Assembly: GCA_002319075.1 (NCBI GenBank)
Contig: NVQB01000001.1
Coordinates: forward strand, 1,488,001 to 1,552,000
Direction: 5' to 3'
Source: Sphingobacteriaceae bacterium
GTDB lineage: Bacteria > Bacteroidota > Bacteroidia > B-17B0 > Aurantibacillaceae
Length of the DNA stretch: 64,000 nt
Under the pieces are notes generated by a model. That model saw only the letters and a list, made by a program, of their open reading frames with translations. It was not told the origin of the DNA and made no database searches. Below, one piece after another: positions 1 to 64,000 of the stretch (position 1 is its first letter; every line of letters starts with the position of its first letter). The position numbers and the translations under genes are program-made.

Positions 1-350
1 GCAATCGTTCCAACTGAGATATTTCCACCATAATACCCTAGAGAACTTGTAGCAGAAGCCAGGTATGATAAATCGTTTGCCGCAGAGGCCAGGTTAATAT
101 TTGCTTGTGGATAATTTGCATTAGAAGTGGTAGCAGCAGTGTAACTTCTTACAAGATTGCTGAAAGTTGTAATAGTTGCATAGTTCCAGCTCACATCGGC
201 TCCTGAAGCTCCCGATGTTGTTGCTATTGAATCACAACGGTACATTTGATATGTTTCGCCATTAGCAGGCGCATGATTTGCCTGTGTAAGCTGTGCGTTC
301 ACAGCAACTACAGCGAAAAAAGAAAGAATAGTAAAGTAAATTTTTTTCAT
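1..350 (-). CDS. Secreted T9SS-type protein, N-terminal part (cut by window edge)
   Basis: Only the first about 116 codons are present. The gene starts at the ATG at 350 and runs off the window's left end. The product begins MKKIYFTILSFFAVVAVNAQ, a signal peptide with likely cleavage after NAQ. The mature start (LTQANHAPANGETY, then a Ser/Thr/Ala-rich stretch with SGADVSWNYA) resembles the mature start of the protein at 18102-19169, which carries a T9SS sorting domain, so the two look like paralogues. The C-terminus and any sorting domain lie outside the window. A -7 box at 372-379 sits 21 nt upstream. Exported surface protein is an inference; substrate unknown. Confidence 0.75.
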   Translation of the reverse strand, partial: MKKIYFTILSFFAVVAVNAQLTQANHAPANGETYQMYRCDSIATTSGASGADVSWNYATITTFSNLVRSYTAATTSNANYPQANINLASAANDLSYLASATSSLGYYGGNISVGTI

Positions 351-371
351 AGAAAAGTTATTAGGTTTATT

Positions 372-379
372 CAAAAATA
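372..379 (-). promoter_or_regulatory. -7 promoter box (TATTTTTG on minus strand)
   Basis: CAAAAATA on the plus strand reads TATTTTTG on the minus strand and matches the Bacteroidota -7 consensus TAnnTTTG. It lies 21 nt before the ATG at 350. A TTG (CAA at 399-401) lies 19 nt further upstream at the -33 position. Confidence 0.5.
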
Positions 380-433
380 TGAAAAAAACAGGCAACCCCA
401 ACAGCCACTCGTCGAAAAGCGGCAGTAAATAGA

Positions 434-1651
434 TTATTTTAACAAAAGCGAACTGTCTCCATAACTCAAAAACCGGAAATTATGTTCTAATGCATAGTCG
501 TAAACACGGCGCCAATCATCACCAACGATTGCACCAATAAGCAGTAGAAGCGTGCTTTGCGGCTGATGAAAATTTGTTATAATCCCTTTTATGATTTTTA
601 GTTCGTATGGAGCTGCGATCAATATTTGCGTGTGACAAACGAGTTGCGTCAACTTATGCTTGTCCATCCACAAAAGCAGGGCTTCAAGACTCTCGCTAAC
701 ACTTACCATTTGATCTTCGAGATCATAAACTTCCCACTGAGTAATTTCCAACTCGTGTAAACTTATATTTTTATTATGGAAAGCTTTTAAACCCATCCAA
801 TAAAGACTTTCGAGCGTTCTCGACGAAGTTGTACCTACAGCTATAATTTTTTTTTCGGGGCTGCTTTTTAATAATACCTCAATTGCGTCTCTCGATACAT
901 CTATCCATTCTGCATGCATATCATGCCCCTGCATGCTTGCCGATTTTACAGGCTTAAAAGTGCCTGCTCCTACATGTAGCGTAACGGATAAAGTTGGAAT
1001 CGATTTTTCTTCCAGTGTCTGAAGTACTTCTGTTGTAAAGTGCAGTCCTGCGGTCGGCGCTGCTACCGAACCTTCCGTTTTAGCGTAAACAGTCTGGTAC
1101 CGCTCCTGGTCGCTTACGGTGCTTTCTCTTTTTAAATAAGGAGGAATTGGCGTCTGTCCAAATAACTCAAGCACTTCTGAAAATTGAAGGTCCGATGGTT
1201 CCCACGAAAACTCTATGAGTACATTCAAGTCCTTACGCTCAATGAGATCGGCTTTTAGCGTAATAGCGTTTTTATGAAGAAACAAGCTTTCCTCTTTCCA
1301 TTTTTTCAGATTTCCTACGAGACAATTCCATCTTATGGATTTTTGCGCAGACATGGCTACCGTTAGCTCTAATTCCTGATTATGAGGTTCAAGACAAAAT
1401 ATCTCTATGCCTTGTCCTTTTAAATTGACGAACTCAAGGCGGGCATTAATGACTTTGGTGGTATTAAAAACAAGAAGAGAGTTTTCAGGTAAAAACGAAC
1501 CGATATTTTTGAAAACAGCTTCTTCAATTTTTTTATCCTTATAAACCAAGAGCTTTGATTCATCCCTCTTTTCAAGGGGATAGGCTGCTATTTTCTCTAC
1601 AGGTAAATTGTAAGTGAAATCCTGAATGGAAATATCTTTAGGATGCGGCAC
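434..1651 (-). CDS. queA: S-adenosylmethionine:tRNA ribosyltransferase-isomerase
   Basis: QueA moves the ribosyl part of SAM onto preQ1 in tRNA, giving epoxyqueuosine at wobble position 34 (cytoplasmic, queuosine pathway). Family hallmarks are visible: an N-terminal FTYNLPVEKIAAYPLEKRDESK segment, LLVFNTTKVINARLE, SVAAPTAGLHFT, TLHVGAGTFKPV, GTTSSRTLESL, TNFHQPQSTLLLL and a C-terminal RFLSYGDSSLL. At 405 residues it is longer than the usual about 340-350, because of roughly 50 extra residues before TNFHQP; I recall this long form from other Bacteroidota. The start is a GTG (MPHPKD). It lies 5 bp downstream of kdsB and is probably co-transcribed with it. Confidence 0.95.
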   Translation of the reverse strand: MPHPKDISIQDFTYNLPVEKIAAYPLEKRDESKLLVYKDKKIEEAVFKNIGSFLPENSLLVFNTTKVINARLEFVNLKGQGIEIFCLEPHNQELELTVAMSAQKSIRWNCLVGNLKKWKEESLFLHKNAITLKADLIERKDLNVLIEFSWEPSDLQFSEVLELFGQTPIPPYLKRESTVSDQERYQTVYAKTEGSVAAPTAGLHFTTEVLQTLEEKSIPTLSVTLHVGAGTFKPVKSASMQGHDMHAEWIDVSRDAIEVLLKSSPEKKIIAVGTTSSRTLESLYWMGLKAFHNKNISLHELEITQWEVYDLEDQMVSVSESLEALLLWMDKHKLTQLVCHTQILIAAPYELKIIKGIITNFHQPQSTLLLLIGAIVGDDWRRVYDYALEHNFRFLSYGDSSLLLK

Positions 1652-1656
1652 GAAAC

Positions 1657-2400
1657 TTATGCTATGTTCATTAATCTGAGAACCTTTTCAATATCTTCAG
1701 GAGTATCTACGCAATGACTGTCAAAAGCTGTCTCCGCACAGGTAATTTTATAACCATGTTCGAGCCACCTCAGCTGCTCCAGAGATTCTGCAATTTCCAG
1801 TGAAGATGGTTTTAAATTGGTTATTTTTTGAAGGATATCAACGCGGTAAGCATACATCCCAACGTGACGGTAATAGTCAAAATGCTTATGCCATTCTTTT
1901 TCGTCTTTATTTTTTATAGCCGGAATAACGTTCCTGCTAAAATAGAGTGCTTCTTTGTTTGTATTCAGAACAATCTTTACTTCTCCTTTGTCAAAAAGCA
2001 CATCATGATCTGAACATTTGATCATTTGAGTAGCAATTTCTACACTTCCGGTACAGATCTCAGCTAGGGAGCTGATCTGGTCGGGATGAATAAAGGGTTC
2101 ATCGCCCTGAATGTTTATGACATACTTAAAAAGTTTTCCGTGATTCTGGTAGGCTTCAAAACAACGGTCAGTGCCACTTGGATGGTCTGCACGGGTAATA
2201 ACTACAGGAGCTCCGAAATTTTTTGCATGTAGCGCAATTCGCTCATCATCTGTGGCTATAATCACTTCATCCAGCAATTCAGATTTCATAGTTTGCTCAT
2301 AAACCCTTTGAAGCATCGACTTGCCTTTAATGATGGCCAAAGGTTTGCCGGGAAAACGGGTAGAAGCGTAACGCGCGGGAATTATTCCTAAAATTGACAT
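1657..2400 (-). CDS. kdsB: 3-deoxy-manno-octulosonate cytidylyltransferase
   Basis: Activates Kdo with CTP to CMP-Kdo for transfer to lipid A, so it implies an LPS-bearing outer membrane. The 247-residue length fits the family. The nucleotidyltransferase start GIIPARYASTRFPGKPL is intact, followed by ATDDERI, SGTDRCFEA, INIQGDEPFI and the late HVGMYAYR and SLEIAESLEQLRWLEHGYKI segments characteristic of KdsB. It is the first gene of a kdsB-queA operon (6 nt between the stop codon and the queA start). A -7 box is at 2442-2449. Confidence 0.97.
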   Translation of the reverse strand: MSILGIIPARYASTRFPGKPLAIIKGKSMLQRVYEQTMKSELLDEVIIATDDERIALHAKNFGAPVVITRADHPSGTDRCFEAYQNHGKLFKYVINIQGDEPFIHPDQISSLAEICTGSVEIATQMIKCSDHDVLFDKGEVKIVLNTNKEALYFSRNVIPAIKNKDEKEWHKHFDYYRHVGMYAYRVDILQKITNLKPSSLEIAESLEQLRWLEHGYKITCAETAFDSHCVDTPEDIEKVLRLMNIA

Positions 2401-2441
2401 TGTAAAAAAAAATTAAATTCCCAATATTGGGGAAGAATGGA

Positions 2442-2449
2442 CAAAAATA
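2442..2449 (-). promoter_or_regulatory. -7 promoter box for kdsB-queA
   Basis: CAAAAATA on the plus strand is TATTTTTG on the minus strand (TAnnTTTG), 41 nt upstream of the kdsB ATG in the divergent gap to the gene at 2490. No good -33 TTG at the right spacing. Confidence 0.4.
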
Positions 2450-2489
2450 ACTAAAAAGTATTATCTATTTTTATTGTTTTCAAAAGCTT

Positions 2490-3338
2490 GTGAAGTACAC
2501 TATTTCTATATTCTCTCTGATTCTCGCCTCTTTTATACTTGCGTTTAAGAGTGCCAACGATATTAAGCCGGCAAGGATCCTACACCAGATGTACGACTCC
2601 ATAAAAACCATTAAGACATTAAAGGAAAAAGTGAAAGCGATGGAACGCGTGGAATCTAAGTTTGTTACCGCGAGTTCTGAAATAAAGGTGCAGACGCACC
2701 CCCGAAAAGTTTATTTTAATAACAGGGATAAAAAAGTGGAGGTTTTGTTTGATGGCGAAATTTCCGCGCACAAAGCTTTGGTAAAAGTTCATACTTTTCC
2801 TTATCTCACTTTAACGCTGGATCCCAGTGGAAACATCATGCGTAAAAACCAACATTATTCTTTAAATGAATTAGGTTTCGAATTCATAGGAAAGTCTATA
2901 GCACTTACTATCAGTAAAGACAAAGAAGGTGGCCTGGCTAATTTTTCTTACCTCGGAAAAGTGATGAAAAACGGGTACAATTGTTATCTTTTAGAATATG
3001 AAAATAAAAATTATGCCTACACAAACTATACTGTTGGAGAAAAAGAAACCGCAAGCATCATCTCTTTAAAACTTTGCGTTAATGATTATTTATTGCGTTA
3101 CAAAAATGATCTTTTAAACGACTTTGGTTTTCTAAAAAAAGGTACCGTCTTAAAAGTACCAACACTTTATTGCAAAAAAGCAATACTCTATATCGACGAT
3201 AGACTAATGCTTCCTGTAGCTCTCAGTCTTTACGACGATATTGGCCTATTCGAAAACTACGAATACACCAACATCGAAATAAACAAAGGCTTTAAACCTG
3301 ACGAATTTTCGAAAGACTTTAAAGATTACGGATTTTAG
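2490..3338 (+). CDS. Secreted DUF1571-like protein
   Basis: A 282-residue exported protein of unknown function. It starts at GTG 2490; no ATG fits before the signal peptide (MKYTISIFSLILASFILAFKS). The body has an Ile/Lys-rich helix (YDSIKTIKTLKEKVKAMER) followed by beta-rich segments such as KVQTHPRKVYFNNRDKKVEV and KKAILYIDDRLMLPVALSLY. This pattern, a helix plus a LolA/LppX-like half barrel beginning with a KMKxRxP-style strand, resembles DUF1571, which is common in Bacteroidota. The assignment is by eye only. It is divergent from kdsB and convergent with the M42 peptidase. Confidence 0.7.
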   Translation: MKYTISIFSLILASFILAFKSANDIKPARILHQMYDSIKTIKTLKEKVKAMERVESKFVTASSEIKVQTHPRKVYFNNRDKKVEVLFDGEISAHKALVKVHTFPYLTLTLDPSGNIMRKNQHYSLNELGFEFIGKSIALTISKDKEGGLANFSYLGKVMKNGYNCYLLEYENKNYAYTNYTVGEKETASIISLKLCVNDYLLRYKNDLLNDFGFLKKGTVLKVPTLYCKKAILYIDDRLMLPVALSLYDDIGLFENYEYTNIEINKGFKPDEFSKDFKDYGF

Positions 3339-3419
3339 AGGCGGAGGATGTAAAAACAGAAAATGGCATTTGTAATTTTTCACTTACACAGCTGCATCTT
3401 CCTACCCTTTATATTTTTT

Positions 3420-4373
3420 TTAAAGTTCCTTCATCAAAACTTTGTAAAGTTCAATCATGCCCTCTACATCTTTTTTATGGACTTTTTCATCCGGGGTGTG
3501 AACGTTCTCTTCAGCTGCACCAATAAAGCACCAGTCCCAGGCATACTCCGCCATTTGTAATTCTTTGGCATCGCTGCCGCCACTGCCTTCGATTTCTAAT
3601 TGATAGGCACAGTTATTTTCATCAGCAATTTTAATAATCCTATTTATAAAACTCCTTCTTGGAATTAAACTATCGCGCATGCTAATTACCGGTCCTTTTG
3701 CATAATGCACCCCATCTGAGATCCAGGAAATATCGGAAATCAATCCTTGGTCGATTTTATAATTTTCCTGCAGGTATTTTTGCAGATAAGACACACTTCC
3801 ACCTCCATGCTCTTCCCAGCTGCTAAATACAATTGCACCATTCTTTAATGTTTCTGCAACTTTTAGTGCATTATACATGCCCAAATGATTATCCATATAA
3901 CAACATTGCAAATACTCTTTATCTTCTCTCCAGTCTGGTTTAAATACAAGCTCCGTGCCTCTTTCAAAGTCACGCTTACCTTTGTATTCCAATCTTGAAT
4001 GTCCTGCTTTTTTATCCTCCACAATGGCTAATTCCACTTCTTGCGTGCCCTGGCTGTCGGTGCCCACCAATTTAAAACCATTTTGTAACATGGGGCCTCC
4101 AATTTTTACCAGTTGTTTTCCATAACGCACGGTAAAGCCAATACTGTCCATGTGCGCAAAAATAGCGGTGCGTGGTTTTCCGAAAATTAAAATGATATTA
4201 TCCTGGAACCCTTTTCCATGAATTATCTTTGGTTTGTGCTTCCAGTTTTTCCAATTCTCTTTAATATAGCGCATCAGAAAGTTTTTCATGCCTGCTTCGT
4301 TTCCGCTGGGGGCATGAACTTCAGACATTTCTTTCAATAAGCTGTACTCGTTTTTAATAGTTTCTTTTTTCAT
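3420..4373 (-). CDS. M42-family metallo-aminopeptidase
   Basis: A 317-residue cytoplasmic zinc/cobalt-type peptidase of the M42 (glutamyl aminopeptidase/TET) family. Expected metal ligands are visible in order: H74 and D76 in AHMDSIGF, D161 in MDNHLGM, E187/E188 in SWEEHGGG, D214 in ISDISW and H292 in ENVHTPDE. The usual DDR around the bridging Asp is DNH here, so the second Asp and the Arg are replaced. An APSGNEAGM segment near the N-terminus is also typical. The start ATG (MKKETIK) is clear. It follows the IMPACT gene at 28 bp and is likely co-transcribed. Substrate peptides unknown. Confidence 0.85.
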   Translation of the reverse strand: MKKETIKNEYSLLKEMSEVHAPSGNEAGMKNFLMRYIKENWKNWKHKPKIIHGKGFQDNIILIFGKPRTAIFAHMDSIGFTVRYGKQLVKIGGPMLQNGFKLVGTDSQGTQEVELAIVEDKKAGHSRLEYKGKRDFERGTELVFKPDWREDKEYLQCCYMDNHLGMYNALKVAETLKNGAIVFSSWEEHGGGSVSYLQKYLQENYKIDQGLISDISWISDGVHYAKGPVISMRDSLIPRRSFINRIIKIADENNCAYQLEIEGSGGSDAKELQMAEYAWDWCFIGAAEENVHTPDEKVHKKDVEGMIELYKVLMKEL

Positions 4374-4401
4374 TACTATAAGATTTACTTAGTGATTAAA
4401 A

Positions 4402-5016
4402 CTAAACAAGTTTTACAAACTCTAATTTAGTGGTATATAATTCCGTGAATTTACTTTCTAATTTTTCTGAATGCATTTTTTTTACCTGGAAAATGATGGT
4501 GTTTTTTTCATCGTAAGTTGTCGAACTCATTTTCGCATCGTACTCCTTCAAAAGGCGCATAACCGCACTTAGAGCATCAAATCCAAATTCTATTTTATAC
4601 TCGAACAAAATAAATTGCTCTGTAACAGAAGCTAAAGCGAGTGCTTCTGAGGCGGCATTCTTGTATGCATTTATCAAACCACTGACTCCCAAAAGCGTGC
4701 CTCCAAAATAACGCACAACCACAATTAAAATATTCGTGAGGTCATGCGATTGAATTTGCGCCAATATAGGTTTGCCGGCACTGTTCGAAGGCTCTCCATC
4801 GTCATTACTTCTATACGCTGCTTTATCTGCTCCTAAGCGCCAGGCATAGCAATGATGATTTGCAGAAGGATGCTCTTTTCTTAATGTAGCAAGACAAGTT
4901 TTTATTTCCGGTTCGGTTTTTACCGGAAAGGCGAAAGCCAGGAACTTTGAGCCCCGCTCTTTGGTTATAGCTTCTACCGGAGCAACAATGGTAAAGTAGG
5001 AATCGGAAAAAAGCAT
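4402..5016 (-). CDS. IMPACT/YigZ family protein
   Basis: A 204-residue protein of the YigZ/IMPACT family. The signature core is present: KERGSKFLAFAFPV near residue 20, HPSANHHCYAWR, SNDDGEPSNSAGKPIL, and VVVRYFGGTLLGVSGLINAY. The C-terminal about 70 residues fit the ferredoxin-like second domain. Eukaryotic IMPACT modulates translation through GCN2; the bacterial role is not settled, so no function is claimed. It lies upstream of the M42 peptidase on the same strand and is divergent from the gene at 5102. Confidence 0.93.
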   Translation of the reverse strand: MLFSDSYFTIVAPVEAITKERGSKFLAFAFPVKTEPEIKTCLATLRKEHPSANHHCYAWRLGADKAAYRSNDDGEPSNSAGKPILAQIQSHDLTNILIVVVRYFGGTLLGVSGLINAYKNAASEALALASVTEQFILFEYKIEFGFDALSAVMRLLKEYDAKMSSTTYDEKNTIIFQVKKMHSEKLESKFTELYTTKLEFVKLV

Positions 5017-5101
5017 TGTGAAATCTTATTTTACTTAAATTCGGTTTCAGGAGTTTAATTTGTAAATTTAAACCTAATTTATACAACAATAGAACCCAAT
5101 T

Positions 5102-5812
5102 ATGATAAAGCGTGTAGTGATCCTTCTTGTCTTCTTCTTTTTTCTCAGCCAGGAAAATCATGCCCAGTTTTTGTATTATAAAAGCCCTGATTCACAAACT
5201 GTCAGTCAGTTTAGAGATTCTGCCAACCGGGTAAATAATATTGATTCAAATAGCCTGTTAAGAAAACAATTCAATTACGTTTTAAAATTTTATCCCAAAA
5301 TGCGTGTTAAAACTATCCAGGTGAAGTACACAAAATCGTCAACCATTGCTGTAACCAAGCCTAAATTCGGATCTATCTTTAAACTTCCTCATCAACGCAG
5401 CTACACTATTTATTTTAGCAAACAGACTAAAACCACTATGGATAGTGTTTTGCTGAACAATCTGAGCTTTAACGCGCAATTGGGTATGATTGCCAATCAG
5501 GTAAGCGTTATTGAGGATATGGCCACCGGTGGTTTTTTTAATTTTATTGGCTGGTATTTTAAACACCTTGGTCGTAAAGGAAAAAAAGAAATTCTCCAGG
5601 AAGCTGAACAGAAAACATTGGAAGTAGGACTGGGTTACCAGCTTCTAGCTTACAATAAAGAATGTGAAGAAAAGCTGCAGATCAGCAACTGGCAAAGTAC
5701 AAAAGGCTACGGAAATTATTTTAAACATTATCGTAACATGGCGCTCAGACCTCAAAAGGTCAGTAATTTTATGACCGACCTTCCTGTATACGTGAGCAAT
5801 AACTACAAATAG
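5102..5812 (+). CDS. Secreted protein, possibly an inactivated HExxH-type metalloprotease homologue
   Basis: A 236-residue exported protein: a signal peptide (MIKRVVILLVFFFFLSQENHAQ) and no further membrane span. I do not recognise a named family with certainty. The middle (SVLLNNLSFNAQLGMIANQVSVIEDM, about 115-140) has the shape of the active-site helix in secreted Bacteroidota metalloproteases, but NQVSV (132-136) stands where HExxH would be. The following EAEQKTLEVGLGYQLLAY looks like the segment that carries the third ligand in such proteins. If that is right, the enzyme is catalytically dead. The homology is inferred from pattern memory only. Confidence 0.6.
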   Translation: MIKRVVILLVFFFFLSQENHAQFLYYKSPDSQTVSQFRDSANRVNNIDSNSLLRKQFNYVLKFYPKMRVKTIQVKYTKSSTIAVTKPKFGSIFKLPHQRSYTIYFSKQTKTTMDSVLLNNLSFNAQLGMIANQVSVIEDMATGGFFNFIGWYFKHLGRKGKKEILQEAEQKTLEVGLGYQLLAYNKECEEKLQISNWQSTKGYGNYFKHYRNMALRPQKVSNFMTDLPVYVSNNYK

Positions 5813-5815
5813 ACT

Positions 5816-5930
5816 GAGGATTTAAGGGCCGCAGGACTGAAGGAATGCAGGACTGGAGGGATGCAAGACTTAAGGGATGCAAGACTGAAAAGACGCAAGA
5901 CTGGAGGGATGCAGGACTTAAGGGACACAC
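5816..5930 (+). repeat. Degenerate tandem repeat, about 16-bp unit
   Basis: About six imperfect copies of ATGCAAGACTgrAGGG (variants GCAGGACTGAAGG, ATGCAGGACTGGAGGG, ATGCAAGACTTAAGGG, ACGCAAGACTGGAGGG) directly after the stop of the secreted protein. No coding sense on either strand; open frames here are a by-product of the periodicity. Confidence 0.8.
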
Positions 5931-5950
5931 TATTAAGAGACTAAACATTA

Positions 5951-5984
5951 AAAAAAGGGACGAAATATATTTCGTCCCTTTTTT
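5951..5984. terminator. Bidirectional intrinsic terminator
   Basis: Perfect 16-bp inverted repeat AAAAAAGGGACGAAAT / ATTTCGTCCCTTTTTT around a 2-nt centre, with A and T tracts on both sides. It sits between two convergent genes: the secreted protein (plus) and glutamine synthetase III (minus). Confidence 0.9.
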
Positions 5985-6088
5985 AATAATTGAAGCCGTC
6001 ACTGTTCTTTAGTATCTTTTATCCACGCTCACTTGAATCTCTTCTGTCTTAATTGTCTAAAGTCCCTTCTGGCCTTGTTTTTCTGGCA

Positions 6089-8278
6089 CTAGCGCAGGTA
6101 TAACATTTCTCTGTATTTTGGAAGTGGCCAGGTAGCATCATCTACAATAAATTCCAATTTATCCACTTCGTAACGAATGGTTTCAAAATAAGGTTTTACT
6201 TTATCGCAATATGCATGCGCTTGTTTTTTTGCCGTATCTAAAGTATTGGCGCTTTTACGAGCTTCACGCATTGCTTCCGCAGCTTTAACGATAGTAGTAA
6301 CACGTTGGCTGATTTCTTTAGCAATTTCTAATTGCGTATCAGCAGCAACTTTAAAATCTGCAGCGCTTAAAACATTTTTTAAACCGTTGATGTTATCCAC
6401 CAAAACTTTTTGGTAGGTAATTGCAGCAGGTACAATTTGATTGTTTACCATATCAGCAATGATACGCGATTCGATCTGTATCTTCTTCGTGTAAGTCTCT
6501 AAATAAATTTCGTAACGCGATTCTTGTTCGCGGTGATTTAAAATTCCCAGATTTTCGAAAAGGTGCAATGTTTTTTTGCTGATAAAGGTTTCAAGTGCTC
6601 CCGGAGTTGTAGGAATATTAGACAAGCCGCGTTTTTTAGCTTCTGCTTTCCACTCATCGCCATAACCATTTCCTTCGAAACGAATTTTTTTAGATTCGAT
6701 GATGTACCTTTTTAAAACCTGGAAGATAGCGTCATCTTTCTCCATTTTCTTATCCATCAGAGCATCTACATCCGTTTTGAAATCAATAAGTTGTTGAGCA
6801 ACTATAGTATTCAGAACTGTCATAGGTCCCGCGCAATTCGCAGATGACCCTACAGCACGGAATTCAAATTTATTTCCTGTAAAAGCAAATGGAGAGGTTC
6901 TGTTACGGTCTGTGTTATCCAATAAAATATCAGGAATTTTACCAATGCTTAATTTAAGCGCCGTTTTTTCTTCCGGACTTAATTTTTTATCGCCAACACT
7001 TTTTTCAATTTCATCCAGTACCTTATTTAATTGTTCGCCTAAGAAAACACTCATAATAGCTGGAGGAGCTTCGTTAGCGCCCAAACGGTGATCATTATTT
7101 GCTGAAGCGATACAAGCACGCATTAAATCAGCATGTTCGTAAACTGCTTTTACAGTATTTATGAAGAAAGTAAGGAACTGTAAATTCGTTTTAGGAGTTT
7201 TACCCGGCGATAATAAATTTTTACCCGTATTTGTAGCAAGACTCCAGTTATTGTGTTTACCACTTCCGTTAACTCCGGCGTATGGTTTCTCGTGAAGCAA
7301 TACACGGAAGTTGTGGCGGATTGCCACTTTTTCCATAACGTCCATTAATAATTGATTGTGATCCACTGCGATATTGATCTCTTCAAATACTGGAGCACAC
7401 TCAAATTGAGCAGGTGCTACCTCGTTGTGACGGGTACGTACCGGAATTCCTAATAAATGAGATTCGTATTCAAAATCTTTCATGAAGGCCAAAACACGCT
7501 CAGGAATTGAACCCCAGTAATGATCTTCTAACTGTTGTCCCTTTGCCGAAGCATGTCCGAATAAAGTACGTCCTGTTTGTTGAAGATCGTAGCGGATATT
7601 ATATAAAGCTGCGTCAATTAAAAAGTATTCTTGCTCCCAACCTAAGGTTCCGATAACCTTTGTGACGTTTTTATCAAAATACTGACAAACATCTGTAGCC
7701 GCTTTATCCAAAGCAGATAAAGACTTTAATAAAGGCGTTTTAAAATCTAAAGCCTCACCCGTGTAAGAAACGAAAATGGTCGGAATACATAAAGTGTTAC
7801 CCCAGATAAACGCTGGAGATGTAGGATCCCATGCAGTGTAACCACGGGCTTCGAAAGTACTACGCACGCCACCATTCGGGAAAGAAGAGGCATCAGGCTC
7901 TTGTTGCACCAACTGCGATCCGCTAAAACGTTCTACCGCGCGACCACCGCCAATAGGTTCAAAAAAACCATCATGTTTCTCAGCAGTAGTTCCGGTTAAC
8001 GGTTGAAACCAGTGCGTAAAGTGAGTTACACCTTTGCTTTGTGCCCAGGCTTTCATGCAGGCTGCCACCTGGTCCGCAATCTTACGGTCAAGTGTTACGC
8101 CTTTTTCCATAGCTTCCTGAACGCGGGTAAAGCCTTCTTCGCTTAAAAATTCACGCATGGCATCGATACCAAATACGTTTGCTCCAAAATACTGACTTAC
8201 TTGTTTCTCAGGATAAGTAATGTCGGCAGGTTTGCGATTTACCACTTCCTGCATTGCTGAATTTCTTCTTGTACTCAT
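6089..8278 (-). CDS. glnN: Glutamine synthetase type III
   Basis: Forms glutamine from glutamate, ammonia and ATP. At 729 residues it is the long GSIII form (the Bacteroides enzyme is the same size), not GSI (about 470) or GSII. The GSIII N-terminal domain is present (VSQYFGANVFGIDAMREFL), then GWEQEYFLID, the glutamate-site region RHNEVAPAQFECAPVFEEIN, HEKPYAGVNGSGKHNNWSL, RLGANEAPPAI, DRNRTSPFAFTGNKFEFR and a long helical C-terminus. A -7 box (8319-8326) with -33 TTG lies 40 nt upstream. Monocistronic: terminators or gaps lie on both sides. Confidence 0.97.
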   Translation of the reverse strand: MSTRRNSAMQEVVNRKPADITYPEKQVSQYFGANVFGIDAMREFLSEEGFTRVQEAMEKGVTLDRKIADQVAACMKAWAQSKGVTHFTHWFQPLTGTTAEKHDGFFEPIGGGRAVERFSGSQLVQQEPDASSFPNGGVRSTFEARGYTAWDPTSPAFIWGNTLCIPTIFVSYTGEALDFKTPLLKSLSALDKAATDVCQYFDKNVTKVIGTLGWEQEYFLIDAALYNIRYDLQQTGRTLFGHASAKGQQLEDHYWGSIPERVLAFMKDFEYESHLLGIPVRTRHNEVAPAQFECAPVFEEINIAVDHNQLLMDVMEKVAIRHNFRVLLHEKPYAGVNGSGKHNNWSLATNTGKNLLSPGKTPKTNLQFLTFFINTVKAVYEHADLMRACIASANNDHRLGANEAPPAIMSVFLGEQLNKVLDEIEKSVGDKKLSPEEKTALKLSIGKIPDILLDNTDRNRTSPFAFTGNKFEFRAVGSSANCAGPMTVLNTIVAQQLIDFKTDVDALMDKKMEKDDAIFQVLKRYIIESKKIRFEGNGYGDEWKAEAKKRGLSNIPTTPGALETFISKKTLHLFENLGILNHREQESRYEIYLETYTKKIQIESRIIADMVNNQIVPAAITYQKVLVDNINGLKNVLSAADFKVAADTQLEIAKEISQRVTTIVKAAEAMREARKSANTLDTAKKQAHAYCDKVKPYFETIRYEVDKLEFIVDDATWPLPKYREMLYLR

Positions 8279-8318
8279 TTTTTATAGGGGGTGTTTGGTG
8301 AAATAATCAATTATTCGG

Positions 8319-8326
8319 CAAAATTA
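8319..8326 (-). promoter_or_regulatory. -7 promoter box for glutamine synthetase III
   Basis: CAAAATTA (plus) reads TAATTTTG on the minus strand, matching TAnnTTTG. CAA at 8347-8349 supplies a -33 TTG with 20-nt spacing, the expected distance for the Bacteroidota primary sigma factor. Confidence 0.6.
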
Positions 8327-8423
8327 TGTCAAAAAAAGGGGGGGTGCAAGTGAAAAAAGTGATTTTATTTCAAAAAGAGGTAAATTTTTGAACCGTTTTT
8401 TAACAGGCGCTATTTTTCATAAA

Positions 8424-8455
8424 AAAACCCCTTGTCATTTCTGACAAGGGGTTTT
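8424..8455 (-). terminator. Intrinsic terminator of the T9SS cargo gene
   Basis: A 14-bp stem AAAACCCCTTGTCA / TGACAAGGGGTTTT with loop TTTC. On the minus strand it is followed by a T run, 17 nt after the stop codon at 8473. Confidence 0.9.
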
Positions 8456-8472
8456 AAAATTTGAAATTAGTA

Positions 8473-11082
8473 TTAATGCATCACGATTTTTTTAGTGCTG
8501 CTTTCTTTATCTGTCACCACTCGAATAATTACAATTTGATTTTGCATATCTATATTGAGACGTGTATTCGTTCCTGTACCTTCAACGTTGATATCCTCCA
8601 TTATTTTTTGACCGATTAAATTATAAGCTGAGATAGTAGCTTTTGTATTTTTTGAAAAAGCCGTTTTTACAAAAGCACCTTGCTGATCCTGGTTAATGAG
8701 GATAGAACCTGAATTGTATTCTTTAGGCATGCCTACAGTAAGACTCTCATCGCGGCAAAGCACTAAATCAAAACGCGGGGCCGAAGTTGTATCGCTGATA
8801 GTAAATACATAATCGCTTTGTTTTAAATCGTGGAAAGTATTTGTAAGATTATCTCTTAAACCTACACAGCCCGTATAATCTTTATAATCATGCGCATGAA
8901 TTGTATAAGTACCACTTGTGCTTACACGAACCAAAAGCGGAATTGTTCTGTTTTCGAATAAGGATGGCACAGAGTGAATACTGTAATCATCTCCCATAGC
9001 GTCTTTACTGGAGATACTTGTGTACTTACTATATGCACCAGGATATCCTAAATAACCTGGAGACTTAAACATTTTGTGTGCATCCCATTTCTTGTCATAA
9101 AAAGCAGTGGCATCTTCGTGTATTCTAAAAGCGGTTTCATCATTATCCGTTAATCCACTAAGCTTTAGCTTAAATATCTGACCATAATTGGTTGGATTAG
9201 GTTTTACAATCGGATTTGTGGTGCTCACTTTGTCTGCTTCACTGAACATTAAAGGTCCAGTGGTAAAGCCTGCATTTTCAACATAGAAACCCTGTCCTCC
9301 GGTTATATTGTCATCTAAGCCCAAACCAACTCCACCGACGTAAGATAAATCACCACCCTCAGCACTATACGCATAGATGGCATCGTATACAAGAAATCCA
9401 TCACCACCATTATTTGCAAGAACAGATGCCCATGAAACCGTTGAAGGATAAGGATTGGCAACCAAATTATAGAAAGGTGCGCTACCGCTATTAGTGATTG
9501 CAGGCGAACCAACAGAACCTTGCACAAGAACTCCTGTATTTACTAACTTAAGATCCGTTGTTGATGCAGAACCAGAGCCTACGTAAACCCAAAAGCCCTT
9601 ACCTGGTGTTAAAATAGTAGTAGAATTGATATTTGCCATTAATGTATCATAGTCGCTATTAGGTTCATCCCATCCTTGTATAGATTTGAAGTCCCCAGCA
9701 TCTGCCGGCTCGTAAATGCAACCGTAGCAAGTCATTGGAATGCCCGTTGGTCCACCTGCGCCGGCATCCCAGCTAGAGATAGGCTGACTTTGAACACCTC
9801 TAATACCAAGGTTAGCCCAATCTGTATTTGGACCCGGTAAAAAAGTTTCAACAATCACATTTCCGTTGACAGCTCCGCCTGCGCCTATTTGAGCAACACG
9901 GGCCGTTCCCGAAGCATCTGCCTGCAAGGTCAGGAAACCCGCTGAATTAAATGTTGCACCAGCCTCAACTGTTAACGCATCAATTAAACTTACAGCATTC
10001 GCCAGAGTTGCGCTGGAGCCATTCTTAACCGTGATGTTTTGTGGAGTAAAGGTTCCACTGATAGTGGAGCTACCGTTAAATCCAAGCACACTGCCTGCCG
10101 GAAAAGTTGCACTTGCACCACTTATTACATTAAAATCCTTATTAATTAAAACCTCAGCTAAAGGAAAGGTAACAGATGAACCCGCTTGTAAAGCCAGGTT
10201 ATCAAAGGATGAAGCACCATTAATAGTCGCACCAGTTCCATACATATTTACGGTAGAGGTGCCGGGAACGAGAGTTCCGGTAATAAATGAATAATTTCCT
10301 CTCAAGTTAAGGCTTCCAGAAAGAGAGTAACTTCCAGTGGTATTCATTGTAACGTTCGCTAAATAAGCTGTTCCGGCACCACTAGTAGATGCAATAATAT
10401 TTGCACCAGTTCCGTCAAAAATAAAGGTGCCAGTGTTAGAAGTGTTATTAGTAGTGTTGGAGGCATTTCCCAAACTTAGGGTATTTTTAATATGAGCGGT
10501 ACCAACAAATACGTACTGCCTTGCTCCCGGGCTAACCATGGAGAATGTACCTACACTTAAATTAGAACCGAAATCTATAGTTATTGCGCTAGTTCCACCT
10601 CCGGAAGTAAAGTATAAATGATTTAAAATTAATCCGCCAGAAAATGTAAAGGAATTTCCGGCATTACTTGAAATTATTACTGTTCCGCTTGTCGCACTGA
10701 ATAGACCTGAACCGCTGCTTGTAATTGAACCATTACCATTGTTAATAAATGTAGAATTTGAGCTCACAGCTAAAGTGCCGCCATTAACAGCTATACTTGT
10801 AGCTATATTATGAACTCCATTTCCCATGTTAAAGGTACCGGCATACCCTAGTTGCATTGTAATCATTCCCACATCTATTCCAACACCAGCGGGTATTATG
10901 CAATCAACTGTTACCAAAGCCGGAAAAACAAGATCATCGCCTGGACCTGGAATCCCACTTAAGCCTAAATTCCAATTTGCCGCTGTAGTGTAAGACGTGC
11001 TGCTTGCACCCGTCCAGGTAAAAGTTGCGGATCTTCCAACGAAACAACTTAAAATTAATCCTAAAATAAATATTTTTTTCAT
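8473..11082 (-). CDS. Large T9SS-secreted beta-helix-like surface protein
   Basis: About 869 residues from the ATG at 11082 (MKKIFILGLILSCFVGRSA signal peptide). An in-frame TTG 15 nt upstream is a less likely start. The N-terminal half opens with FTWTGASSTSYTTAANW and is a Gly/Ser/Thr/Asn-rich series of short beta strands, as in right-handed beta-helix adhesins. The C-terminus (about the last 75 residues: KATISAYNLIGQKI ... VTDKESSTKKIVMH) fits a T9SS type A sorting domain, which targets the protein through the SprA-containing translocon to the cell surface. No catalytic motif seen. Ligand unknown. Confidence 0.85.
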   Translation of the reverse strand: MKKIFILGLILSCFVGRSATFTWTGASSTSYTTAANWNLGLSGIPGPGDDLVFPALVTVDCIIPAGVGIDVGMITMQLGYAGTFNMGNGVHNIATSIAVNGGTLAVSSNSTFINNGNGSITSSGSGLFSATSGTVIISSNAGNSFTFSGGLILNHLYFTSGGGTSAITIDFGSNLSVGTFSMVSPGARQYVFVGTAHIKNTLSLGNASNTTNNTSNTGTFIFDGTGANIIASTSGAGTAYLANVTMNTTGSYSLSGSLNLRGNYSFITGTLVPGTSTVNMYGTGATINGASSFDNLALQAGSSVTFPLAEVLINKDFNVISGASATFPAGSVLGFNGSSTISGTFTPQNITVKNGSSATLANAVSLIDALTVEAGATFNSAGFLTLQADASGTARVAQIGAGGAVNGNVIVETFLPGPNTDWANLGIRGVQSQPISSWDAGAGGPTGIPMTCYGCIYEPADAGDFKSIQGWDEPNSDYDTLMANINSTTILTPGKGFWVYVGSGSASTTDLKLVNTGVLVQGSVGSPAITNSGSAPFYNLVANPYPSTVSWASVLANNGGDGFLVYDAIYAYSAEGGDLSYVGGVGLGLDDNITGGQGFYVENAGFTTGPLMFSEADKVSTTNPIVKPNPTNYGQIFKLKLSGLTDNDETAFRIHEDATAFYDKKWDAHKMFKSPGYLGYPGAYSKYTSISSKDAMGDDYSIHSVPSLFENRTIPLLVRVSTSGTYTIHAHDYKDYTGCVGLRDNLTNTFHDLKQSDYVFTISDTTSAPRFDLVLCRDESLTVGMPKEYNSGSILINQDQQGAFVKTAFSKNTKATISAYNLIGQKIMEDINVEGTGTNTRLNIDMQNQIVIIRVVTDKESSTKKIVMH

Positions 11083-11319
11083 GTATGTAGTGTTCAAAAT
11101 TGAGTGAAGTAAATGTAGTAAAATATTTTAAACCTGAATCATCTTTTTTGCGGTGAAACTTACATAGTACATGATTTTCAATTGCTTGAGTTGTTCCTCT
11201 TTCAATGAAAACAGCATGTCTTTCTGCGCCGATTTTTAACATTTGGCCGCAATGTCTTCCTTTTGTTTAGTCCTTTAACCATTTATATAATTCGAAACTA
11301 AAACTCTCATTTAAATTAA

Positions 11320-11327
11320 TACTTTTG
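11320..11327 (+). promoter_or_regulatory. -7 promoter box for the TonB-dependent receptor
   Basis: TACTTTTG matches TAnnTTTG and ends 18 nt before the ATG at 11346. It overlaps an in-frame TTG at 11325, which therefore cannot be the start codon. Confidence 0.55.
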
Positions 11328-11345
11328 CGACTCATTTTCCCTTAT

Positions 11346-13700
11346 ATGAGATCGTTTTTACTTTGTTTCAGCCTGCTTTTTTCGTCCTTCAGCATTTTCT
11401 CCCAAACAACAGGTTCTGTTAAGGGCTTTGTTTATGATAAAGCAAATGGCGAGCCAGTTCCTTTCAGCAACGTGTTTTTCAGGGGAACAACCATAGGTGC
11501 CAATACAGATATCAATGGTTTCTTTAACATTAACCGCATTCCTCCCGGCGAATATACGTTGTTGGTAGTGAGCCTTGACTTTGATACGATCGCGGAAGTG
11601 GTTAACGTAAAGGCTGGCGAGATTATTAATAAAAAATTGTTTGTTATTAAAGGAGGGGTAAAATTGCAGGAGGTGGAGATTAATACCACTGCTTCAGAAA
11701 AAATTGAAAATACCTCGGTAGCGGTTCAGAAAATCGATCCTATTGTTATTAATAAGCTTCCCAGTGTTGGAGAACCGGACATTGCGCAGTATTTACAGGT
11801 GCTGCCAGGAGTTGTGTTTACGGGTGACCAGGGCGGACAACTCTATATACGCGGTGGTTTACCAGTACAAAATAAAGTTCTGCTCGACGGATTGATCGTG
11901 TACAATCCCTTCCACTCTATTGGTTTATTTTCTGTGTTCGACGCTGATATTATGAAAAACGCAGACGTTTACAGTGCGGGATTTGGGGCGGAGTATGGGG
12001 GAAGAACTTCCTCCATTATGGATATTACCACCCGTGATGGAAATAAAAAACGCGCCTCAGGAAAAATTTCAGCTTCTACTTTTGGCGCTAAAGCTATGAT
12101 CGAAGGTCCTTTTAAAAAACTGAAGGAAAACGGAAACACCAGTGCTTCTTACATTTTATCTGCCAAACATTCTTATTTACCACAAACTTCTAAAACGCTC
12201 TACAGTTACGCCAATCCCAACGGTTTACCTTTTTATTATACGGATATATACGGCAAAGTATCCATCAATTCCACAGGTGGTAGCAAGGTAAGTGCTTTCG
12301 GTTTTAATTTCAAAGATAAAGTGACTTATGCGGACATAGCATCGTTCGACTGGCAGAACACCGGCGCAGGAATTAATTTTCTATTGGTGCCGCAATCGAG
12401 TAATTTATTGATTGAAGGTCTATTTGCATTTTCTAAATACCAGGTAAATTACACGAATCCCACTTTGGAAAGTGATTCTAAATCGAGCACTATTAGCGGC
12501 GTTAACACGGGTTTTAATTTTGTAAAATTTATTGGCAAGCAGGAACTTCGTTTTGGTTTTGAAGGGGTTATTACGAATACGCAATACAATGTTCTCAATC
12601 CTTATTATGCAAAGATTACCATGCTTCGGTCTACAACCGACATTGCAGGGTTCATAAAATACAAATACATCGACAGAAAAAAACGTTTTGTGTTTGAACC
12701 CAGTTTCCGTATGCAGTATTATGCAACATTAGGAATCGCTTCTCCAGAACCAAGAGGATCTCTGAAAGTAAACTTCACCAAAAAAATCCGTTTCAAGGCT
12801 GCAGGTGGTTTGTATAGTCAAACCCTTATTAGTGCGAACAGTGATAGAGATATCGTGAATTTGTTTTACGGCTTTATCAATGCTCCTGAGAGTCAGGATA
12901 TTTCTCCGTCCTATCTTGATAAGGAGGGCAAAACACAAAGCGTAAATTCAGCTGTTCAAAAAGCAACACATGTGGTGGCTGGTTTTGAGTTTGATCTTTT
13001 CAAATACTTTGATCTGAATGTGGAAGTTTACCAGAAAAACTTTAACCAGGTTATTAATATAAACCGTGATAAAATTTTTGAAGATAATACCAGTAACGCG
13101 GCGCGTCCTGATGAATTAAAAAAGAATTTTGTTATTGAGCAAGGCCGTGCGCGTGGCTTTGACTTTACTTTAAAATACGACCGCAAACGTTTTTACTTCT
13201 GGGCTGTGTACTCTTTAACATTCAACGACAGATGGGTGGAAAGTAATGCTACATCCACTCCAACAGTACAAAACTATGCTCCAAATTTTGATCGTCGCCA
13301 TAACGTTAACCTTGTAACCTCTTATAATTTTGGCAAGAAAAAACAGTGGGAACTTAATGGGCGTTGGAACTTCGGAACAGGCTTTCCGTTCACGCCTACA
13401 CAAGGTTACATTAACCAGCTAAACCCTTCAGGAAACATTAACTATAATTTTAATACCGGTAATGGTAATCTGAATTACATTCCGGGAGAACTGAACAGTG
13501 CAAGGCTGCCAACGTATCACCGTTTTGACATAGGAGTGAAATATAAATACAAATGGACCGACAAAACTACACTGGAGGTGAGTTTTGGGGCCACCAATAT
13601 TTATAACCGCGAAAACATATTTTATGTAGACCGCTTTACTTTTCAGCGCATAAATCAGTTGCCAATTATGCCAAATCTGAATCTTAGCCTGACATTTTAA
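11346..13700 (+). CDS. TonB-dependent outer-membrane receptor
   Basis: About 784 residues. The ATG at 11346 gives MRSFLLCFSLLFSSFSIFSQ, a signal peptide; the upstream TTG lies in the promoter. Domains in order: carboxypeptidase-regulatory-like beta sandwich (GSVKGFVYDKANGEPVPFSN to about residue 100), TonB plug (DIAQYLQVLPGVVFTGDQGG, QLYIRGGLPVQNKVLLDG, GFGAEYGGRTSSIMDI), and a 22-strand-type barrel ending in PIMPNLNLSLTF with a terminal aromatic residue. It would import a bulky ligand using TonB-ExbBD energy. No SusD partner is next to it, so a glycan-uptake role is not supported. Ligand unknown. Confidence 0.93.
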   Translation: MRSFLLCFSLLFSSFSIFSQTTGSVKGFVYDKANGEPVPFSNVFFRGTTIGANTDINGFFNINRIPPGEYTLLVVSLDFDTIAEVVNVKAGEIINKKLFVIKGGVKLQEVEINTTASEKIENTSVAVQKIDPIVINKLPSVGEPDIAQYLQVLPGVVFTGDQGGQLYIRGGLPVQNKVLLDGLIVYNPFHSIGLFSVFDADIMKNADVYSAGFGAEYGGRTSSIMDITTRDGNKKRASGKISASTFGAKAMIEGPFKKLKENGNTSASYILSAKHSYLPQTSKTLYSYANPNGLPFYYTDIYGKVSINSTGGSKVSAFGFNFKDKVTYADIASFDWQNTGAGINFLLVPQSSNLLIEGLFAFSKYQVNYTNPTLESDSKSSTISGVNTGFNFVKFIGKQELRFGFEGVITNTQYNVLNPYYAKITMLRSTTDIAGFIKYKYIDRKKRFVFEPSFRMQYYATLGIASPEPRGSLKVNFTKKIRFKAAGGLYSQTLISANSDRDIVNLFYGFINAPESQDISPSYLDKEGKTQSVNSAVQKATHVVAGFEFDLFKYFDLNVEVYQKNFNQVININRDKIFEDNTSNAARPDELKKNFVIEQGRARGFDFTLKYDRKRFYFWAVYSLTFNDRWVESNATSTPTVQNYAPNFDRRHNVNLVTSYNFGKKKQWELNGRWNFGTGFPFTPTQGYINQLNPSGNINYNFNTGNGNLNYIPGELNSARLPTYHRFDIGVKYKYKWTDKTTLEVSFGATNIYNRENIFYVDRFTFQRINQLPIMPNLNLSLTF

Positions 13701-13717
13701 TACTTGCATTTCCTCTA

Positions 13718-13746
13718 AAAAAAGTTCCGCTTGCCGGAACTTTTTT
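13718..13746 (+). terminator. Intrinsic terminator after the TonB-dependent receptor
   Basis: Stem GTTCCG / CGGAAC (loop CTTGC) extended by A6 on the left and T6 on the right, 17 nt after the stop codon at 13700. Confidence 0.88.
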
Positions 13747-13820
13747 GTTTTCGATCAATCTCTGTATTTGCATTTTGGTCCTTATTTAATTTGTAATTTA
13801 GACATTTATATACGCAGAAC

Positions 13821-14375
13821 ATGGCATTTAAAATATATACAAAAACAGGCGATAAAGGTCAGACGTCCTTAATTGGCGGGACGCGCCTGCCTAAACATCA
13901 TATACGAATTGAAGCATACGGTACCGTAGATGAGCTCAATTCGCACATTGGATTACTGAGAGATGTTACGGACGATATTTCTACAAAAGAGCTTCTGACT
14001 CAGATACAAGACCGGCTCTTTACTATCGGTTCTCAACTTGCCGCAGATCCTCTGAAAAATAAAATGCAATTACCTATAGTACACGAAGAGGATATTGTTG
14101 CCCTTGAAAAAGCCATTGATGGCATAGACAAAGTAGTACCCGAAATGAAATCTTTTGTTTTACCGGGAGGACATATTTACGTTTCGTATTGTCATATAGC
14201 GCGTTGTGTGTGCCGTAGGGCAGAAAGAGCTGTTTTAAGACTAGCGGAAAACGAACAGGTAGACGAAATTCATGGCAAATACCTTAACCGCCTTTCTGAC
14301 TATTTGTTTATGCTTTCGCGTTGGTATACACTGGAGTTAAAAGCGGAAGAGATTCCATGGAAGCCAAAACTGTAG
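13821..14375 (+). CDS. PduO-type cob(I)alamin adenosyltransferase
   Basis: Transfers the 5'-deoxyadenosyl group of ATP to cob(I)alamin, making coenzyme B12. The 184-residue length and motifs fit the PduO family: N-terminal KIYTKTGDKGQTSLIGGTR (ATP loop), YGTVDELNSHIG, FVLPGGH, ARCVCRRAERAV and YLNRLSDYLFMLSRW. No other cobalamin genes are adjacent, so it may serve salvage. A degenerate -7 box (TAATTTAG, 13794-13801) sits 19 nt upstream. Confidence 0.95.
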   Translation: MAFKIYTKTGDKGQTSLIGGTRLPKHHIRIEAYGTVDELNSHIGLLRDVTDDISTKELLTQIQDRLFTIGSQLAADPLKNKMQLPIVHEEDIVALEKAIDGIDKVVPEMKSFVLPGGHIYVSYCHIARCVCRRAERAVLRLAENEQVDEIHGKYLNRLSDYLFMLSRWYTLELKAEEIPWKPKL

Positions 14376-14527
14376 TTTTACCTCCTTAGTATTAGAGACA
14401 TGTTTTTAGGTTTTAAATAGCCAATTTTGAACAAAGCCTTCTAACATATTTTAGTTTTATTAATGCATAAAAGCCTGTATTTTTACCGCAAATACGGAAT
14501 TTGTTATTTTCCCCCACTTAAAAAATT

Positions 14528-15733
14528 ATGAATCAAGCATATATAATTAACGGACTCAGAACTGCTATTGGAAATTTTGGTGGTACCTTGGCAAGTGTTC
14601 GCGCAGACGACATGGCTGCGTTTGTATTAAAAGAACTGGCTAAAAAAAATCCTTCACTTGACCTTTCACAAATTGGCGATGTTGTAATGGGCTGCGCTAA
14701 TCAGGCGGGAGAAGATAATCGCAATGTTGCGCGCATGGCCTTATTGCTTGCAGGGTATCCCATGTCGGTACCTGGTCAAACCGTTAACCGTTTATGCGCA
14801 AGTGGCTTAAGTGCCTCGATTGATGCTGCAAGAGCGATTCAGGTGGGCGACGAAGATATCATGGTAGCTTCGGGTGTTGAGAATATGACCCGCGGTCCAC
14901 TCGTGATGAGCAAGGCTTCCAGCCCTTATGGACGCGACCAACAATTATACGACAGCAGTTTTGGATGGCGATTTATTAATCCCAAAATGAAGGAAATGTA
15001 TGGGGTAGATGCTATGGGTGAAACTGCAGAAAATGTTGCAGAAAAATATTCCATCAACCGTGCAGACCAGGATCAATTTGCCTTTTGGAGTCAACAGAAA
15101 GCGGCAAAAGCGGTAGAAAATAAACGTTTTGAAAAAGAGATCGTGGGTCTTGAAATTCCTCAGAAAAAAGGGGATTCCATTCTTTTTGCCAAAGACGAAT
15201 TTTCAAAACCAAAAACAAATCTTGAAAGTTTGGCTACCCTGAAACCTGCTTTTAAAAAAGACGGAACAGTCACTGCCGGAAATGCTGCCGGACTAAACGA
15301 TGGCGCTGCGGCTCTATTATTAGCCAGCGAAGCCGGAATGAAAACTAATAATCTTAAACCACTTGCAAGAATTGTATCGAGTGCTGTAGTTGGAGTTGAG
15401 CCAAGAATTATGGGAATTGGCCCGGTAGAAGCCGCCAATAAAGCTTTGAAACGCGCTGGATTAACCTTCAAAGACATTGACCTTATAGAATTGAATGAAG
15501 CATTTGCAGCACAGAGTCTTGCCTGCGTGCGTGCCTGGAACCTTGCTGATAACGACGAGCGTATCAATATAAACGGGGGCGCAATAGCTTTAGGTCATCC
15601 TCTGGGAATGAGTGGCGCGCGTATCTTAAATTCTGCGGCTATTGATCTGCAACTTCACAACAAAAAATATGCACTTGTTACCATGTGTATTGGACTTGGC
15701 TTAGGCTACGCTGTTATTATTGAAAAGTGCTAA
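14528..15733 (+). CDS. Acetyl-CoA C-acyltransferase (thiolase, PcaF-like)
   Basis: A 401-residue degradative thiolase. The nucleophile C90 lies in RLCASGLSA, H357 in GGAIALGHPLGMSGAR and the second catalytic C387 in MCIGLGLG; the usual GxG after CIG reads LGLG here. FGWRFINPKM, YGVDAMGETAENVA and GTVTAGNAAGLNDGAAAL resemble 3-oxoadipyl-CoA thiolases (PcaF/PaaJ) more than FadA. No aromatic-degradation or beta-oxidation genes are next to it, so the substrate is open: 3-oxoadipyl-CoA or a generic 3-ketoacyl-CoA. Confidence 0.9.
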   Translation: MNQAYIINGLRTAIGNFGGTLASVRADDMAAFVLKELAKKNPSLDLSQIGDVVMGCANQAGEDNRNVARMALLLAGYPMSVPGQTVNRLCASGLSASIDAARAIQVGDEDIMVASGVENMTRGPLVMSKASSPYGRDQQLYDSSFGWRFINPKMKEMYGVDAMGETAENVAEKYSINRADQDQFAFWSQQKAAKAVENKRFEKEIVGLEIPQKKGDSILFAKDEFSKPKTNLESLATLKPAFKKDGTVTAGNAAGLNDGAAALLLASEAGMKTNNLKPLARIVSSAVVGVEPRIMGIGPVEAANKALKRAGLTFKDIDLIELNEAFAAQSLACVRAWNLADNDERININGGAIALGHPLGMSGARILNSAAIDLQLHNKKYALVTMCIGLGLGYAVIIEKC

Positions 15734-15744
15734 TTAACAGGCAA

Positions 15745-15752
15745 TAAATTTG
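15745..15752 (+). promoter_or_regulatory. Promoter for upp-bshC (-7 box, with -33 TTG)
   Basis: TAAATTTG matches TAnnTTTG. TTG at 15720-15722 lies 22 nt upstream as a -33 element and overlaps the end of the thiolase gene. The box ends 26 nt before the upp ATG. Confidence 0.6.
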
Positions 15753-15778
15753 CAATGAAAGAACTAAATTAAAATAGT

Positions 15779-16429
15779 ATGGTACATAATCTCGCGCTTG
15801 AAAATTCTATTTTAAACCAGTTCATTACTGAGATCAGGGATATAGAAATCCAGAAAGACGCCATGCGTTTTCGAAGAAATCTGGAACGCCTGGGTGAAAT
15901 TTTTGCTTATGAAATAAGCAAGACGCTCACATATCAGAAAGTACAAACTACAACGCCTTTAGGCATTGCAGATTCAAAAGTTTTAACCAGTCAACCTGTT
16001 ATAGCAACTATTCTACGGGCCGGTTTGCCGCTTCACCAGGGACTTCTAAACTTTTTTGACATGGCGGCAAATGCTTTTATCGGAGCTTACCGCAGACACC
16101 ATAAAAACAATACATTTGAAATTGCTTTAGAATATACAAGTTGTCCTGACATTAGCGACAAAACAGTTATACTCTGCGATCCCATGTTAGCTTCGGGATC
16201 TTCCATTATTTTGGCTTACAAGGCGCTTTTAACACGAGGTATTCCAAAGCACACCCATATTGTATGTGCGATTGCAAGCGCTGAAGGACTTGATTACATA
16301 AAAACACATATGCCGTCTCCAAATTATACGGTTTGGTGCGGCGCAATAGACCAGGAGCTCACAGCACAGGCTTACATTGTACCAGGACTGGGCGACGCAG
16401 GAGATCTTGCATTTGGAAACAAATTGTAA
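15779..16429 (+). CDS. upp: Uracil phosphoribosyltransferase
   Basis: Salvages uracil with PRPP to UMP. At 216 residues it fits the family. The PRPP-binding loop CDPMLASGSS (133-142) is intact, preceded by the segment ATILRAGLPLHQGLL, and the C-terminal uracil-binding region includes PGLGDAGDLAFGN. The first gene of a likely two-gene operon: bshC starts 2 nt after its stop. The promoter is at 15745-15752. Confidence 0.95.
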   Translation: MVHNLALENSILNQFITEIRDIEIQKDAMRFRRNLERLGEIFAYEISKTLTYQKVQTTTPLGIADSKVLTSQPVIATILRAGLPLHQGLLNFFDMAANAFIGAYRRHHKNNTFEIALEYTSCPDISDKTVILCDPMLASGSSIILAYKALLTRGIPKHTHIVCAIASAEGLDYIKTHMPSPNYTVWCGAIDQELTAQAYIVPGLGDAGDLAFGNKL

Positions 16430-16431
16430 CT

Positions 16432-18027
16432 ATGTTAAAGAAAACAACACTGAATTTTAAAAGCGCGGGAGTTTTAAGCTCTTTGGTGCTCAACTATTTA
16501 AATAAAGAAGAAAAACTAAAACCGTTTTACGATTTTTTTCCAGACGAAAAAGGTTTTTCAGAATTATTAAAAAAACATCCCTACCAAAACTTTGACAGAA
16601 ATCTTCTTTCTGAAATTCTCATAAAGCAAGCCGCTATTGTAGAAAATACTTCAGAAAGTTCTTCAGCCAATATTCTTAAACTAAAAGAAGCTACAACTTT
16701 TACCGTAACCACAGGCCATCAATTGTGTTTATTTACCGGGCCACTTTATTTTATTTACAAAATAATTTCTACGATCAATCTTGCTGAAAGTTTAAAGAAA
16801 AAATTCCCTGCTCATGACTTCGTTCCCGTTTATTGGATGGCTACTGAAGATCATGATTTTGAAGAGGTAAATAATTTTAGTTCACTGGGTAAAACAATTA
16901 CCTGGAAAAGCGCACAGGGTGGCGCAGTGGGCAGTTTTAAAACGCAGGAATTAAAAAAATTACTTCCAGAGCTACAAGAACTTTTCGGAAGGTCACAAAA
17001 TGCAACTTATCTCATTTCGCTTTTTGAGAATGCTTATTTAAAACACGAAAATCTTTCAGATGCAACACGCTTTCTGGTAAACGAACTTTTCGGAGAATAT
17101 GGATTGGTGATACTTGATGGCGACGACAAACAATTCAAACAACAATTTAAAGAAGAGTTCAAAAAAGATATTTTTGAAAATTCACCCTTTGAATTAGTAA
17201 ATGCTTCCATTAACGAGTTAGATAAACTTGGTTATTCTTCACAGGTTAATCCAAGAACCATTAACTGTTTTTATATAGAGGAGGGTCTGCGTGTGAGATT
17301 AGAAAAAACAGGAGATGTTTTTAACCTGGTAGGCACAAAAAGATCTTTCACAAAAGATGAACTTACCGAGATTATCGAGAAAACGCCAGAAAAGATCAGT
17401 CCGAACGTTGTACTAAGACCGCTTTACCAACAGGTTATTCTTCCTAATCTTGCCTATGTGGGAGGGCCTGGTGAACTGGCCTATTGGCTGGAATTTAAAC
17501 GCTTGTTCGAGGCTTCCTCTGTTTTATTTCCCATTTTAATGCCACGTAACTTTATTAGTGTGGTTGACAAAGTCACAGAAAGCAAAATTGAAAAGCTTGA
17601 CTTTGAAGTTGGTGATTTTTATAAGTCAGAACAAGATCTGATAAAAGAACTTCAAAGTAAAAAAGATTCTATTTTTGATTTATCATCTGAAACAAAAAGT
17701 CTTTCCGATTTTTATTCGAAAATTCTTGAAAGAGCCAGCGCTACCGATAAAACGCTTTCAGGCAGCGTATCCGCCGAATTACAAAGAGCTCTTAATGGCT
17801 TTGAACGCATTGTGGGAAAAACAAACCGCGCCATTCGCCGCAAATACGAAACAGAAATCAACCAATTGAGCGGAATCAAACAAAGACTGTTTCCGAAAAA
17901 TGTGCCTCAAGAACGTTATGAGAACTTCTCTTCTTTTTATCTGAGTTATGGAAAAAATTTCATCGTTGAAATAAAAGAAAAGACAGATCCTTTCTTACTT
18001 GAACAGGCCATTTTTATCGAGGAGTAG
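16432..18027 (+). CDS. bshC: Bacillithiol biosynthesis cysteine-adding enzyme
   Basis: Predicted to join cysteine to glucosaminyl-malate, the last step of bacillithiol synthesis. The product is 531 residues from ATG 16432 (MLKKTTLNFKSAGVLSSLV); the open frame extends upstream through upp but this start is the obvious one. Recognisable BshC stretches are TVTTGHQLCLFTGPLYFIYK, PVYWMATEDHDFEEVN, LRPLYQQVILPNLAYVGGPGE and a long helical segment near residues 400-480. Immediately downstream of upp. No bshA/bshB in the window. Confidence 0.93.
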   Translation: MLKKTTLNFKSAGVLSSLVLNYLNKEEKLKPFYDFFPDEKGFSELLKKHPYQNFDRNLLSEILIKQAAIVENTSESSSANILKLKEATTFTVTTGHQLCLFTGPLYFIYKIISTINLAESLKKKFPAHDFVPVYWMATEDHDFEEVNNFSSLGKTITWKSAQGGAVGSFKTQELKKLLPELQELFGRSQNATYLISLFENAYLKHENLSDATRFLVNELFGEYGLVILDGDDKQFKQQFKEEFKKDIFENSPFELVNASINELDKLGYSSQVNPRTINCFYIEEGLRVRLEKTGDVFNLVGTKRSFTKDELTEIIEKTPEKISPNVVLRPLYQQVILPNLAYVGGPGELAYWLEFKRLFEASSVLFPILMPRNFISVVDKVTESKIEKLDFEVGDFYKSEQDLIKELQSKKDSIFDLSSETKSLSDFYSKILERASATDKTLSGSVSAELQRALNGFERIVGKTNRAIRRKYETEINQLSGIKQRLFPKNVPQERYENFSSFYLSYGKNFIVEIKEKTDPFLLEQAIFIEE

Positions 18028-18067
18028 TCAGCAGCTTTCCGTTTTTACTATTCCCTTACTTGTACTT

Positions 18068-18075
18068 TAATTTTG
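18068..18075 (+). promoter_or_regulatory. -7 promoter box for T9SS cargo
   Basis: TAATTTTG matches TAnnTTTG and ends 26 nt before the ATG at 18102, which argues against the in-frame TTG at 18060 as start. No -33 TTG seen. Confidence 0.5.
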
Positions 18076-18101
18076 TACATTTAACTGAATATAAATTCCA
18101 G

Positions 18102-19169
18102 ATGAAAAAGAAGATCCACAAAGCCACACCCTTAAAGCCAAAACATTTGAGTAGACTTATTTTGCTTTGTGCCTGCATTTTTTTCTCTTATTCATTGAGC
18201 GCCCAGCTGTCGTTAACACAGAGCTTTAATGAGCCGCAACCAGGCGATATAGAAACTACGTATCGCATGGATACTTCTGCCTATAGCGGCGGACTGCCGA
18301 ATTCTATAAGTGGGAGTAATGTTGTATGGAATTTCACGAACCTAAAAGGCCTGCAACCTGCTTTTTCTTCAAACTATTTAAGCGCAGCAAGTGTTACTTC
18401 AGCTGCGAGTTATACGAATTGCAATCTTGTTCAGGAATCAAGTGGCGTTTACACTTACTTCAGGTCCGCTACTACACCCACAACACAAACCGAACTCATT
18501 GGAATTAACACTCCTTACTTTGCAGCAACTTTTACTAATACGGGAATCATAGCAAAGTATCCTTTAAATTTTGGATCTAATTCAACTGATAATATGTCGG
18601 GGGCTTTTACTTCTACTATTGCTGGCAATGGAAACTGCAGCGGTAATATTTCTACGACAGCCGACGGAACGGGAACACTTAATCTCCCTGGTAATTTAAC
18701 CTTGACAAATGTTCTGCGGGTAAAGAGTGTGCAAACCATCACTTTGATCTCAAACTTTATTCCACTTGGCACGCTAAAACAAAGTGTTTATCACTATTAC
18801 CATGGGTCGCAAAAATTCCCAGTGCTCAGTATCAGTTATGAGGCGGTAACCACTCTTATCTCCCCTACCCCAACTATCACCAGTTCTGTAATGGGAAGTA
18901 CAAACTTTTTTGTGACCGGCATAAAAGAAACACTGCTCGAAAGTGACGCCATAAGATTATACCCTAATCCTGCGCAAACCAGTGTAACCATGCAGCAACG
19001 CGGTGACCTGAAACTAATAGGGTGCAAAATTTACAATCACTCTGGAGAGCTTGTGCTTACCAATACTTCAGATCAAACTATTTCACTAGCCGGTTTAGCT
19101 GCCGGACTTTACCATGCAGAAATTCACACGGATAAAGGTAGTGTACGAAAAAAAATCATTAAAGAATAG
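18102..19169 (+). CDS. Secreted protein with T9SS type A sorting domain
   Basis: About 355 residues from the ATG at 18102 (MKKKIHKATPLK). A long basic N-region precedes a hydrophobic core (LILLCACIFFSYSLSAQ). The mature N-terminus (LSLTQSFNEPQPGD, SGSNVVWNFTNL) matches the style of the truncated protein at 1-350. The C-terminal about 75 residues, beginning IRLYPNPAQTSVTM and ending GLYHAEIHTDKGSVRKKIIKE, are a clear type A sorting domain (P-N-P, short strands, final basic patch). No enzymatic motif; surface-exposed or released, function unknown. Confidence 0.88.
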   Translation: MKKKIHKATPLKPKHLSRLILLCACIFFSYSLSAQLSLTQSFNEPQPGDIETTYRMDTSAYSGGLPNSISGSNVVWNFTNLKGLQPAFSSNYLSAASVTSAASYTNCNLVQESSGVYTYFRSATTPTTQTELIGINTPYFAATFTNTGIIAKYPLNFGSNSTDNMSGAFTSTIAGNGNCSGNISTTADGTGTLNLPGNLTLTNVLRVKSVQTITLISNFIPLGTLKQSVYHYYHGSQKFPVLSISYEAVTTLISPTPTITSSVMGSTNFFVTGIKETLLESDAIRLYPNPAQTSVTMQQRGDLKLIGCKIYNHSGELVLTNTSDQTISLAGLAAGLYHAEIHTDKGSVRKKIIKE

Positions 19170-19188
19170 CTTTATTTACCTTAGCAAG

Positions 19189-19218
19189 AACCCGGAATCC
19201 AACAATTCCGGGTTTTTT
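19189..19218 (+). terminator. Intrinsic terminator after T9SS cargo
   Basis: Stem AACCCGGAAT / ATTCCGGGTT, loop CCAACA, then a T run; 19 nt after the stop codon at 19169. Confidence 0.9.
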
Positions 19219-19235
19219 ATTTGGAAGAACAGGCT

Positions 19236-19243
19236 TATCTTTG
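19236..19243 (+). promoter_or_regulatory. -7 promoter box for the SCO-like pair
   Basis: TATCTTTG matches TAnnTTTG and ends 18 nt before the GTG start at 19262. An in-frame TTG at 19241 lies inside the box. Confidence 0.55.
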
Positions 19244-19261
19244 CAGTCTAAATTAAATGCC

Positions 19262-19924
19262 GTGAAACATAAAAAATGGTTGTTGCTTGTAATTATCGCT
19301 TTCCCTTCGCTCTTCTGGCTTATTTTAGAAACCAGCACAATCAATTCGCGGCGTTTACCTATTTACGGTCCAAAAAAAGTAATTGCTGCGGGTGATACCA
19401 GTTTCTATAAAGTGAGTGACCGATTTTACACTCAAAAGTCTGATAGTAGTTCTGAATTAGTTTCCCAATCAATAGATACCAGTACAACGCCACTCTATGC
19501 TATCATGTTTATCAAAGATAAATACCGGGACGACGCCTATCGTTTAACCGGCTTGTGGGAATACCTGAATTATAAAAAACAAAAAGTAGAGCACATTCCC
19601 TTTGTTTTGGTTACTGAGCATGATGGTGTAAGTTCAAAGGCCAGTGCCGAACTTAAAAAATTGAGTTATCACGAGAACGTTCACTTTTACGTATGGAAAA
19701 AATCCGGTTTCGATAGCATAGTAAAATCCTACTTTGCTGAAAAACCCTACTACATTGATTACAGTTTTTTTATGCTAATCGATGGAAAAAGGCGTGTGCG
19801 AGGTTACTATGATGCACGCTATGTGTCTGAGATAAAGCGCTTAATTGATGAATATCAGCATTTACGTTTAAAAGAAGAAAAACAAAAATTAATTGAGACC
19901 AATGAGATTAAATCAAATTCCTAA
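19262..19924 (+). CDS. SCO-like membrane-anchored protein lacking CXXXC
   Basis: About 220 residues from GTG 19262 (MKHKKWLLLVIIAFPSLFWLI), with one N-terminal membrane anchor. The body parallels the SCO1/SenC protein encoded next: RRLPIYGPKKVIAAGDTSFYKVSDRF matches LLPVYGEKKVSIDAGKDTVYHTIADF, and FFMLIDGKRRVRGYYDARY matches LFLLIDTKGRMRGMYDGTN. The segment that should hold the copper/redox CXXXC reads IMFIKDKYRDDAYRL, with no cysteine, so this looks like a non-metal-binding paralogue. It may assist its neighbour in cytochrome oxidase copper-site assembly; that is inference. Overlaps the next gene by 23 nt. Confidence 0.75.
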   Translation: MKHKKWLLLVIIAFPSLFWLILETSTINSRRLPIYGPKKVIAAGDTSFYKVSDRFYTQKSDSSSELVSQSIDTSTTPLYAIMFIKDKYRDDAYRLTGLWEYLNYKKQKVEHIPFVLVTEHDGVSSKASAELKKLSYHENVHFYVWKKSGFDSIVKSYFAEKPYYIDYSFFMLIDGKRRVRGYYDARYVSEIKRLIDEYQHLRLKEEKQKLIETNEIKSNS

Positions 19925-20537
19925 AATCACCTTAACACTTTCCGTTTTACTGTTATTTAATTGCAAGCCCGAAGCTCCTAAATTTTTACTTCCCGTGTAC
20001 GGCGAAAAAAAAGTCTCAATAGATGCGGGGAAAGACACCGTTTACCATACCATTGCCGATTTTAAATTCACCAACCAATATGGAGAGACTGTTTCAAAAG
20101 AAACGGTAAAAAATAAAATTTACGTTGCTAATTTTTTCTTTGCAACATGCAAAAGCATTTGCCCTGAAATGAGTACAAACTTGATTGATGTACAAAAAGC
20201 TTTCGTTAAAGATGATTCTGTCCTTATTTTGTCTCACTCGGTAAATCCTTTGCATGATACTGTTGAAGTTCTGATGAATTATGCAACAACTTATAGTGCG
20301 ATAAAAAACAAATGGCACTTGCTCACGGGAGATAAAAAGGAAATTTACGCGCTCGCAAAAAATAGTTATATAGTAAACGCGTTTGAGGACGATGGCAGTC
20401 CGGAAGGTTTTCTGCACAGCGAATTATTTTTGCTTATTGATACAAAAGGCAGAATGCGCGGCATGTATGATGGAACAAACAAAGCTGAAGTGCAAAAGTT
20501 GATAGCCGATATTCACCTTCTTAAAAATGAAGGCTAA
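19902..20537 (+). CDS. SCO1/SenC family lipoprotein
   Basis: About 211 residues from ATG 19902 (MRLNQIPK), inside the end of the preceding gene, which suggests translational coupling. The lipobox LLLFNC puts the lipidated cysteine at 21. The thioredoxin-fold SCO core has the copper motif C83-KSI-C87 (FFATCKSICPEM) and the distal ligand H172 in FLHSELFLL. SCO proteins deliver copper to, or reduce, the CuA site of cytochrome c oxidase. No oxidase genes are in the window. A terminator follows. Confidence 0.92.
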   Translation: MRLNQIPKITLTLSVLLLFNCKPEAPKFLLPVYGEKKVSIDAGKDTVYHTIADFKFTNQYGETVSKETVKNKIYVANFFFATCKSICPEMSTNLIDVQKAFVKDDSVLILSHSVNPLHDTVEVLMNYATTYSAIKNKWHLLTGDKKEIYALAKNSYIVNAFEDDGSPEGFLHSELFLLIDTKGRMRGMYDGTNKAEVQKLIADIHLLKNEG

Positions 20538-20550
20538 TTTTAAAGTTCAA

Positions 20551-20585
20551 AAAAAATCCCCGCTAAAATTTAGCGGGGATTTTTT
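20551..20585. terminator. Bidirectional intrinsic terminator
   Basis: A 17-bp near-perfect stem AAAAAATCCCCGCTAAA / TTTAGCGGGGATTTTTT with a single-base centre, between the convergent SCO gene (plus) and the thioredoxin-fold operon (minus). Confidence 0.92.
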
Positions 20586-20648
20586 ATACCAATCGAAAAA
20601 TAACTTATTTAAACGAGCACTAAAATAAATGCTCAGTTTAAGCACGGT

Positions 20649-22187
20649 TTAGTTTTTATTCTGACCCTGACGTTTCGTGTTTTCTTTGTCTATTGCTTCA
20701 AGGGTCTTTAAGAAATCAACCACCTGATCGGCACCTAAGCGTTTTGCTTTAATTTTTTTGTCTTTATCAAGAATATAAATTACAGGTGTCGAATAAATAT
20801 CGAAACGGTCTTTTAAATTGTTAATGTGCACCGGATCGTAAACATGTATAAAGTCATTTAGTTTCTTTTCAACTACAAATTTTTTCCAGCTATCGTAAAG
20901 TTCGTCTTTAGTTTGTACTGCAAAAACCTTAAAATCAACACTTCCTTTAATGGCTTTAAGATCTTCGTGAAGTTTAGGAACTTCGGTCTGGCAATGTCCA
21001 CAATCAGCTGCCCAGAAAACCAAAATGGTGTATTTTGCGTTTACAGAATACAACGTTTTAAATAAGGGAGTAAGTTTGTCAATGTTTTTATAATAAAGAT
21101 CCGTAATACTTTTACTTGTACTGGCTGTATCAAATCCCATTTTACGAACCGCTCTACCATCGGTTGTATCGATCATGTAAAGTTCGGCCACTTTCGCTTC
21201 TAATAGCAGATTACGCATAATATCTACCCGTTCTTTGATTTTTGTAACCGTTTCATCTGTATAAGCTATTTTTGCTTTACCACTTATGATGTATTTGTCA
21301 GCAACGTGAACAAAGACTTTATCAAAGCCCATTACTTTACTTTGCTCATATTTGTAGGCAAAATAACCAACCAGCAAATTATAAGTTAAACTGTTCTCTA
21401 CACATTTCCCCAGCATCTTATCTATCTCCTGGATAATAGTATCCGGATGATTTAAAATTACACTTTCAAAGTATTTTTTAACTCTTACATCGAAGAAAGG
21501 TGTGTATAGAATTCTTTCGTCTTTAAAATCAACGCCGTCAAAATAATGTCCTTTGTACCAGTAGTATTGGTAAATACTATCAGGACGACCATTTTTTGCT
21601 TTAGGAATATCAGTAGGTTCCTTTTCAGTTTTTAAATTAAACACATCATAAACAAATGTCCCCTTTACTTTTTGCAAAAAATCAGCATCATACTTTTTCA
21701 CTTCATCATTTAGCTGCTTGATTTTATCATTCATATATTTAGTACTGTCTTCTTTATTTTTCCCTTTGGTTTGATCGCGAAACTTTGTGAAATCGCCATT
21801 TTTAGAAGTAATGTACTTTGTATATGTAAAGAAAAGATCGTTGTCTTTACTACCGGTAACTTTCAGAGTTCCCACAACATCAGCCATATCCGTGGTAATA
21901 GTGAAGTTCTGGGTATCATTAATAAAAAAATCGAAATAAATAGATTTGCCTTCGCTTACAAGCGTATACATTCCTCTATCCAATTCTTTTTTACCTTTAA
22001 ACTCTATAAAGCCATTTTTTATTTTTTTGCAGGTGTCGGCAATAAACCGTTGATCAAAACGGTATTTTACCAGGTAGACCATAGAGTCTTTACAACCCTT
22101 AAAATTTATTTTAATGTCGTAACCCTGCGATTTTGCGGTGAACGAGAAAACAGCTAAAGATGCCAGTAAGAGTATAAACTTTTTCAT
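20649..22187 (-). CDS. Secreted thioredoxin-fold (TlpA-like) protein, paralogue 3
   Basis: 512 residues: a signal peptide (MKKFILLLASLAVFSFTAKSQ), an N-terminal DUF4369-like beta domain (about 22-110), a helical DUF5106-like middle, then a C-terminal TlpA/AhpC-type thioredoxin domain with C396-GH-C399 in FWAADCGHCQTEVPKL and a cis-Pro region STPVIYILDKDKK. Probably a periplasmic disulfide reductant; the partner is unknown. Last of three tandem paralogues on the minus strand; 41 nt separate it from paralogue 2. The middle domain shares IPKAKNGRPDSIYQYYWYK with the others. Confidence 0.88.
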   Translation of the reverse strand: MKKFILLLASLAVFSFTAKSQGYDIKINFKGCKDSMVYLVKYRFDQRFIADTCKKIKNGFIEFKGKKELDRGMYTLVSEGKSIYFDFFINDTQNFTITTDMADVVGTLKVTGSKDNDLFFTYTKYITSKNGDFTKFRDQTKGKNKEDSTKYMNDKIKQLNDEVKKYDADFLQKVKGTFVYDVFNLKTEKEPTDIPKAKNGRPDSIYQYYWYKGHYFDGVDFKDERILYTPFFDVRVKKYFESVILNHPDTIIQEIDKMLGKCVENSLTYNLLVGYFAYKYEQSKVMGFDKVFVHVADKYIISGKAKIAYTDETVTKIKERVDIMRNLLLEAKVAELYMIDTTDGRAVRKMGFDTASTSKSITDLYYKNIDKLTPLFKTLYSVNAKYTILVFWAADCGHCQTEVPKLHEDLKAIKGSVDFKVFAVQTKDELYDSWKKFVVEKKLNDFIHVYDPVHINNLKDRFDIYSTPVIYILDKDKKIKAKRLGADQVVDFLKTLEAIDKENTKRQGQNKN

Positions 22188-22228
22188 GTGTGATTTTTGG
22201 TGTTTTTTTTAGATGTATTTTTATTTTT

Positions 22229-23755
22229 TTAAGGTTTTTTTCCGGTTTCAGTGGATTGTTTTTCAAGGTTTTTAATCAGGTCTACAACATACTCAGATGC
22301 AATTTTTTTTGTGATGATCTTTTTATCTTTATCCAAAACATAAATCAAGGGTGTAGAATTTACATCAAACTTTTCCTTTACATTATTTAAATGAACGGGA
22401 TCATAAACATTTATGAAATCAGAAATTTTATTCTCTACCAGGAACTTTTTCCATTGCGTGTATTGATCATCCTTAGTTTCAACAGCAAAAACCTTAACAT
22501 CTACTTTACCCTTTAGTTGCTTCATGTTCTCGCTTAATTTAGGAATTTCCTTTTGACAATGTCCGCAATCTGCAGCCCAGAAAACCAGTATGGTATATTT
22601 GGCTTCCACATCGTGTAACCGCACAAACAAATTGCCAAGTTTTCTTTCATTTTTATAATAAAGATCTGTAATGCTTTTTACTGAATGCGCTGTATCAAAA
22701 CCCATCTTTCGCACTATTGGCGCATTTATAGTATCAATCATGTAAAGATCCGGTACTTTTTTACCTTCTAATAAAGGATTCATGATCTTGGATCTTTCAC
22801 TAAACAATTTGATGGTTTCTTCTCCCGGGTAAATCGTTTTTGCTTTCCCCGCAAGGATAAAGCTATCTACCATGTGCAAGAAGACTTTATCAAAACCTAC
22901 TACTTTGCTCTGTTCATTTTTATAAGTAAAATAACCAAGCATCGCATTGTAACAGAGATTTCCCTGATCGCAACGTCCTAAAATTTTATCGATTTCCTGA
23001 ATTAAAGTATCCGGGTGTTGAGCGATTACACTTTCAAAATATTTTTTAACGCGATCATCGAAAGAAGGTGTTCTGCAAATACGGTCATCCTTAAAATTCA
23101 CTCCATCAAAAAAGTGACTTTTGTAATAATAATATTGATAAATGCTATCCGGACGGCCGTTAGAAGCTTTAGGCACATCGGTAGCCAGTTTCTCTGTTTT
23201 TAAATTCATAAAGTCATAAATGAAAGTGCCTTTTACTTTCTCCATGTATTCCTTATCGAATTTTTTTACATCTTCTTCCAGCTGTGTTATCTTGGCTTTC
23301 ATAATCTTGATGCTATCTTCTTTACTTTTGCCGGCAGTAGTTAAACGCGTTTCGTCAAATTCTACATTCTTTTGACTTGTAAACTTCAAATAAGAAAATA
23401 GTTGTTCGTTCTCTTTGCTGTTTGGAGAACTAACAGTGGCGCCTATATTTTTCTCATCCAAATTGATGGTAAATTTCTGGCTCTCATTTACGAGAAACTC
23501 AAAGAAAAAAGCTTTGTCTTGATTTACAAAAATATAAACACCTTTGTCGAGCGCTGTTTTACCTTTAAATTCTACAACACCATTTTTTACTTTTTTACAA
23601 GTATCGGCAATGTAGGTTTGATCAAATACATATTTGGCCAAATAAGCCGTAGAATCCTTAAAATTCTTAATATTGATTTTAATGTCATAACCTCCCTGAG
23701 CCTTAGCTCCAAAGCAAACTGCTATAACTAAAATTATCAGACTTATTTTTCTCAC
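22229..23755 (-). CDS. Secreted thioredoxin-fold (TlpA-like) protein, paralogue 2
   Basis: 508 residues with the same layout as its neighbours: signal peptide ending GAKAQ, DUF4369-like domain, helical middle, thioredoxin domain with C397-GH-C400 (FWAADCGHCQKEIPKL) and NSTPLIYVLDKDKK. It differs from paralogue 3 in the middle-domain helices and has extra cysteines around GRCDQGNLC (about 260-268). Middle gene of the operon, 20 nt from the upstream gene. The likely role is thiol-disulfide exchange in the periplasm, with a diversified partner or substrate surface. Confidence 0.88.
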   Translation of the reverse strand: MRKISLIILVIAVCFGAKAQGGYDIKINIKNFKDSTAYLAKYVFDQTYIADTCKKVKNGVVEFKGKTALDKGVYIFVNQDKAFFFEFLVNESQKFTINLDEKNIGATVSSPNSKENEQLFSYLKFTSQKNVEFDETRLTTAGKSKEDSIKIMKAKITQLEEDVKKFDKEYMEKVKGTFIYDFMNLKTEKLATDVPKASNGRPDSIYQYYYYKSHFFDGVNFKDDRICRTPSFDDRVKKYFESVIAQHPDTLIQEIDKILGRCDQGNLCYNAMLGYFTYKNEQSKVVGFDKVFLHMVDSFILAGKAKTIYPGEETIKLFSERSKIMNPLLEGKKVPDLYMIDTINAPIVRKMGFDTAHSVKSITDLYYKNERKLGNLFVRLHDVEAKYTILVFWAADCGHCQKEIPKLSENMKQLKGKVDVKVFAVETKDDQYTQWKKFLVENKISDFINVYDPVHLNNVKEKFDVNSTPLIYVLDKDKKIITKKIASEYVVDLIKNLEKQSTETGKKP

Positions 23756-23775
23756 GGTGTTTAAATTAGTTTGGT

Positions 23776-25326
23776 TTATTTTTTCTGCTGGCTTAAAGAA
23801 TTTTTTTCAATACTTTCCAGTTTCTCTATAATTTCAACAACCTGGTCGCTGCCTAATTTTTTACCTTTTATTTTTTTGTCCTTGTCTAACAAATAAATTA
23901 CCGGAGTTGCCGTTATATCGAACTGATCTTTTAAGTTGTTTAAATGAATAGGGTCGAAAACGTGAACAAAGTCCGTTAATTTTTTTTCAATTATAAATTT
24001 TTTCCAGGAATCAAAGAGCTCCTCTTTTGTTTGAACGGCATATACTTTTACGTCAGCAACACCTTTTAGTTTTTTAAGGTCTTCGTGAAGCTTCGGTATT
24101 TCAGTTGTGCAATGACCACAATCAGCTGCCCAAAAAACAAGAACCGTGTATTTTGCCTTAACATCATAGAGGGCTTTAAACATTGGCGTTAGCTGCGGAA
24201 GATTTTTATTGTATAAGTAGGTAACGCTTGCACTGCTATGTGCGGTGTCAAATCCCATTTTCAAAACCCTTTTACCATAAGTTGTATCAATCATAAAAAG
24301 ATTTGAAACTTTTGCATCCGGCAGCAGGTTGGCAAGGATATCTACGCGCTCTTTAATTTTGGCAACCGTTTCATCTGAATAATACCCGTTCGTTTGTCCA
24401 CTCACAATATATTTATTTGAAAGGTGTACAAATACCTTTTCGAAAGTATTGCTGTTACCAAACTGATCAAAACTCATCGATTTATCCTGCTCATATTTGA
24501 AAGTGAAATGCCCCACAAGCGTATTGAACATATCACTGCCAGGTGTGCACTGACTAAGAATTTTATCAAGCTCTTTAATAACGGAATCGGGATGCTGAAC
24601 AACAAGTTGATCAAAATACTTTTTAATCCTGTCAGCAAAAAAAGGCGTCGATAAAATACGGTCATCCTTAAAGTTAACGCCTTCAAAGAAATGCGATTTG
24701 TAATAATAAAACTGGTAAATACTGTCGGGGCGACCATTCTTAGCAAGTGGAGCGTCTACCGGGTATTTTTCGGTTTTAAGATTCATCAGATCTGCAACAA
24801 AATTTCCTTTGTTCTTCATTTTGAAATCAACATCGTACTTCACCATTTCCTGGCTAAGAACATTTTGTTTATCACCTACTACTTTCGCACTGTCTTTTTT
24901 CCCTACCGATTGATTTTGCAACTGGATCAACTCACGATTTTTTCCAGTCATAAATTTTACATAAGTAAAAAACAGCTCGTTCTCTTTGTCGGTTAAACTT
25001 TTTAAGGTGCCGGAAACATCTGCGTGATCACCATTAATAGTAAATTTTTGATTGTTATCTACAATGAATTGAAAATAAAAAGAATTGCGTGCCTGGTTAG
25101 CTAAAAAATAAACTCCTTTTGGTAAATCAACCGCTCCCTTAAATTGTATTTTTCCGTCTTTTACTTTTTTACAACTATCAAGAATGGGCATCTGATCGAA
25201 AAAATAACGCGCAAGATAAACTGTGGTATCAGGACAGCCCTTTAAATTTATTTTAATATCGTAACCTTGAGCCTGACCTGAAAAAGAGCCTATAACGAGA
25301 GTACAAAAAAGTAATACTTTTTTCAT
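23776..25326 (-). CDS. Secreted thioredoxin-fold (TlpA-like) protein, paralogue 1
   Basis: 516 residues, the first gene of the tandem operon. Signal peptide MKKVLLFCTLVIGSFSGQAQ, DUF4369-like N-domain (GYDIKINLKGCPDTTVYLAR), helical middle with a short insertion (MSFDQFGNSNTFEKVF) absent from the others, and a thioredoxin domain with C403-GH-C406. The promoter is at 25356-25363. The three proteins share well over half their residues by eye, so they arose by local duplication. The thiol redox role is a family inference; the clients are unknown. Confidence 0.88.
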   Translation of the reverse strand: MKKVLLFCTLVIGSFSGQAQGYDIKINLKGCPDTTVYLARYFFDQMPILDSCKKVKDGKIQFKGAVDLPKGVYFLANQARNSFYFQFIVDNNQKFTINGDHADVSGTLKSLTDKENELFFTYVKFMTGKNRELIQLQNQSVGKKDSAKVVGDKQNVLSQEMVKYDVDFKMKNKGNFVADLMNLKTEKYPVDAPLAKNGRPDSIYQFYYYKSHFFEGVNFKDDRILSTPFFADRIKKYFDQLVVQHPDSVIKELDKILSQCTPGSDMFNTLVGHFTFKYEQDKSMSFDQFGNSNTFEKVFVHLSNKYIVSGQTNGYYSDETVAKIKERVDILANLLPDAKVSNLFMIDTTYGKRVLKMGFDTAHSSASVTYLYNKNLPQLTPMFKALYDVKAKYTVLVFWAADCGHCTTEIPKLHEDLKKLKGVADVKVYAVQTKEELFDSWKKFIIEKKLTDFVHVFDPIHLNNLKDQFDITATPVIYLLDKDKKIKGKKLGSDQVVEIIEKLESIEKNSLSQQKK

Positions 25327-25355
25327 GGTTTTGTGTGGGTTTTGTAATGAGTTAC

Positions 25356-25363
25356 CAAAATTA
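25356..25363 (-). promoter_or_regulatory. Promoter for the three-gene thioredoxin-fold operon
   Basis: CAAAATTA (plus) is TAATTTTG on the minus strand (TAnnTTTG), 29 nt before the ATG at 25326. CAAA at 25385-25388 gives a -33 TTTG at 21-nt spacing; it lies inside the end of the upstream gene. Confidence 0.6.
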
Positions 25364-25372
25364 ATAATAGAT

Positions 25373-26389
25373 TTATTCCAGCTTCAAATGTTGGACCAAT
25401 TTTTCAATTTGCCCTGTATAAATTTTGTTAAAAACTTCTTCCAAACTGTCCTGCATACTGTCATACTGGACAAAATCAACAAAATAGGCATTTTTAAATT
25501 TAAGAATTTCTTTTCTTCTGGAGCTGTATTTTTCAGACTTTTTGAGCGGAAGTTTTTCAATACTGTCAACGATCTGCAGGATTGCCCTTAACTTTAAACT
25601 ACTTTTAGAAGGTTGATCTCTTATTTGATCATAATAGTTTTTTAAGTACTCAATTCTTCGCAGCATGTAAGCATTGTAAACCTTGTTGTCTTCATAGTTC
25701 TGAAGGTAGTCATTTAAAGCAAGTGTATCTCGTTTTAAAAACCGAAGGGTAGCTTTGTGAGCAATGAAACTGGCGATGTTTTCGTTAAAGTCAACAGAAT
25801 TTGGAGCGTAATAAGTCGCATGAAATAACTCATGAAATAATAAATTACATAAACTCCCCTTACTGCGTTTTAACATGCTGGTTAAAACCGGGTCCTTCAG
25901 CCATCCCAATGTGCTCCAGGCAGAAACACTTCTGAGATCCACATCGTATCCTAATGCAGCCATATGGTTGTAGGCGATTGTGGCGAGATTTTTTTTAAAA
26001 AAACCCTTATAACTTACTCGGCCAACCACTGGAAATTTCCACTCATAAGGTTTTAAAGCGTATGGCTCACATGCAGTAATCACCCACAATACAGGTTCGC
26101 CCCGTTGATCGTAAATGCTTGTAAAATTCTTAGTCGGTTTATATCCAAGGCTGTCAACAGAATAGTTTTTTACCTCTTCAATAAGGAGGAGATTATTTTT
26201 TTCTACTTCTGATAGTGTTGCTTCGCTTACAAACTTTTCAATAGGCTGAGTGTTCAGAATAAGACGAACTTGTCCACTAACCTGGTAAAAGAGGTAGACA
26301 CTGGTTTTATAATTTAAGGCAGAAATCAGGAAAACAATAAACAGACACAGATTTGCAAAAAGCCTCAGCCATCTTAAACTACTAATCAT
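25373..26389 (-). CDS. Predicted membrane-anchored aminopeptidase (COG4324 family)
   Basis: 338 residues with an N-terminal membrane anchor (about 9-26) and a large periplasmic part. The zinc motif H186-ELF-H190 (LLFHELFHATYYA) is followed by E203 in DFNENIASF, the expected third ligand of gluzincin-type enzymes. RVSYKGFF, YDVDLRSVSAWSTLGWLKDP also fit the COG4324/PF10023 aminopeptidase family. Start MISSLRWL at 26389. Upstream of the thioredoxin-fold operon on the same strand, though that operon has its own promoter. Substrate unknown. Confidence 0.88.
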   Translation of the reverse strand: MISSLRWLRLFANLCLFIVFLISALNYKTSVYLFYQVSGQVRLILNTQPIEKFVSEATLSEVEKNNLLLIEEVKNYSVDSLGYKPTKNFTSIYDQRGEPVLWVITACEPYALKPYEWKFPVVGRVSYKGFFKKNLATIAYNHMAALGYDVDLRSVSAWSTLGWLKDPVLTSMLKRSKGSLCNLLFHELFHATYYAPNSVDFNENIASFIAHKATLRFLKRDTLALNDYLQNYEDNKVYNAYMLRRIEYLKNYYDQIRDQPSKSSLKLRAILQIVDSIEKLPLKKSEKYSSRRKEILKFKNAYFVDFVQYDSMQDSLEEVFNKIYTGQIEKLVQHLKLE

Positions 26390-26402
26390 TACGGGTTATT
26401 TG

Positions 26403-26410
26403 TATCTTTG
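26403..26410 (+). promoter_or_regulatory. -7 promoter box for the secreted protein at 26435
   Basis: TATCTTTG matches TAnnTTTG and ends 24 nt before the GTG start at 26435. An in-frame TTG at 26408 overlaps the box and is rejected as start. Confidence 0.5.
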
Positions 26411-26434
26411 TTCAGAAACCTGATTATAAAAATA

Positions 26435-27376
26435 GTGTTTAAAAAAATCATATTTTCTTTTTTGGCAATTATTGGTTCTTTTTGTTTTGCGCAAAAAAAC
26501 GATTCTTCCTTTCATGTTTTTAAACAAGTTGAAAAAAATCTTCAAAGCCTTCAGAAAAAAACTTTTTTCAGCCGCATTGAGAAAGAACGCATTGAAGGCA
26601 ATAAAGAGTTTATGCGGGAGTGGGAAAAAATTGTTGCGGATCCAAAAATTATGGACTATGCATTTGATAGTCTGCGTGAAGTTTCCATATTAATTCCAAA
26701 AGACAAAAAATTTAAACTTATAACCTGGAATCTTCCGCTGGAGAATGGCACCCACGCTTTCTTTGGATACCTTCTCGTTAACACAAGTAAAAAAGTTAAG
26801 ACCGGATTTATGAAACATGAAGTTCAGTTTTCTTATGAATTCTTCCGGCTCATAGATCGTTCGGCTACCGTAAAAAATCCTGAAACTTATATAGGAACAA
26901 CCGACAAATGGTTTGGCATGCTTTACACACAGCTTGTGCAGGGCAACGATTATTATACTTTGATTGGCTGGGATGGCAACGATAAGCTCACGCAAAGAAA
27001 ATTTATTGATGTGCTCTATTTTCGTGGAGACGGCACTCCTGTGTTTGGAAAAGATGTTTTTAGGTTTCCGAAAAAAAATCCAAAACGTATTATGTTTGAA
27101 TGGAGTCAGGAAGTAAGTATGAGTGTGAAGTACAATGAAAAAAGAGACATTATTTTATTCAGTCATCTTGTTCCCAAAGAAAGAGGCAGCGTACTGGAAG
27201 GACAATTTCAATACTACGGGCCGGACGCTCAATTTGATGCATTCGAGCGGCAAAAAGACAGATGGGTTCTTGTAGAGAATGTTGAGGCTAACAGTGCCAT
27301 TGATCCTTTGAAGCCTTCTAAAAAACCTGATCCAAGAAAAAACAAAAAAAGAATGCCAGATTACAAGGCCAAATAA
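26435..27376 (+). CDS. Secreted protein of unknown function
   Basis: About 313 residues from GTG 26435 (MFKKIIFSFLAIIGSFCFAQ, a signal peptide). No family named with confidence. The body is beta-rich and aromatic: LITWNLPLENGTHAFFGYLLVN, WFGMLYTQLVQ, YYTLIGWDGNDKLTQRKFIDVL, RIMFEWSQEVSMSVKYNEKRDIILFSHLVP. The C-terminal tail is very basic (KPSKKPDPRKNKKRMPDYKAK). The alternation suggests a beta-propeller or beta-sandwich fold, but no catalytic residues stand out. It is divergent from the COG4324 peptidase and nearly touches the VanZ gene end. Confidence 0.8.
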   Translation: MFKKIIFSFLAIIGSFCFAQKNDSSFHVFKQVEKNLQSLQKKTFFSRIEKERIEGNKEFMREWEKIVADPKIMDYAFDSLREVSILIPKDKKFKLITWNLPLENGTHAFFGYLLVNTSKKVKTGFMKHEVQFSYEFFRLIDRSATVKNPETYIGTTDKWFGMLYTQLVQGNDYYTLIGWDGNDKLTQRKFIDVLYFRGDGTPVFGKDVFRFPKKNPKRIMFEWSQEVSMSVKYNEKRDIILFSHLVPKERGSVLEGQFQYYGPDAQFDAFERQKDRWVLVENVEANSAIDPLKPSKKPDPRKNKKRMPDYKAK

Positions 27377-27379
27377 GTG

Positions 27380-27787
27380 TTATTGTCTAACACCTTCTTT
27401 CGCGTAAAACACCCGTAACTTTTTGAGAAGTAAAACGGCAACTACACAGCCAAAAGTATTGGCCACCATGTCTTTCCAATCTGCGCTGCGGTTACTAAAC
27501 CAATAGGCCTGCATAAGTTCTAAGGAAGCTCCGTAACACACTGCAAGTAAAAAATAAAATATAAATGCATTCTTATTTCTGTTGTATTTTATCGCAAGGG
27601 TAAACATAAGCACTGTGAGCGCAAAAAACAGCGATGCGTGCACGAATTTATCAAAGCTCAAAATTTCTAACCAGTTAGCTGAAGGGATATATTGGCCAGG
27701 GGTTGCACATAAGACAAAAATAAACAGGGCCCACAAAATGGCCAGTACACCAGCGTTTCTAAAAGCAAATTTTTTCAGCGTCTGCAT
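27380..27787 (-). CDS. VanZ family membrane protein
   Basis: 135 residues with four predicted membrane helices (LAILWALFIFVLCAT, LFFALTVLMFTLAI, FIFYFLLAVCYGASLELMQA, MVANTFGCVVAVLLL). FDKFVHASLFFAL and the ELMQ...RSADWKDMVANTFG block are VanZ family signatures (VanZ raises teicoplanin tolerance in enterococci; most homologues have unknown roles). It lies 3 bp from the convergent end of the preceding gene and downstream of gcvH across a strong terminator, so its own transcription is unclear; read-through is possible. Confidence 0.88.
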   Translation of the reverse strand: MQTLKKFAFRNAGVLAILWALFIFVLCATPGQYIPSANWLEILSFDKFVHASLFFALTVLMFTLAIKYNRNKNAFIFYFLLAVCYGASLELMQAYWFSNRSADWKDMVANTFGCVVAVLLLKKLRVFYAKEGVRQ

Positions 27788-27801
27788 GAATTATGATTAA
27801 T

Positions 27802-27837
27802 AAAAAACCCTTTTAAGAAATCTTAAAAGGGTTTTTT
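27802..27837 (-). terminator. Intrinsic terminator after gcvH
   Basis: A 17-bp stem AAAAAACCCTTTTAAGA / TCTTAAAAGGGTTTTTT with a 2-nt centre, 17 nt past the gcvH stop on the minus strand. The vanZ start lies just beyond it. Confidence 0.9.
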
Positions 27838-27853
27838 TAATTTTATAACTGGA

Positions 27854-28234
27854 TTAAGCTCCGATTAATTTTTTGTAATCGTCAACACTTAATAGTTCAT
27901 CCACCTCAGCAGGATTGGTAAGTTTAATTTTGATCATCCAGCCTTTTCCGTATGGGTCCTGGTTAACGCTTTCAGGCGCTGAATCAATATCTTTGTTCAT
28001 TTCCAGAACTTCGCCACTTAAAGGCATAAAAAGGTCACTTACAGTTTTAACAGCTTCTACAGTTCCAAATACAGCTTCTTTATCTACTGTTTCACCAATT
28101 GTGTTTACATCTACATAAACGATATCACCTAATTCGCGTTGTGCAAAATCAGTAATTCCGATGGTAGCTTCGTTACCATTAATTTTTACCCACTCGTGGT
28201 CTTTTGTGTATTTAAGATCTGCTGGAAAATTCAT
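27854..28234 (-). CDS. gcvH: Glycine cleavage system H protein
   Basis: 126 residues; lipoyl carrier that shuttles the aminomethyl group between the P, T and L proteins of glycine cleavage. The lipoylation lysine is K63 in [12 protein letters not shown], in the usual hairpin, and [10 protein letters not shown] and GDIVYVDV are typical. The P and T genes are not in the window. Promoter -7 box at 28255-28262; terminator at 27802-27837, so it looks monocistronic with possible read-through into vanZ. Confidence 0.97.
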
Positions 28235-28254
28235 ATTTATTTTTTTTTGTGGTA

Positions 28255-28262
28255 CAAATGTA
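28255..28262 (-). promoter_or_regulatory. -7 promoter box for gcvH
   Basis: CAAATGTA (plus) reads TACATTTG on the minus strand (TAnnTTTG), 20 nt before the gcvH ATG, in the 75-bp gap after sprA. Confidence 0.5.
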
Positions 28263-28309
28263 ATGGTTTGTTTTAAATTTTAAGACCTGTTAAGAAATTA
28301 ATATTCGCA

Positions 28310-31300
28310 CTACTGGAAGGTAATTCTTAAGCTGAAGCCTCCGTTTGTACTAGAAGTAGGAAAGGATGCCGAAGTTTGTGGTTTTGTGCGCACCCAATCG
28401 TAGAATAACCTTAGAGTTATGTTTTGAGTAAGTTGATAATCGGCCGACGAACGTAAAGTGATAATATTTGTTCCTCCTGTTGGCGTGCTTAAACCTGTCT
28501 CTATCTGGCGAATAACGGCAATGTTCTTACGGAAACTTAAGTCGAGTCGTAAATTTAAACTGCTCTCTAATACTTTACCCTGAATTTTCACAGCCTTGAT
28601 TCTCAATTTCGGTATTTGATAAGAGCCGCCAATAATATATTCCTGCCCCTTGTTTTCAATGATTTGAAAAGCAGTCATGTTAAGCGTTGTGGATTTATCG
28701 CGACGCGTTTCGACATTTAATCCCCAGGTTGGCTTAGGAAATTTAAAATCAAACTTTAAAAGCGGCTCGTAGCGCTCTATCATGGTTACAGAACCAATAG
28801 TGTAGTATGGCACAAAGTTTGAATTAATACTTGTAGTACCGCTAGATTGGGCCACTGGCATACGACCCGACTGTTTTCCAAATTTCTCTTCGTAAAGAAG
28901 GTTATTGGTAAATCCGTTGATGTTATAGTTGCTTCTGTAAGCATGACGTACTGTAACGCTTGAGAAAATTTTCTTCACGGGCTTTAGTTTGCCAAGTCCA
29001 TCCCATGTAATAGTCCAATTGGGCAATGGGGTGCTTGGAAAGATGTTCTTTGTGTTGTAATCTTTAATTTTATGACCTGTATAAGATTCGTAAAACGCGC
29101 CTAAGAGAACGTCCTGTTGGTTATCTGTATAACCATCGCGATAACTTTGGGTTATTACCTGCCCCTGATCGTTAATGGTTGTATAAGTTACGGCACCGGT
29201 TGAATTTTGTGCATTTTGCGAACCCAGTTGATCTGCCATATTTCTTCGGCTGTTTCTGAAATCTTCAAACAATTTCGAATCTACTAAACTGTTCCCATCC
29301 TTAAAGGAATTAAAAAAGGTAAGTGTTGAAATATTAAAATTCCCTGTTTCAGACGGACTTCCATTTAGATTATAATTCTTTATAAATCCTTCGGCGTTTG
29401 CTGTAGTATCGTATAAAATGTAAGCGGTTTTATTTTTAGTATAAGAATAACTTCCATTCAATTCTATTTTTAAACTACCGTGCGGCTCTACGTTGGCCTT
29501 ATACGTATAGCTTCTTGAATAGGTCTCCGAATAAGGAGTGGTTGCCCCGCCCTGGTATTTGGTTAACCAGCCGTTGTCACGCGCCCTTTCACGAATATTT
29601 GCATCGTACATACCGGTTGTGAATGCAAAGCCTGGAGCCGCAGAATTTCCAAAATCCATTCCTCCGTATTGAGAGCTCGGTAGAAAGTTTGGTAAACCTT
29701 GTCCGCCTTGTATTTGTCCGGTAATAGAAATGCTTTTTAACATCATGACACCGCGGGCCAATAATTCGCCAATCGCTTTAAAGCTGGAATCCTTTGCCGA
29801 CATTGGCTTCTCGGCGCTTCTGGCATCCTGCCCTTCTTTAGACGTTTTTAATTCAGGAGCGCCGCCTTTGCCACCTTTTATCTGAGTCTTTGTATTGCCA
29901 CTACCAGGATTATTTACTTTTCTAAAATAAGGAATCTTATTATAGAGTTGAATCATGTTAAAGTTGCCTGTAAGATTATGAGTGCGGGTATTTTGAATGG
30001 TGTTCCCTACATCGTTCGCCGCAAATGGTCTACGAGTCCATGTATAAGTACCTCCATACCGGTAGCTTGTTTTTACAAAATCAAAAATTGGAATTTTATT
30101 AATCGGCACATCCACATTCAGATTCATCTGCTGCCTGTACACGGTGTTCTCTCCAAATCTACCCACAGAATCTCTGCCATCAGGTGTTTTAAGGCCATTG
30201 AAGAATGTTTTTTGAACTTTTTTCCGGTTAAAACCCTGGCCTTGTTCTTCCATTACACGGCCATCATTTGCGGCCTGGTAATCAAATTTCAATGATTTAT
30301 TAAGAGGCCACACAAAGTTGTAGTTCCGCGTAATTGTAAAATTTTTATTTACTAACACAGGGTTATCAAAATCATTCGATCCTGCGTAAAAGCTGGTAAT
30401 ATCCCTGTTTTTAAGTTCTGTATACGTTCTGTTAACATCCATTGAAGTTCCAAAACTGCTTGGCACTAATTGCAGGTTGAAGTCTTTAATAAGTGTAAAC
30501 CATTTGTTTTGAAAAAGCTTGACTTTGGTAAACGGCTTCAAGGTTAAGGGATTTCGGATGGAATAAGCATACTGAATATTACCGCGATCCTGCCGTAAAT
30601 TATTAAACTCTACATTTATATTTCGTTTCCGGGTTTCGTTATACGCGTAGGTGACAGAAAAATTACTAATATCCCACAGCCTTGGTTTGGCCTTGGGACG
30701 CTTTAAACCGTCAATACGAACGTTGGTGAGGTTAAACCCCTTTCGTTGTGTGTAATCTACTATCTGATCTAAAACATCATCTTTTTTGGCCTGAGGCACT
30801 TCAGGATTATCTTTAAACGCATCTGTTCTTACATCCGGATCAAGTGGATTAAACAGTGGTGTAATCTTAGTAATGCCATAATTATAAAAAACAGGCAAAG
30901 TTACTTTCCATTTGTCGGGGAAGAATTTTCCAGCGTTAATGGAAGTACTTACGTCCCAGGATTTATTAGTTTCTTTACTACGGTCATTGATCTTACTTTC
31001 TACGCTGCCCCAGAAAGGTGTTTTATAGGTTCCCGCTAAATTTAACATCCCCAGATCAGCCAACTTGGCCTGCATTTGCCCTGTTGTTGCCCAGCCACCT
31101 TTGTTATTAAAATCCGTTAAACGTAACTCATTAATCCATACTTCCACACAATGCGCCAAACCATCACTGCTCTTCGGATTACGCACACCTGCCATAATAC
31201 TTTTTACCGTTCCTAAATTCGGGTTACCCACAATGGTAATGGTATATCCGCCCATATCCTTTGAATAGGGCTCACTCAATTGATTAAGCTCACTGAAGTA

Positions 31301-34300
31301 CCCGTACTTTTGATTCCGCTCATCTTTTACAAGACTGATCTGATCGAAATTAAAATTCACTTCATTTTCTTTTATCCACACCTGCGAGCGTGAATCAACG
31401 CTGTTTGGATCGTATATCCCTTTAGCGGTTAATTTTAGAGGTACTTCGTATTCGTAGAAGTTGTTGTTATAATCTGTTCCTACTCTGAAAAACAAATTCA
31501 CATCCCCATCATTTAAGGGTTGATTATTTAGTCGCTCAGCATGTACGTTCATTTTTATATTCTGAAACATACGCGTGTCGAGATCGACGTTCTTAAATAC
31601 AGCGCGGCTGTCTCCATCTTTTAGATCACAGGCACGAAGTGATAGTGACTGCTCGTTTAAAAGTACCAGGTTTGTAGTCTGAACATTCTGCTGTTGATCA
31701 ATTTCCGGAGGCATTACATAATTCACCGGAACTTTCGTAGAGTTTTCCTGTAAGCTAACTGCCGACACGTCAAATACAGCTCCGTTATCATCGTGCGCAA
31801 TATACTCACCCGGCTGTTTTAAGTCGTATTGGTAACGACGCCAATCGCTACGTACAAGTTCAAAGCGTGCCAAACGTAGTAAAACCGGCCGGTTAAAGCC
31901 TTTCATATAAACACGCATAAAACGAATGGAGTTAAATCCTTCGATGCCACCTACATTACTTTCAAACTGTGAAATCGGAATTTTAAACTGATACCATTTA
32001 ACCGTTTTAGTTACTCCACTAAATTCTGCCGAACCTTCAAAGGCATCTACAATAAAATTTGTTCCAACGCGTGATGGACTCACAGCTGTAGGACTTATGC
32101 GCACATGGTACTGATAAAAATTTTCTACGGTGTTTAGAGTGTTATCTCTGTTTATATCTTCAATGTTTGGAACGTTCGTTGCTCCTGTTGGATAACCCTG
32201 GTTATTCAGAGCCTGGTATTGTGCTTCGGTTGGAGAGTTCCCTTCAGGATTGTTGTATCCCGAATAGCGTTTTATAGTGTTTGCCTGAACATCTCCCGCA
32301 TCATAATCGTCACCACGGAAAAAATGATATCTGTCGGATGATGGATCAGAATTAAATGCAGCTTTGGCTGCATCAGTAAAACCACCGTTATTCATATCAT
32401 CAATAGCTGATTTGAAGCGATCTCTTTCTTCTTCATCCGTTAAACCATCGTAGCCCACATCCTGGTCGGGTCTGTCGTTATTGTCCTGCGAGAAAGCGTT
32501 AATAACCGGGGCGAGCGTAGGAACATCGGCAAGAGGTGTTTCATTTACAGTAAGATTATTTGCAAAAGAAGACTGGCCTGGAAGTCCGTTCTCATAAGTC
32601 ATTCCACCATCCTTAACAATGTCTTCTGAAATATTTCCAAGATTAATATAAAGATCTCCCTCCGGTAAATTATTTTTATCGAAGGCAGTATCAGTTGCTG
32701 CATCATAATCTTCATTAAAAGGATCCATCATCCAGAACTGGATATATTCTACGTTCGCTGCCTGAAAATCATTTGTTTCTAACCTGCGCATGATACCCCC
32801 CCAGCGGGTTTCAGGATTTTTCAAAGATCCGTTAGGATTGATCCCTTTTGAAGTTTGGGTTTGATTAACATCATAATTGTAAGGACCACGTTCTGAAGGA
32901 AAAAAGCCCAGATCAAGCAAAGGTAAAACAACCTGCTGACCGTTAGGAGGTGTTTTGCCCGGGAACAATTCTGTTTCAAAAACCTGGCGCCACATGTTAT
33001 TTGAGAAGAGCTTTTTGCTTGCATAGTACCCTGGCGTGGTTCCACTTTGATCACGGGTAAACATCGCATCGATATTATACCAATTAAACCGCGCACGGTT
33101 TTTCCCGATATCTAAATTACCATCAATAAGCGAACTCTCAGGAAACAAGCCCGCGACCTTTGGAATACTTGCAAGGAACCAACTGCTAGCGCCTTTTACG
33201 TCGATAAGCGAAACGGATCCTTCAAAATCGTCGATGTAGGAATTTCCACCGTTTTTACGAATGGCTTTAGCGTTACCCGGAAAAAGTTTTGCAAACTCAC
33301 CGCGCGTAGTAATGGTACTCATTTCTTTCGTACTGTAGAAAGGAAGCTTGTCGAGTAAACGCGTTAGAAAAGGAGCGTCTGTTTTATAATTAAAATCTAC
33401 TCCGGCTGTGATATTACTTACCGGTTCATCACCAATAGTTACTTTTTGTGTTAAAGGTCTTTCTGTATATCTCAGGAAAGTTCCACCTAAGGTTAAGTTA
33501 CGCCCGGCTTTGTAATCAAGACGCGTTCCCCATAAATTTTTCTGCTGAACCTGGAAAAGCGAGTTACTTTCAAGCGATACTTTAATAGTAGCTCCTGAAT
33601 TTAAAATACCTTCATTGATAATTTTTACTCTTCCTAAAGTATAATCAATGGTATAATCTGTATTTTCTACCAGGGCAATACCGTTAGCCGTTACAACTAC
33701 CGCACCTTGTGGAATATTTAAAGCGTTTAAAGCAATTTCAGATCCTGATGAAGAACGGTACGTTCCTTTGATCTTGTAACGGTTTTTATTTTGAATAAAC
33801 GATGCCGCTGTTTTCGTTGAGTCGTAAAGCTCTGTAAAAATGTAATTATTGGCCCCTGGAAAATCTTCAGCAACAAATTTAATTTGGTCGCTACAAGTGG
33901 TTCCTGCAATATCCGAAGCGCTCGTTATCAAACTTCTTCCGAAAGGTTCTTCCGTAGGAAAATAAGCCCGGCCGTTGAGCTGTGAAATCGTATACCCTGT
34001 AATAAAATCATACACCCCATCAGATCCTCTGTCGCCATTTGTATTTAATTTATCGCACTGTAAAACGCGAATTAATTGTTTTCCGTTCACATCTCTGCCG
34101 TAAGGCAGGTAAGGCATGTCGACACCTGTTTCAATGTTATTGTAATAAACATCAAGTTTAAAATCCTGAGGGTTTAAATTATAAGCGCCCAATGCATAAA
34201 CGTTTTTCATCATCAAACGCCACATTTTATGCTTCACGCTTACTGCATTTGTTTTTAATAATTTACATACAAGCAATTGCGTATTATCAGGAACCTGCTC

Positions 34301-35857
34301 GCTAAACTCACCCACCTGGTAGGTTTTGCCATTGTAGGTAAATTGATACGATACAGCGAGAGCCTGGTCGTTATTTAACTGTTGGTTAAGTGAAATGTAA
34401 CCGGTACGTGTATTTACAAAAAACTCTGTAGAATTTAAACGTCTGGCATTTTGAATTTTCACGTAATCTCTACCTTCCGACATGTATCCGTTTCCTTCAA
34501 TGTTTGCATTTGTAGCTACAACACTCGAAGATAAAACAGCTGCATCTGAAAAGTTACGGGTTGCTAATATACCGCCCGATCCTACAAGGTTATCATAAAG
34601 ATTATTGATATAGTTGTTTGGAATAATGGTGTCGGCTGGGTTAGGATTTTGTATAGCATAGCTTACTGGTGAAATGTTATTTGTTAATTGTGGTTCAACG
34701 TTAGAGATAGCTTCTCCAAGGTCTTCAAAAGCCACCACGTTACGCGTTTGTTCTGCAGTTCCGGTGGTACCGAGTACATATACCTCAACTTTTGTAATAA
34801 TAATGGGAGTATTAATTACAGGTAAAGTACACATCCATTTGTCATAATTCTTCCTGAAATAATGTCCTAAATAATAGTGTTTGTTTTGCTCGTAGTTATC
34901 TCCGGTAATGTTAAAGGTCTGCATTTGCGCACCGCCCTGCACCGTGATCTCCTGCTTTTTACCTTTTTGCTGAGAGAACACTGTAGTAGCGGTTAGCTTA
35001 CCGAATTGCAAGGTGGTTTTAAATCCAAATAGAGTCTGGCTACCCGAAATTAAAGTGCTATTAAGCGGCAAGCTTACGTTACCTGCTTCAATCTTCTTAA
35101 TGATCTCGTCCTCGTAACCTGTGTAATCTACTTTCACCTGGTTTTCCCAATCAAAAGAAGCTTCGGTGTTATAGTTGGTGGTGACTTTTAATTTGTCTCC
35201 AATCTTCCCAATAAGGTTTAACTGGATACGCATGTTAAAATCAAAATTGGTTACTTTTTGTTGTTTTTGTGGAATAGCCGGATTTAAATTTTTATTTCTG
35301 TTAAGTCCGAAAATTAACTCCGCAGTACCAGTTGGCTTTATGTCTACGGTATTTCCACCAAAAATCCTGTCGAATAATTCGCTGTTAACCTGTAATTTAG
35401 GTAAAATGCCTTTACGTGGCTGATCGTTGAGTTCATCAGCTGCCACGCGCGAACGCCAGTATTCACGCATTTGTTTTTTGTACATATATTCCTTGTATTC
35501 CTTAAGGTTCATATATGTCTCAGGCCGGTAATTTTGTTCTCCAACCTTTTGTTTTACAATGTAGTTTCCAGTCTTGGGGTCGTATTCTACCTCGGTTTTA
35601 ATATTTTCCGGGTCTTCCAGATATAACTTTGATTTAGGATCCAGCATGGGCGGGTTCCCGTTATTATCTTTGAATTTAAATAACAAATCAGGCTCTTCTT
35701 CCTCCTCCACATCAGGAGAATCGGGAGGAAAAACATGTTTGTCAGGCATAAATGACAAGTCATCGGGTTGCGACAAATCTGTTTTGGTAACCATACCAAA
35801 GAGACAGGCCGTAGCGCTGGTTATCAATACAAAATTTATAAGTCCGTTGGCTCTCAC
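28310..35857 (-). CDS. sprA: Cell-surface protein SprA, T9SS translocon component
   Basis: A 2515-residue protein of the SprA/Sov family, the giant outer-membrane beta barrel through which type IX cargo crosses the outer membrane; needed for gliding in flavobacteria. It starts at GTG 35857 (MRANGLINFVLITSATACLFGM) with a signal-peptide-like hydrophobic stretch. SprA-type features: an N-terminal EYKEYMYKKQMREYWRSR block, repeated long beta-rich domains with NLIGKIGDKLKVTTNYNTEA, RRLNSTEFFVNTRTGYISLNQ, SYIDDFEGSVSLIDV, EYIQFWMMDPF and SSADYQLTQNITLRLFYDW, and a C-terminal barrel strand ending RITFQ. Last gene of maeB-ruvA-sprA, 10 nt after ruvA. This is the probable exporter of the cargoes at 1-350, 8473 and 18102. 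Confidence 0.97.
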   Translation of the reverse strand: MRANGLINFVLITSATACLFGMVTKTDLSQPDDLSFMPDKHVFPPDSPDVEEEEEPDLLFKFKDNNGNPPMLDPKSKLYLEDPENIKTEVEYDPKTGNYIVKQKVGEQNYRPETYMNLKEYKEYMYKKQMREYWRSRVAADELNDQPRKGILPKLQVNSELFDRIFGGNTVDIKPTGTAELIFGLNRNKNLNPAIPQKQQKVTNFDFNMRIQLNLIGKIGDKLKVTTNYNTEASFDWENQVKVDYTGYEDEIIKKIEAGNVSLPLNSTLISGSQTLFGFKTTLQFGKLTATTVFSQQKGKKQEITVQGGAQMQTFNITGDNYEQNKHYYLGHYFRKNYDKWMCTLPVINTPIIITKVEVYVLGTTGTAEQTRNVVAFEDLGEAISNVEPQLTNNISPVSYAIQNPNPADTIIPNNYINNLYDNLVGSGGILATRNFSDAAVLSSSVVATNANIEGNGYMSEGRDYVKIQNARRLNSTEFFVNTRTGYISLNQQLNNDQALAVSYQFTYNGKTYQVGEFSEQVPDNTQLLVCKLLKTNAVSVKHKMWRLMMKNVYALGAYNLNPQDFKLDVYYNNIETGVDMPYLPYGRDVNGKQLIRVLQCDKLNTNGDRGSDGVYDFITGYTISQLNGRAYFPTEEPFGRSLITSASDIAGTTCSDQIKFVAEDFPGANNYIFTELYDSTKTAASFIQNKNRYKIKGTYRSSSGSEIALNALNIPQGAVVVTANGIALVENTDYTIDYTLGRVKIINEGILNSGATIKVSLESNSLFQVQQKNLWGTRLDYKAGRNLTLGGTFLRYTERPLTQKVTIGDEPVSNITAGVDFNYKTDAPFLTRLLDKLPFYSTKEMSTITTRGEFAKLFPGNAKAIRKNGGNSYIDDFEGSVSLIDVKGASSWFLASIPKVAGLFPESSLIDGNLDIGKNRARFNWYNIDAMFTRDQSGTTPGYYASKKLFSNNMWRQVFETELFPGKTPPNGQQVVLPLLDLGFFPSERGPYNYDVNQTQTSKGINPNGSLKNPETRWGGIMRRLETNDFQAANVEYIQFWMMDPFNEDYDAATDTAFDKNNLPEGDLYINLGNISEDIVKDGGMTYENGLPGQSSFANNLTVNETPLADVPTLAPVINAFSQDNNDRPDQDVGYDGLTDEEERDRFKSAIDDMNNGGFTDAAKAAFNSDPSSDRYHFFRGDDYDAGDVQANTIKRYSGYNNPEGNSPTEAQYQALNNQGYPTGATNVPNIEDINRDNTLNTVENFYQYHVRISPTAVSPSRVGTNFIVDAFEGSAEFSGVTKTVKWYQFKIPISQFESNVGGIEGFNSIRFMRVYMKGFNRPVLLRLARFELVRSDWRRYQYDLKQPGEYIAHDDNGAVFDVSAVSLQENSTKVPVNYVMPPEIDQQQNVQTTNLVLLNEQSLSLRACDLKDGDSRAVFKNVDLDTRMFQNIKMNVHAERLNNQPLNDGDVNLFFRVGTDYNNNFYEYEVPLKLTAKGIYDPNSVDSRSQVWIKENEVNFNFDQISLVKDERNQKYGYFSELNQLSEPYSKDMGGYTITIVGNPNLGTVKSIMAGVRNPKSSDGLAHCVEVWINELRLTDFNNKGGWATTGQMQAKLADLGMLNLAGTYKTPFWGSVESKINDRSKETNKSWDVSTSINAGKFFPDKWKVTLPVFYNYGITKITPLFNPLDPDVRTDAFKDNPEVPQAKKDDVLDQIVDYTQRKGFNLTNVRIDGLKRPKAKPRLWDISNFSVTYAYNETRKRNINVEFNNLRQDRGNIQYAYSIRNPLTLKPFTKVKLFQNKWFTLIKDFNLQLVPSSFGTSMDVNRTYTELKNRDITSFYAGSNDFDNPVLVNKNFTITRNYNFVWPLNKSLKFDYQAANDGRVMEEQGQGFNRKKVQKTFFNGLKTPDGRDSVGRFGENTVYRQQMNLNVDVPINKIPIFDFVKTSYRYGGTYTWTRRPFAANDVGNTIQNTRTHNLTGNFNMIQLYNKIPYFRKVNNPGSGNTKTQIKGGKGGAPELKTSKEGQDARSAEKPMSAKDSSFKAIGELLARGVMMLKSISITGQIQGGQGLPNFLPSSQYGGMDFGNSAAPGFAFTTGMYDANIRERARDNGWLTKYQGGATTPYSETYSRSYTYKANVEPHGSLKIELNGSYSYTKNKTAYILYDTTANAEGFIKNYNLNGSPSETGNFNISTLTFFNSFKDGNSLVDSKLFEDFRNSRRNMADQLGSQNAQNSTGAVTYTTINDQGQVITQSYRDGYTDNQQDVLLGAFYESYTGHKIKDYNTKNIFPSTPLPNWTITWDGLGKLKPVKKIFSSVTVRHAYRSNYNINGFTNNLLYEEKFGKQSGRMPVAQSSGTTSINSNFVPYYTIGSVTMIERYEPLLKFDFKFPKPTWGLNVETRRDKSTTLNMTAFQIIENKGQEYIIGGSYQIPKLRIKAVKIQGKVLESSLNLRLDLSFRKNIAVIRQIETGLSTPTGGTNIITLRSSADYQLTQNITLRLFYDWVRTKPQTSASFPTSSTNGGFSLRITFQ

Positions 35858-35867
35858 TCTTTACTGG

Positions 35868-36467
35868 CTAAAAGTTCTTTAATGCTGCTTTAATTAGTAA
35901 TTCCACATTTTCGGTACCAGTACCCTGCTGTTTTATAGCCTTTTCGATAGCTCTTTCCGCAGCAATTTTCGGGAAACCCAATGTAACCAAAGCCATTAAC
36001 GCCTCATCCTTATTTTTATTGTACGAAGTTGCCAAAATCTGTGAAATTCCGCCTTCGTGTTTACCCATTTTTCCTTTTAGATCCACCACTATCCTTTGAG
36101 CTGTTTTATCGCCTATTCCTTTGATACTCTTTAGCAACGTGACATTGGCAGTATTTATTGCGCCGGCAATCTCTGTGGCGCTCATGCTCGATAACATTAA
36201 CAAAGCACTTGAACCTCCCACCCCGCTTACCGAAATCAACTTTCTGAAAAGCTCGCGTTCTTCTTCTTCGGCAAAACCGTAATACCTGGGATTATCGTCG
36301 CGGATATAAACGCTTTCTATAAATAGCTGTGCCTCTGTTTGTTCGCCGATTTTTGAGTAGGTTTGAAGCGACACGTACAGACCATAGCCTACCCCGTTGG
36401 CTTCTATAACCATAAAAGCAGGATTTCGCGCAGCAACGTGACCTTTAACGTAATTGATGAGTGACAT
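35868..36467 (-). CDS. ruvA: Holliday junction branch migration protein RuvA
   Basis: 199 residues, the usual length. N-terminal OB-fold (MSLINYVKGHVAARNPAFMV), two helix-hairpin-helix motifs (SVSGVGGSSALLML and SIKGIGDKTAQRIVVDLKGK) and a C-terminal domain III (DEALMALVTLGFPKIAAERAIEKA) that contacts RuvB. RuvA binds the four-way junction and loads the RuvB motor. It lies 7 nt after maeB and 10 nt before sprA. Confidence 0.97.
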   Translation of the reverse strand: MSLINYVKGHVAARNPAFMVIEANGVGYGLYVSLQTYSKIGEQTEAQLFIESVYIRDDNPRYYGFAEEEERELFRKLISVSGVGGSSALLMLSSMSATEIAGAINTANVTLLKSIKGIGDKTAQRIVVDLKGKMGKHEGGISQILATSYNKNKDEALMALVTLGFPKIAAERAIEKAIKQQGTGTENVELLIKAALKNF

Positions 36468-36474
36468 TCAGAGA

Positions 36475-38742
36475 TTACTTTTTATTTTGAGCATCTACCA
36501 CCGCAATGGTAATCATATTAACTATTTCGCGCACACTGCTACCCAATTGCAATACATGAACAGGTTTATTTAAACCCATGAGTACCGGGCCAATGGCTTC
36601 GGCTCCACCCAATTCCTGCATCAACTTGTAAGCAATATTGCCAGAAGCCAGGTTAGGGAAAATAAAAGTGTTTACGTCTTTATCGATAAGCGTACTGAAA
36701 GGAAATTGTTCTTTTAACAAGTTGTTATTGGTTGCGAAATTCGCTTGCAAGTCGCCATCTACGATCAATCCAGGGTAATTAGAATGTAAAATTTTAACGG
36801 CTTTAGCTACCTTATTGGGAACTTCTCCTTCAGCTGAGCCGAAATTTGTATAAGAGAGCATAGCCATACGCGGAACGATATTGTATTGTTTTACCGTATT
36901 AGCTGTTAAAACCGCAATATCCACCAGCTCTTCAGCTGTTGGATCAGCATTCATGGTAGTATCTGCAAAAAAGTACGGACCGCGTTTTGTTACCATAATG
37001 TAAAGTCCGGCAACTCTGCTAACACCTGGAAGCATGTTGATGATCTCCAAAGCTGGCCTGATCGGTTGACCGTATTTGCGGGTTAAACCGCTGATCATAG
37101 CATCCGCCATTCCGTTCTCCACCATCATGGCGCCGAAATAATTACGATCGCGCATTTGTTTTCGGGCGTCGTATTGTGTTAAACCACGACGTTGACGCTT
37201 TTGCCAGAGCATATCACCAAATTCATTTAACTTATCTTCCAGATCATGAACAGAGTCAATTAACTGCATTTCAGATAAATCAATAAAGTTCTCTTCTGCA
37301 AGTTTTTGAATTTTTGTTTTATCACCCAGTAAGATGGGCTTGGCAATACCTTCGTCGCGCACAACCTGTGCAGCTTTCAAGATTTTATAATTATCAGCTT
37401 CAGTAAATACAATGCGTTTAGGGTTGCTTTTGGCTTTATCAGCCAGGCTTCTCATTAACTTGTTATCTTTTCCTAAACGGTTTTCGAGTTCAGAACGGTA
37501 AGCGTCCCAATCTGTAATTTTTAATTTGGCTACACCACTATCAATCGCAGCCTTCGCCACAGCTGAAGATACTGCGCTAATCAGGCGGTTATCAATCGGT
37601 TTGGGAATAATATAATCAGATCCAAAGCTTAGGTTTTTAGAACCGTAAGCTAAGTTTACATAATCAGGAACAGGTTCTTTTGCCAAAGCAGCAATAGCTA
37701 ATGTTGCCGCCAGTTTCATCTCTTCATTGATAGTAGTTGCGCGCACATCCATAGCTCCTCTGAAAATAAAAGGAAAACCTAAAACGTTATTTACCTGGTT
37801 GGGATTATCACTTCTGCCTGTGGCTACGATAATATCAGGACGTGCAGCTATAGCATCTTCATAAGATATTTCCGGCGTTGGATTAGCAAGGGCAAAAACA
37901 ATGCAATTTGAATTCATACTTCGAACCATGTCCTGGTTCAGAATATTTCCTTTTGAAAGGCCTACAAAAACGTCGGCTCCTTTAATAGCCTCTGCTAAAG
38001 TATTTTTATCGGTTTTTTCGGCTGCAAAAAATGATTTGTACTGATCAAGGTCTGTGCGCCCCTTGTGAAGAACGCCTTTACTATCCAGCATTAAAATATT
38101 TTCCTTTTTAACGCCAACAGCAATGTAGAGCTTAGCACAGGAGTTGGCTGATGCGCCAGCTCCATTAATCACTACTTTTACCTGTGACATTTTTTTACCG
38201 GAGATCTCCACTGCGTTAAGCATTCCTGCTGCACTGATAATGGCCGTACCGTGCTGATCGTCGTGCATTAAAGGAATATCCAATATCTCCTTTAAACGGC
38301 GCTCAATTTCAAAACACTCCGGAGCCTTAATATCTTCGAGATTTATACCGCCAAAAGTGGGAGCAATATTTTTTACTGTGTTTACAAATTCGTCAATGTT
38401 TGTAGTATCAATTTCAATGTCAAAAACGTCTATGTCTGCAAAGATCTTAAATAACAATCCTTTTCCTTCCATCACGGGCTTTGAAGCCAAGGCGCCAATA
38501 TTTCCAAGTCCTAACACCGCCGTTCCATTTGAAATAACCGCTACCAGGTTTCCCTTAGCGGTGTATTTGTAGGCATCTTCAGGATTTTTTTCAATTTCGA
38601 GGCAAGGTTCTGCCACTCCCGGAGAGTAAGCAAGAGTTAAGTCGCGCTGAGTGCTGTATGGTTTGGTTGGTATAACTTCAATTTTACCGGGACGTCCCTG
38701 TGAATGGTAATCTAACGCATCTTCTCTTCTAAATTTTGCCAT
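36475..38742 (-). CDS. maeB: NADP-dependent malic enzyme with phosphotransacetylase-like domain
   Basis: 755 residues. Residues about 1-420 are the malic enzyme catalytic and NAD(P) domains (TLAYSPGVAEPCLEIEKNPEDAYKYT, GTAVLGLGNIGALASKPVMEGK, LMHDDQHGTAIISAAG, VVINGAGASANSCAKL); about 430-755 are a phosphotransacetylase-like domain (RIVFTEADNYKILKAAQ, NVNTFIFPNLASGNIAYKL), the MaeB arrangement. It converts malate to pyruvate with NADPH; the PTA part is usually regulatory (acetyl-CoA). First gene of the maeB-ruvA-sprA operon. A variant -7 box is at 38762-38769. Confidence 0.95.
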   Translation of the reverse strand: MAKFRREDALDYHSQGRPGKIEVIPTKPYSTQRDLTLAYSPGVAEPCLEIEKNPEDAYKYTAKGNLVAVISNGTAVLGLGNIGALASKPVMEGKGLLFKIFADIDVFDIEIDTTNIDEFVNTVKNIAPTFGGINLEDIKAPECFEIERRLKEILDIPLMHDDQHGTAIISAAGMLNAVEISGKKMSQVKVVINGAGASANSCAKLYIAVGVKKENILMLDSKGVLHKGRTDLDQYKSFFAAEKTDKNTLAEAIKGADVFVGLSKGNILNQDMVRSMNSNCIVFALANPTPEISYEDAIAARPDIIVATGRSDNPNQVNNVLGFPFIFRGAMDVRATTINEEMKLAATLAIAALAKEPVPDYVNLAYGSKNLSFGSDYIIPKPIDNRLISAVSSAVAKAAIDSGVAKLKITDWDAYRSELENRLGKDNKLMRSLADKAKSNPKRIVFTEADNYKILKAAQVVRDEGIAKPILLGDKTKIQKLAEENFIDLSEMQLIDSVHDLEDKLNEFGDMLWQKRQRRGLTQYDARKQMRDRNYFGAMMVENGMADAMISGLTRKYGQPIRPALEIINMLPGVSRVAGLYIMVTKRGPYFFADTTMNADPTAEELVDIAVLTANTVKQYNIVPRMAMLSYTNFGSAEGEVPNKVAKAVKILHSNYPGLIVDGDLQANFATNNNLLKEQFPFSTLIDKDVNTFIFPNLASGNIAYKLMQELGGAEAIGPVLMGLNKPVHVLQLGSSVREIVNMITIAVVDAQNKK

Positions 38743-38761
38743 ATTTTTTTAAAACGGAAAA

Positions 38762-38769
38762 CGAAGATA
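38762..38769 (-). promoter_or_regulatory. Variant -7 box for the maeB-ruvA-sprA operon
   Basis: CGAAGATA (plus) reads TATCTTCG on the minus strand, one base off TAnnTTTG, 19 nt before the maeB ATG. The position matches exact boxes elsewhere in the window. Confidence 0.35.
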
Positions 38770-38882
38770 GTTAATTATTTAGAAGGAAAAAAGTGTTAAA
38801 ATGTAAGAGTTTACCCTGTTTAAAACCTGCTATTTTTGGTTGAATTTACACGCAGATTTTTGCTTTGACGATAACTCGCTTT

Positions 38883-41800
38883 TTACAAAGAATTTTGGTC
38901 GCTTGTACTTTTCTGAAACTCCAGATAAAACACAGTTCCCAAATACTTTTCAGATGTAAAGGAAATACTTCCGCCAAAACCTTGCATGATATTTTTCACC
39001 ATGGCAAGACCGAGCCCTGAACCTGTTGTTTTAGTCGTAAAATTTGGCGTAAAAATTTTAGTTTTCAGATCTTCGTCAATCCCACAACCGTTATCTCTTA
39101 TGGCTACGATGACCGAAAACTCCTTTTCTTCTAGCGTAATTTCGATTTCCGGACTCTCCTGATCTTCTAAAGCCTGGATGGCATTTTTTAAAATGTTGTT
39201 GAAAACACGAAGTCCCTGGTCACGATCACCCATCACCCAAATCTCGGGCTGTACAACGCGATTTACAATGCTTACGCTTTTTCTGTTTTCAAAAATAAGT
39301 ACCGAAGAGGTTAAGATTTCGGCCAGGTTAATAGGCTCAAGACGCGCTCCCGGGAGTTTTGCGAAGTTACTGAATTCATTGGCAATATTGGCAAGTGAAT
39401 CTATCTGTTCTATGATTCCGATACTTGTTCTTTCAAATTTTTCCCTGAAATCATCGGGATTATTTTTCATCAAATGCTGAAGATACTGCAGGTTCAGCTT
39501 CATTGGGGTTAAAGGATTTTTAATCTCATGGGCTACTTGTTTAGCCATCTCACGCCAGGCACTTTCTCTTTCGCTCTGCGCCAGTAGATTGGCACTGTTC
39601 TCTAATTTTACAAGCATCTGATTGTACTCCGAAACCAGTTTCCCAATTTCATCGTTGCTTTGCCAGACAATTTTTTCGTTTTGTTTTCCCAGCGAAACAT
39701 TACTTAATTGTTGTTTGATTAAGCGCAATGGCTGAGTGATAAAGCCGGATAAGATTAAACCAGCGAGAATACTGATCACGAATAAAATTACATACACATT
39801 TATGAGCGCACTGATAATTCCCGACAACTCATTTACAAGATCACTTTGCCTGGCGAAATAGGGAAGATTAATAAAGCCTATGAGCTGTTTTTTAGAGTCG
39901 AATAAAGGCGTGTAAAGCGACAGGTAGTTTAAAGCCCCGGCTTTATCCGTTACCGTTTCAGAGGAGGACTGATTGTCTTTTAACTTCCAAAATGCTTTAG
40001 GATTTACGAAAGATGCGGCAAGACCCATGTCATAGAGTTTAGATTCACTTGTATTAAACAACTCACCGTTTCTATAGAATAAACTGATGGGTGTATTAAA
40101 CAAACGCGAGTATTCTTTTAATTTTAAATTAATGAGTTCTTTTTGTGAGGGATCGAAAACCTGTTCTGGTGTAAATTGGGCGGTAAGTTCATTGATAATA
40201 ATTTGTGTTTTTTCTTCAAGTTGCTTTTTATTGTTTTTTTCAAACTGAGCGCTGACAAGCGTTCCCGAAGTAATGCCCACGGCCGACATGGCTAATAATA
40301 AGAGTACAACAATGATGGTTTGAATACGTCTTGTTAAAGTAGGACTACTAAAATGATTTGTAAATAAAGCAGAATAAACCAGGTACGAAAGGTAGGTCAT
40401 CAAAGAAAAAAACAAGAGGAGGTAAGAATTGAACGTAAAAAAGTAATTCCATTTGCGCGCTTTCTGACTGATAATCACTTCCGTATTCTCATCAGGGTGA
40501 TAATAATGATGAATAAATTCCTGTTCGGATCTTGCCAGCATTGAAGAATCTTGCAAAGAAAAAGGATAATTAAACTCGCCAAAGCGGCTTGTAACTTGTT
40601 CAGCACGATATACAGCGTGGCTGAAGCTTTTTAGTTTTTCTGGTTTTTGTTGCGACTGATCGAGCAGCAGGTCGGGGAAACTTCCGAGCTCTTCAAACTG
40701 TTTAGCCTCCATGACGATAAAAAGTTTCTTCTCTTTTAATTCTACTTTCCCCACATACTGAGCGTTTTTCCGGTGATTTTTCACAAAAAAAAGTTCTAGA
40801 GTAGCTGTTGAATCAGAATTTTCGCGAATAAGATCGTCAAAAAAACCTTCGTTCGTAAACCGGGGATCTTTCACATCGAATAAAGGTTTACAGTTTTTAT
40901 CGAAGAGTGAAAACTGAACAGTATAGCGATCAAAATAACCGCTAAAATATTTTTGTTTGAGTAATAAGGAGACTTCCTTTTCTGAAGTCGGGATCTCATC
41001 CAAAAAATTTACCATGGTGTTCAAACCTTCGTCCCTGCCCATTTTTTCAGGAATGCCCGAGAATTCATTTTCAAGAATAGGATCTTGTTTTTCGCTGAGC
41101 TTAATTGCCAAAATACTAAGATCTTTTTCCTGATTTATAGTGATGTAGGTATTAAATAATTTAGAAGTCACCACCGACATCAACACAATTTGCAAGCCTA
41201 GCGCGAGGGCGATCTTAAAACCATAAATCCGCAACAAAACCAAAAGAAGCGAGGCATAAATCAGCAGCCAGTAATTTTCAAGAAAACCTTGCCTCTGTGT
41301 GTAAGCTTGCTGAATAGCACACAAACAAACATATAAAATAAAAAATTGAAAAGCGCCACGCCAGGTTTTGGTCGAAAAAAGAGAAAGGGATTTATTGATC
41401 AGGACAAAAAGGGCTAAGGCATAACTACTTAAGGCTCCCAAACCAATAAACACAGGAATTTTGATATTAAAGATGCTTAGAAAATCAAAACTCAGTGTAG
41501 AGTTATTAATAAGACTTATTGCCGTTTGATTAAACTGGTTAAAGACCACGAAAATTAAAACAAAAAGCAGAAAGGAAAAACTAAACCGGGCCGTGCGACT
41601 TTTAAATTGCGACGACTGAAAATGAAAAATAGCCGCTAAACACAGTAGTGTTAGAGCATTTATAAAAATATCTCCCAGATAGCCATTTACAAAAGATTCT
41701 GCGTTTCCAAAAATACGGAGATCATAGAGTTGAGTTCTGTAAAAAAAAGCCGGCCATTTTAGCCAAAGCATTAAAAAACGAACTAACAGAACTGCGGCAC

Positions 41801-42494
41801 TGGAGGCTGCTAATGTAAAAAGAGAAGCCTTTGCAATCACATAAAGTAAAATGGCGATTAAAATAAAAACAAGGCCCAGAAAAAAAATTAATAAAGAAAT
41901 TGTATCTGCGGTTTCAGAAAAGTAAACTTCGTCGTTCCCTTTTATGGAAAACAAATTTTGACCGCCAAGAGTAACTTTATTGGGCAACAAATTAGTAGTA
42001 TCCATTTTAACATCTTCCGGAATGCCTGTCCAGCTTCGGAAACGGTTTTTGAGGTAATTATTTTGCAGTTCATAGGTTGGCTTTACCAGGCACAAAGCCA
42101 AAGCGGTTTTTTGACCTTCACTTCTTTTAAAGTAGAGGTAAAATCCATGTGGCATTTTTACCAATCCCTGCTCTTCGCTAAAAAACGACTTTTCTTTTTG
42201 GAGGGGAATCTGTGAATTATTCCAGAACTCTAAACTGTCTTTTTGCCAGAGATAAAGTCCTACCCTATCCTCTTCGTAATAGCGACCAAGCCCTTGCCAG
42301 TTTTTTGACAGATCGTCTTGCAAAAGCGCATTTAATCCCTCCTTACAAATAAGAGCTTTGGTTTGGACATTTTCTGAAGAAATTTGTGTTATTTTTTGGA
42401 AGGAAAGTGTTGAGCTCTGGTTGTAAAAAACAGCAGCCAAGATCAGAAAGATTCCACCAATTAATAAAATAAGACGGCCCGGGCTCTTTTTCAT
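38883..42494 (-). CDS. Large membrane sensor histidine kinase (NtrY-like)
   Basis: 1203 residues. The N-terminus has one membrane helix, an extracytoplasmic segment (about 30-200) and a cluster of helices (about 200-450). A second periplasmic region and another transmembrane pair lead into a HAMP-like linker, HisKA with H989 in HEIKNPLTPMKLNLQYLQ, and HATPase_c with an N box (FNNILKNAIQAL), G1 (DNGCGID), F box (FTPNFTTKT) and G2 (GSGLGLAMVKNIM). The H-E-I-K-N-P-L-T-P box is the NtrY type. No response regulator lies next to it; an ntrX-type partner elsewhere is expected. Signal unknown. Divergent from the TMTC-like gene. Confidence 0.93.
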   Translation of the reverse strand: MKKSPGRLILLIGGIFLILAAVFYNQSSTLSFQKITQISSENVQTKALICKEGLNALLQDDLSKNWQGLGRYYEEDRVGLYLWQKDSLEFWNNSQIPLQKEKSFFSEEQGLVKMPHGFYLYFKRSEGQKTALALCLVKPTYELQNNYLKNRFRSWTGIPEDVKMDTTNLLPNKVTLGGQNLFSIKGNDEVYFSETADTISLLIFFLGLVFILIAILLYVIAKASLFTLAASSAAVLLVRFLMLWLKWPAFFYRTQLYDLRIFGNAESFVNGYLGDIFINALTLLCLAAIFHFQSSQFKSRTARFSFSFLLFVLIFVVFNQFNQTAISLINNSTLSFDFLSIFNIKIPVFIGLGALSSYALALFVLINKSLSLFSTKTWRGAFQFFILYVCLCAIQQAYTQRQGFLENYWLLIYASLLLVLLRIYGFKIALALGLQIVLMSVVTSKLFNTYITINQEKDLSILAIKLSEKQDPILENEFSGIPEKMGRDEGLNTMVNFLDEIPTSEKEVSLLLKQKYFSGYFDRYTVQFSLFDKNCKPLFDVKDPRFTNEGFFDDLIRENSDSTATLELFFVKNHRKNAQYVGKVELKEKKLFIVMEAKQFEELGSFPDLLLDQSQQKPEKLKSFSHAVYRAEQVTSRFGEFNYPFSLQDSSMLARSEQEFIHHYYHPDENTEVIISQKARKWNYFFTFNSYLLLFFSLMTYLSYLVYSALFTNHFSSPTLTRRIQTIIVVLLLLAMSAVGITSGTLVSAQFEKNNKKQLEEKTQIIINELTAQFTPEQVFDPSQKELINLKLKEYSRLFNTPISLFYRNGELFNTSESKLYDMGLAASFVNPKAFWKLKDNQSSSETVTDKAGALNYLSLYTPLFDSKKQLIGFINLPYFARQSDLVNELSGIISALINVYVILFVISILAGLILSGFITQPLRLIKQQLSNVSLGKQNEKIVWQSNDEIGKLVSEYNQMLVKLENSANLLAQSERESAWREMAKQVAHEIKNPLTPMKLNLQYLQHLMKNNPDDFREKFERTSIGIIEQIDSLANIANEFSNFAKLPGARLEPINLAEILTSSVLIFENRKSVSIVNRVVQPEIWVMGDRDQGLRVFNNILKNAIQALEDQESPEIEITLEEKEFSVIVAIRDNGCGIDEDLKTKIFTPNFTTKTTGSGLGLAMVKNIMQGFGGSISFTSEKYLGTVFYLEFQKSTSDQNSL

Positions 42495-42585
42495 TTTACT
42501 CCTTGCAACTAGTAGTCAAAAAAATACTTGAAATTGACATGACATCAGCAAAATAAGGATAATTCTCATGAATCAGTAAAAAATA

Positions 42586-42619
42586 TTTGGCAAGGATTAT
42601 TAAAATGCTTTTATATTTG
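42586..42619 (+). promoter_or_regulatory. Promoter (-33 and -7) for the TMTC-like gene
   Basis: TTTG at 42586-42589 and TATATTTG at 42612-42619 (TAnnTTTG) are separated by 22 nt. The -7 box ends 26 nt before the ATG at 42646. Confidence 0.62.
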
Positions 42620-42645
42620 TAATTTACAGATATTTAATATTTTTT

Positions 42646-45150
42646 ATGGCACAGGTAAATAAGACATCCTTAAAAGCACCAACTTTTGCACCACTAAGTC
42701 AAACCTTCAAGTATTTTTCTTTTCTAAATCAAAAGATTGCTATGATTCTTATTGGGATTGTAGGTTTTGTATTTTATATCACTTCTATTAATGGAGAATA
42801 CGCGCTGGATGACGGGATTATTATTCACCAAAACGACCACGTAATTAAAGGGGTTCGTGGTATTAAGGATATTATGACGCGTGATGCTTATGAAAGTTTT
42901 TACCGTCGTATGTGCGCTACCGATCAATTAGCCGGGGGTCGTTACCGTCCGCTTTCTGTTGTAAGTTTTGCTCTTGAACAACAAGTTATTGGTAACTACC
43001 GTACTGGTTTATACATGAAGGTAGAAGATTCTAACCGGAATGGCATACTCGATAAGGACATGGTAAATTTTACATCACCTTGCGGAAGGCCTGAAACCAA
43101 TTACGAATACAATGATTTTGTTGACCTTAACAATAACGGTGTTGTAGAAGGTAACGAATGTTATAACTGCTGGGATTTAAATAAAAACTTCAAAAACGAG
43201 TGGGACGAAGATCTTAACGTGGATGGAATTTTTAACGAGATCGACTGCCAGGTGTATGGCGCAAATGTGCGTCACTTCAACAACATCTGGACATTCGCTT
43301 TAGGTTGTATGCTTTTGTACCTGGTGTTTTCACGTTATTTTTTCCGCACCAACCAGGATCTTGCTTTTTTAGCTGCTTTACTTTTCACCATGCACCCAAT
43401 TCACTCTGAAGCTATTGCCAATGTGAAAAGTCGTGATGAGATCTTCTCTTTGATCTTTCTCTCGCTCACGTTCTTCTACACGTTTAAGTACCTGGAGACG
43501 AAAAAGAACAAGGAACTTTTCTGGGCTTCCTTCATGTTTTTACTGGCGCTTTTATCAAAAGAATACGCCGTTACTTTACTCATTCTAATTCCTTTGGCCG
43601 TATACACGTTTACAGAAAATGATTTTGATGTAAAAACTTTCTTCGATACAAAAGAATTCAAACAAACTTTATATGTTGGTCTCGCCTTCGTTATCTGCGC
43701 GGGTATGATGCTTTACCTGAAACGTGATTTTGACATGCACGCAGCGCCAGGTGCCAAACCCATCCGCTCATTCTGGATATTCCCGTTTCTTTATGTTATT
43801 GTAGGGATCTATATTATGGGCTCTAACAAGAAAAATAATTTCCATAAACTATTAAGCTGGTTTTATTTTGTGATGTTGTTTTATTTAGCAATGCGTTTAG
43901 TTGCGGTGAAACTGAAACCAGGAGTTCCGGATACAGAAATTTTAAATAATCCATACTTATTGGCCAATGGTGAAGAACGTTTCGCCACCAAAGGGTTTGT
44001 ACTTTTAAAATATTTATGGTTACAACTTTTCCCTGCAACTTTATCTTCTGATTATTCCTACAACACTATCGAGTACCGTCACTTTACAAGTTGGGATTTC
44101 CTTCTTTCTATTGTGATTCACGTTGGAATGGTTGTAGCGGCAGTGTACTATACTTTGAAAAAACACATCTTAGGTTTTGCGTTAATGACCTACATCATTT
44201 TTGCCTTAATGATCGGTAACGTGTTAATGGATATTGGTGCTACCATGGGTGAACGTTTGATCTTTCACTCTTCTATAGGATTCTGTATCGCAATAGCTTA
44301 TTGGATCTTGTTAGGTTTAGATAAACTCTCTACGGTAACTATCAATGTAAGAAAAACAGCATTAGTGTCTCTTGTATTGGTTATTACTTTCTTGTTTGGT
44401 TGCAAAACATGGGAGCGTAACTGGGACTGGAAAAATGACGTTACTTTATTCTTGAAAGACGTAAAAACCATGCCTCACTCTGTACTTGTGCTTGGTAATG
44501 CAGGTGCACGTTGGGTTGATTTGGCTGACACGAAAGAGGTTACAGGAGTTCAGGTAGTTGGACAGGATTCTACCCGTTTTAACGACTACAACGGAACGCT
44601 TGTAATTACTGATGAAGAAGTAAAACAAGGTGGATATAAAAACAAACGCGAAGCAGCACTCTTCAAAGGAATTTCATTCCTGAAACATGCTACCGATTTA
44701 CATCCACGTTATGTTAACGGGTATTTAAATTTAGGTCTTGCTTATTTCAAATTACGTAAAGATTTCGAAGCCCTTTATTACTGGAAAAACGCAGAACGTT
44801 TGTATCCAAACAATCCTTATTTAAGAAACTATTACCAGGTGTATTCAAACGATCTTAAGAATAGAGGCTCAATGGCTTTCAACCGCGGACGGATGGATTC
44901 TGCTGCCATTGCTTATAACCTATGGACTTTATTAAGTCCGGGCGACCAGGAAGCATGGTACAATTTAGGAGGTGCTTATTTTAATCAGGGGAAATATACC
45001 CTAGCTAAACGCAGCTGGGACAGAGCTCTGCAAATTAATCCAAACTATGCAGAAGTTAAGAAAGTATTGCCGATGATAACCCCTCAGATGTTGGGACAAG
45101 TACCGCAACCAACAGTACCACAAGGATCACAGCCGATTAAAAATAATTAA
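42646..45150 (+). CDS. TMTC-like multi-TM protein with EF-hand-like insertion and C-terminal TPRs
   Basis: 834 residues. The layout resembles TMTC/PMT-like (GT-C) membrane glycosyltransferases followed by TPRs: TM helix about 33-48, an external loop with ALDDGIIIHQNDHV (an acidic pair in the position of the GT-C catalytic Asp) and RYRPLSVVSFALEQ, then TFALGCMLLYLVFSRYFF and LLFTMHPIHSEAIANVKSRDE, which are typical. TPRs fill about 690-820. Unusual is residues 125-201: four 12-residue EF-hand-like loops beginning D128, D160, D177, D189 plus four cysteines (146, 172, 175, 201). It may attach a sugar to exported proteins or sugars; donor and acceptor are unknown. Strong promoter and terminator on its own. 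Confidence 0.85.
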   Translation: MAQVNKTSLKAPTFAPLSQTFKYFSFLNQKIAMILIGIVGFVFYITSINGEYALDDGIIIHQNDHVIKGVRGIKDIMTRDAYESFYRRMCATDQLAGGRYRPLSVVSFALEQQVIGNYRTGLYMKVEDSNRNGILDKDMVNFTSPCGRPETNYEYNDFVDLNNNGVVEGNECYNCWDLNKNFKNEWDEDLNVDGIFNEIDCQVYGANVRHFNNIWTFALGCMLLYLVFSRYFFRTNQDLAFLAALLFTMHPIHSEAIANVKSRDEIFSLIFLSLTFFYTFKYLETKKNKELFWASFMFLLALLSKEYAVTLLILIPLAVYTFTENDFDVKTFFDTKEFKQTLYVGLAFVICAGMMLYLKRDFDMHAAPGAKPIRSFWIFPFLYVIVGIYIMGSNKKNNFHKLLSWFYFVMLFYLAMRLVAVKLKPGVPDTEILNNPYLLANGEERFATKGFVLLKYLWLQLFPATLSSDYSYNTIEYRHFTSWDFLLSIVIHVGMVVAAVYYTLKKHILGFALMTYIIFALMIGNVLMDIGATMGERLIFHSSIGFCIAIAYWILLGLDKLSTVTINVRKTALVSLVLVITFLFGCKTWERNWDWKNDVTLFLKDVKTMPHSVLVLGNAGARWVDLADTKEVTGVQVVGQDSTRFNDYNGTLVITDEEVKQGGYKNKREAALFKGISFLKHATDLHPRYVNGYLNLGLAYFKLRKDFEALYYWKNAERLYPNNPYLRNYYQVYSNDLKNRGSMAFNRGRMDSAAIAYNLWTLLSPGDQEAWYNLGGAYFNQGKYTLAKRSWDRALQINPNYAEVKKVLPMITPQMLGQVPQPTVPQGSQPIKNN

Positions 45151-45170
45151 GCGTTCTGAAGTATAAAATT

Positions 45171-45202
45171 AAAAAAGCCATCTCCAGGGATGGCTTTTTT
45201 TT
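45171..45202 (+). terminator. Intrinsic terminator after the TMTC-like gene
   Basis: Stem AAAAAAGCCATC / GATGGCTTTTTT with loop TCCAGG and a T9 tract, 20 nt after the stop at 45150. Confidence 0.92.
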
Positions 45203-45204
45203 TG

Positions 45205-45560
45205 CACTTTCTCTACTACGCCCGAAATAGCAATTCGCCCGAGTTGACATTCTTTCTTTCTAAAAAATATTTTCATTTAGCAAATGGAGTTCAATCGCAT
45301 TAGACTGTGAGTTCGTGCTCAGTAAGCAGTCTTTCTGAACGTATATCCGCAGTGAGTTACAGCCTATAAGGGATGTCATTTACAGCAGGATTAACCTCCA
45401 GTGGATGTAAAGGCCAGCAATCGCGAAAACAATGTCAGTTCGAGAAGGGCAAAAGAATTAAGACTCATTTGAGCCGGCTTGTATATTAGAGATGTCAGTC
45501 CGAGCAGGATCAAGATCCCGTGGATATTGAGGCCAGGTTGTGTAAGGCGAGAACAAAAGC
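45205..45560. repeat. Non-coding region with degenerate copies of the 57-kb repeat family
   Basis: No gene is visible between the two terminators. 45220-45262 contains CTACTACGCCCGAA and CGAGTTGACATTCTTTC, similar to CTCGACTACGCTCGAACTG and the repeat start at 57034-57065. At 45431-45508, read on the minus strand, are GGACTGACAT, AAGCCGGCTCAAATGAGTCT, CTTTTGCCCTTCTCGAACTG and ACATTG, which follow the 82-bp unit at 57179-57640. So one forward and one inverted degenerate element are present. The rest (45263-45430, 45510-45560) shows nothing I can assign. Confidence 0.7.
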
Positions 45561-45589
45561 AAAAAACCACCGACTAGCGGTGGTTTTTT
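45561..45589 (-). terminator. Intrinsic terminator after sucD
   Basis: Stem AAAAAACCACCG / CGGTGGTTTTTT with loop ACTAG; on the minus strand it follows the sucD stop at 45611 by 21 nt. Confidence 0.92.
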
Positions 45590-45610
45590 TATAAAAATAG
45601 GAGAATAGAA

Positions 45611-46501
45611 TTAAGCTGTAATTTTTTGTCCTTTAAGAACAGCAGCCATTGTTTTACCAATTTCTGCAGGACTTTCGCATACGTGGATACCACATTCGCG
45701 CATGATTTGCATTTTAGCCTGAGCAGTATCTTCATCGCCACCAACAATAGCACCTGCGTGACCCATTGTACGACCTTTTGGAGCGGTTTGACCAGCGATA
45801 AATCCAACAACCGGTTTTTTATTTCCGTTAGCTTTAATCCAACGCGCAGCTTCTGCTTCGTAGTTCCCGCCAATTTCACCAATCATAACGATGGCTTCTG
45901 TTTCAGGATCGTTCATTAATAATTCAACAGCATCTTTTGTTGGAGTTCCAATAATAGGATCTCCACCAATTCCGATGGCAGTAGTTACACCTAAACCAGC
46001 TTTTGCAATTTGATCAGCTGCTTCATAAGTTAAAGTTCCACTTTTAGAAACAATGCCGATTTTACCTTTTTTGAAAACGAAACCTGGCATGATACCAACT
46101 TTTGCTTCACCAGCAGTAATAACACCCGGACAGTTTGGTCCGATTAAACGGCAGGTTCTTCCTTTTAAATATTCCTTTACTGCGATCATGTCTTTTACAG
46201 GAATACCTTCTGTAATACACACGATAACTTTGATTCCCGCTTCAGCAGCTTCCATAATAGCATCGGCAGCAAATGCAGCCGGCACAAAAATGATAGAAAC
46301 ATCTGCACCTGCTTTTTGAACAGCTTCAGCAACCGTGTTAAATACAGGACGCTCTAAATGTGTAGTACCGCCTTTTCCAGGAGTTACACCACCCACTACG
46401 TTAGTTCCGTACTCAATCATTTGTGTTGCGTGAAATGTTCCTTCACCACCTGTAAAGCCTTGTACAATTACTTTAGAATCTTTATTTACTAATACTGACA
46501 T
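45611..46501 (-). CDS. sucD: Succinyl-CoA synthetase alpha subunit
   Basis: 296 residues. The CoA-binding Rossmann domain starts [48 protein letters not shown] and the phosphohistidine loop [17 protein letters not shown] are intact. It makes succinate and ATP/GTP from succinyl-CoA with the SucC beta subunit, which is not adjacent; sucC and sucD are often apart in Bacteroidota. The start ATG at 46501 is 18 nt after a variant -7 box (46520-46527). Confidence 0.97.
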
Positions 46502-46519
46502 AATCGAAAAATTTGTCCA

Positions 46520-46527
46520 CGAATATA
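46520..46527 (-). promoter_or_regulatory. Variant -7 box for sucD
   Basis: CGAATATA (plus) reads TATATTCG on the minus strand, one base from TAnnTTTG, 18 nt before the ATG. Confidence 0.35.
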
Positions 46528-46614
46528 ATGATTTTTAATTTGCCACACTTGAAAGTTAAGCACAAAATTCTCTCTAATCTTGAGCAAACGCCTTGTGATG
46601 CCGGCAAATTATTT

Positions 46615-46622
46615 TACTTTCG
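46615..46622 (+). promoter_or_regulatory. Variant -7 box for rnhA
   Basis: TACTTTCG, one base from TAnnTTTG, ends 13 nt before the proposed TTG start at 46636. Confidence 0.35.
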
Positions 46623-46635
46623 CCTTTTTATTATT

Positions 46636-47103
46636 TTGGAAGATTTTATTGAATTATATACGGATGGTGCGGCCAGCGGCAATCCTGGTCCGGGAGGGTT
46701 TGGACTCGTGTTAAAATACAAAAACCACCGTAAAGAATTATACGGAGGTTTTAAACGCACAACCAATAACCGCATGGAACTTCTCGCTGTAATTGTTGGC
46801 CTTGAAAGCGTTACCAATAATGGTTTAAAAGTAAGAGTCTATTCCGACAGTAAATACGTCGTAGATGCCATTAATCTCAAATGGATAGTAGGTTGGCGAA
46901 AAACTGGTTTTAAGAATAAAGCCAATGTTGATTTATGGCAACGTTTTTTACGGGTGTATGATCCTACGAAACACGCATTTTTTTGGGTAAAAGGTCATGC
47001 CAGTAATGTGGAGAATAATCGCTGTGATCAATTGGCTGTTTTTGCCTCCAAACTGCCCAACGTACCTGTTGACGAAGGCTATGAGGCGATAAAGAGGGGG
47101 TGA
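46636..47103 (+). CDS. rnhA: Ribonuclease HI
   Basis: 155 residues from the proposed TTG start at 46636 (LEDFIELYTDG). The frame is open back to 46513 but contains no conserved RNase H sequence and holds a promoter-like box. The catalytic D10-E48-D71-D131 tetrad is complete (YTDGAASGNPGPGG, TTNNRMELLAV, VYSDSKYVVDA, NNRCDQLA), with H121 in WVKGHASN. It cleaves RNA in RNA/DNA hybrids. Divergent from sucD; its stop lies 1 bp from the convergent GWxTD gene. Confidence 0.92.
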   Translation: MEDFIELYTDGAASGNPGPGGFGLVLKYKNHRKELYGGFKRTTNNRMELLAVIVGLESVTNNGLKVRVYSDSKYVVDAINLKWIVGWRKTGFKNKANVDLWQRFLRVYDPTKHAFFWVKGHASNVENNRCDQLAVFASKLPNVPVDEGYEAIKRG

Positions 47104-47104
47104 T

Positions 47105-48376
47105 TTACCTTCTGTTATCCTGGTAAACTATTCCTTCGCGCCAGTATTCAACAGCAGTATACCAGTTCTCTTTATAAAATTGTGAGCGCTCCATAACAAA
47201 ATCATTATCCGAAAAAGGATTTTCAGTCTTATTAAAAATAACCCTTAGTGTATTAGGGTTTGCTTCATTGCCATACACCCAAATTTCGTCTTTCACACTT
47301 TTGTAGACATTTGTAGGCGGGCCAAACACAATGTAAATCATTCCCCTGTCTGTCTTCCATCCTTGCGCGTAACTACTGTAGTTTTTATTAGCCTCTTTAA
47401 CCCTTCCATAATAACGCTTCAGTAACTCGCGCGCCCTTTCGTTACTTCCGCCCAAAGACAACCAAAAATTATCAATGCAATTTTTTTTATCCGCAGCACC
47501 TTTACATTCATCAAATTCTTCTTTACTCATCAGGTAACGCGTACAATCAATCATTTCGTCACTTGTGCTTACACCGGGAAATGTTTTATCGTAGGTATAC
47601 AAACTTATACCTATATAACTCTGAAGATCTGTTTTTATATGATAGAATCCGCGCGTTGGCATGGTAAGGCGAAACTGATTTATACTCAAATTCAATACAA
47701 ACACACTGTCGGGTTTATATTTCAGTTCATCGGGTTTTTTTGTAGAAAAAGGAGGAAGAGCGGGACCAAACTCTTTAAAAAAACAATCTACTGTAACCTG
47801 TGAAATAGCCGGGTTAGCAAACTTTACAATAACTTCTTCTTCGGCAAAAAAATTATTTTTAAACGCTACGGTATCTCTAAGCGTTACGAGGAAATTTTGA
47901 TCACTGAAAGAATTTTGTTTGTAGATATTGATGCCCTGAGAATATTTTGTTCTGCGATTTTTATCAAAAATTTCAATATCCAGGTAATAATTATTTCCCC
48001 TGTAAGCTTTTAATCTAAACTGTGAATAAAGAGATTTTATTTTCACAAACTCTTCGCCCGCTCTGTCGCTCAGCATATAACTTCCACTATCCAGAATTTT
48101 TCTGGAATTGCGATCGCTTAAAAGTTTGTAGGTAATACGTATTTCTGCATAAAACGCTTTAGTGGTATCCGGACGCTTATACAAGAGGTTTTCATTTTTT
48201 ATCTGCAGGTAATTTGCAGTAACAGAGTCATTGATATGATAAGCTACCGCATTTACTTCCAATAAATCGCTATCTGGATTTACAAGACTTTTGGTAGGTT
48301 TGCTGGTATACTCCTTTTTCGACTGGCAGGCAGACAGAAGTACTGCCGTTAAAAAAAACAAAGTATGTCTGAACAA
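47105..48376 (-). CDS. GWxTD domain lipoprotein
   Basis: About 423 residues. The likely start is TTG 48376 (MFRHTLFFLTAVLLSACQSKKE), since TTGs at 48385/48388 fall next to a -7 box (48391-48398). The lipobox LLSAC makes it a lipoprotein. The N-terminal two thirds form an extended beta-sandwich set; the C-terminal domain has the name motif GWKTDRGMIYIVFGPP and DEIWVYG, ending FYKENWYTAVEYWREGIVYQ. GWxTD proteins are common and uncharacterised in Bacteroidota. Periplasmic or outer-membrane location expected. Confidence 0.9.
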   Translation of the reverse strand: MFRHTLFFLTAVLLSACQSKKEYTSKPTKSLVNPDSDLLEVNAVAYHINDSVTANYLQIKNENLLYKRPDTTKAFYAEIRITYKLLSDRNSRKILDSGSYMLSDRAGEEFVKIKSLYSQFRLKAYRGNNYYLDIEIFDKNRRTKYSQGINIYKQNSFSDQNFLVTLRDTVAFKNNFFAEEEVIVKFANPAISQVTVDCFFKEFGPALPPFSTKKPDELKYKPDSVFVLNLSINQFRLTMPTRGFYHIKTDLQSYIGISLYTYDKTFPGVSTSDEMIDCTRYLMSKEEFDECKGAADKKNCIDNFWLSLGGSNERARELLKRYYGRVKEANKNYSSYAQGWKTDRGMIYIVFGPPTNVYKSVKDEIWVYGNEANPNTLRVIFNKTENPFSDNDFVMERSQFYKENWYTAVEYWREGIVYQDNRR

Positions 48377-48390
48377 GTGCTTCAACAAAT

Positions 48391-48398
48391 CAAATTTA
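48391..48398 (-). promoter_or_regulatory. -7 promoter box for the GWxTD gene
   Basis: CAAATTTA (plus) is TAAATTTG on the minus strand (TAnnTTTG). It ends 14 nt before the TTG at 48376 and abuts the alternative TTG starts. Confidence 0.5.
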
Positions 48399-48493
48399 AC
48401 GAATAAAAACTATCTTTACTCTTCTCAAATTAAATTTTAATACAGGGGTAACACAGCGCTGCTGCTATCTCCATAAAAATAAAAGTTTACACC

Positions 48494-49150
48494 ATGCAAA
48501 AAACCATTAGTTTTTTAAAAGCTATAAAATCAAATAATAACCGCGATTGGTTTGAAAAAAATAAAGACCGATATCTTGAAGCAAAAGCAGAACATGAAGT
48601 TTTGATTGAACAGATCATTAAAGGCATTGTGAAATTTGATAAAAAGATTTCTCCCGAGATGAAAGCTAAAGATTGCGTGTTTAGAATTTATAAGGATGTA
48701 CGTTTTTCGAAAGACAAAACACCTTACAAAACAAATTTTGGCGCAAGCATGAATCCAGGAGGAAAAAAATCTTTGGAAGCAGGCTACTACCTGCATGTGG
48801 AGCCAGGAGCAAGCTTTTTAGCGGGCGGTGTTTATATGCCTGAACCAGAAATGCTAAATGCAATTCGCCAGGAAATAGATTACAATCCGGAACCGCTTTT
48901 TAAAATCCTCAAATCTGCTTCTTTTAAAAAATATTTTAAAGGCTTTGACGATGAAGGAAAATTAAAAACCGCGCCTAAAGGATTTGATAAAGATCATCCA
49001 AACCTGGAACTCCTTAAAAACAAACATTTTTTAGTGAGTTACCCTGTAAGTGATAAAGATCTTCAGTCTAATGAGTTTGAAAAACTTGTTGTTTCAGGTT
49101 TTAAGGCCATGCATCCTTTAATGGAGTATCTGCGCGAAGCCACTGCCTAA
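48494..49150 (+). CDS. DUF2461 family protein
   Basis: 218 residues matching the DUF2461/TIGR02453 family: NNRDWFEKNKDRY at the N-terminus, FRIYKDVRFSKDKTPYKTNFGA, GYYLHVEPGASFLAGGVYMPE and LLKNKHFLVSYPVSDKDLQ. The family is widespread and has no established function. No signal peptide. It stands alone between the divergent GWxTD gene and the convergent DUF486 gene. Confidence 0.93.
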   Translation: MQKTISFLKAIKSNNNRDWFEKNKDRYLEAKAEHEVLIEQIIKGIVKFDKKISPEMKAKDCVFRIYKDVRFSKDKTPYKTNFGASMNPGGKKSLEAGYYLHVEPGASFLAGGVYMPEPEMLNAIRQEIDYNPEPLFKILKSASFKKYFKGFDDEGKLKTAPKGFDKDHPNLELLKNKHFLVSYPVSDKDLQSNEFEKLVVSGFKAMHPLMEYLREATA

Positions 49151-49158
49151 AAGGATAG

Positions 49159-49178
49159 CGGGGAAAAGCCCGATTTTT
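49159..49178 (+). terminator. Weak candidate terminator after the DUF2461 gene
   Basis: Only a 4-bp stem CGGG / CCCG with loop GAAAAG, then ATTTTT. It is 9 nt past the stop at 49150. Confidence 0.3.
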
Positions 49179-49203
49179 ACTACGACTGAAAACAGAACTT
49201 TCT

Positions 49204-49578
49204 TTATTTTCGAAAGAAAAAATATACCGCGCCAAGTAAAAAGCCAAAACCAACAATGTGATTCCATTTTAATTCGTCGGTTTTAAAAAATACCAGCGTA
49301 AAAATTACAAAAACCGAAATCGAAATAACTTCCTGAATTAATTTCAATTGCCACATGTTAAATGGTCCGCCGTCTGTGGAACTACCTATTTTATTGGCGG
49401 GAACCATTAACGAATATTCAAACAAGGCAATTCCCCAACTAATAAGAATGGTAACTACCAGGCCCACATTTTTAAGCATGGGAAGATCTTTATACCGTAA
49501 ATGCCCATACCAGGCAATGGTCATAAATGTATTGGAAGCCATTAATAATAAAATGGTTTGAAGTCCCCGTGAAATCAT
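49204..49578 (-). CDS. DUF486 (DMT-superfamily) membrane protein
   Basis: 124 residues with four predicted helices. NTFMTIAWYGHLR, SWGIALFEYSLMVPANKIG and FNMWQLKLIQEVISISVFVIF are typical of DUF486, a half-size member of the drug/metabolite transporter superfamily; no substrate is known. Its ATG overlaps the MarC stop (ATGA, 4-nt overlap at 49575-49578), so the two are translationally coupled. Confidence 0.93.
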   Translation of the reverse strand: MISRGLQTILLLMASNTFMTIAWYGHLRYKDLPMLKNVGLVVTILISWGIALFEYSLMVPANKIGSSTDGGPFNMWQLKLIQEVISISVFVIFTLVFFKTDELKWNHIVGFGFLLGAVYFFFRK

Positions 49579-50147
49579 AAGCCTGTGTATTTTCTAAATA
49601 ATTTAATGGCCAGTGCCAGCAAAACAATGCCAAAAACTTTTTTAATAATGGCAATCCCTCCCACTCCGAGCAATCTCTCAAGTAAATTTAAATAGCGTAA
49701 AACGAAATAAACAATTACCACATTTATAACGATTGCTATAATGATGGATAATAAATTATATTCTGCGCGAATGGATAATAAAGTTGTAAGGGTGCCTGTG
49801 CCTGCAATTAAGGGGAAAGCCAAGGGTACCACGGATGCCGTAGCGGGAACTTCGTCGCGGTAAATTTTAATTCCCAGGATCATTTCTAATGCAATAAAGA
49901 ATAATACGAAAGAACCGGCAATTGCAAAATCGCCTTCTGTAATGCCAATAATTCCCAGTATGCTTTGTCCAACAAACAAAAACACAATCATAATTGCCAA
50001 TGATACCCAGGAAGCCTTAAAAGCATTAATGCTTCCGGCGCTTTGTTTCAAATTAAGAATAACAGGAATAGACCCTACTACATCAATAACAGCAAAAAGC
50101 ACTGTTGTGACCTTTAAAATTTCAACAACATCAAACACGAGACCCAT
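49575..50147 (-). CDS. MarC family integral membrane protein
   Basis: 190 residues with six hydrophobic segments; FAVIDVVGSIPVILNLK, AGSFVLFFIALEMILGI and VVPLAFPLIAGTGTLTTLLSI are MarC/UPF0056 signatures. MarC was once linked to multiple antibiotic resistance, which later work did not support; the function is unknown. Four-nt overlap with the DUF486 gene downstream. A TAGCTTTG box on the minus strand (50152-50159) lies only 4 nt before the ATG. Confidence 0.93.
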   Translation of the reverse strand: MGLVFDVVEILKVTTVLFAVIDVVGSIPVILNLKQSAGSINAFKASWVSLAIMIVFLFVGQSILGIIGITEGDFAIAGSFVLFFIALEMILGIKIYRDEVPATASVVPLAFPLIAGTGTLTTLLSIRAEYNLLSIIIAIVINVVIVYFVLRYLNLLERLLGVGGIAIIKKVFGIVLLALAIKLFRKYTGL

Positions 50148-50250
50148 GCAGCAAAGCTAATTATTAGAAATTATCTATCAAAGATTTAAGTTTTTTAAAC
50201 CCCGTAATTAGAGGGGAATTCTTTATTTTTATGGAGTTATCTTTAATCCT

Positions 50251-52866
50251 ATGGAGAAGAAATATAAGTTCAAAAGTCTTCAGACATTTTGTAACAACGA
50301 ATGGATGGTAAACAATCAAAAACGCTATCGCAGCGTTTTCGACAAAGCGGAGATCGACTACATTCGTGTTGAACTTGCCATTTACAATAAGCTGTTTGAC
50401 GAAGAAGACTGGAACACAAAAATAAATTTAAAATGTTCTGATCTTTCAGGTCAGCTAGAATATTGTAACCGTGAACTGGAGATCAGTATTAAAAAGGAAG
50501 AAAATATTTTTTATGTCCGCGACGGTTGGGGTGTAGAAACAAAAGGCACCTTCTGGAAAAAAGGAAGTTACAAATGGGAGGCATTCATCGACAGTATTTT
50601 AGTTGGCGAACGGATTTTCCATATCAATGAAGTTGCTCTTGTTACTACAAGTTCTAATCCCTACCTCGAAATTGAGCACATAAAACTTTTTAATAGCGAC
50701 ATTCATGGCTGGCAAGACAAAGACCGTAAATACCTAAAGAGCTTCGATAAAAAAACAACCAAGTATGTATGGGCGGAAATAAAATTTAAAAATCTCACAA
50801 GTCTGGATTACCATTACGAACTGTTTCTTAATTTTTACGACGATGCAGGACAATCAAAAGCCTCGCTCATACAGAATGGTTACATTGAACCTGGTAAAGA
50901 ACAGCTCAGCTATATTTTTGAAAAAGCCTGGGGAAGCGACACGCCAGGCATCTGGACAGACGATCGTTATCTTTTAGAAATTGTTTTTAATGATGTTTTA
51001 ATTGCAGCTGCGGCATTCAATTGCGGTGATTCAGAAGAGGAAGGCGACACGCCGATTCTAAAAACAATTGAGCAAACACTTGCGTCAGGTGCCTCTTTCA
51101 GCAGTCAGAATTCTAAGGCCGAAGACCCTGCTGGAACAAAAACACTGGAAGAATTATTAGCAGAACTCGATGCATTGATCGGATTGGAAAATGTAAAAAA
51201 ATCTATCCGTGAGAATATTACTTATTTAAAGTTTACTAAACTCAGAAAAGAGAAAGGATTCTCTGACTCTGCAAAACTCTCCCTGCACAGCATCTTTACC
51301 GGGAATCCGGGCACTGGAAAAACAACAGTTGTAAAAATGCTCGGCAGAATTTATAATAAAATGGGCCTTTTAAGTAAAGGCCATGTAGTAGAAGTTGATC
51401 GTGCCGCACTTGTTGGTGAATACATTGGCCAAACCGCACCGAAAACAAAAAAAATAATTGAACAAGCGCGGGGCGGAATTCTTTTTATAGACGAAGCTTA
51501 TTCTCTTGCTCGTTCAGATGATGATAGTAAAGATTTCGGAAAAGAAGTTATTGAAATTCTCCTGAAAGAAATGAGTGATGGTCCGGGTGACATTGCCATT
51601 ATAGGTGCCGGATATCCTAAGCAAATAAAAAATTTCATAGATAGTAATCCTGGTTTAAAATCGCGCTTCACCGATTATTTTCATTTCGATGATTATTTAC
51701 CGGAAGAACTTTTCCAGATTGCGCTTTATTCTGCATCGCAACGCGAAGTTAAATTTTCCCCCGAAGCTGAATTTTATTTGAAAGAACAATTAACGGAAGC
51801 CTATCGCAAACGCGACGATCATTTTGGCAATGCGCGATTTGTAAATGCAGTAGTAGATGAAGCGAAGCAGGACATGGGTTTACGTTTAATGAAATCTGCC
51901 AGCCTGGATGATCTTTCCAACGATGAACTTTCTACCATTTTAGTGGAAGACATGGAACAGGTTTTCCATACAGAACAAAAGAAAAAATTACAGCTCTCCA
52001 TCAATGATAAACAATTAAACGAAGCACTTGCCGAATTGAATGAATTGGTAGGCATGGACAAAATCAAACAAGACGTTCACGAGCTCATTAAACTTATTCG
52101 TTTTTATAATGAAACCGGAAAAGACGTTGTGAATAAATTTTCGTTGCATTCGATCTTTACGGGAAATCCCGGCACGGGCAAAACAACGCTTGCCAGAATT
52201 ATGGCCAAGATCTATAAGGCTTTAGGCATCCTCGAACGTGGTCACGTTGTAGAAGTAGACCGGGAAGGGCTTGTTGCAGGGTATGTAGGACAAACTGCCA
52301 TTAAAACATCAGGAGTAATTGATGATGCCATGGGAGGTATTTTATTTATTGATGAAGCTTATGCTTTAGCCACAAAAAATTCATCCAATGATTTCGGACA
52401 GGAAGCCATCCAGGTTATTTTAAAACGCATGGAAGACCTTCGCGGAAAATTCGGAGTTATCGTGGCCGGCTATACAGACAACATGCACCTCTTTATCGAA
52501 AGTAACCCAGGATTTAAATCGCGTTTTGATAAAACATTTGTTTTCGAAGACTACACGGCTCCACAACTCTGGGACATTACACAAAACCTGTTGAAGAAGG
52601 AAGGTTTGACTGCAAGTGCCGATGCTGAAGCACATTTAAAAGGCTACCTTCTTGAATTGTATGAAACGCGTGATAAATTTTTCGGTAACGCACGAACAGC
52701 ACGACAACTTGTAGGAGATGTTGTGATGAAGCAAAATTTACGCCTCGCTTCGATCCCAGCCGATGTGCGTAATAAAAATGATCTCTCATTGCTTGCTTTT
52801 GAAGATGTGAAACATTTGCACATCGGTACTCAAGGCAGCAGGCCTTCGTTGGGTTTTAAAATTTAA
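50251..52866 (+). CDS. Double CbxX/CfxQ AAA+ ATPase with tandem N-terminal beta domains
   Basis: 871 residues. Two related modules of about 120 residues come first (NQKRYRSVFDKAEIDYIRVEL near 22-42; DKDRKYLKSFDKKTTKYVWAEI near 156-177), then two AAA+ domains of the CbxX/CfxQ family. AAA1: Walker A GNPGTGKTT (351-359), Walker B ILFIDEAY (410-417), and SNPGLKSRF. AAA2: Walker A 638-646, ILFIDEAYAL, SNPGFKSRF. Both keep Walker and arginine-finger residues, so both look active. Relatives include CbbX (Rubisco activase) and EccA; the target here is unknown. It is followed 4 nt later by a small membrane protein, probably co-transcribed. Confidence 0.9.
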   Translation: MEKKYKFKSLQTFCNNEWMVNNQKRYRSVFDKAEIDYIRVELAIYNKLFDEEDWNTKINLKCSDLSGQLEYCNRELEISIKKEENIFYVRDGWGVETKGTFWKKGSYKWEAFIDSILVGERIFHINEVALVTTSSNPYLEIEHIKLFNSDIHGWQDKDRKYLKSFDKKTTKYVWAEIKFKNLTSLDYHYELFLNFYDDAGQSKASLIQNGYIEPGKEQLSYIFEKAWGSDTPGIWTDDRYLLEIVFNDVLIAAAAFNCGDSEEEGDTPILKTIEQTLASGASFSSQNSKAEDPAGTKTLEELLAELDALIGLENVKKSIRENITYLKFTKLRKEKGFSDSAKLSLHSIFTGNPGTGKTTVVKMLGRIYNKMGLLSKGHVVEVDRAALVGEYIGQTAPKTKKIIEQARGGILFIDEAYSLARSDDDSKDFGKEVIEILLKEMSDGPGDIAIIGAGYPKQIKNFIDSNPGLKSRFTDYFHFDDYLPEELFQIALYSASQREVKFSPEAEFYLKEQLTEAYRKRDDHFGNARFVNAVVDEAKQDMGLRLMKSASLDDLSNDELSTILVEDMEQVFHTEQKKKLQLSINDKQLNEALAELNELVGMDKIKQDVHELIKLIRFYNETGKDVVNKFSLHSIFTGNPGTGKTTLARIMAKIYKALGILERGHVVEVDREGLVAGYVGQTAIKTSGVIDDAMGGILFIDEAYALATKNSSNDFGQEAIQVILKRMEDLRGKFGVIVAGYTDNMHLFIESNPGFKSRFDKTFVFEDYTAPQLWDITQNLLKKEGLTASADAEAHLKGYLLELYETRDKFFGNARTARQLVGDVVMKQNLRLASIPADVRNKNDLSLLAFEDVKHLHIGTQGSRPSLGFKI

Positions 52867-52870
52867 AAAA

Positions 52871-53209
52871 ATGCGGCATGTAAAACCTCTTCTTCATCCC
52901 AAACATTACGCGCAACGCGTTTTCAAAAACGCCTTAGCCGGATTTATTATGCTTGCAATTTCGCTTGCTATCGGAATGATTGGTTACCATTATTATTTTG
53001 CATTAAACTGGGTAGATAGCCTGTATAACGCCAGCATGATCTTAACCGGCATGGGCCCTGTAGATAAAGCCATTAACGATGAGGGTAAGCTATTTGCCTC
53101 TTTTTACGCGATATACAGTGGTGTAACTTTTTTAACAAGCGTAGCAGTGATACTTGGTCCGGTTGTACATCGTTTTCTTCACAGGTTTAAAATTGAAGTA
53201 GAGGAATAA
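52871..53209 (+). CDS. Small 2-TM protein resembling a K+-channel pore module
   Basis: 112 residues: TM1 (ALAGFIMLAISLAIGMIGYHYYF), a re-entrant-like stretch WVDSLYNASMILTGMGPVD, then TM2 (FASFYAIYSGVTFLTSVAVIL) and a basic tail PVVHRFLHRFKIE. The layout is that of 2-TM potassium channels, but TGMGPVD replaces the TVGYGD filter. I recall similar proteins annotated as two-pore-domain K+ channel family; that label is weak. It follows the double AAA+ gene after 4 nt. Confidence 0.7.
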   Translation: MRHVKPLLHPKHYAQRVFKNALAGFIMLAISLAIGMIGYHYYFALNWVDSLYNASMILTGMGPVDKAINDEGKLFASFYAIYSGVTFLTSVAVILGPVVHRFLHRFKIEVEE

Positions 53210-53231
53210 TAAAATTGTAGTAAATTAGTAT

Positions 53232-53411
53232 ATGCTTATATCACTTAAAGTAAACGATAATAAGGCCAAATTATTTGTCGATTTTTTAAAGAATCCTGAT
53301 TCTGTTAAGATAAATAGATCAGAAGTAGATGGCAGCCGCATTATAGGTCTTTTAAAAAAGCGTTTCACTAAATATGCGAAAAATCCTTCTGCTACGGTAA
53401 TTGGCCCTTAA
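53232..53411 (+). CDS. Short antitoxin-like protein, probably truncated by a nonsense codon
   Basis: 59 residues from ATG 53232 (MLISLKVNDNKAKLFVDFLK, then NPDSVKINRSEVDG). The size, charge and position in front of a RelE/ParE-like remnant suggest an antitoxin. After the TAA at 53409-53411 the same frame continues for 11 codons (ALEKLKVEYGR) to a TGA at 53445, overlapping the toxin start as intact pairs often do. This hints that the original antitoxin was about 71 residues and has suffered a premature stop. The family is not named with confidence. Confidence 0.5.
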   Translation: MLISLKVNDNKAKLFVDFLKNPDSVKINRSEVDGSRIIGLLKKRFTKYAKNPSATVIGP

Positions 53412-53436
53412 GCACTTGAAAAATTGAAAGTAGAAT

Positions 53437-53733
53437 ATGGACGTTGAAATTAACTTTCCTTTATCGGCGGAAAGACATCTGGAAAATACCATTGATTATT
53501 ACCAACAAATAAATATCCCTTTAGCTCGCAGGTTCTACAAAGAATTTTATGGCTTGATTGCATTATTGAAATCAATCCTTCTTCCAAAAAATTCAATGAA
53601 CTTAGAACTAGCAAACTAAACTTTTTATGCATCTAATTCATTACATACTCCTAAAAACTCAAACGTCGTTGTAATAAATGCTTTAGCATTTGTAAAGCAA
53701 TCAAGAACCGACTACCCTAATTTAACCCAATAA
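53437..53733 (+). pseudogene. RelE/ParE-type toxin remnant with several frameshifts
   Basis: It starts at ATG 53437 with a ParE/RelE-like N-terminus (SAERHLENTIDYYQQ, then RRFYKEFYGLIALL). The continuation appears piecemeal in other frames: IEINPSSKKFNELRTSKLN from 53565 (shifted), MHLIHYILLKTQTS from 53627 (shifted again) and VVVINALAFVKQSRTDYP from 53665 (back in the first frame), ending at TAA 53731. The order matches a normal toxin: helix pair, strand with an arginine, then a VVxIxALxHxxRxP-like C-terminus. At least three frame changes mean no functional toxin. Confidence 0.7.
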
Positions 53734-53744
53734 TAATATCCATT

Positions 53745-54830
53745 ATGCCATCCGTTATCATACTCTGCGCTCACCGCCCGAAACGCTCTCCCAGCCAGCG
53801 ATATCGCTTTGAACAATACTTAACTTTTTTAGAGCAACAGGGATTTTATTTTACCTTCTCTTATCTTTTAAACGAAGAGGATGACATCACTTTTTATTCG
53901 CAGGGGAATATTTTAGCCAAGGTTTTTATTTTACTGAAGTCGGTTCTTAGAAGAATAAAAGATGTTTTTCGTTTTAAAAACTACGATATTATTTTTATTC
54001 AACGCGAGACTTCTTTTTTCGGAACTGCTTACTTTGAAAAATGCGCGAGAAAATCGGGTGCGTACGTTATTTTTGATTTTGACGATAGCATCTGGCTGGC
54101 AGACACGAGTCCAGGAAATAAAAAATGGGAGTTTATCAAGAAACCCGAAAAATTTTTCGAGGCGATTTCCCGCGCCAATATAGTAATTGCCGGTAATGCT
54201 TACCTTGCCGATAAAGCAAAGGATGTAAACCTGCATACAGTTGTTATTCCCACAACTATCGATACAAATTTTCATATACCCAAGCCGGAATTAAGGAATA
54301 AAGAGGTTTTAACTATAGGTTGGAGCGGTAGCATTAGTACTATTAAACATTTCGAGACTTTGCTTCCGGTTTTGGTGAAGATAAAAGATCGCTATAAAGA
54401 AAAGGTAAAATTTAAAATTCTCGGAGATAAAACGTATTCAAATCCACTGTTAGAGATAGAAGCCTTGGGCTGGACAGAAAATACAGAAGTTGATATCATA
54501 AACTCTTTTGACATTGGCCTTATGCCTTTGCCAGACGATGAATGGGCTAAAGGCAAATGCGGACTCAAAGCCCTGTCGTATATGGCTTGTGAAGTCCCTT
54601 CGGTTTTAAGCCCTGTGGGTGTTAACACTACTATTATTCAGAATGGCGTGAACGGATTTCTTGCTACAAATGAACAGGAATGGTTTGATATTCTTTCACA
54701 ACTGATCGAAAATAAAGAACTAAGAAGTACTATTGGCAAGGCCGGAAGGGAAACGGTACTTAAAAAGTATTCGGTGGATGCACAAAAATATAATTATCTC
54801 AGCATCTTTAAACATGCAAAACAGCGTTGA
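53745..54830 (+). CDS. Glycosyltransferase, GT-B fold (family 4-like)
   Basis: 361 residues. N-terminal Rossmann domain (MPSVIILCAHRPKRSPSQRYRFEQYL), FDFDDSIWLAD and NIVIAGNAYLADKAK; C-terminal donor domain with TIGWSGSISTIKHFETLLPVL, MPLPDDEWAKGKCGLKALSYMACEVP and SPVGVN, as in glycosyltransferase groups 1/4. The acidic motif region (KGKCGLKALSYMACEVPSVLS) is intact. Likely transfers a sugar in surface polysaccharide synthesis; donor and acceptor unknown. Start at ATG 53745. Its last 17 nt overlap the DUF1801 gene. Confidence 0.88.
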   Translation: MPSVIILCAHRPKRSPSQRYRFEQYLTFLEQQGFYFTFSYLLNEEDDITFYSQGNILAKVFILLKSVLRRIKDVFRFKNYDIIFIQRETSFFGTAYFEKCARKSGAYVIFDFDDSIWLADTSPGNKKWEFIKKPEKFFEAISRANIVIAGNAYLADKAKDVNLHTVVIPTTIDTNFHIPKPELRNKEVLTIGWSGSISTIKHFETLLPVLVKIKDRYKEKVKFKILGDKTYSNPLLEIEALGWTENTEVDIINSFDIGLMPLPDDEWAKGKCGLKALSYMACEVPSVLSPVGVNTTIIQNGVNGFLATNEQEWFDILSQLIENKELRSTIGKAGRETVLKKYSVDAQKYNYLSIFKHAKQR

Positions 54831-55158
54831 TCATTATTTCAATTCTTTGGAAGAACCTTTTAGGAGTTGCCTACTTTACCTCAGGACCTTTCTTCTCGGA
54901 TTTTCAGACGAGATAAGCGAAAAAAGATCAAACAATACGCCGTTCTATTATTACAGAAAGAAATCTATTGGCTTCATTTCTTATGATCCCAAAACGAAAG
55001 ACATTTATTTCAGTTTTACCAATGGCCATAAAATTGAGCATCCTAAATTAGCTAGTGAAGGAAGAAGGAAGATGAAGATTTTTAAGGTGGATCCGGAAAA
55101 GGATGTTGACATCGACAATCTAAGAGAGATCTTAAATTCGGCCCTGGGCCTCAACTAA
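54814..55158 (+). CDS. DUF1801 domain protein
   Basis: 114 residues from ATG 54814 (MQNSVDHYFNSLEEPFRSCL), which overlaps the glycosyltransferase end by 17 nt; the open frame extends further upstream but that part is out of character. KSIGFISYDPKTKDIYFSFTNGHKIEHP and a helix-rich C-terminus fit DUF1801/YdhG-type small proteins. No function known. Confidence 0.8.
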   Translation: MQNSVDHYFNSLEEPFRSCLLYLRTFLLGFSDEISEKRSNNTPFYYYRKKSIGFISYDPKTKDIYFSFTNGHKIEHPKLASEGRRKMKIFKVDPEKDVDIDNLREILNSALGLN

Positions 55159-55278
55159 CTTACCTTTTACATTGTGCAGTGTAACACATATTTACACCGA
55201 CGCCGATGAGCTCTGTTAAGGAGTAAAGGCCAGGCGCATATTATACGGTATAGTGTAGAAAAGTGTGTGAGAAGTAGT

Positions 55279-56148
55279 CTACTTAACTGCCTTCAAACTC
55301 AAATCAAGTCCTTTAACATGATGCGTTAAAGCTCCGATAGAAATAAAGTCGACGCCGCATTTTGCGTAGGACTGAATGTTTTTTTCGGTGATGCCGCCGG
55401 ACGACTCTACTTCGAATTTACCATTGACCAGTTTTACTGCAGCCAGGGTTTGTTGAGGCGTGTAGTTATCCAGCATGATGCGTTTGACACCGCCATGCTT
55501 CAAAACCTGCTTCACGTCTTCAAGACTGCGCGTTTCAACTTCTATATTTATTTTTTTCTTTTTAGACTTCAAATAAGAGTTAGCTGCATCAATTGCTTTG
55601 ACTATTCCCCCTGCAAAATCAACGTGATTGTCTTTTATAAGAATCATGTCGTAAAGACCGTAACGGTGATTAGAACCTCCGCCAATAACGACCGCCCATT
55701 TTTCAAAAAAACGAAAACCTGGCGTGGTTTTGCGGGTATCAATTACTTTTGTTTTAGTTCCTTTACAAAGACTTTGCAGATAATTTGTTTTAGTTGCAAT
55801 GCCACTCATACGCTGCATTACATTTAAGATAAGTCTTTCGGCGATCAGCATTTTCTGAGTGTTACCTTCCAGCGTTAGTACGATGTCACCTTTTTTAATT
55901 TTTGTACCATCTTTGATGAGAACTTTAACTTTGAAATTTTTATCTATTTCTTTCAGAATAAACTCCGCCGCTTTTACACCAGCGATAATGCCCTCTTCTT
56001 TTACAAGTAAACGCATCTTACCGCTATGGCCTTTAGGAATTATTGAAAGCGAGGTGTGATCACCGTCACCAACATCTTCTTTTAGAGCTTCTGAAATAAA
56101 CTGTTTGAAATGGAAATCTTTCTGGTGAAGTTTAATGAAATCAGTCAT
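55279..56148 (-). CDS. nadC: Nicotinate-nucleotide pyrophosphorylase (carboxylating)
   Basis: 289 residues; converts quinolinate and PRPP to nicotinate mononucleotide, CO2 and PPi in NAD synthesis. Family markers: EALKEDVGDGDHTSLSI, AERLILNVMQRMSGIAT, DTRKTTPGFRFFEKWAVVIGGGSNHRYGL, DMILIKDNHV, VEVETRS region and ESSGGITEKNIQSYAKCGVDFISIGALTH. Starts inside the end of the DUF4783 gene (8-nt overlap), indicating coupling. Confidence 0.97.
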   Translation of the reverse strand: MTDFIKLHQKDFHFKQFISEALKEDVGDGDHTSLSIIPKGHSGKMRLLVKEEGIIAGVKAAEFILKEIDKNFKVKVLIKDGTKIKKGDIVLTLEGNTQKMLIAERLILNVMQRMSGIATKTNYLQSLCKGTKTKVIDTRKTTPGFRFFEKWAVVIGGGSNHRYGLYDMILIKDNHVDFAGGIVKAIDAANSYLKSKKKKINIEVETRSLEDVKQVLKHGGVKRIMLDNYTPQQTLAAVKLVNGKFEVESSGGITEKNIQSYAKCGVDFISIGALTHHVKGLDLSLKAVK

Positions 56149-56515
56149 TAGCGTTTTCGATTCGGAATTGAGAAATTAAATTCCGCCGGATAAGAATAGA
56201 AACACGGAATTTTTCATTAGCAGTCTCGAGTGTGCCGGTAATATACTGTTGGCTATTATTTACAGTGCTTGTATGAGATCCGGTAAAATTTTTTACAGGA
56301 TGTTTTTCAAAAAAATATTTTAAGTTAGCTTCTGCCTGAGGTTTACTGAGAACATCTTCCTGATTGATAAGTTTGATAGAAACTTTTTCATCAAAATATT
56401 TAACAAGTTCCGCTGATTTGCCCAATCTTAACGCAGTAACAATTTCGTCGGTAATTTCTCCGCTGGAGAAAAACAGACTAAAAAACAAATAAGTTATGTG
56501 AATTAAAATCTTCAT
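56141..56515 (-). CDS. DUF4783 secreted protein
   Basis: 124 residues with a short signal peptide (MKILIHITYLFFSLFFSSGE). The rest is a SnoaL/NTF2-like small alpha+beta domain: EIVTALRLGKSAELVKYFDEKV, KYFFEKHPVKNFTGSH and a final ISQFRIEN strand. DUF4783 proteins often sit next to nadC and rlmH in Bacteroidota, as here. Function unknown. A -7 box (56525-56532) is only 9 nt before the ATG, so the transcript may be nearly leaderless. Confidence 0.88.
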   Translation of the reverse strand: MKILIHITYLFFSLFFSSGEITDEIVTALRLGKSAELVKYFDEKVSIKLINQEDVLSKPQAEANLKYFFEKHPVKNFTGSHTSTVNNSQQYITGTLETANEKFRVSILIRRNLISQFRIENAND

Positions 56516-56524
56516 TTATTGATA

Positions 56525-56532
56525 CAAATTTA
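56525..56532 (-). promoter_or_regulatory. -7 promoter box for DUF4783-nadC
   Basis: CAAATTTA (plus) reads TAAATTTG on the minus strand (TAnnTTTG), 9 nt before the ATG at 56515. Confidence 0.45.
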
Positions 56533-56555
56533 ATTAATTTTTGCAATTTTAGAAC

Positions 56556-57029
56556 ATGCGCATCACATTACTTCAAATTGACAAAACCCAGGACAGTTAC
56601 CTCACAGAAGGCATTGAAATATACACCAAACGTCTGAAGAACTATACCGCCCTGGATATTATGACAATTAATGTGCCAAAAGCAGTGCGGCAGAGGACTT
56701 TCAACGAGCAGAAAACCGAAGAAGCAAAGTTAATTTTTAACCACGTGGCCACTGACGACTTTTTGGTTTTATTGGATGATAAGGGCAAGGAATACACTTC
56801 ACCCGATTTTGCCAGGTTTATTGCGCAGAAACAGAACGCTTCTACAAAACGTTTGATTTTCCTTATTGGTGGTCCTTTTGGCTTTGACCAAAAAATTTAT
56901 GACCGTGCAGATGGGAAAGTTTCCTTTTCGAAGATGACGTTTTCGCACCAGATGATAAGGTTGTTTTTTGTGGAGCAGCTTTACAGGGCGTATAGTATTT
57001 TGAAGGGGGAGAAGTATCATCATGAGTAG
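56556..57029 (+). CDS. rlmH: 23S rRNA pseudouridine-1915 N3-methyltransferase
   Basis: 157 residues, the usual RlmH length. MRITLLQIDKTQDSYLTEGIEIY at the N-terminus, the SPOUT knot LIFLIGGPFGFDQKIYDRAD and the C-terminal SKMTFSHQMIRLFFVEQLYRAYSILKGEKYHHE are family signatures. It methylates pseudouridine 1915 in helix 69 of 23S rRNA using SAM. Divergent from DUF4783; followed directly by the repeat array. Confidence 0.97.
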   Translation: MRITLLQIDKTQDSYLTEGIEIYTKRLKNYTALDIMTINVPKAVRQRTFNEQKTEEAKLIFNHVATDDFLVLLDDKGKEYTSPDFARFIAQKQNASTKRLIFLIGGPFGFDQKIYDRADGKVSFSKMTFSHQMIRLFFVEQLYRAYSILKGEKYHHE

Positions 57030-57033
57030 TTCT

Positions 57034-57655
57034 CGACTACGCTCGAACTGACATTCTATTCTTCTGGAACTGAGATTACTGACACACAAGCCGGCTCGAA
57101 CTGACATTCTATTCTTCTGGAACTGATATTGCTAACACACAAGCTCGCTCAAAAGGGTCTTAGCTCTTTTACCTGCGCGAACTGACATTGTATTCTTCTC
57201 GAACTGATATTGCTAACACACAAGCTCGCTCAAAAGAGTCTTAGCTATTTTGCCCTTCTCGAACTGACATTGTATTCTTCTGGAACTGAGATTACTGACA
57301 CACAAGCCGGCTCGAACTGACATTCTATTCTTCTGGAACTGATATTGCTAACCACACAAGCTCGCTCAAAAGGGTCTTAGCTCTTTTACCTGCTCGAACT
57401 GACATTGTATTCTTCTCGAACTGATATTGCTAACACACAAGCAGGCTCAAAAGAGTCTTAGCTATTTTGCCCTTCTCGAACTGACATTGTATTCTTCTCG
57501 AACTGATATTGCTAACACACAAGTCGGCTCAAAAAAATCTTAGCTCTTTTGCCCTTCTCGAACTGACATTGTATTCTTCTCGAACTGATATTGCTAACAC
57601 ACAAGCAGGCTCAAAAGAGTCTTAGCTCTTTTACCTGCTCGAACTGACGGAATTG
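57034..57655. repeat. Tandem array of 53- and 81/82-bp units
   Basis: Eight units that begin GAACTGACATT start at 57045, 57098, 57179, 57261, 57314, 57396, 57478 and 57560; a ninth start at 57641 is cut short. The spacing is 53, 81, 82, 53, 82, 82, 82, 81. The 53-bp units lack the AAAAGAGTCTTAGCTCTTTT half. The block 53+81+82 looks duplicated once. Within a unit, GAACTGACATT and GAACTGATATT form a half-repeat. The GAG/CTC hairpin is perfect in some units and broken in others. No open frame of note. Confidence 0.95.
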
Positions 57656-57778
57656 CACTTAAAATGGGTTTGGCCAGGGATAGTGGTGCGAGACCTTAAA
57701 CCACGAATTTCTTTTAGAAACTTATTTGGTCGATGTTTCAGCCACTATTACTTGGCTTGGTAGATTGTCAAAATGGTA
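57656..57778. other. Spacer between repeat array and CHASE3-like gene
   Basis: About 120 nt; nothing assignable beyond the array's last partial unit. No clear terminator for the minus-strand gene. Confidence 0.5.
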
Positions 57779-58843
57779 TTAGTGTTCATCCTTTCTTTTC
57801 TGCATCATATCACTTACATACTTTGTGAGATCGCGGGTAAAGCCATCCAGGGAACTAACGGCTTGCTTCATGAATCCAACTATTTTTTTAAGACCGCTTG
57901 TTGAAGAGCCGGCAGCTTCATCAAACAGGTTAGACAGACCCATAAGATGCGCTACAGGCTGTCGTACCTCGTGCGATATCATATACATCATCTTTTCTAA
58001 TTCCAGAATATACTCTTTTTGGTCCGCTTCTATTTTAATGAGTTCATCGTTGGCCAGAATAAGTTCTTCAGCAAGTTTTTCCTTTTCAGAGTTTTTAATG
58101 ACAAGTTCCTGATTTGCTGCAAACAATGCAGCCGACTTCTCTTTCTTTTCTTTGGTCCTGAAATTTATTTTTTTATGTGCCAGGCTCAGCTCAAGAATTC
58201 TTTGTTCTTTTTCTTTGTTATGAATTAAGTGCATTGCGGTTAATATCAATAAAAGAATAATTAGCGCTGTCATTAAAATAAACATGAGGATGTTGATATG
58301 ATCAAGAGAGATGGCACTTTTCTCGTTTATCTGTTTTCGCTTCTTTAGTAGCACCCTTTCATATAATTGAACACTATGTATAAGTTTCTGAATCATATCA
58401 CTGTTGTAATTGCCTGACGGAGTGCCCGCAAATAAAGCCGCCGTAGGTATACTTCCCTTTCGTCGTAACTCTATCATTTGCAGTGACGAGTGAAAATTCG
58501 CGTTAATATAAAACGTTAATGAATCTAAGAGGCTACGTTGAGGCTTACTATCAGCAGTTAAGCAGATCAACTCTACAAGCAAATCCTGGCACGCAAGCTT
58601 ACCTTTTTGCATGGGCTTTAAATAACCGCTGTCAAGTGTAACAACGAAATTTTTAGCGGCGTTTTTCACTTCTTTGGCAAGGTCTGAAAGCTCCCCGCTG
58701 ATCAAAATTATTTTTTCAGTATGCTCCACCCAGGCTTCAGCCACATTTTGTTTTTGATTGCGCTTATAAGCTGTATAACCTATAAGAGCGTTTCCAGAAA
58801 GGATTACAACACAAAGTAGGATGAGTTTCCGGCGTATGTCCAT
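57779..58843 (-). CDS. Membrane protein with CHASE3-like sensor and HisKA domain but no ATPase domain
   Basis: 354 residues: TM1 (about 7-24), a helical extracytoplasmic domain (about 30-180) like CHASE3, TM2 (about 184-206), a charged coiled coil (208-280), and a HisKA-like helix pair with H291 in MMYMISHEVRQPVAHLMGLS. It then stops after the second helix (ends QKRKDEH); no N, G1, F or G2 boxes follow in this frame or in nearby frames. Such a protein could be phosphorylated by another kinase or act as a dimerising receptor. Function is inference only. Confidence 0.8.
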   Translation of the reverse strand: MDIRRKLILLCVVILSGNALIGYTAYKRNQKQNVAEAWVEHTEKIILISGELSDLAKEVKNAAKNFVVTLDSGYLKPMQKGKLACQDLLVELICLTADSKPQRSLLDSLTFYINANFHSSLQMIELRRKGSIPTAALFAGTPSGNYNSDMIQKLIHSVQLYERVLLKKRKQINEKSAISLDHINILMFILMTALIILLLILTAMHLIHNKEKEQRILELSLAHKKINFRTKEKKEKSAALFAANQELVIKNSEKEKLAEELILANDELIKIEADQKEYILELEKMMYMISHEVRQPVAHLMGLSNLFDEAAGSSTSGLKKIVGFMKQAVSSLDGFTRDLTKYVSDMMQKRKDEH

Positions 58844-59101
58844 ATTTATGCTTGTTACTTAGAGATAAAATTACTTTGCCCGGAATAAAAGAATTCGTGA
58901 ATTGATATAGTTCACTGCTATAATCCAATCCATTCCCGGGTGTGATGAAGTGTGGTTCAATTTAAGCTTATTGTCTCACATAGTTAATAATTTCGCCAAG
59001 AGCACCCGAATGAGGTATGAAAGTCAAAATAAAGCCGACCAGAAAAAATTGATTTTAGCCGATGTGGCCAATTCTCAGCGAAAATGGACATTAACATAAA
59101 A
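58844..59101. other. Intergenic region without recognisable gene
   Basis: About 260 nt upstream of the CHASE3-like gene. Short GC-richer words (TTTCGCCAAGAGCACCCGAA; GATGTGGCCAATTCTCAGCG) are vaguely like the ends of IS elements, but no transposase frame or inverted repeats are found. No clear promoter box for 58843. Confidence 0.4.
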
Positions 59102-59133
59102 AAACCGTGATCCATTGCAGCAGATCACGGTTT
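59102..59133 (-). terminator. Intrinsic terminator of the PadR-PspC operon
   Basis: Stem AAACCGTGATC / GATCACGGTTT around CATTGCAGCA; on the minus strand it is followed by T7 and lies 63 nt past the PspC stop at 59197. Confidence 0.88.
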
Positions 59134-59196
59134 CGGGTACATGAAAAAACAGTCTTTATTTTTTGTTACCGAGTTTAATCGCTAAATCAAACCGGA

Positions 59197-61116
59197 TTAA
59201 TTTGTTTGGTTTTGTTGTTTTTTAACTTCTTCTTCGTTCTTCAACTCTTCCTTTTTCAAACGTTTTTCCTCCCGTTTAATTTTCTCGTCAGTTCTTTGTT
59301 GTTCTTTTTTAAGCTTTGCTTCTTCGCTTTTCCTTGTGTCGTCGTTTATTTCGACATTTTTTTCGGGAGTAGTTATTCTGATACCATTGTCGTCGATCTT
59401 AATGTGCGTTTCTTCTCCGTTTACTTCTATGCCATCATCGTCGATTACTACTTTGTCTTTTCTATGTCTTTCCTCATCATCCTCGTCTGCATCTGATTTA
59501 TCAAGCCCTTCACAGTCGAGGCAGGTCAAACCTCTTTCTGTCATTTTCCAGCGACGCGAAATCATTTTTCCATCCCAGGTGTTACTTGTATTTCCAACAT
59601 CATTCAAGAGATATTTTGTACTCTTATCAAAATAAATCACCTTACCTTTTGGCAGCTTAATTTTTATTTCGACTTCAGGAGCTCTAAATCTTGATCCTTC
59701 CATTACTGTAAAGATCTGATCAAAAGTTAAAGTATTTTTATCCTGGCTATAGGTATAGTCTATTCCCCTTGCATTTTCGTTAGCATCTTTCTTACTGCTG
59801 CCGCGGGCTACACGTGTTATGGTCATTTCAATACTATCTGAATTACCTTCTATCACATCCAGATCGGCATATCCAATAATACTCAGGTGTTTATCATTTT
59901 CACCAAAAAGATAGCCGCCGTTATTTTTACTTAAATCATTTTCTATGTCGTCATAATTTTCAAAGCCCAGGGATTTCAGATTTCCAGAGCCCTGATTCAT
60001 TTTAATAATGAGCGTATCCCCCGTTCCATGCAGTACATAAGTTTCCTTTAAGTGAGAGCTTTCGTTAAATTGTTTTACGGTGTTAACAGCCACATAAAAT
60101 CCGAGAATAATCCCCATGGTCCAAATGATTCCCAGTCCCAAATTCAACCAGCGATTGCTGTAACGAATTTTGAACAGAAGTTTCACGCCTGCGTAAACCA
60201 GCATGATTACTGGAATTCCGAACACAATTATAAACGCAATAACTCCTAATGCATAATCAGAAGACGATTCGAAAATAACTCTTCTCCAGTGTGTGAGATC
60301 GTCGTTAGAATCCATTACAGAAATCCCAAAAATACTTGTGGCCCAGGCAAAAAGTAATACCCCACCAATAAGTATAAAGAACACTCCGATCAAACGACCG
60401 ATGATATTAAACACTGAATTTAGTACGTGAGCAGAACTGTTGCGGGCGTAGGTATAATTGTCGCGAACAACTCCTCGCATTTCATCGTACTGGCGTTTAC
60501 CGTTTTTTGCAAAGCGATTTTTTACATCTTCTGCTTCTTCCTGAAACGATTTAAAAATGGTATTGATGTTGGCTGATTCGCCGCGCATAGCAAGACGGTC
60601 GGCCGTGGTTTTTGCCTCCGGAATCACAATCCACATAATGATGTAAACCCATAAACTTAATCCACCAAAAAATACAAGTAAGAACATGGCTAAACGCACC
60701 CACACAGTATCAATGTCAAAATAAGCAGCAAGACCGCTACATACGCCGCCAATGGCTTTCTCGTCAGGATTACGAAATAATCTGCGGCGAATTTTTTCCT
60801 GGCGGAATTCTGTTTGTTCTTCCTTTTGAGAGGACTCTTCTTTGGCAGGTTGTTCACCACCAAACTCCTCAGGTTTTCCCATTACGTTCATTACATGCTC
60901 TACATCGGCCATTAAAATAACCTGTTTTGAAACATTGATCTTTGCCTGTAATAGCTCTGCGATGCGGGCTTCAATATCACTCATGATCTCGTTACCACCA
61001 TCGGTTTTACTAAAATACCCTTTAATGGTAGAAAGATATTTACTTAAGCTATCGTAGGCATCTTCTTCGATGTGAAAAATAATACCGCTTATATTTATTG
61101 TGACTGTTTTATTCAT
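59197..61116 (-). CDS. PspC domain membrane protein
   Basis: 639 residues. An N-terminal domain (NKTVTINISGIIFHIEEDAYDSL ... EDVEHVMNVMGKPEEFGG region, 1-95) is followed by a PspC domain (about 106-178: FRNPDEKAIGGVCSGLAAYFDIDTVWVRLAMF), then several TM helices, an extracytoplasmic beta-rich part similar to DUF2154-type adhesin domains, and a highly charged coiled-coil C-terminus (KKEQQRTDEKIKREEKRLKKEE). PspC proteins sense envelope stress in enterobacteria; in Bacteroidota they are commonly paired with a PadR gene, as here (18 nt downstream of it). Probably envelope stress related; this is inference. Confidence 0.9.
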   Translation of the reverse strand: MNKTVTINISGIIFHIEEDAYDSLSKYLSTIKGYFSKTDGGNEIMSDIEARIAELLQAKINVSKQVILMADVEHVMNVMGKPEEFGGEQPAKEESSQKEEQTEFRQEKIRRRLFRNPDEKAIGGVCSGLAAYFDIDTVWVRLAMFLLVFFGGLSLWVYIIMWIVIPEAKTTADRLAMRGESANINTIFKSFQEEAEDVKNRFAKNGKRQYDEMRGVVRDNYTYARNSSAHVLNSVFNIIGRLIGVFFILIGGVLLFAWATSIFGISVMDSNDDLTHWRRVIFESSSDYALGVIAFIIVFGIPVIMLVYAGVKLLFKIRYSNRWLNLGLGIIWTMGIILGFYVAVNTVKQFNESSHLKETYVLHGTGDTLIIKMNQGSGNLKSLGFENYDDIENDLSKNNGGYLFGENDKHLSIIGYADLDVIEGNSDSIEMTITRVARGSSKKDANENARGIDYTYSQDKNTLTFDQIFTVMEGSRFRAPEVEIKIKLPKGKVIYFDKSTKYLLNDVGNTSNTWDGKMISRRWKMTERGLTCLDCEGLDKSDADEDDEERHRKDKVVIDDDGIEVNGEETHIKIDDNGIRITTPEKNVEINDDTRKSEEAKLKKEQQRTDEKIKREEKRLKKEELKNEEEVKKQQNQTN

Positions 61117-61134
61117 TGTACTGTTTTTTGAGGG

Positions 61135-61503
61135 TTATAACTTTTTACCAAGTTCAATTGTTTTATTAACGGCATCAACAAGTTCCTGCCATGAGAGCTG
61201 GAGTTCTTTTAAATACTGCTCACCTATTTCTGTAAGCTTGTAGTATTTCCGGGGCGGTCCACTTGTGCTCTCTTCCCAACGGTATCCAAGAAGTCCGGTG
61301 TTTTTTAATCGGGTAAGTAAAGGGTAAAGCGTTCCTTCAACAACTACCAACCTGGTATCTCTTAGCTTATCAATAATTTCTGTTGGATAAGCATCGCCTT
61401 GCGATAAGATAGAAAGTATGCAGAGTTCAAGAACACCTTTACGCATTTGAGCCTGGGCGCCTGCCCTGTCTATTGCTCCATCGTTTTTTGTGTTCTCAGT
61501 CAT
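61135..61503 (-). CDS. PadR family transcriptional regulator
   Basis: 122 residues: a winged helix with AQMRKGVLELCILSILSQGDAYPTEIIDKL, VVEGTLYPLLTRLKNTGLLGYRWEE, SGPPRKYYKLTEIGEQYL and a C-terminal helix. The PadR-type YPLL and RKYYxLTxxG motifs are clear. It likely represses its own operon through a palindrome at 62075-62097 (see findings). Downstream lies the PspC gene (18 nt). Confidence 0.94.
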   Translation of the reverse strand: MTENTKNDGAIDRAGAQAQMRKGVLELCILSILSQGDAYPTEIIDKLRDTRLVVVEGTLYPLLTRLKNTGLLGYRWEESTSGPPRKYYKLTEIGEQYLKELQLSWQELVDAVNKTIELGKKL

Positions 61504-61580
61504 TGGTGTATTTCGTATTAAGTAGTGAGTAATAAGTAGTCGATAGTTTATAGTCTCAAGTCAACAGACTGTATGTGAAT
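61504..61580. other. Spacer between small secreted protein and PadR gene
   Basis: A low-complexity stretch with repeated AGTAGTGAGTAATAAGTAGT (61520-61545). No promoter box seen for PadR, so read-through from 61946 is likely. Confidence 0.5.
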
Positions 61581-61946
61581 TTAAAGTGTTTTGAAGTTTA
61601 GCGTTACACTGTGTACAACGTTTTGTTTTACTTTAGGAAGTTGCAGATGCGAAAACTGTTTTTCAATCTCCTGTTTTAACCCTTTATCAGAAGTTTTTGC
61701 GAGTACAAAATTTATTTTTCCGGTAGAATCCGTCGTAAAAAGAACTTCCACTTTATTTGATTTCGCGGTTTTGTTTTCGTAGTGCGGCATTAAAATCTGG
61801 GGAAATTTAAAATAATCGCGGATCGTTTTTTCAGTTTCAGAAGTTACTACACTTGCCGAAGGAGTTGTATTTGCTACAGCTAGTAGAGTGGTAAAGATCA
61901 GGCCTGTAATTAAGATGATCTTGGTAAAAGTAATTTGAGTGTTCAT
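61581..61946 (-). CDS. Small secreted protein, TonB-C-like
   Basis: 121 residues: a signal peptide (MNTQITFTKIILITGLIFTTLLAVA), then a domain with VEVLFTTDSTGKINFVLAKTSDKGLKQEIEKQFSHLQLP, which resembles the TonB C-terminal-like domain (beta-hairpin and helix). The name is by fold impression; function unknown. First gene of the PadR-PspC operon (no terminator in the 77-nt gap). Confidence 0.7.
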   Translation of the reverse strand: MNTQITFTKIILITGLIFTTLLAVANTTPSASVVTSETEKTIRDYFKFPQILMPHYENKTAKSNKVEVLFTTDSTGKINFVLAKTSDKGLKQEIEKQFSHLQLPKVKQNVVHSVTLNFKTL

Positions 61947-62054
61947 TTTGTTTTAATTTTTGTCCCGATTTTTATTTAAAACAGGATGGGTTAATTTTAA
62001 TTTTAGTTTAAATAGACATTTTCAGTACTTTTTTGCAATAGCTATTATGCGATA

Positions 62055-62062
62055 CAAATATA
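62055..62062 (-). promoter_or_regulatory. Promoter (-7 box) of the operon 61946-59197
   Basis: CAAATATA (plus) is TATATTTG on the minus strand (TAnnTTTG). CAA at 62084-62086 gives a -33 TTG with 21-nt spacing. The leader to the ATG at 61946 is about 100 nt. Confidence 0.6.
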
Positions 62063-62074
62063 CAATATAAAAAC

Positions 62075-62097
62075 AGTACTATGCAACGCATAGTACT
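62075..62097. promoter_or_regulatory. Perfect palindromic operator candidate, probable PadR binding site
   Basis: Arms AGTACTATGC and GCATAGTACT, 10 bp each, are separated by AAC and match without a mismatch. The -33 element of the minus-strand promoter (62084-62086) lies at its centre, so a bound protein would block RNA polymerase. A PadR gene lies in the same operon, making autorepression the simplest reading. It also lies 74 nt upstream of the TerC -7 box on the plus strand. Confidence 0.7.
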
Positions 62098-62170
62098 AAA
62101 TTATTTTTAAATATATTATAAGTAATTGATTATCAATAGTATTATTTTTTATCAGGTCCATTTAATTTAA

Positions 62171-62178
62171 TATCTTTG
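62171..62178 (+). promoter_or_regulatory. -7 promoter box for the TerC gene
   Basis: TATCTTTG matches TAnnTTTG and ends 18 nt before the ATG at 62197; an in-frame TTG at 62176 lies in the box. Confidence 0.55.
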
Positions 62179-62196
62179 TACGATAATTTTCAAAAA

Positions 62197-62991
62197 ATGC
62201 ACAGTTGGTCTGCGGATTTTGCCGCATTATTTTCATTAGAAGGGATTATTGGTTTAATAACCTTATCGATTTTAGAAATCATTCTTGGGATAGATAATAT
62301 CATTTTTATCTCGATTGCTGTGAATAAATTACCAGCTGCACAACAAAAAAAAGCCCGTACGATCGGACTTTTACTAGCGTTATTGGTACGCTGCGTTTTA
62401 CTTTGTTTTATTGGATGGATTGCCGGTTTAAAAGAAGCGCTTTTTCACATAGGCGCATATGGGGTTAGTGGGAAGAGTCTGATCTTAATAGGTGGCGGGG
62501 TATTTTTGCTTGTTAAGACCTGGGGAGAAATTATGGAAAAAATCAATACCGATGAGGATGAAGTTGATTTTACCACCAAGGGAAAAACAACTTTTAATTC
62601 CATCATCATGCAAATTGTGATCATCGACTTTGTTTTTAGTTTCGATAGCATCCTTGCTGCTGTTGGTGTGAGCGGTATTGTATTAATAATGATCGGAGCC
62701 GTTGTAGTGAGTATGATCTTAATGATTTTATTCAGTGGCGCTGTCTCAGCTTTCATCAATAAAAATCCGGGTATTAAAATGATCGCTTTGGTATTTTTGT
62801 TGGTAATAGGTGGAATTTTACTGGCAGAAGGACTTATAGACTGTTATAATTTCAGTCTTCCGGAACAGGATCACCTGGAGTTGAATAAAAACTATGCTTA
62901 TATAGCTTTAGCTTTTGCCTTAATAATTGAGTTCTTCAATATGAAGGAAAGAAAAGTGAAAAGGAAAAAGGATCTGGAGTTGGAGGAATAG
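62197..62991 (+). CDS. TerC family membrane protein
   Basis: About 264 residues from the ATG at 62197 (MHSWSADFAALFSLEG). Seven hydrophobic helices; LEIILGIDNIIFISIAVNKLP and IDFVFSFDSILAAVGVSG are the two TerC/Alx acidic signature segments (GIDN and FSFDS). TerC/Alx proteins are linked to tellurite resistance and manganese homeostasis, and may aid metal loading of exported proteins. Upstream, divergent, is the PadR operon. Terminal tail KERKVKRKKDLELEE. Confidence 0.93.
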   Translation: MHSWSADFAALFSLEGIIGLITLSILEIILGIDNIIFISIAVNKLPAAQQKKARTIGLLLALLVRCVLLCFIGWIAGLKEALFHIGAYGVSGKSLILIGGGVFLLVKTWGEIMEKINTDEDEVDFTTKGKTTFNSIIMQIVIIDFVFSFDSILAAVGVSGIVLIMIGAVVVSMILMILFSGAVSAFINKNPGIKMIALVFLLVIGGILLAEGLIDCYNFSLPEQDHLELNKNYAYIALAFALIIEFFNMKERKVKRKKDLELEE

Positions 62992-63017
62992 GCGTAAAAA
63001 AAATCGTCTCGAACAGA

Positions 63018-64000
63018 TTACTCTATAAATTTTTTATACCACATCGCCAGATTGGAAACATTCCAGAGTTCATTGCTGTTACCAGGTGCTTTTAGCCTCT
63101 GAAGATATTCTGCAGAAAAGGTATTTGTGTTACGATTGAATGACTCGACAGCATCGATACAAGTGTTCTTAAAGTCTTTATTTGAGAACAATCTTTCTAA
63201 AGGCACAGAGAAACTATCCTTTTTTCTGTAAATAATTTCATCGGGTATAATACCTTCGTAGGCTTTCTTCAAAATATATTTGTCCTGGTTATTTTTGCTT
63301 TTGAGATGCGGTGGTATTCGCATGGCGTAATCAACAACATCAATGTCTAAAAAAGGATTTCTCCCTTCTACCGAAGCGGCCATTGTCATTCTGTCGAGCC
63401 TTGCCAGTAACATATCCGGAAGGCGATGATGGATATCGGCTGAAGTCATCCAATCATAACTTTCAGAATTACCTGATTTTTGAAAGGATCTAAATACTGA
63501 TTCAATAGAATTAAAGGAATTATACTCCGCTATTCTTGCGAGAAAATCACGACTTAAGATTTGCTTTTTTTCATGTTCCGAACGTAACTCAGTTCCACTC
63601 CAGAATACAGGTTGATCACTCTTAATCTTTTGGTACCAGCTGTGATAATAAGGTCTTTTATTTTTAAGTCCGAAATTTCTATGAAAAAATTCTGCTACCC
63701 TTGCTAAGTGAGGCCGACCATTCATTACGCTTTGAAACTGTCGCGAAATGTTCCACAATTGATATCCGATAAAAAGTTCATCGCTTCCTTCACCTCCAAG
63801 TAATACTTTAACCCCTTGGGCGCGTGCAACTTTACTAACATAATAGATAGGGATATTAGCGGGGTCGCCGATTGGCTCATCCTGATAATAAACCATCTCT
63901 GGAAAAAAATCAATGAACTCTTTATCGCTTATTGCTAATTCATGATAATCAGCATTAAATTTAGTTGCCACCCTGCGTGCATATTCAAATTCGTTTTTAT
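63018..64000 (-). CDS. Asparagine synthase (glutamine-hydrolysing), C-terminal part, cut by window edge
   Basis: The last about 327 codons are visible; the frame continues past 64000 (KNEFEYARRVATKFNADYHEL at the edge), so the start and any class II glutaminase domain lie outside. ATP-PPase synthase features: LLGGEGSDELFIGYQ, DMLLARLDRMTMAASVEGRNPFLD and DKYILKKAYEGIIPDEIIYRKKDSFSVPL. It makes asparagine from aspartate; in a polysaccharide cluster such genes may amidate sugars or peptides instead. Convergent with the TerC gene. Confidence 0.88.
   Translation of the reverse strand, partial: KNEFEYARRVATKFNADYHELAISDKEFIDFFPEMVYYQDEPIGDPANIPIYYVSKVARAQGVKVLLGGEGSDELFIGYQLWNISRQFQSVMNGRPHLARVAEFFHRNFGLKNKRPYYHSWYQKIKSDQPVFWSGTELRSEHEKKQILSRDFLARIAEYNSFNSIESVFRSFQKSGNSESYDWMTSADIHHRLPDMLLARLDRMTMAASVEGRNPFLDIDVVDYAMRIPPHLKSKNNQDKYILKKAYEGIIPDEIIYRKKDSFSVPLERLFSNKDFKNTCIDAVESFNRNTNTFSAEYLQRLKAPGNSNELWNVSNLAMWYKKFIE

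Follow-up and report, generated by a model that had tools for sequence, protein, structure and literature searches.

What silences an operon that carries its own repressor gene, and at which DNA site does this happen? We addressed this question for a PadR/PspC operon read from the minus strand of the window, the whole 64,000-nucleotide stretch of Sphingobacteriaceae DNA analyzed here, with terC lying divergent to it (Table 1). Judging from sequence comparisons, we estimate a probability of roughly 0.86 that a 23-bp palindrome in the operon promoter, O1, is the operator where the operon's own PadR shuts off its operon.

Table 1 Features of the PadR/PspC operon and its upstream region (positions in the window; a point marks features without strand).
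Feature	Position	Strand	Basis or remark
PspC-family membrane protein, 639 residues; N-terminal HAAS-like domain, PspC, LiaI-LiaF-TM, Toast-rack	59197..61116	-	domain matches
padR, PadR-type winged-helix repressor, 122 residues	61135..61503	-	PF03551, 1.3e-18; PDB 5h20, 3.1e-37
First operon gene, 121-residue protein, signal-like N-terminus, without confident family	61581..61946	-	homologues at 51/80 loci
O2, candidate downstream half-site AGTACT, in register, 51 bp from right half of O1	62024..62029	.	GTAC column count
-7 box TATATTTG of operon promoter (consensus TAnnTTTG)	62055..62062	-	seen on the letters; spacing in relatives
O1, palindromic candidate PadR operator, AGTACTATGC-N3-GCATAGTACT	62075..62097	.	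TACT-N11-AGTA class
-33 element TTG, centre of O1	62084..62086	-	TTG in 46/59 distinct relatives
Upstream element TTGATAATCAA; longer form TTGATAATCAATTACTTA (62119-62136)	62126..62136	-	39 bp before O1; 29 bp in other loci
terC, divergent	ATG near 62198	+	

A palindrome centred on the -33 element

The full sequence of O1 is AGTACTATGCAACGCATAGTACT. Its 10-bp arms, AGTACTATGC and GCATAGTACT, flank AAC without a mismatch, and TACT-N11-AGTA occupies positions 62077-62095. On the minus strand, the TTG at 62086-62084 (CAA on the other strand) is followed by 21 bp and then by TATATTTG at 62062-62055. Both the perfect palindrome and the placement of a -33 element in its centre, upstream of a -7 box, had been put forward in the original prediction, and both were confirmed on the letters. 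The promoter agrees with the consensus for the primary sigma factor of Bacteroidota, -33 TTTG / -7 TAnnTTTG, in which the -33 element is often weak (PMC6847099). The predicted transcription start lies at ~62048, ~100 bp ahead of the first gene.

We then compared this arrangement among relatives. A search with PadR yielded 80 loci, from which 59 promoters less than 80% alike were kept as a distinct set. The 21-bp spacing between the centre of O1 and the -7 box was found in 55 of these 59. On the operon strand the centre of the site reads TTG in 46/59 and the mirror image CAA in 0/59. Such a strand bias is not needed by a regulator that binds a palindrome but is expected of a -33 element, and thus fits a -33 element placed inside the operator.

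O1 is the sole copy in the 5.65-Mb genome (20-base pattern, up to 3 mismatches), and when the window was shuffled 100 times the same 20 fixed bases gave 0 matches at this tolerance. A genome-wide O1 regulon in this organism was rejected, as a second site is absent at this threshold; a looser 14-base pattern returned 249 matches versus 303 in the control, which is noise. The window contains nine perfect inverted repeats including O1 (arms of at least 10, loops of at most 8), compared to 0-2 in first-order random windows. Nearly all of the other eight end in A runs and T runs, and we take them as likely terminator hairpins. Since the window holds these eight other long inverted repeats, the weight of proof falls on conservation rather than on the length of the palindrome. 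Inverted repeats with A-run/T-run ends, among them those at 5951-5984, 20551-20585 and 27802-27837, are likely bidirectional terminators.

Conservation with PadR operons

A site of the O1 type (up to 4 mismatches) was found at 73 of the 80 PadR loci as well as in the window, and the loci without one are mostly contig ends that leave little upstream DNA. In the 59 distinct promoters most of the information resides in the operator and -7 columns and the flanks carry little. TACT and AGTA are both exact in 24/59, with changes such as CAAGGTACT elsewhere. The site also stays with the operon, lying 60-137 bp from operons in which PadR comes first and about 400-1000 bp away when a leading gene intervenes.

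We further assessed a held-out sample of 296 Bacteroidota genomes, among which a PadR model identified 70 carriers, every one of them from the class to which the window belongs. The 1.5 kb upstream of the PadR operons of 69 carriers was scored with a matrix trained on close relatives, using a cut-off of 16 bits; a few genomes might be common to the training and held-out collections. Sites of at least 16 bits were present in 62/69 operons versus 0/69 for both reversed and shuffled controls, whose best score was 7.3. Most of the weak or lost sites belong to a single family (f15), where the site is degenerate or absent at five loci that keep PadR. The palindrome is thus kept upstream of orthologous operons, which was the check proposed with the original prediction. 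That nearly all of the related bacteria tested carry it at the same position argues that O1 is a real regulatory site. This conservation bears directly on the notion that the palindrome is an RNA hairpin, a terminator or a chance repeat, as the eight mostly A-run/T-run-ended, terminator-like inverted repeats of the window might suggest. However, O1 has no T run, both predicted start sites lie downstream of it, and conservation over the class extends beyond its pairing to the base sequence itself and to the promoter register. We therefore rule out this explanation, whose likelihood we consider negligible.

The association with PadR was also found when the pattern alone was used. Scans allowing up to 2 mismatches found sites in 34/73 genomes of the same class, versus 5/73 for the reversed pattern. 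All 34 site-bearing genomes belong to the 70 carriers of this PadR, and the three same-class genomes that lack PadR have no site. Outside the class the scan scored in 7/223 genomes, fewer than the reversed pattern gave there. At 19 of 29 places fetched from the scan, PadR lay alongside.

Could another winged-helix regulator bind the palindrome and control the PadR operon from outside, with PadR acting elsewhere? In many genomes a similar palindrome, TACTTTG-N5-CAAAGTA, precedes a different operon, one that encodes a membrane protein and a DNA-binding-like protein of 98 residues; TACT half-sites are therefore not the mark of a single regulator. Against this, the site occurs along with this PadR and travels with it from family to family, the same half-sites are recognized by a related PadR (PMC5050560), and O1 is present as a single copy in this genome. 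We consider control from outside unlikely, and favor autorepression by the operon's own PadR.

A second question is whether PadR on O1 mainly controls the divergent terC, or both directions jointly. A divergent terC lies at most 400 bp from the site in 40 of the 61 loci with enough flank, but in the other 21 assessable loci the site is kept without such a neighbor. Moreover, O1 keeps a fixed register with the promoter of the PadR operon, and 74 bp separate the palindrome from the predicted -7 box of terC, TATCTTTG (62171-62178). The loci without terC and this distance rule out terC control as the main role, leaving the effect on TerC suggested in the original prediction unsupported; we regard either version as very improbable.

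Additional elements in the promoter region

Two further elements surround O1. At the column 51 bp downstream, GTAC occurs in 17/59 loci, and no other column outside O1 has it in more than 2; in the window this is the half-site O2. Upstream, YTGAWWWTCAR was found in 41/59 loci and in none with the reversed pattern. Its distance to the operator is always 27-29 or 38-40 bp, positions one helical turn apart, and among the held-out families, which are more distant, only four occurrences lay near such a distance. It is possible that this element is an activator or UP-type site. An extended form, TTGATWATCAR-N3-RTTA, precedes the PadR promoter in the window (62119-62136, minus strand) and at several loci of relatives; relatives carry it at other places as well, and it outnumbers its reversed control many times over.

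The operon and its membrane protein

PadR of the window is of the small (s2) type, with a PadR winged-helix domain and a C-terminal helix bearing an invariant Trp. The PspC-family protein, which is of a membrane-stress type, matches PF04024, PF22571 and PF22744 (PspC, LiaI-LiaF-TM and Toast-rack). Its own N-terminus has no Pfam match to HAAS, and an AlphaFold model of this N-terminus (pLDDT 82) gave no significant match against PDB. The HAAS assignment consequently rests on the orthologues, as HAAS (PF22564) matches 39/46 PspC N-termini (first 100 residues; best 6.6e-9). With HAAS in these orthologues, the operon belongs to the HAAS-PadR-PspC arrangement described in PMC11237479. For the leading 121-residue protein, family searches gave sub-threshold matches only; its product weakly resembles the C-terminal domain of AgmX/PglI. 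Control had been predicted to extend to this gene and to PspC, and both indeed lie downstream of the promoter on the same strand and should share it.

Similar sites elsewhere in relatives

PadR-type sites were also seen upstream of other genes in relatives. At five loci they precede proteins of about 750-825 residues with signal-like N-termini, which are probably outer-membrane receptors, in genomes whose PadR gene is elsewhere. Some genomes carry additional sites ahead of genes for small secreted-like proteins. Five other loci have, near position 4000, a PadR-type palindrome directly adjoining an ECF-like promoter, GTAACA...CGTCGTCT (GTAACA...CGTC), followed by open reading frames of about 28-41 residues, several of them in tandem and sharing MRTLNxNQL...WNxKRRxR. 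As matching sites occur at other genes in several genomes, O1 may not be the sole PadR target there. We treat these extra sites in other genomes as leads, separate from the window. The sister palindrome, AGTACTTTG-N5-CAAAGTA-like, was observed at 16 loci and also outside the class; its operons often encode a roughly 200-residue membrane-like protein together with the 98-residue DNA-binding-like one.

A model for autorepression

Conservation, the leading of pattern-only scans to PadR-PspC operons, and the operators published for PadR relatives (PMC5050560) together support the predicted autorepression through the candidate site O1. In our model, a PadR dimer would sit on TACT-N11-AGTA across the -33 element. 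An operator in this position would sterically block the primary sigma factor, and repression would follow, keeping the 121-residue protein, PadR and PspC low. O2, about five helical turns downstream and just past the expected start, would probably aid a second dimer on the same face. Perturbation of the membrane may change the state of the HAAS/PspC/Toast-rack protein, which would then pull PadR off the DNA or alter it, a step taken from the proposal in PMC11237479. Release of PadR would induce the operon, and the PadR so made would close the loop.

More broadly, but only tentatively, HAAS-PadR-PspC of Bacteroidia might serve as a compact replacement for a two-component envelope-stress system. 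Its promoter would be composite, with the -33 element inside the operator, a second contact for PadR five turns downstream and an upstream activator site at two distances one helical turn apart, and in some lineages the same PadR code might also control outer-membrane receptors and tandem micro-ORFs at ECF-type promoters. A role for PadR-HAAS-PspC modules as an alternative to two-component systems has been suggested before. The HAAS-PadR pairing is likewise published, and the defined cis site adds to it; the half-site O2 and the upstream element at two distances are new details. In the literature searched we found no description of an operator for PadR-HAAS-PspC modules of Bacteroidota, and a search on the motif letters gave only unrelated matches among the matches listed. 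Being sharp, conserved and fixed in register with the promoter, the cis site offers a ready reporter for the inducing stress and allows targets to be listed by genome search.

Comparison with known PadR systems

The pairing of HAAS-PadR with PspC has been described, and passage of a membrane signal from HAAS to PadR proposed, in PMC11237479. As in that dyad, a stand-alone PadR gene lies here beside a membrane protein with HAAS, PspC, LiaI-LiaF-TM and Toast-rack, whereas in the window a small extra gene leads the operon; an operator sequence was not found in the accessible part of that paper. Similarly, the Listeria LltR operon (lmo0599-0601) combines PadR with HAAS (DUF1700) and Toast-rack (DUF4097) genes, and LltR represses itself about 150-fold (PMC6624303). 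Unlike in the window, these functions are on separate proteins in a Gram-positive bacterium, and the accessible part of that source gave no operator sequence.

Among solved PadR structures, PDB 5h20 is nearest in sequence, and its recognition-helix region is nearly identical. We take this structure to be, probably, that of BF2549 of Bacteroides fragilis. For BF2549, PMC6457526 cites Lee 2017.

O1 does not match the canonical ATGT-N8-ACAT of PadR/LmrR/LadR, from which it differs in half-sites and spacing, though ATGT-N8-ACAT is not defining for all small PadR proteins. Instead, the operon's own promoter contains an inverted repeat of the kind known from cdPadR1 of Clostridium difficile, which binds two TACT-N11/12-AGTA sites within its own promoter, one of them over -35/-10 (PMC5050560). 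Both are small s2-type PadR proteins with such a repeat over promoter elements and a second copy nearby, and with autoregulation, here predicted. In contrast to cdPadR1, the system described here belongs to a different phylum with a different sigma consensus, has longer arms (AGTACTATG), and pairs one full site, with the -33 TTG inside the palindrome, with a half-site 51 bp away. The type of repressor and operator is an ordinary one, known from other bacteria, and its assignment here is well supported.
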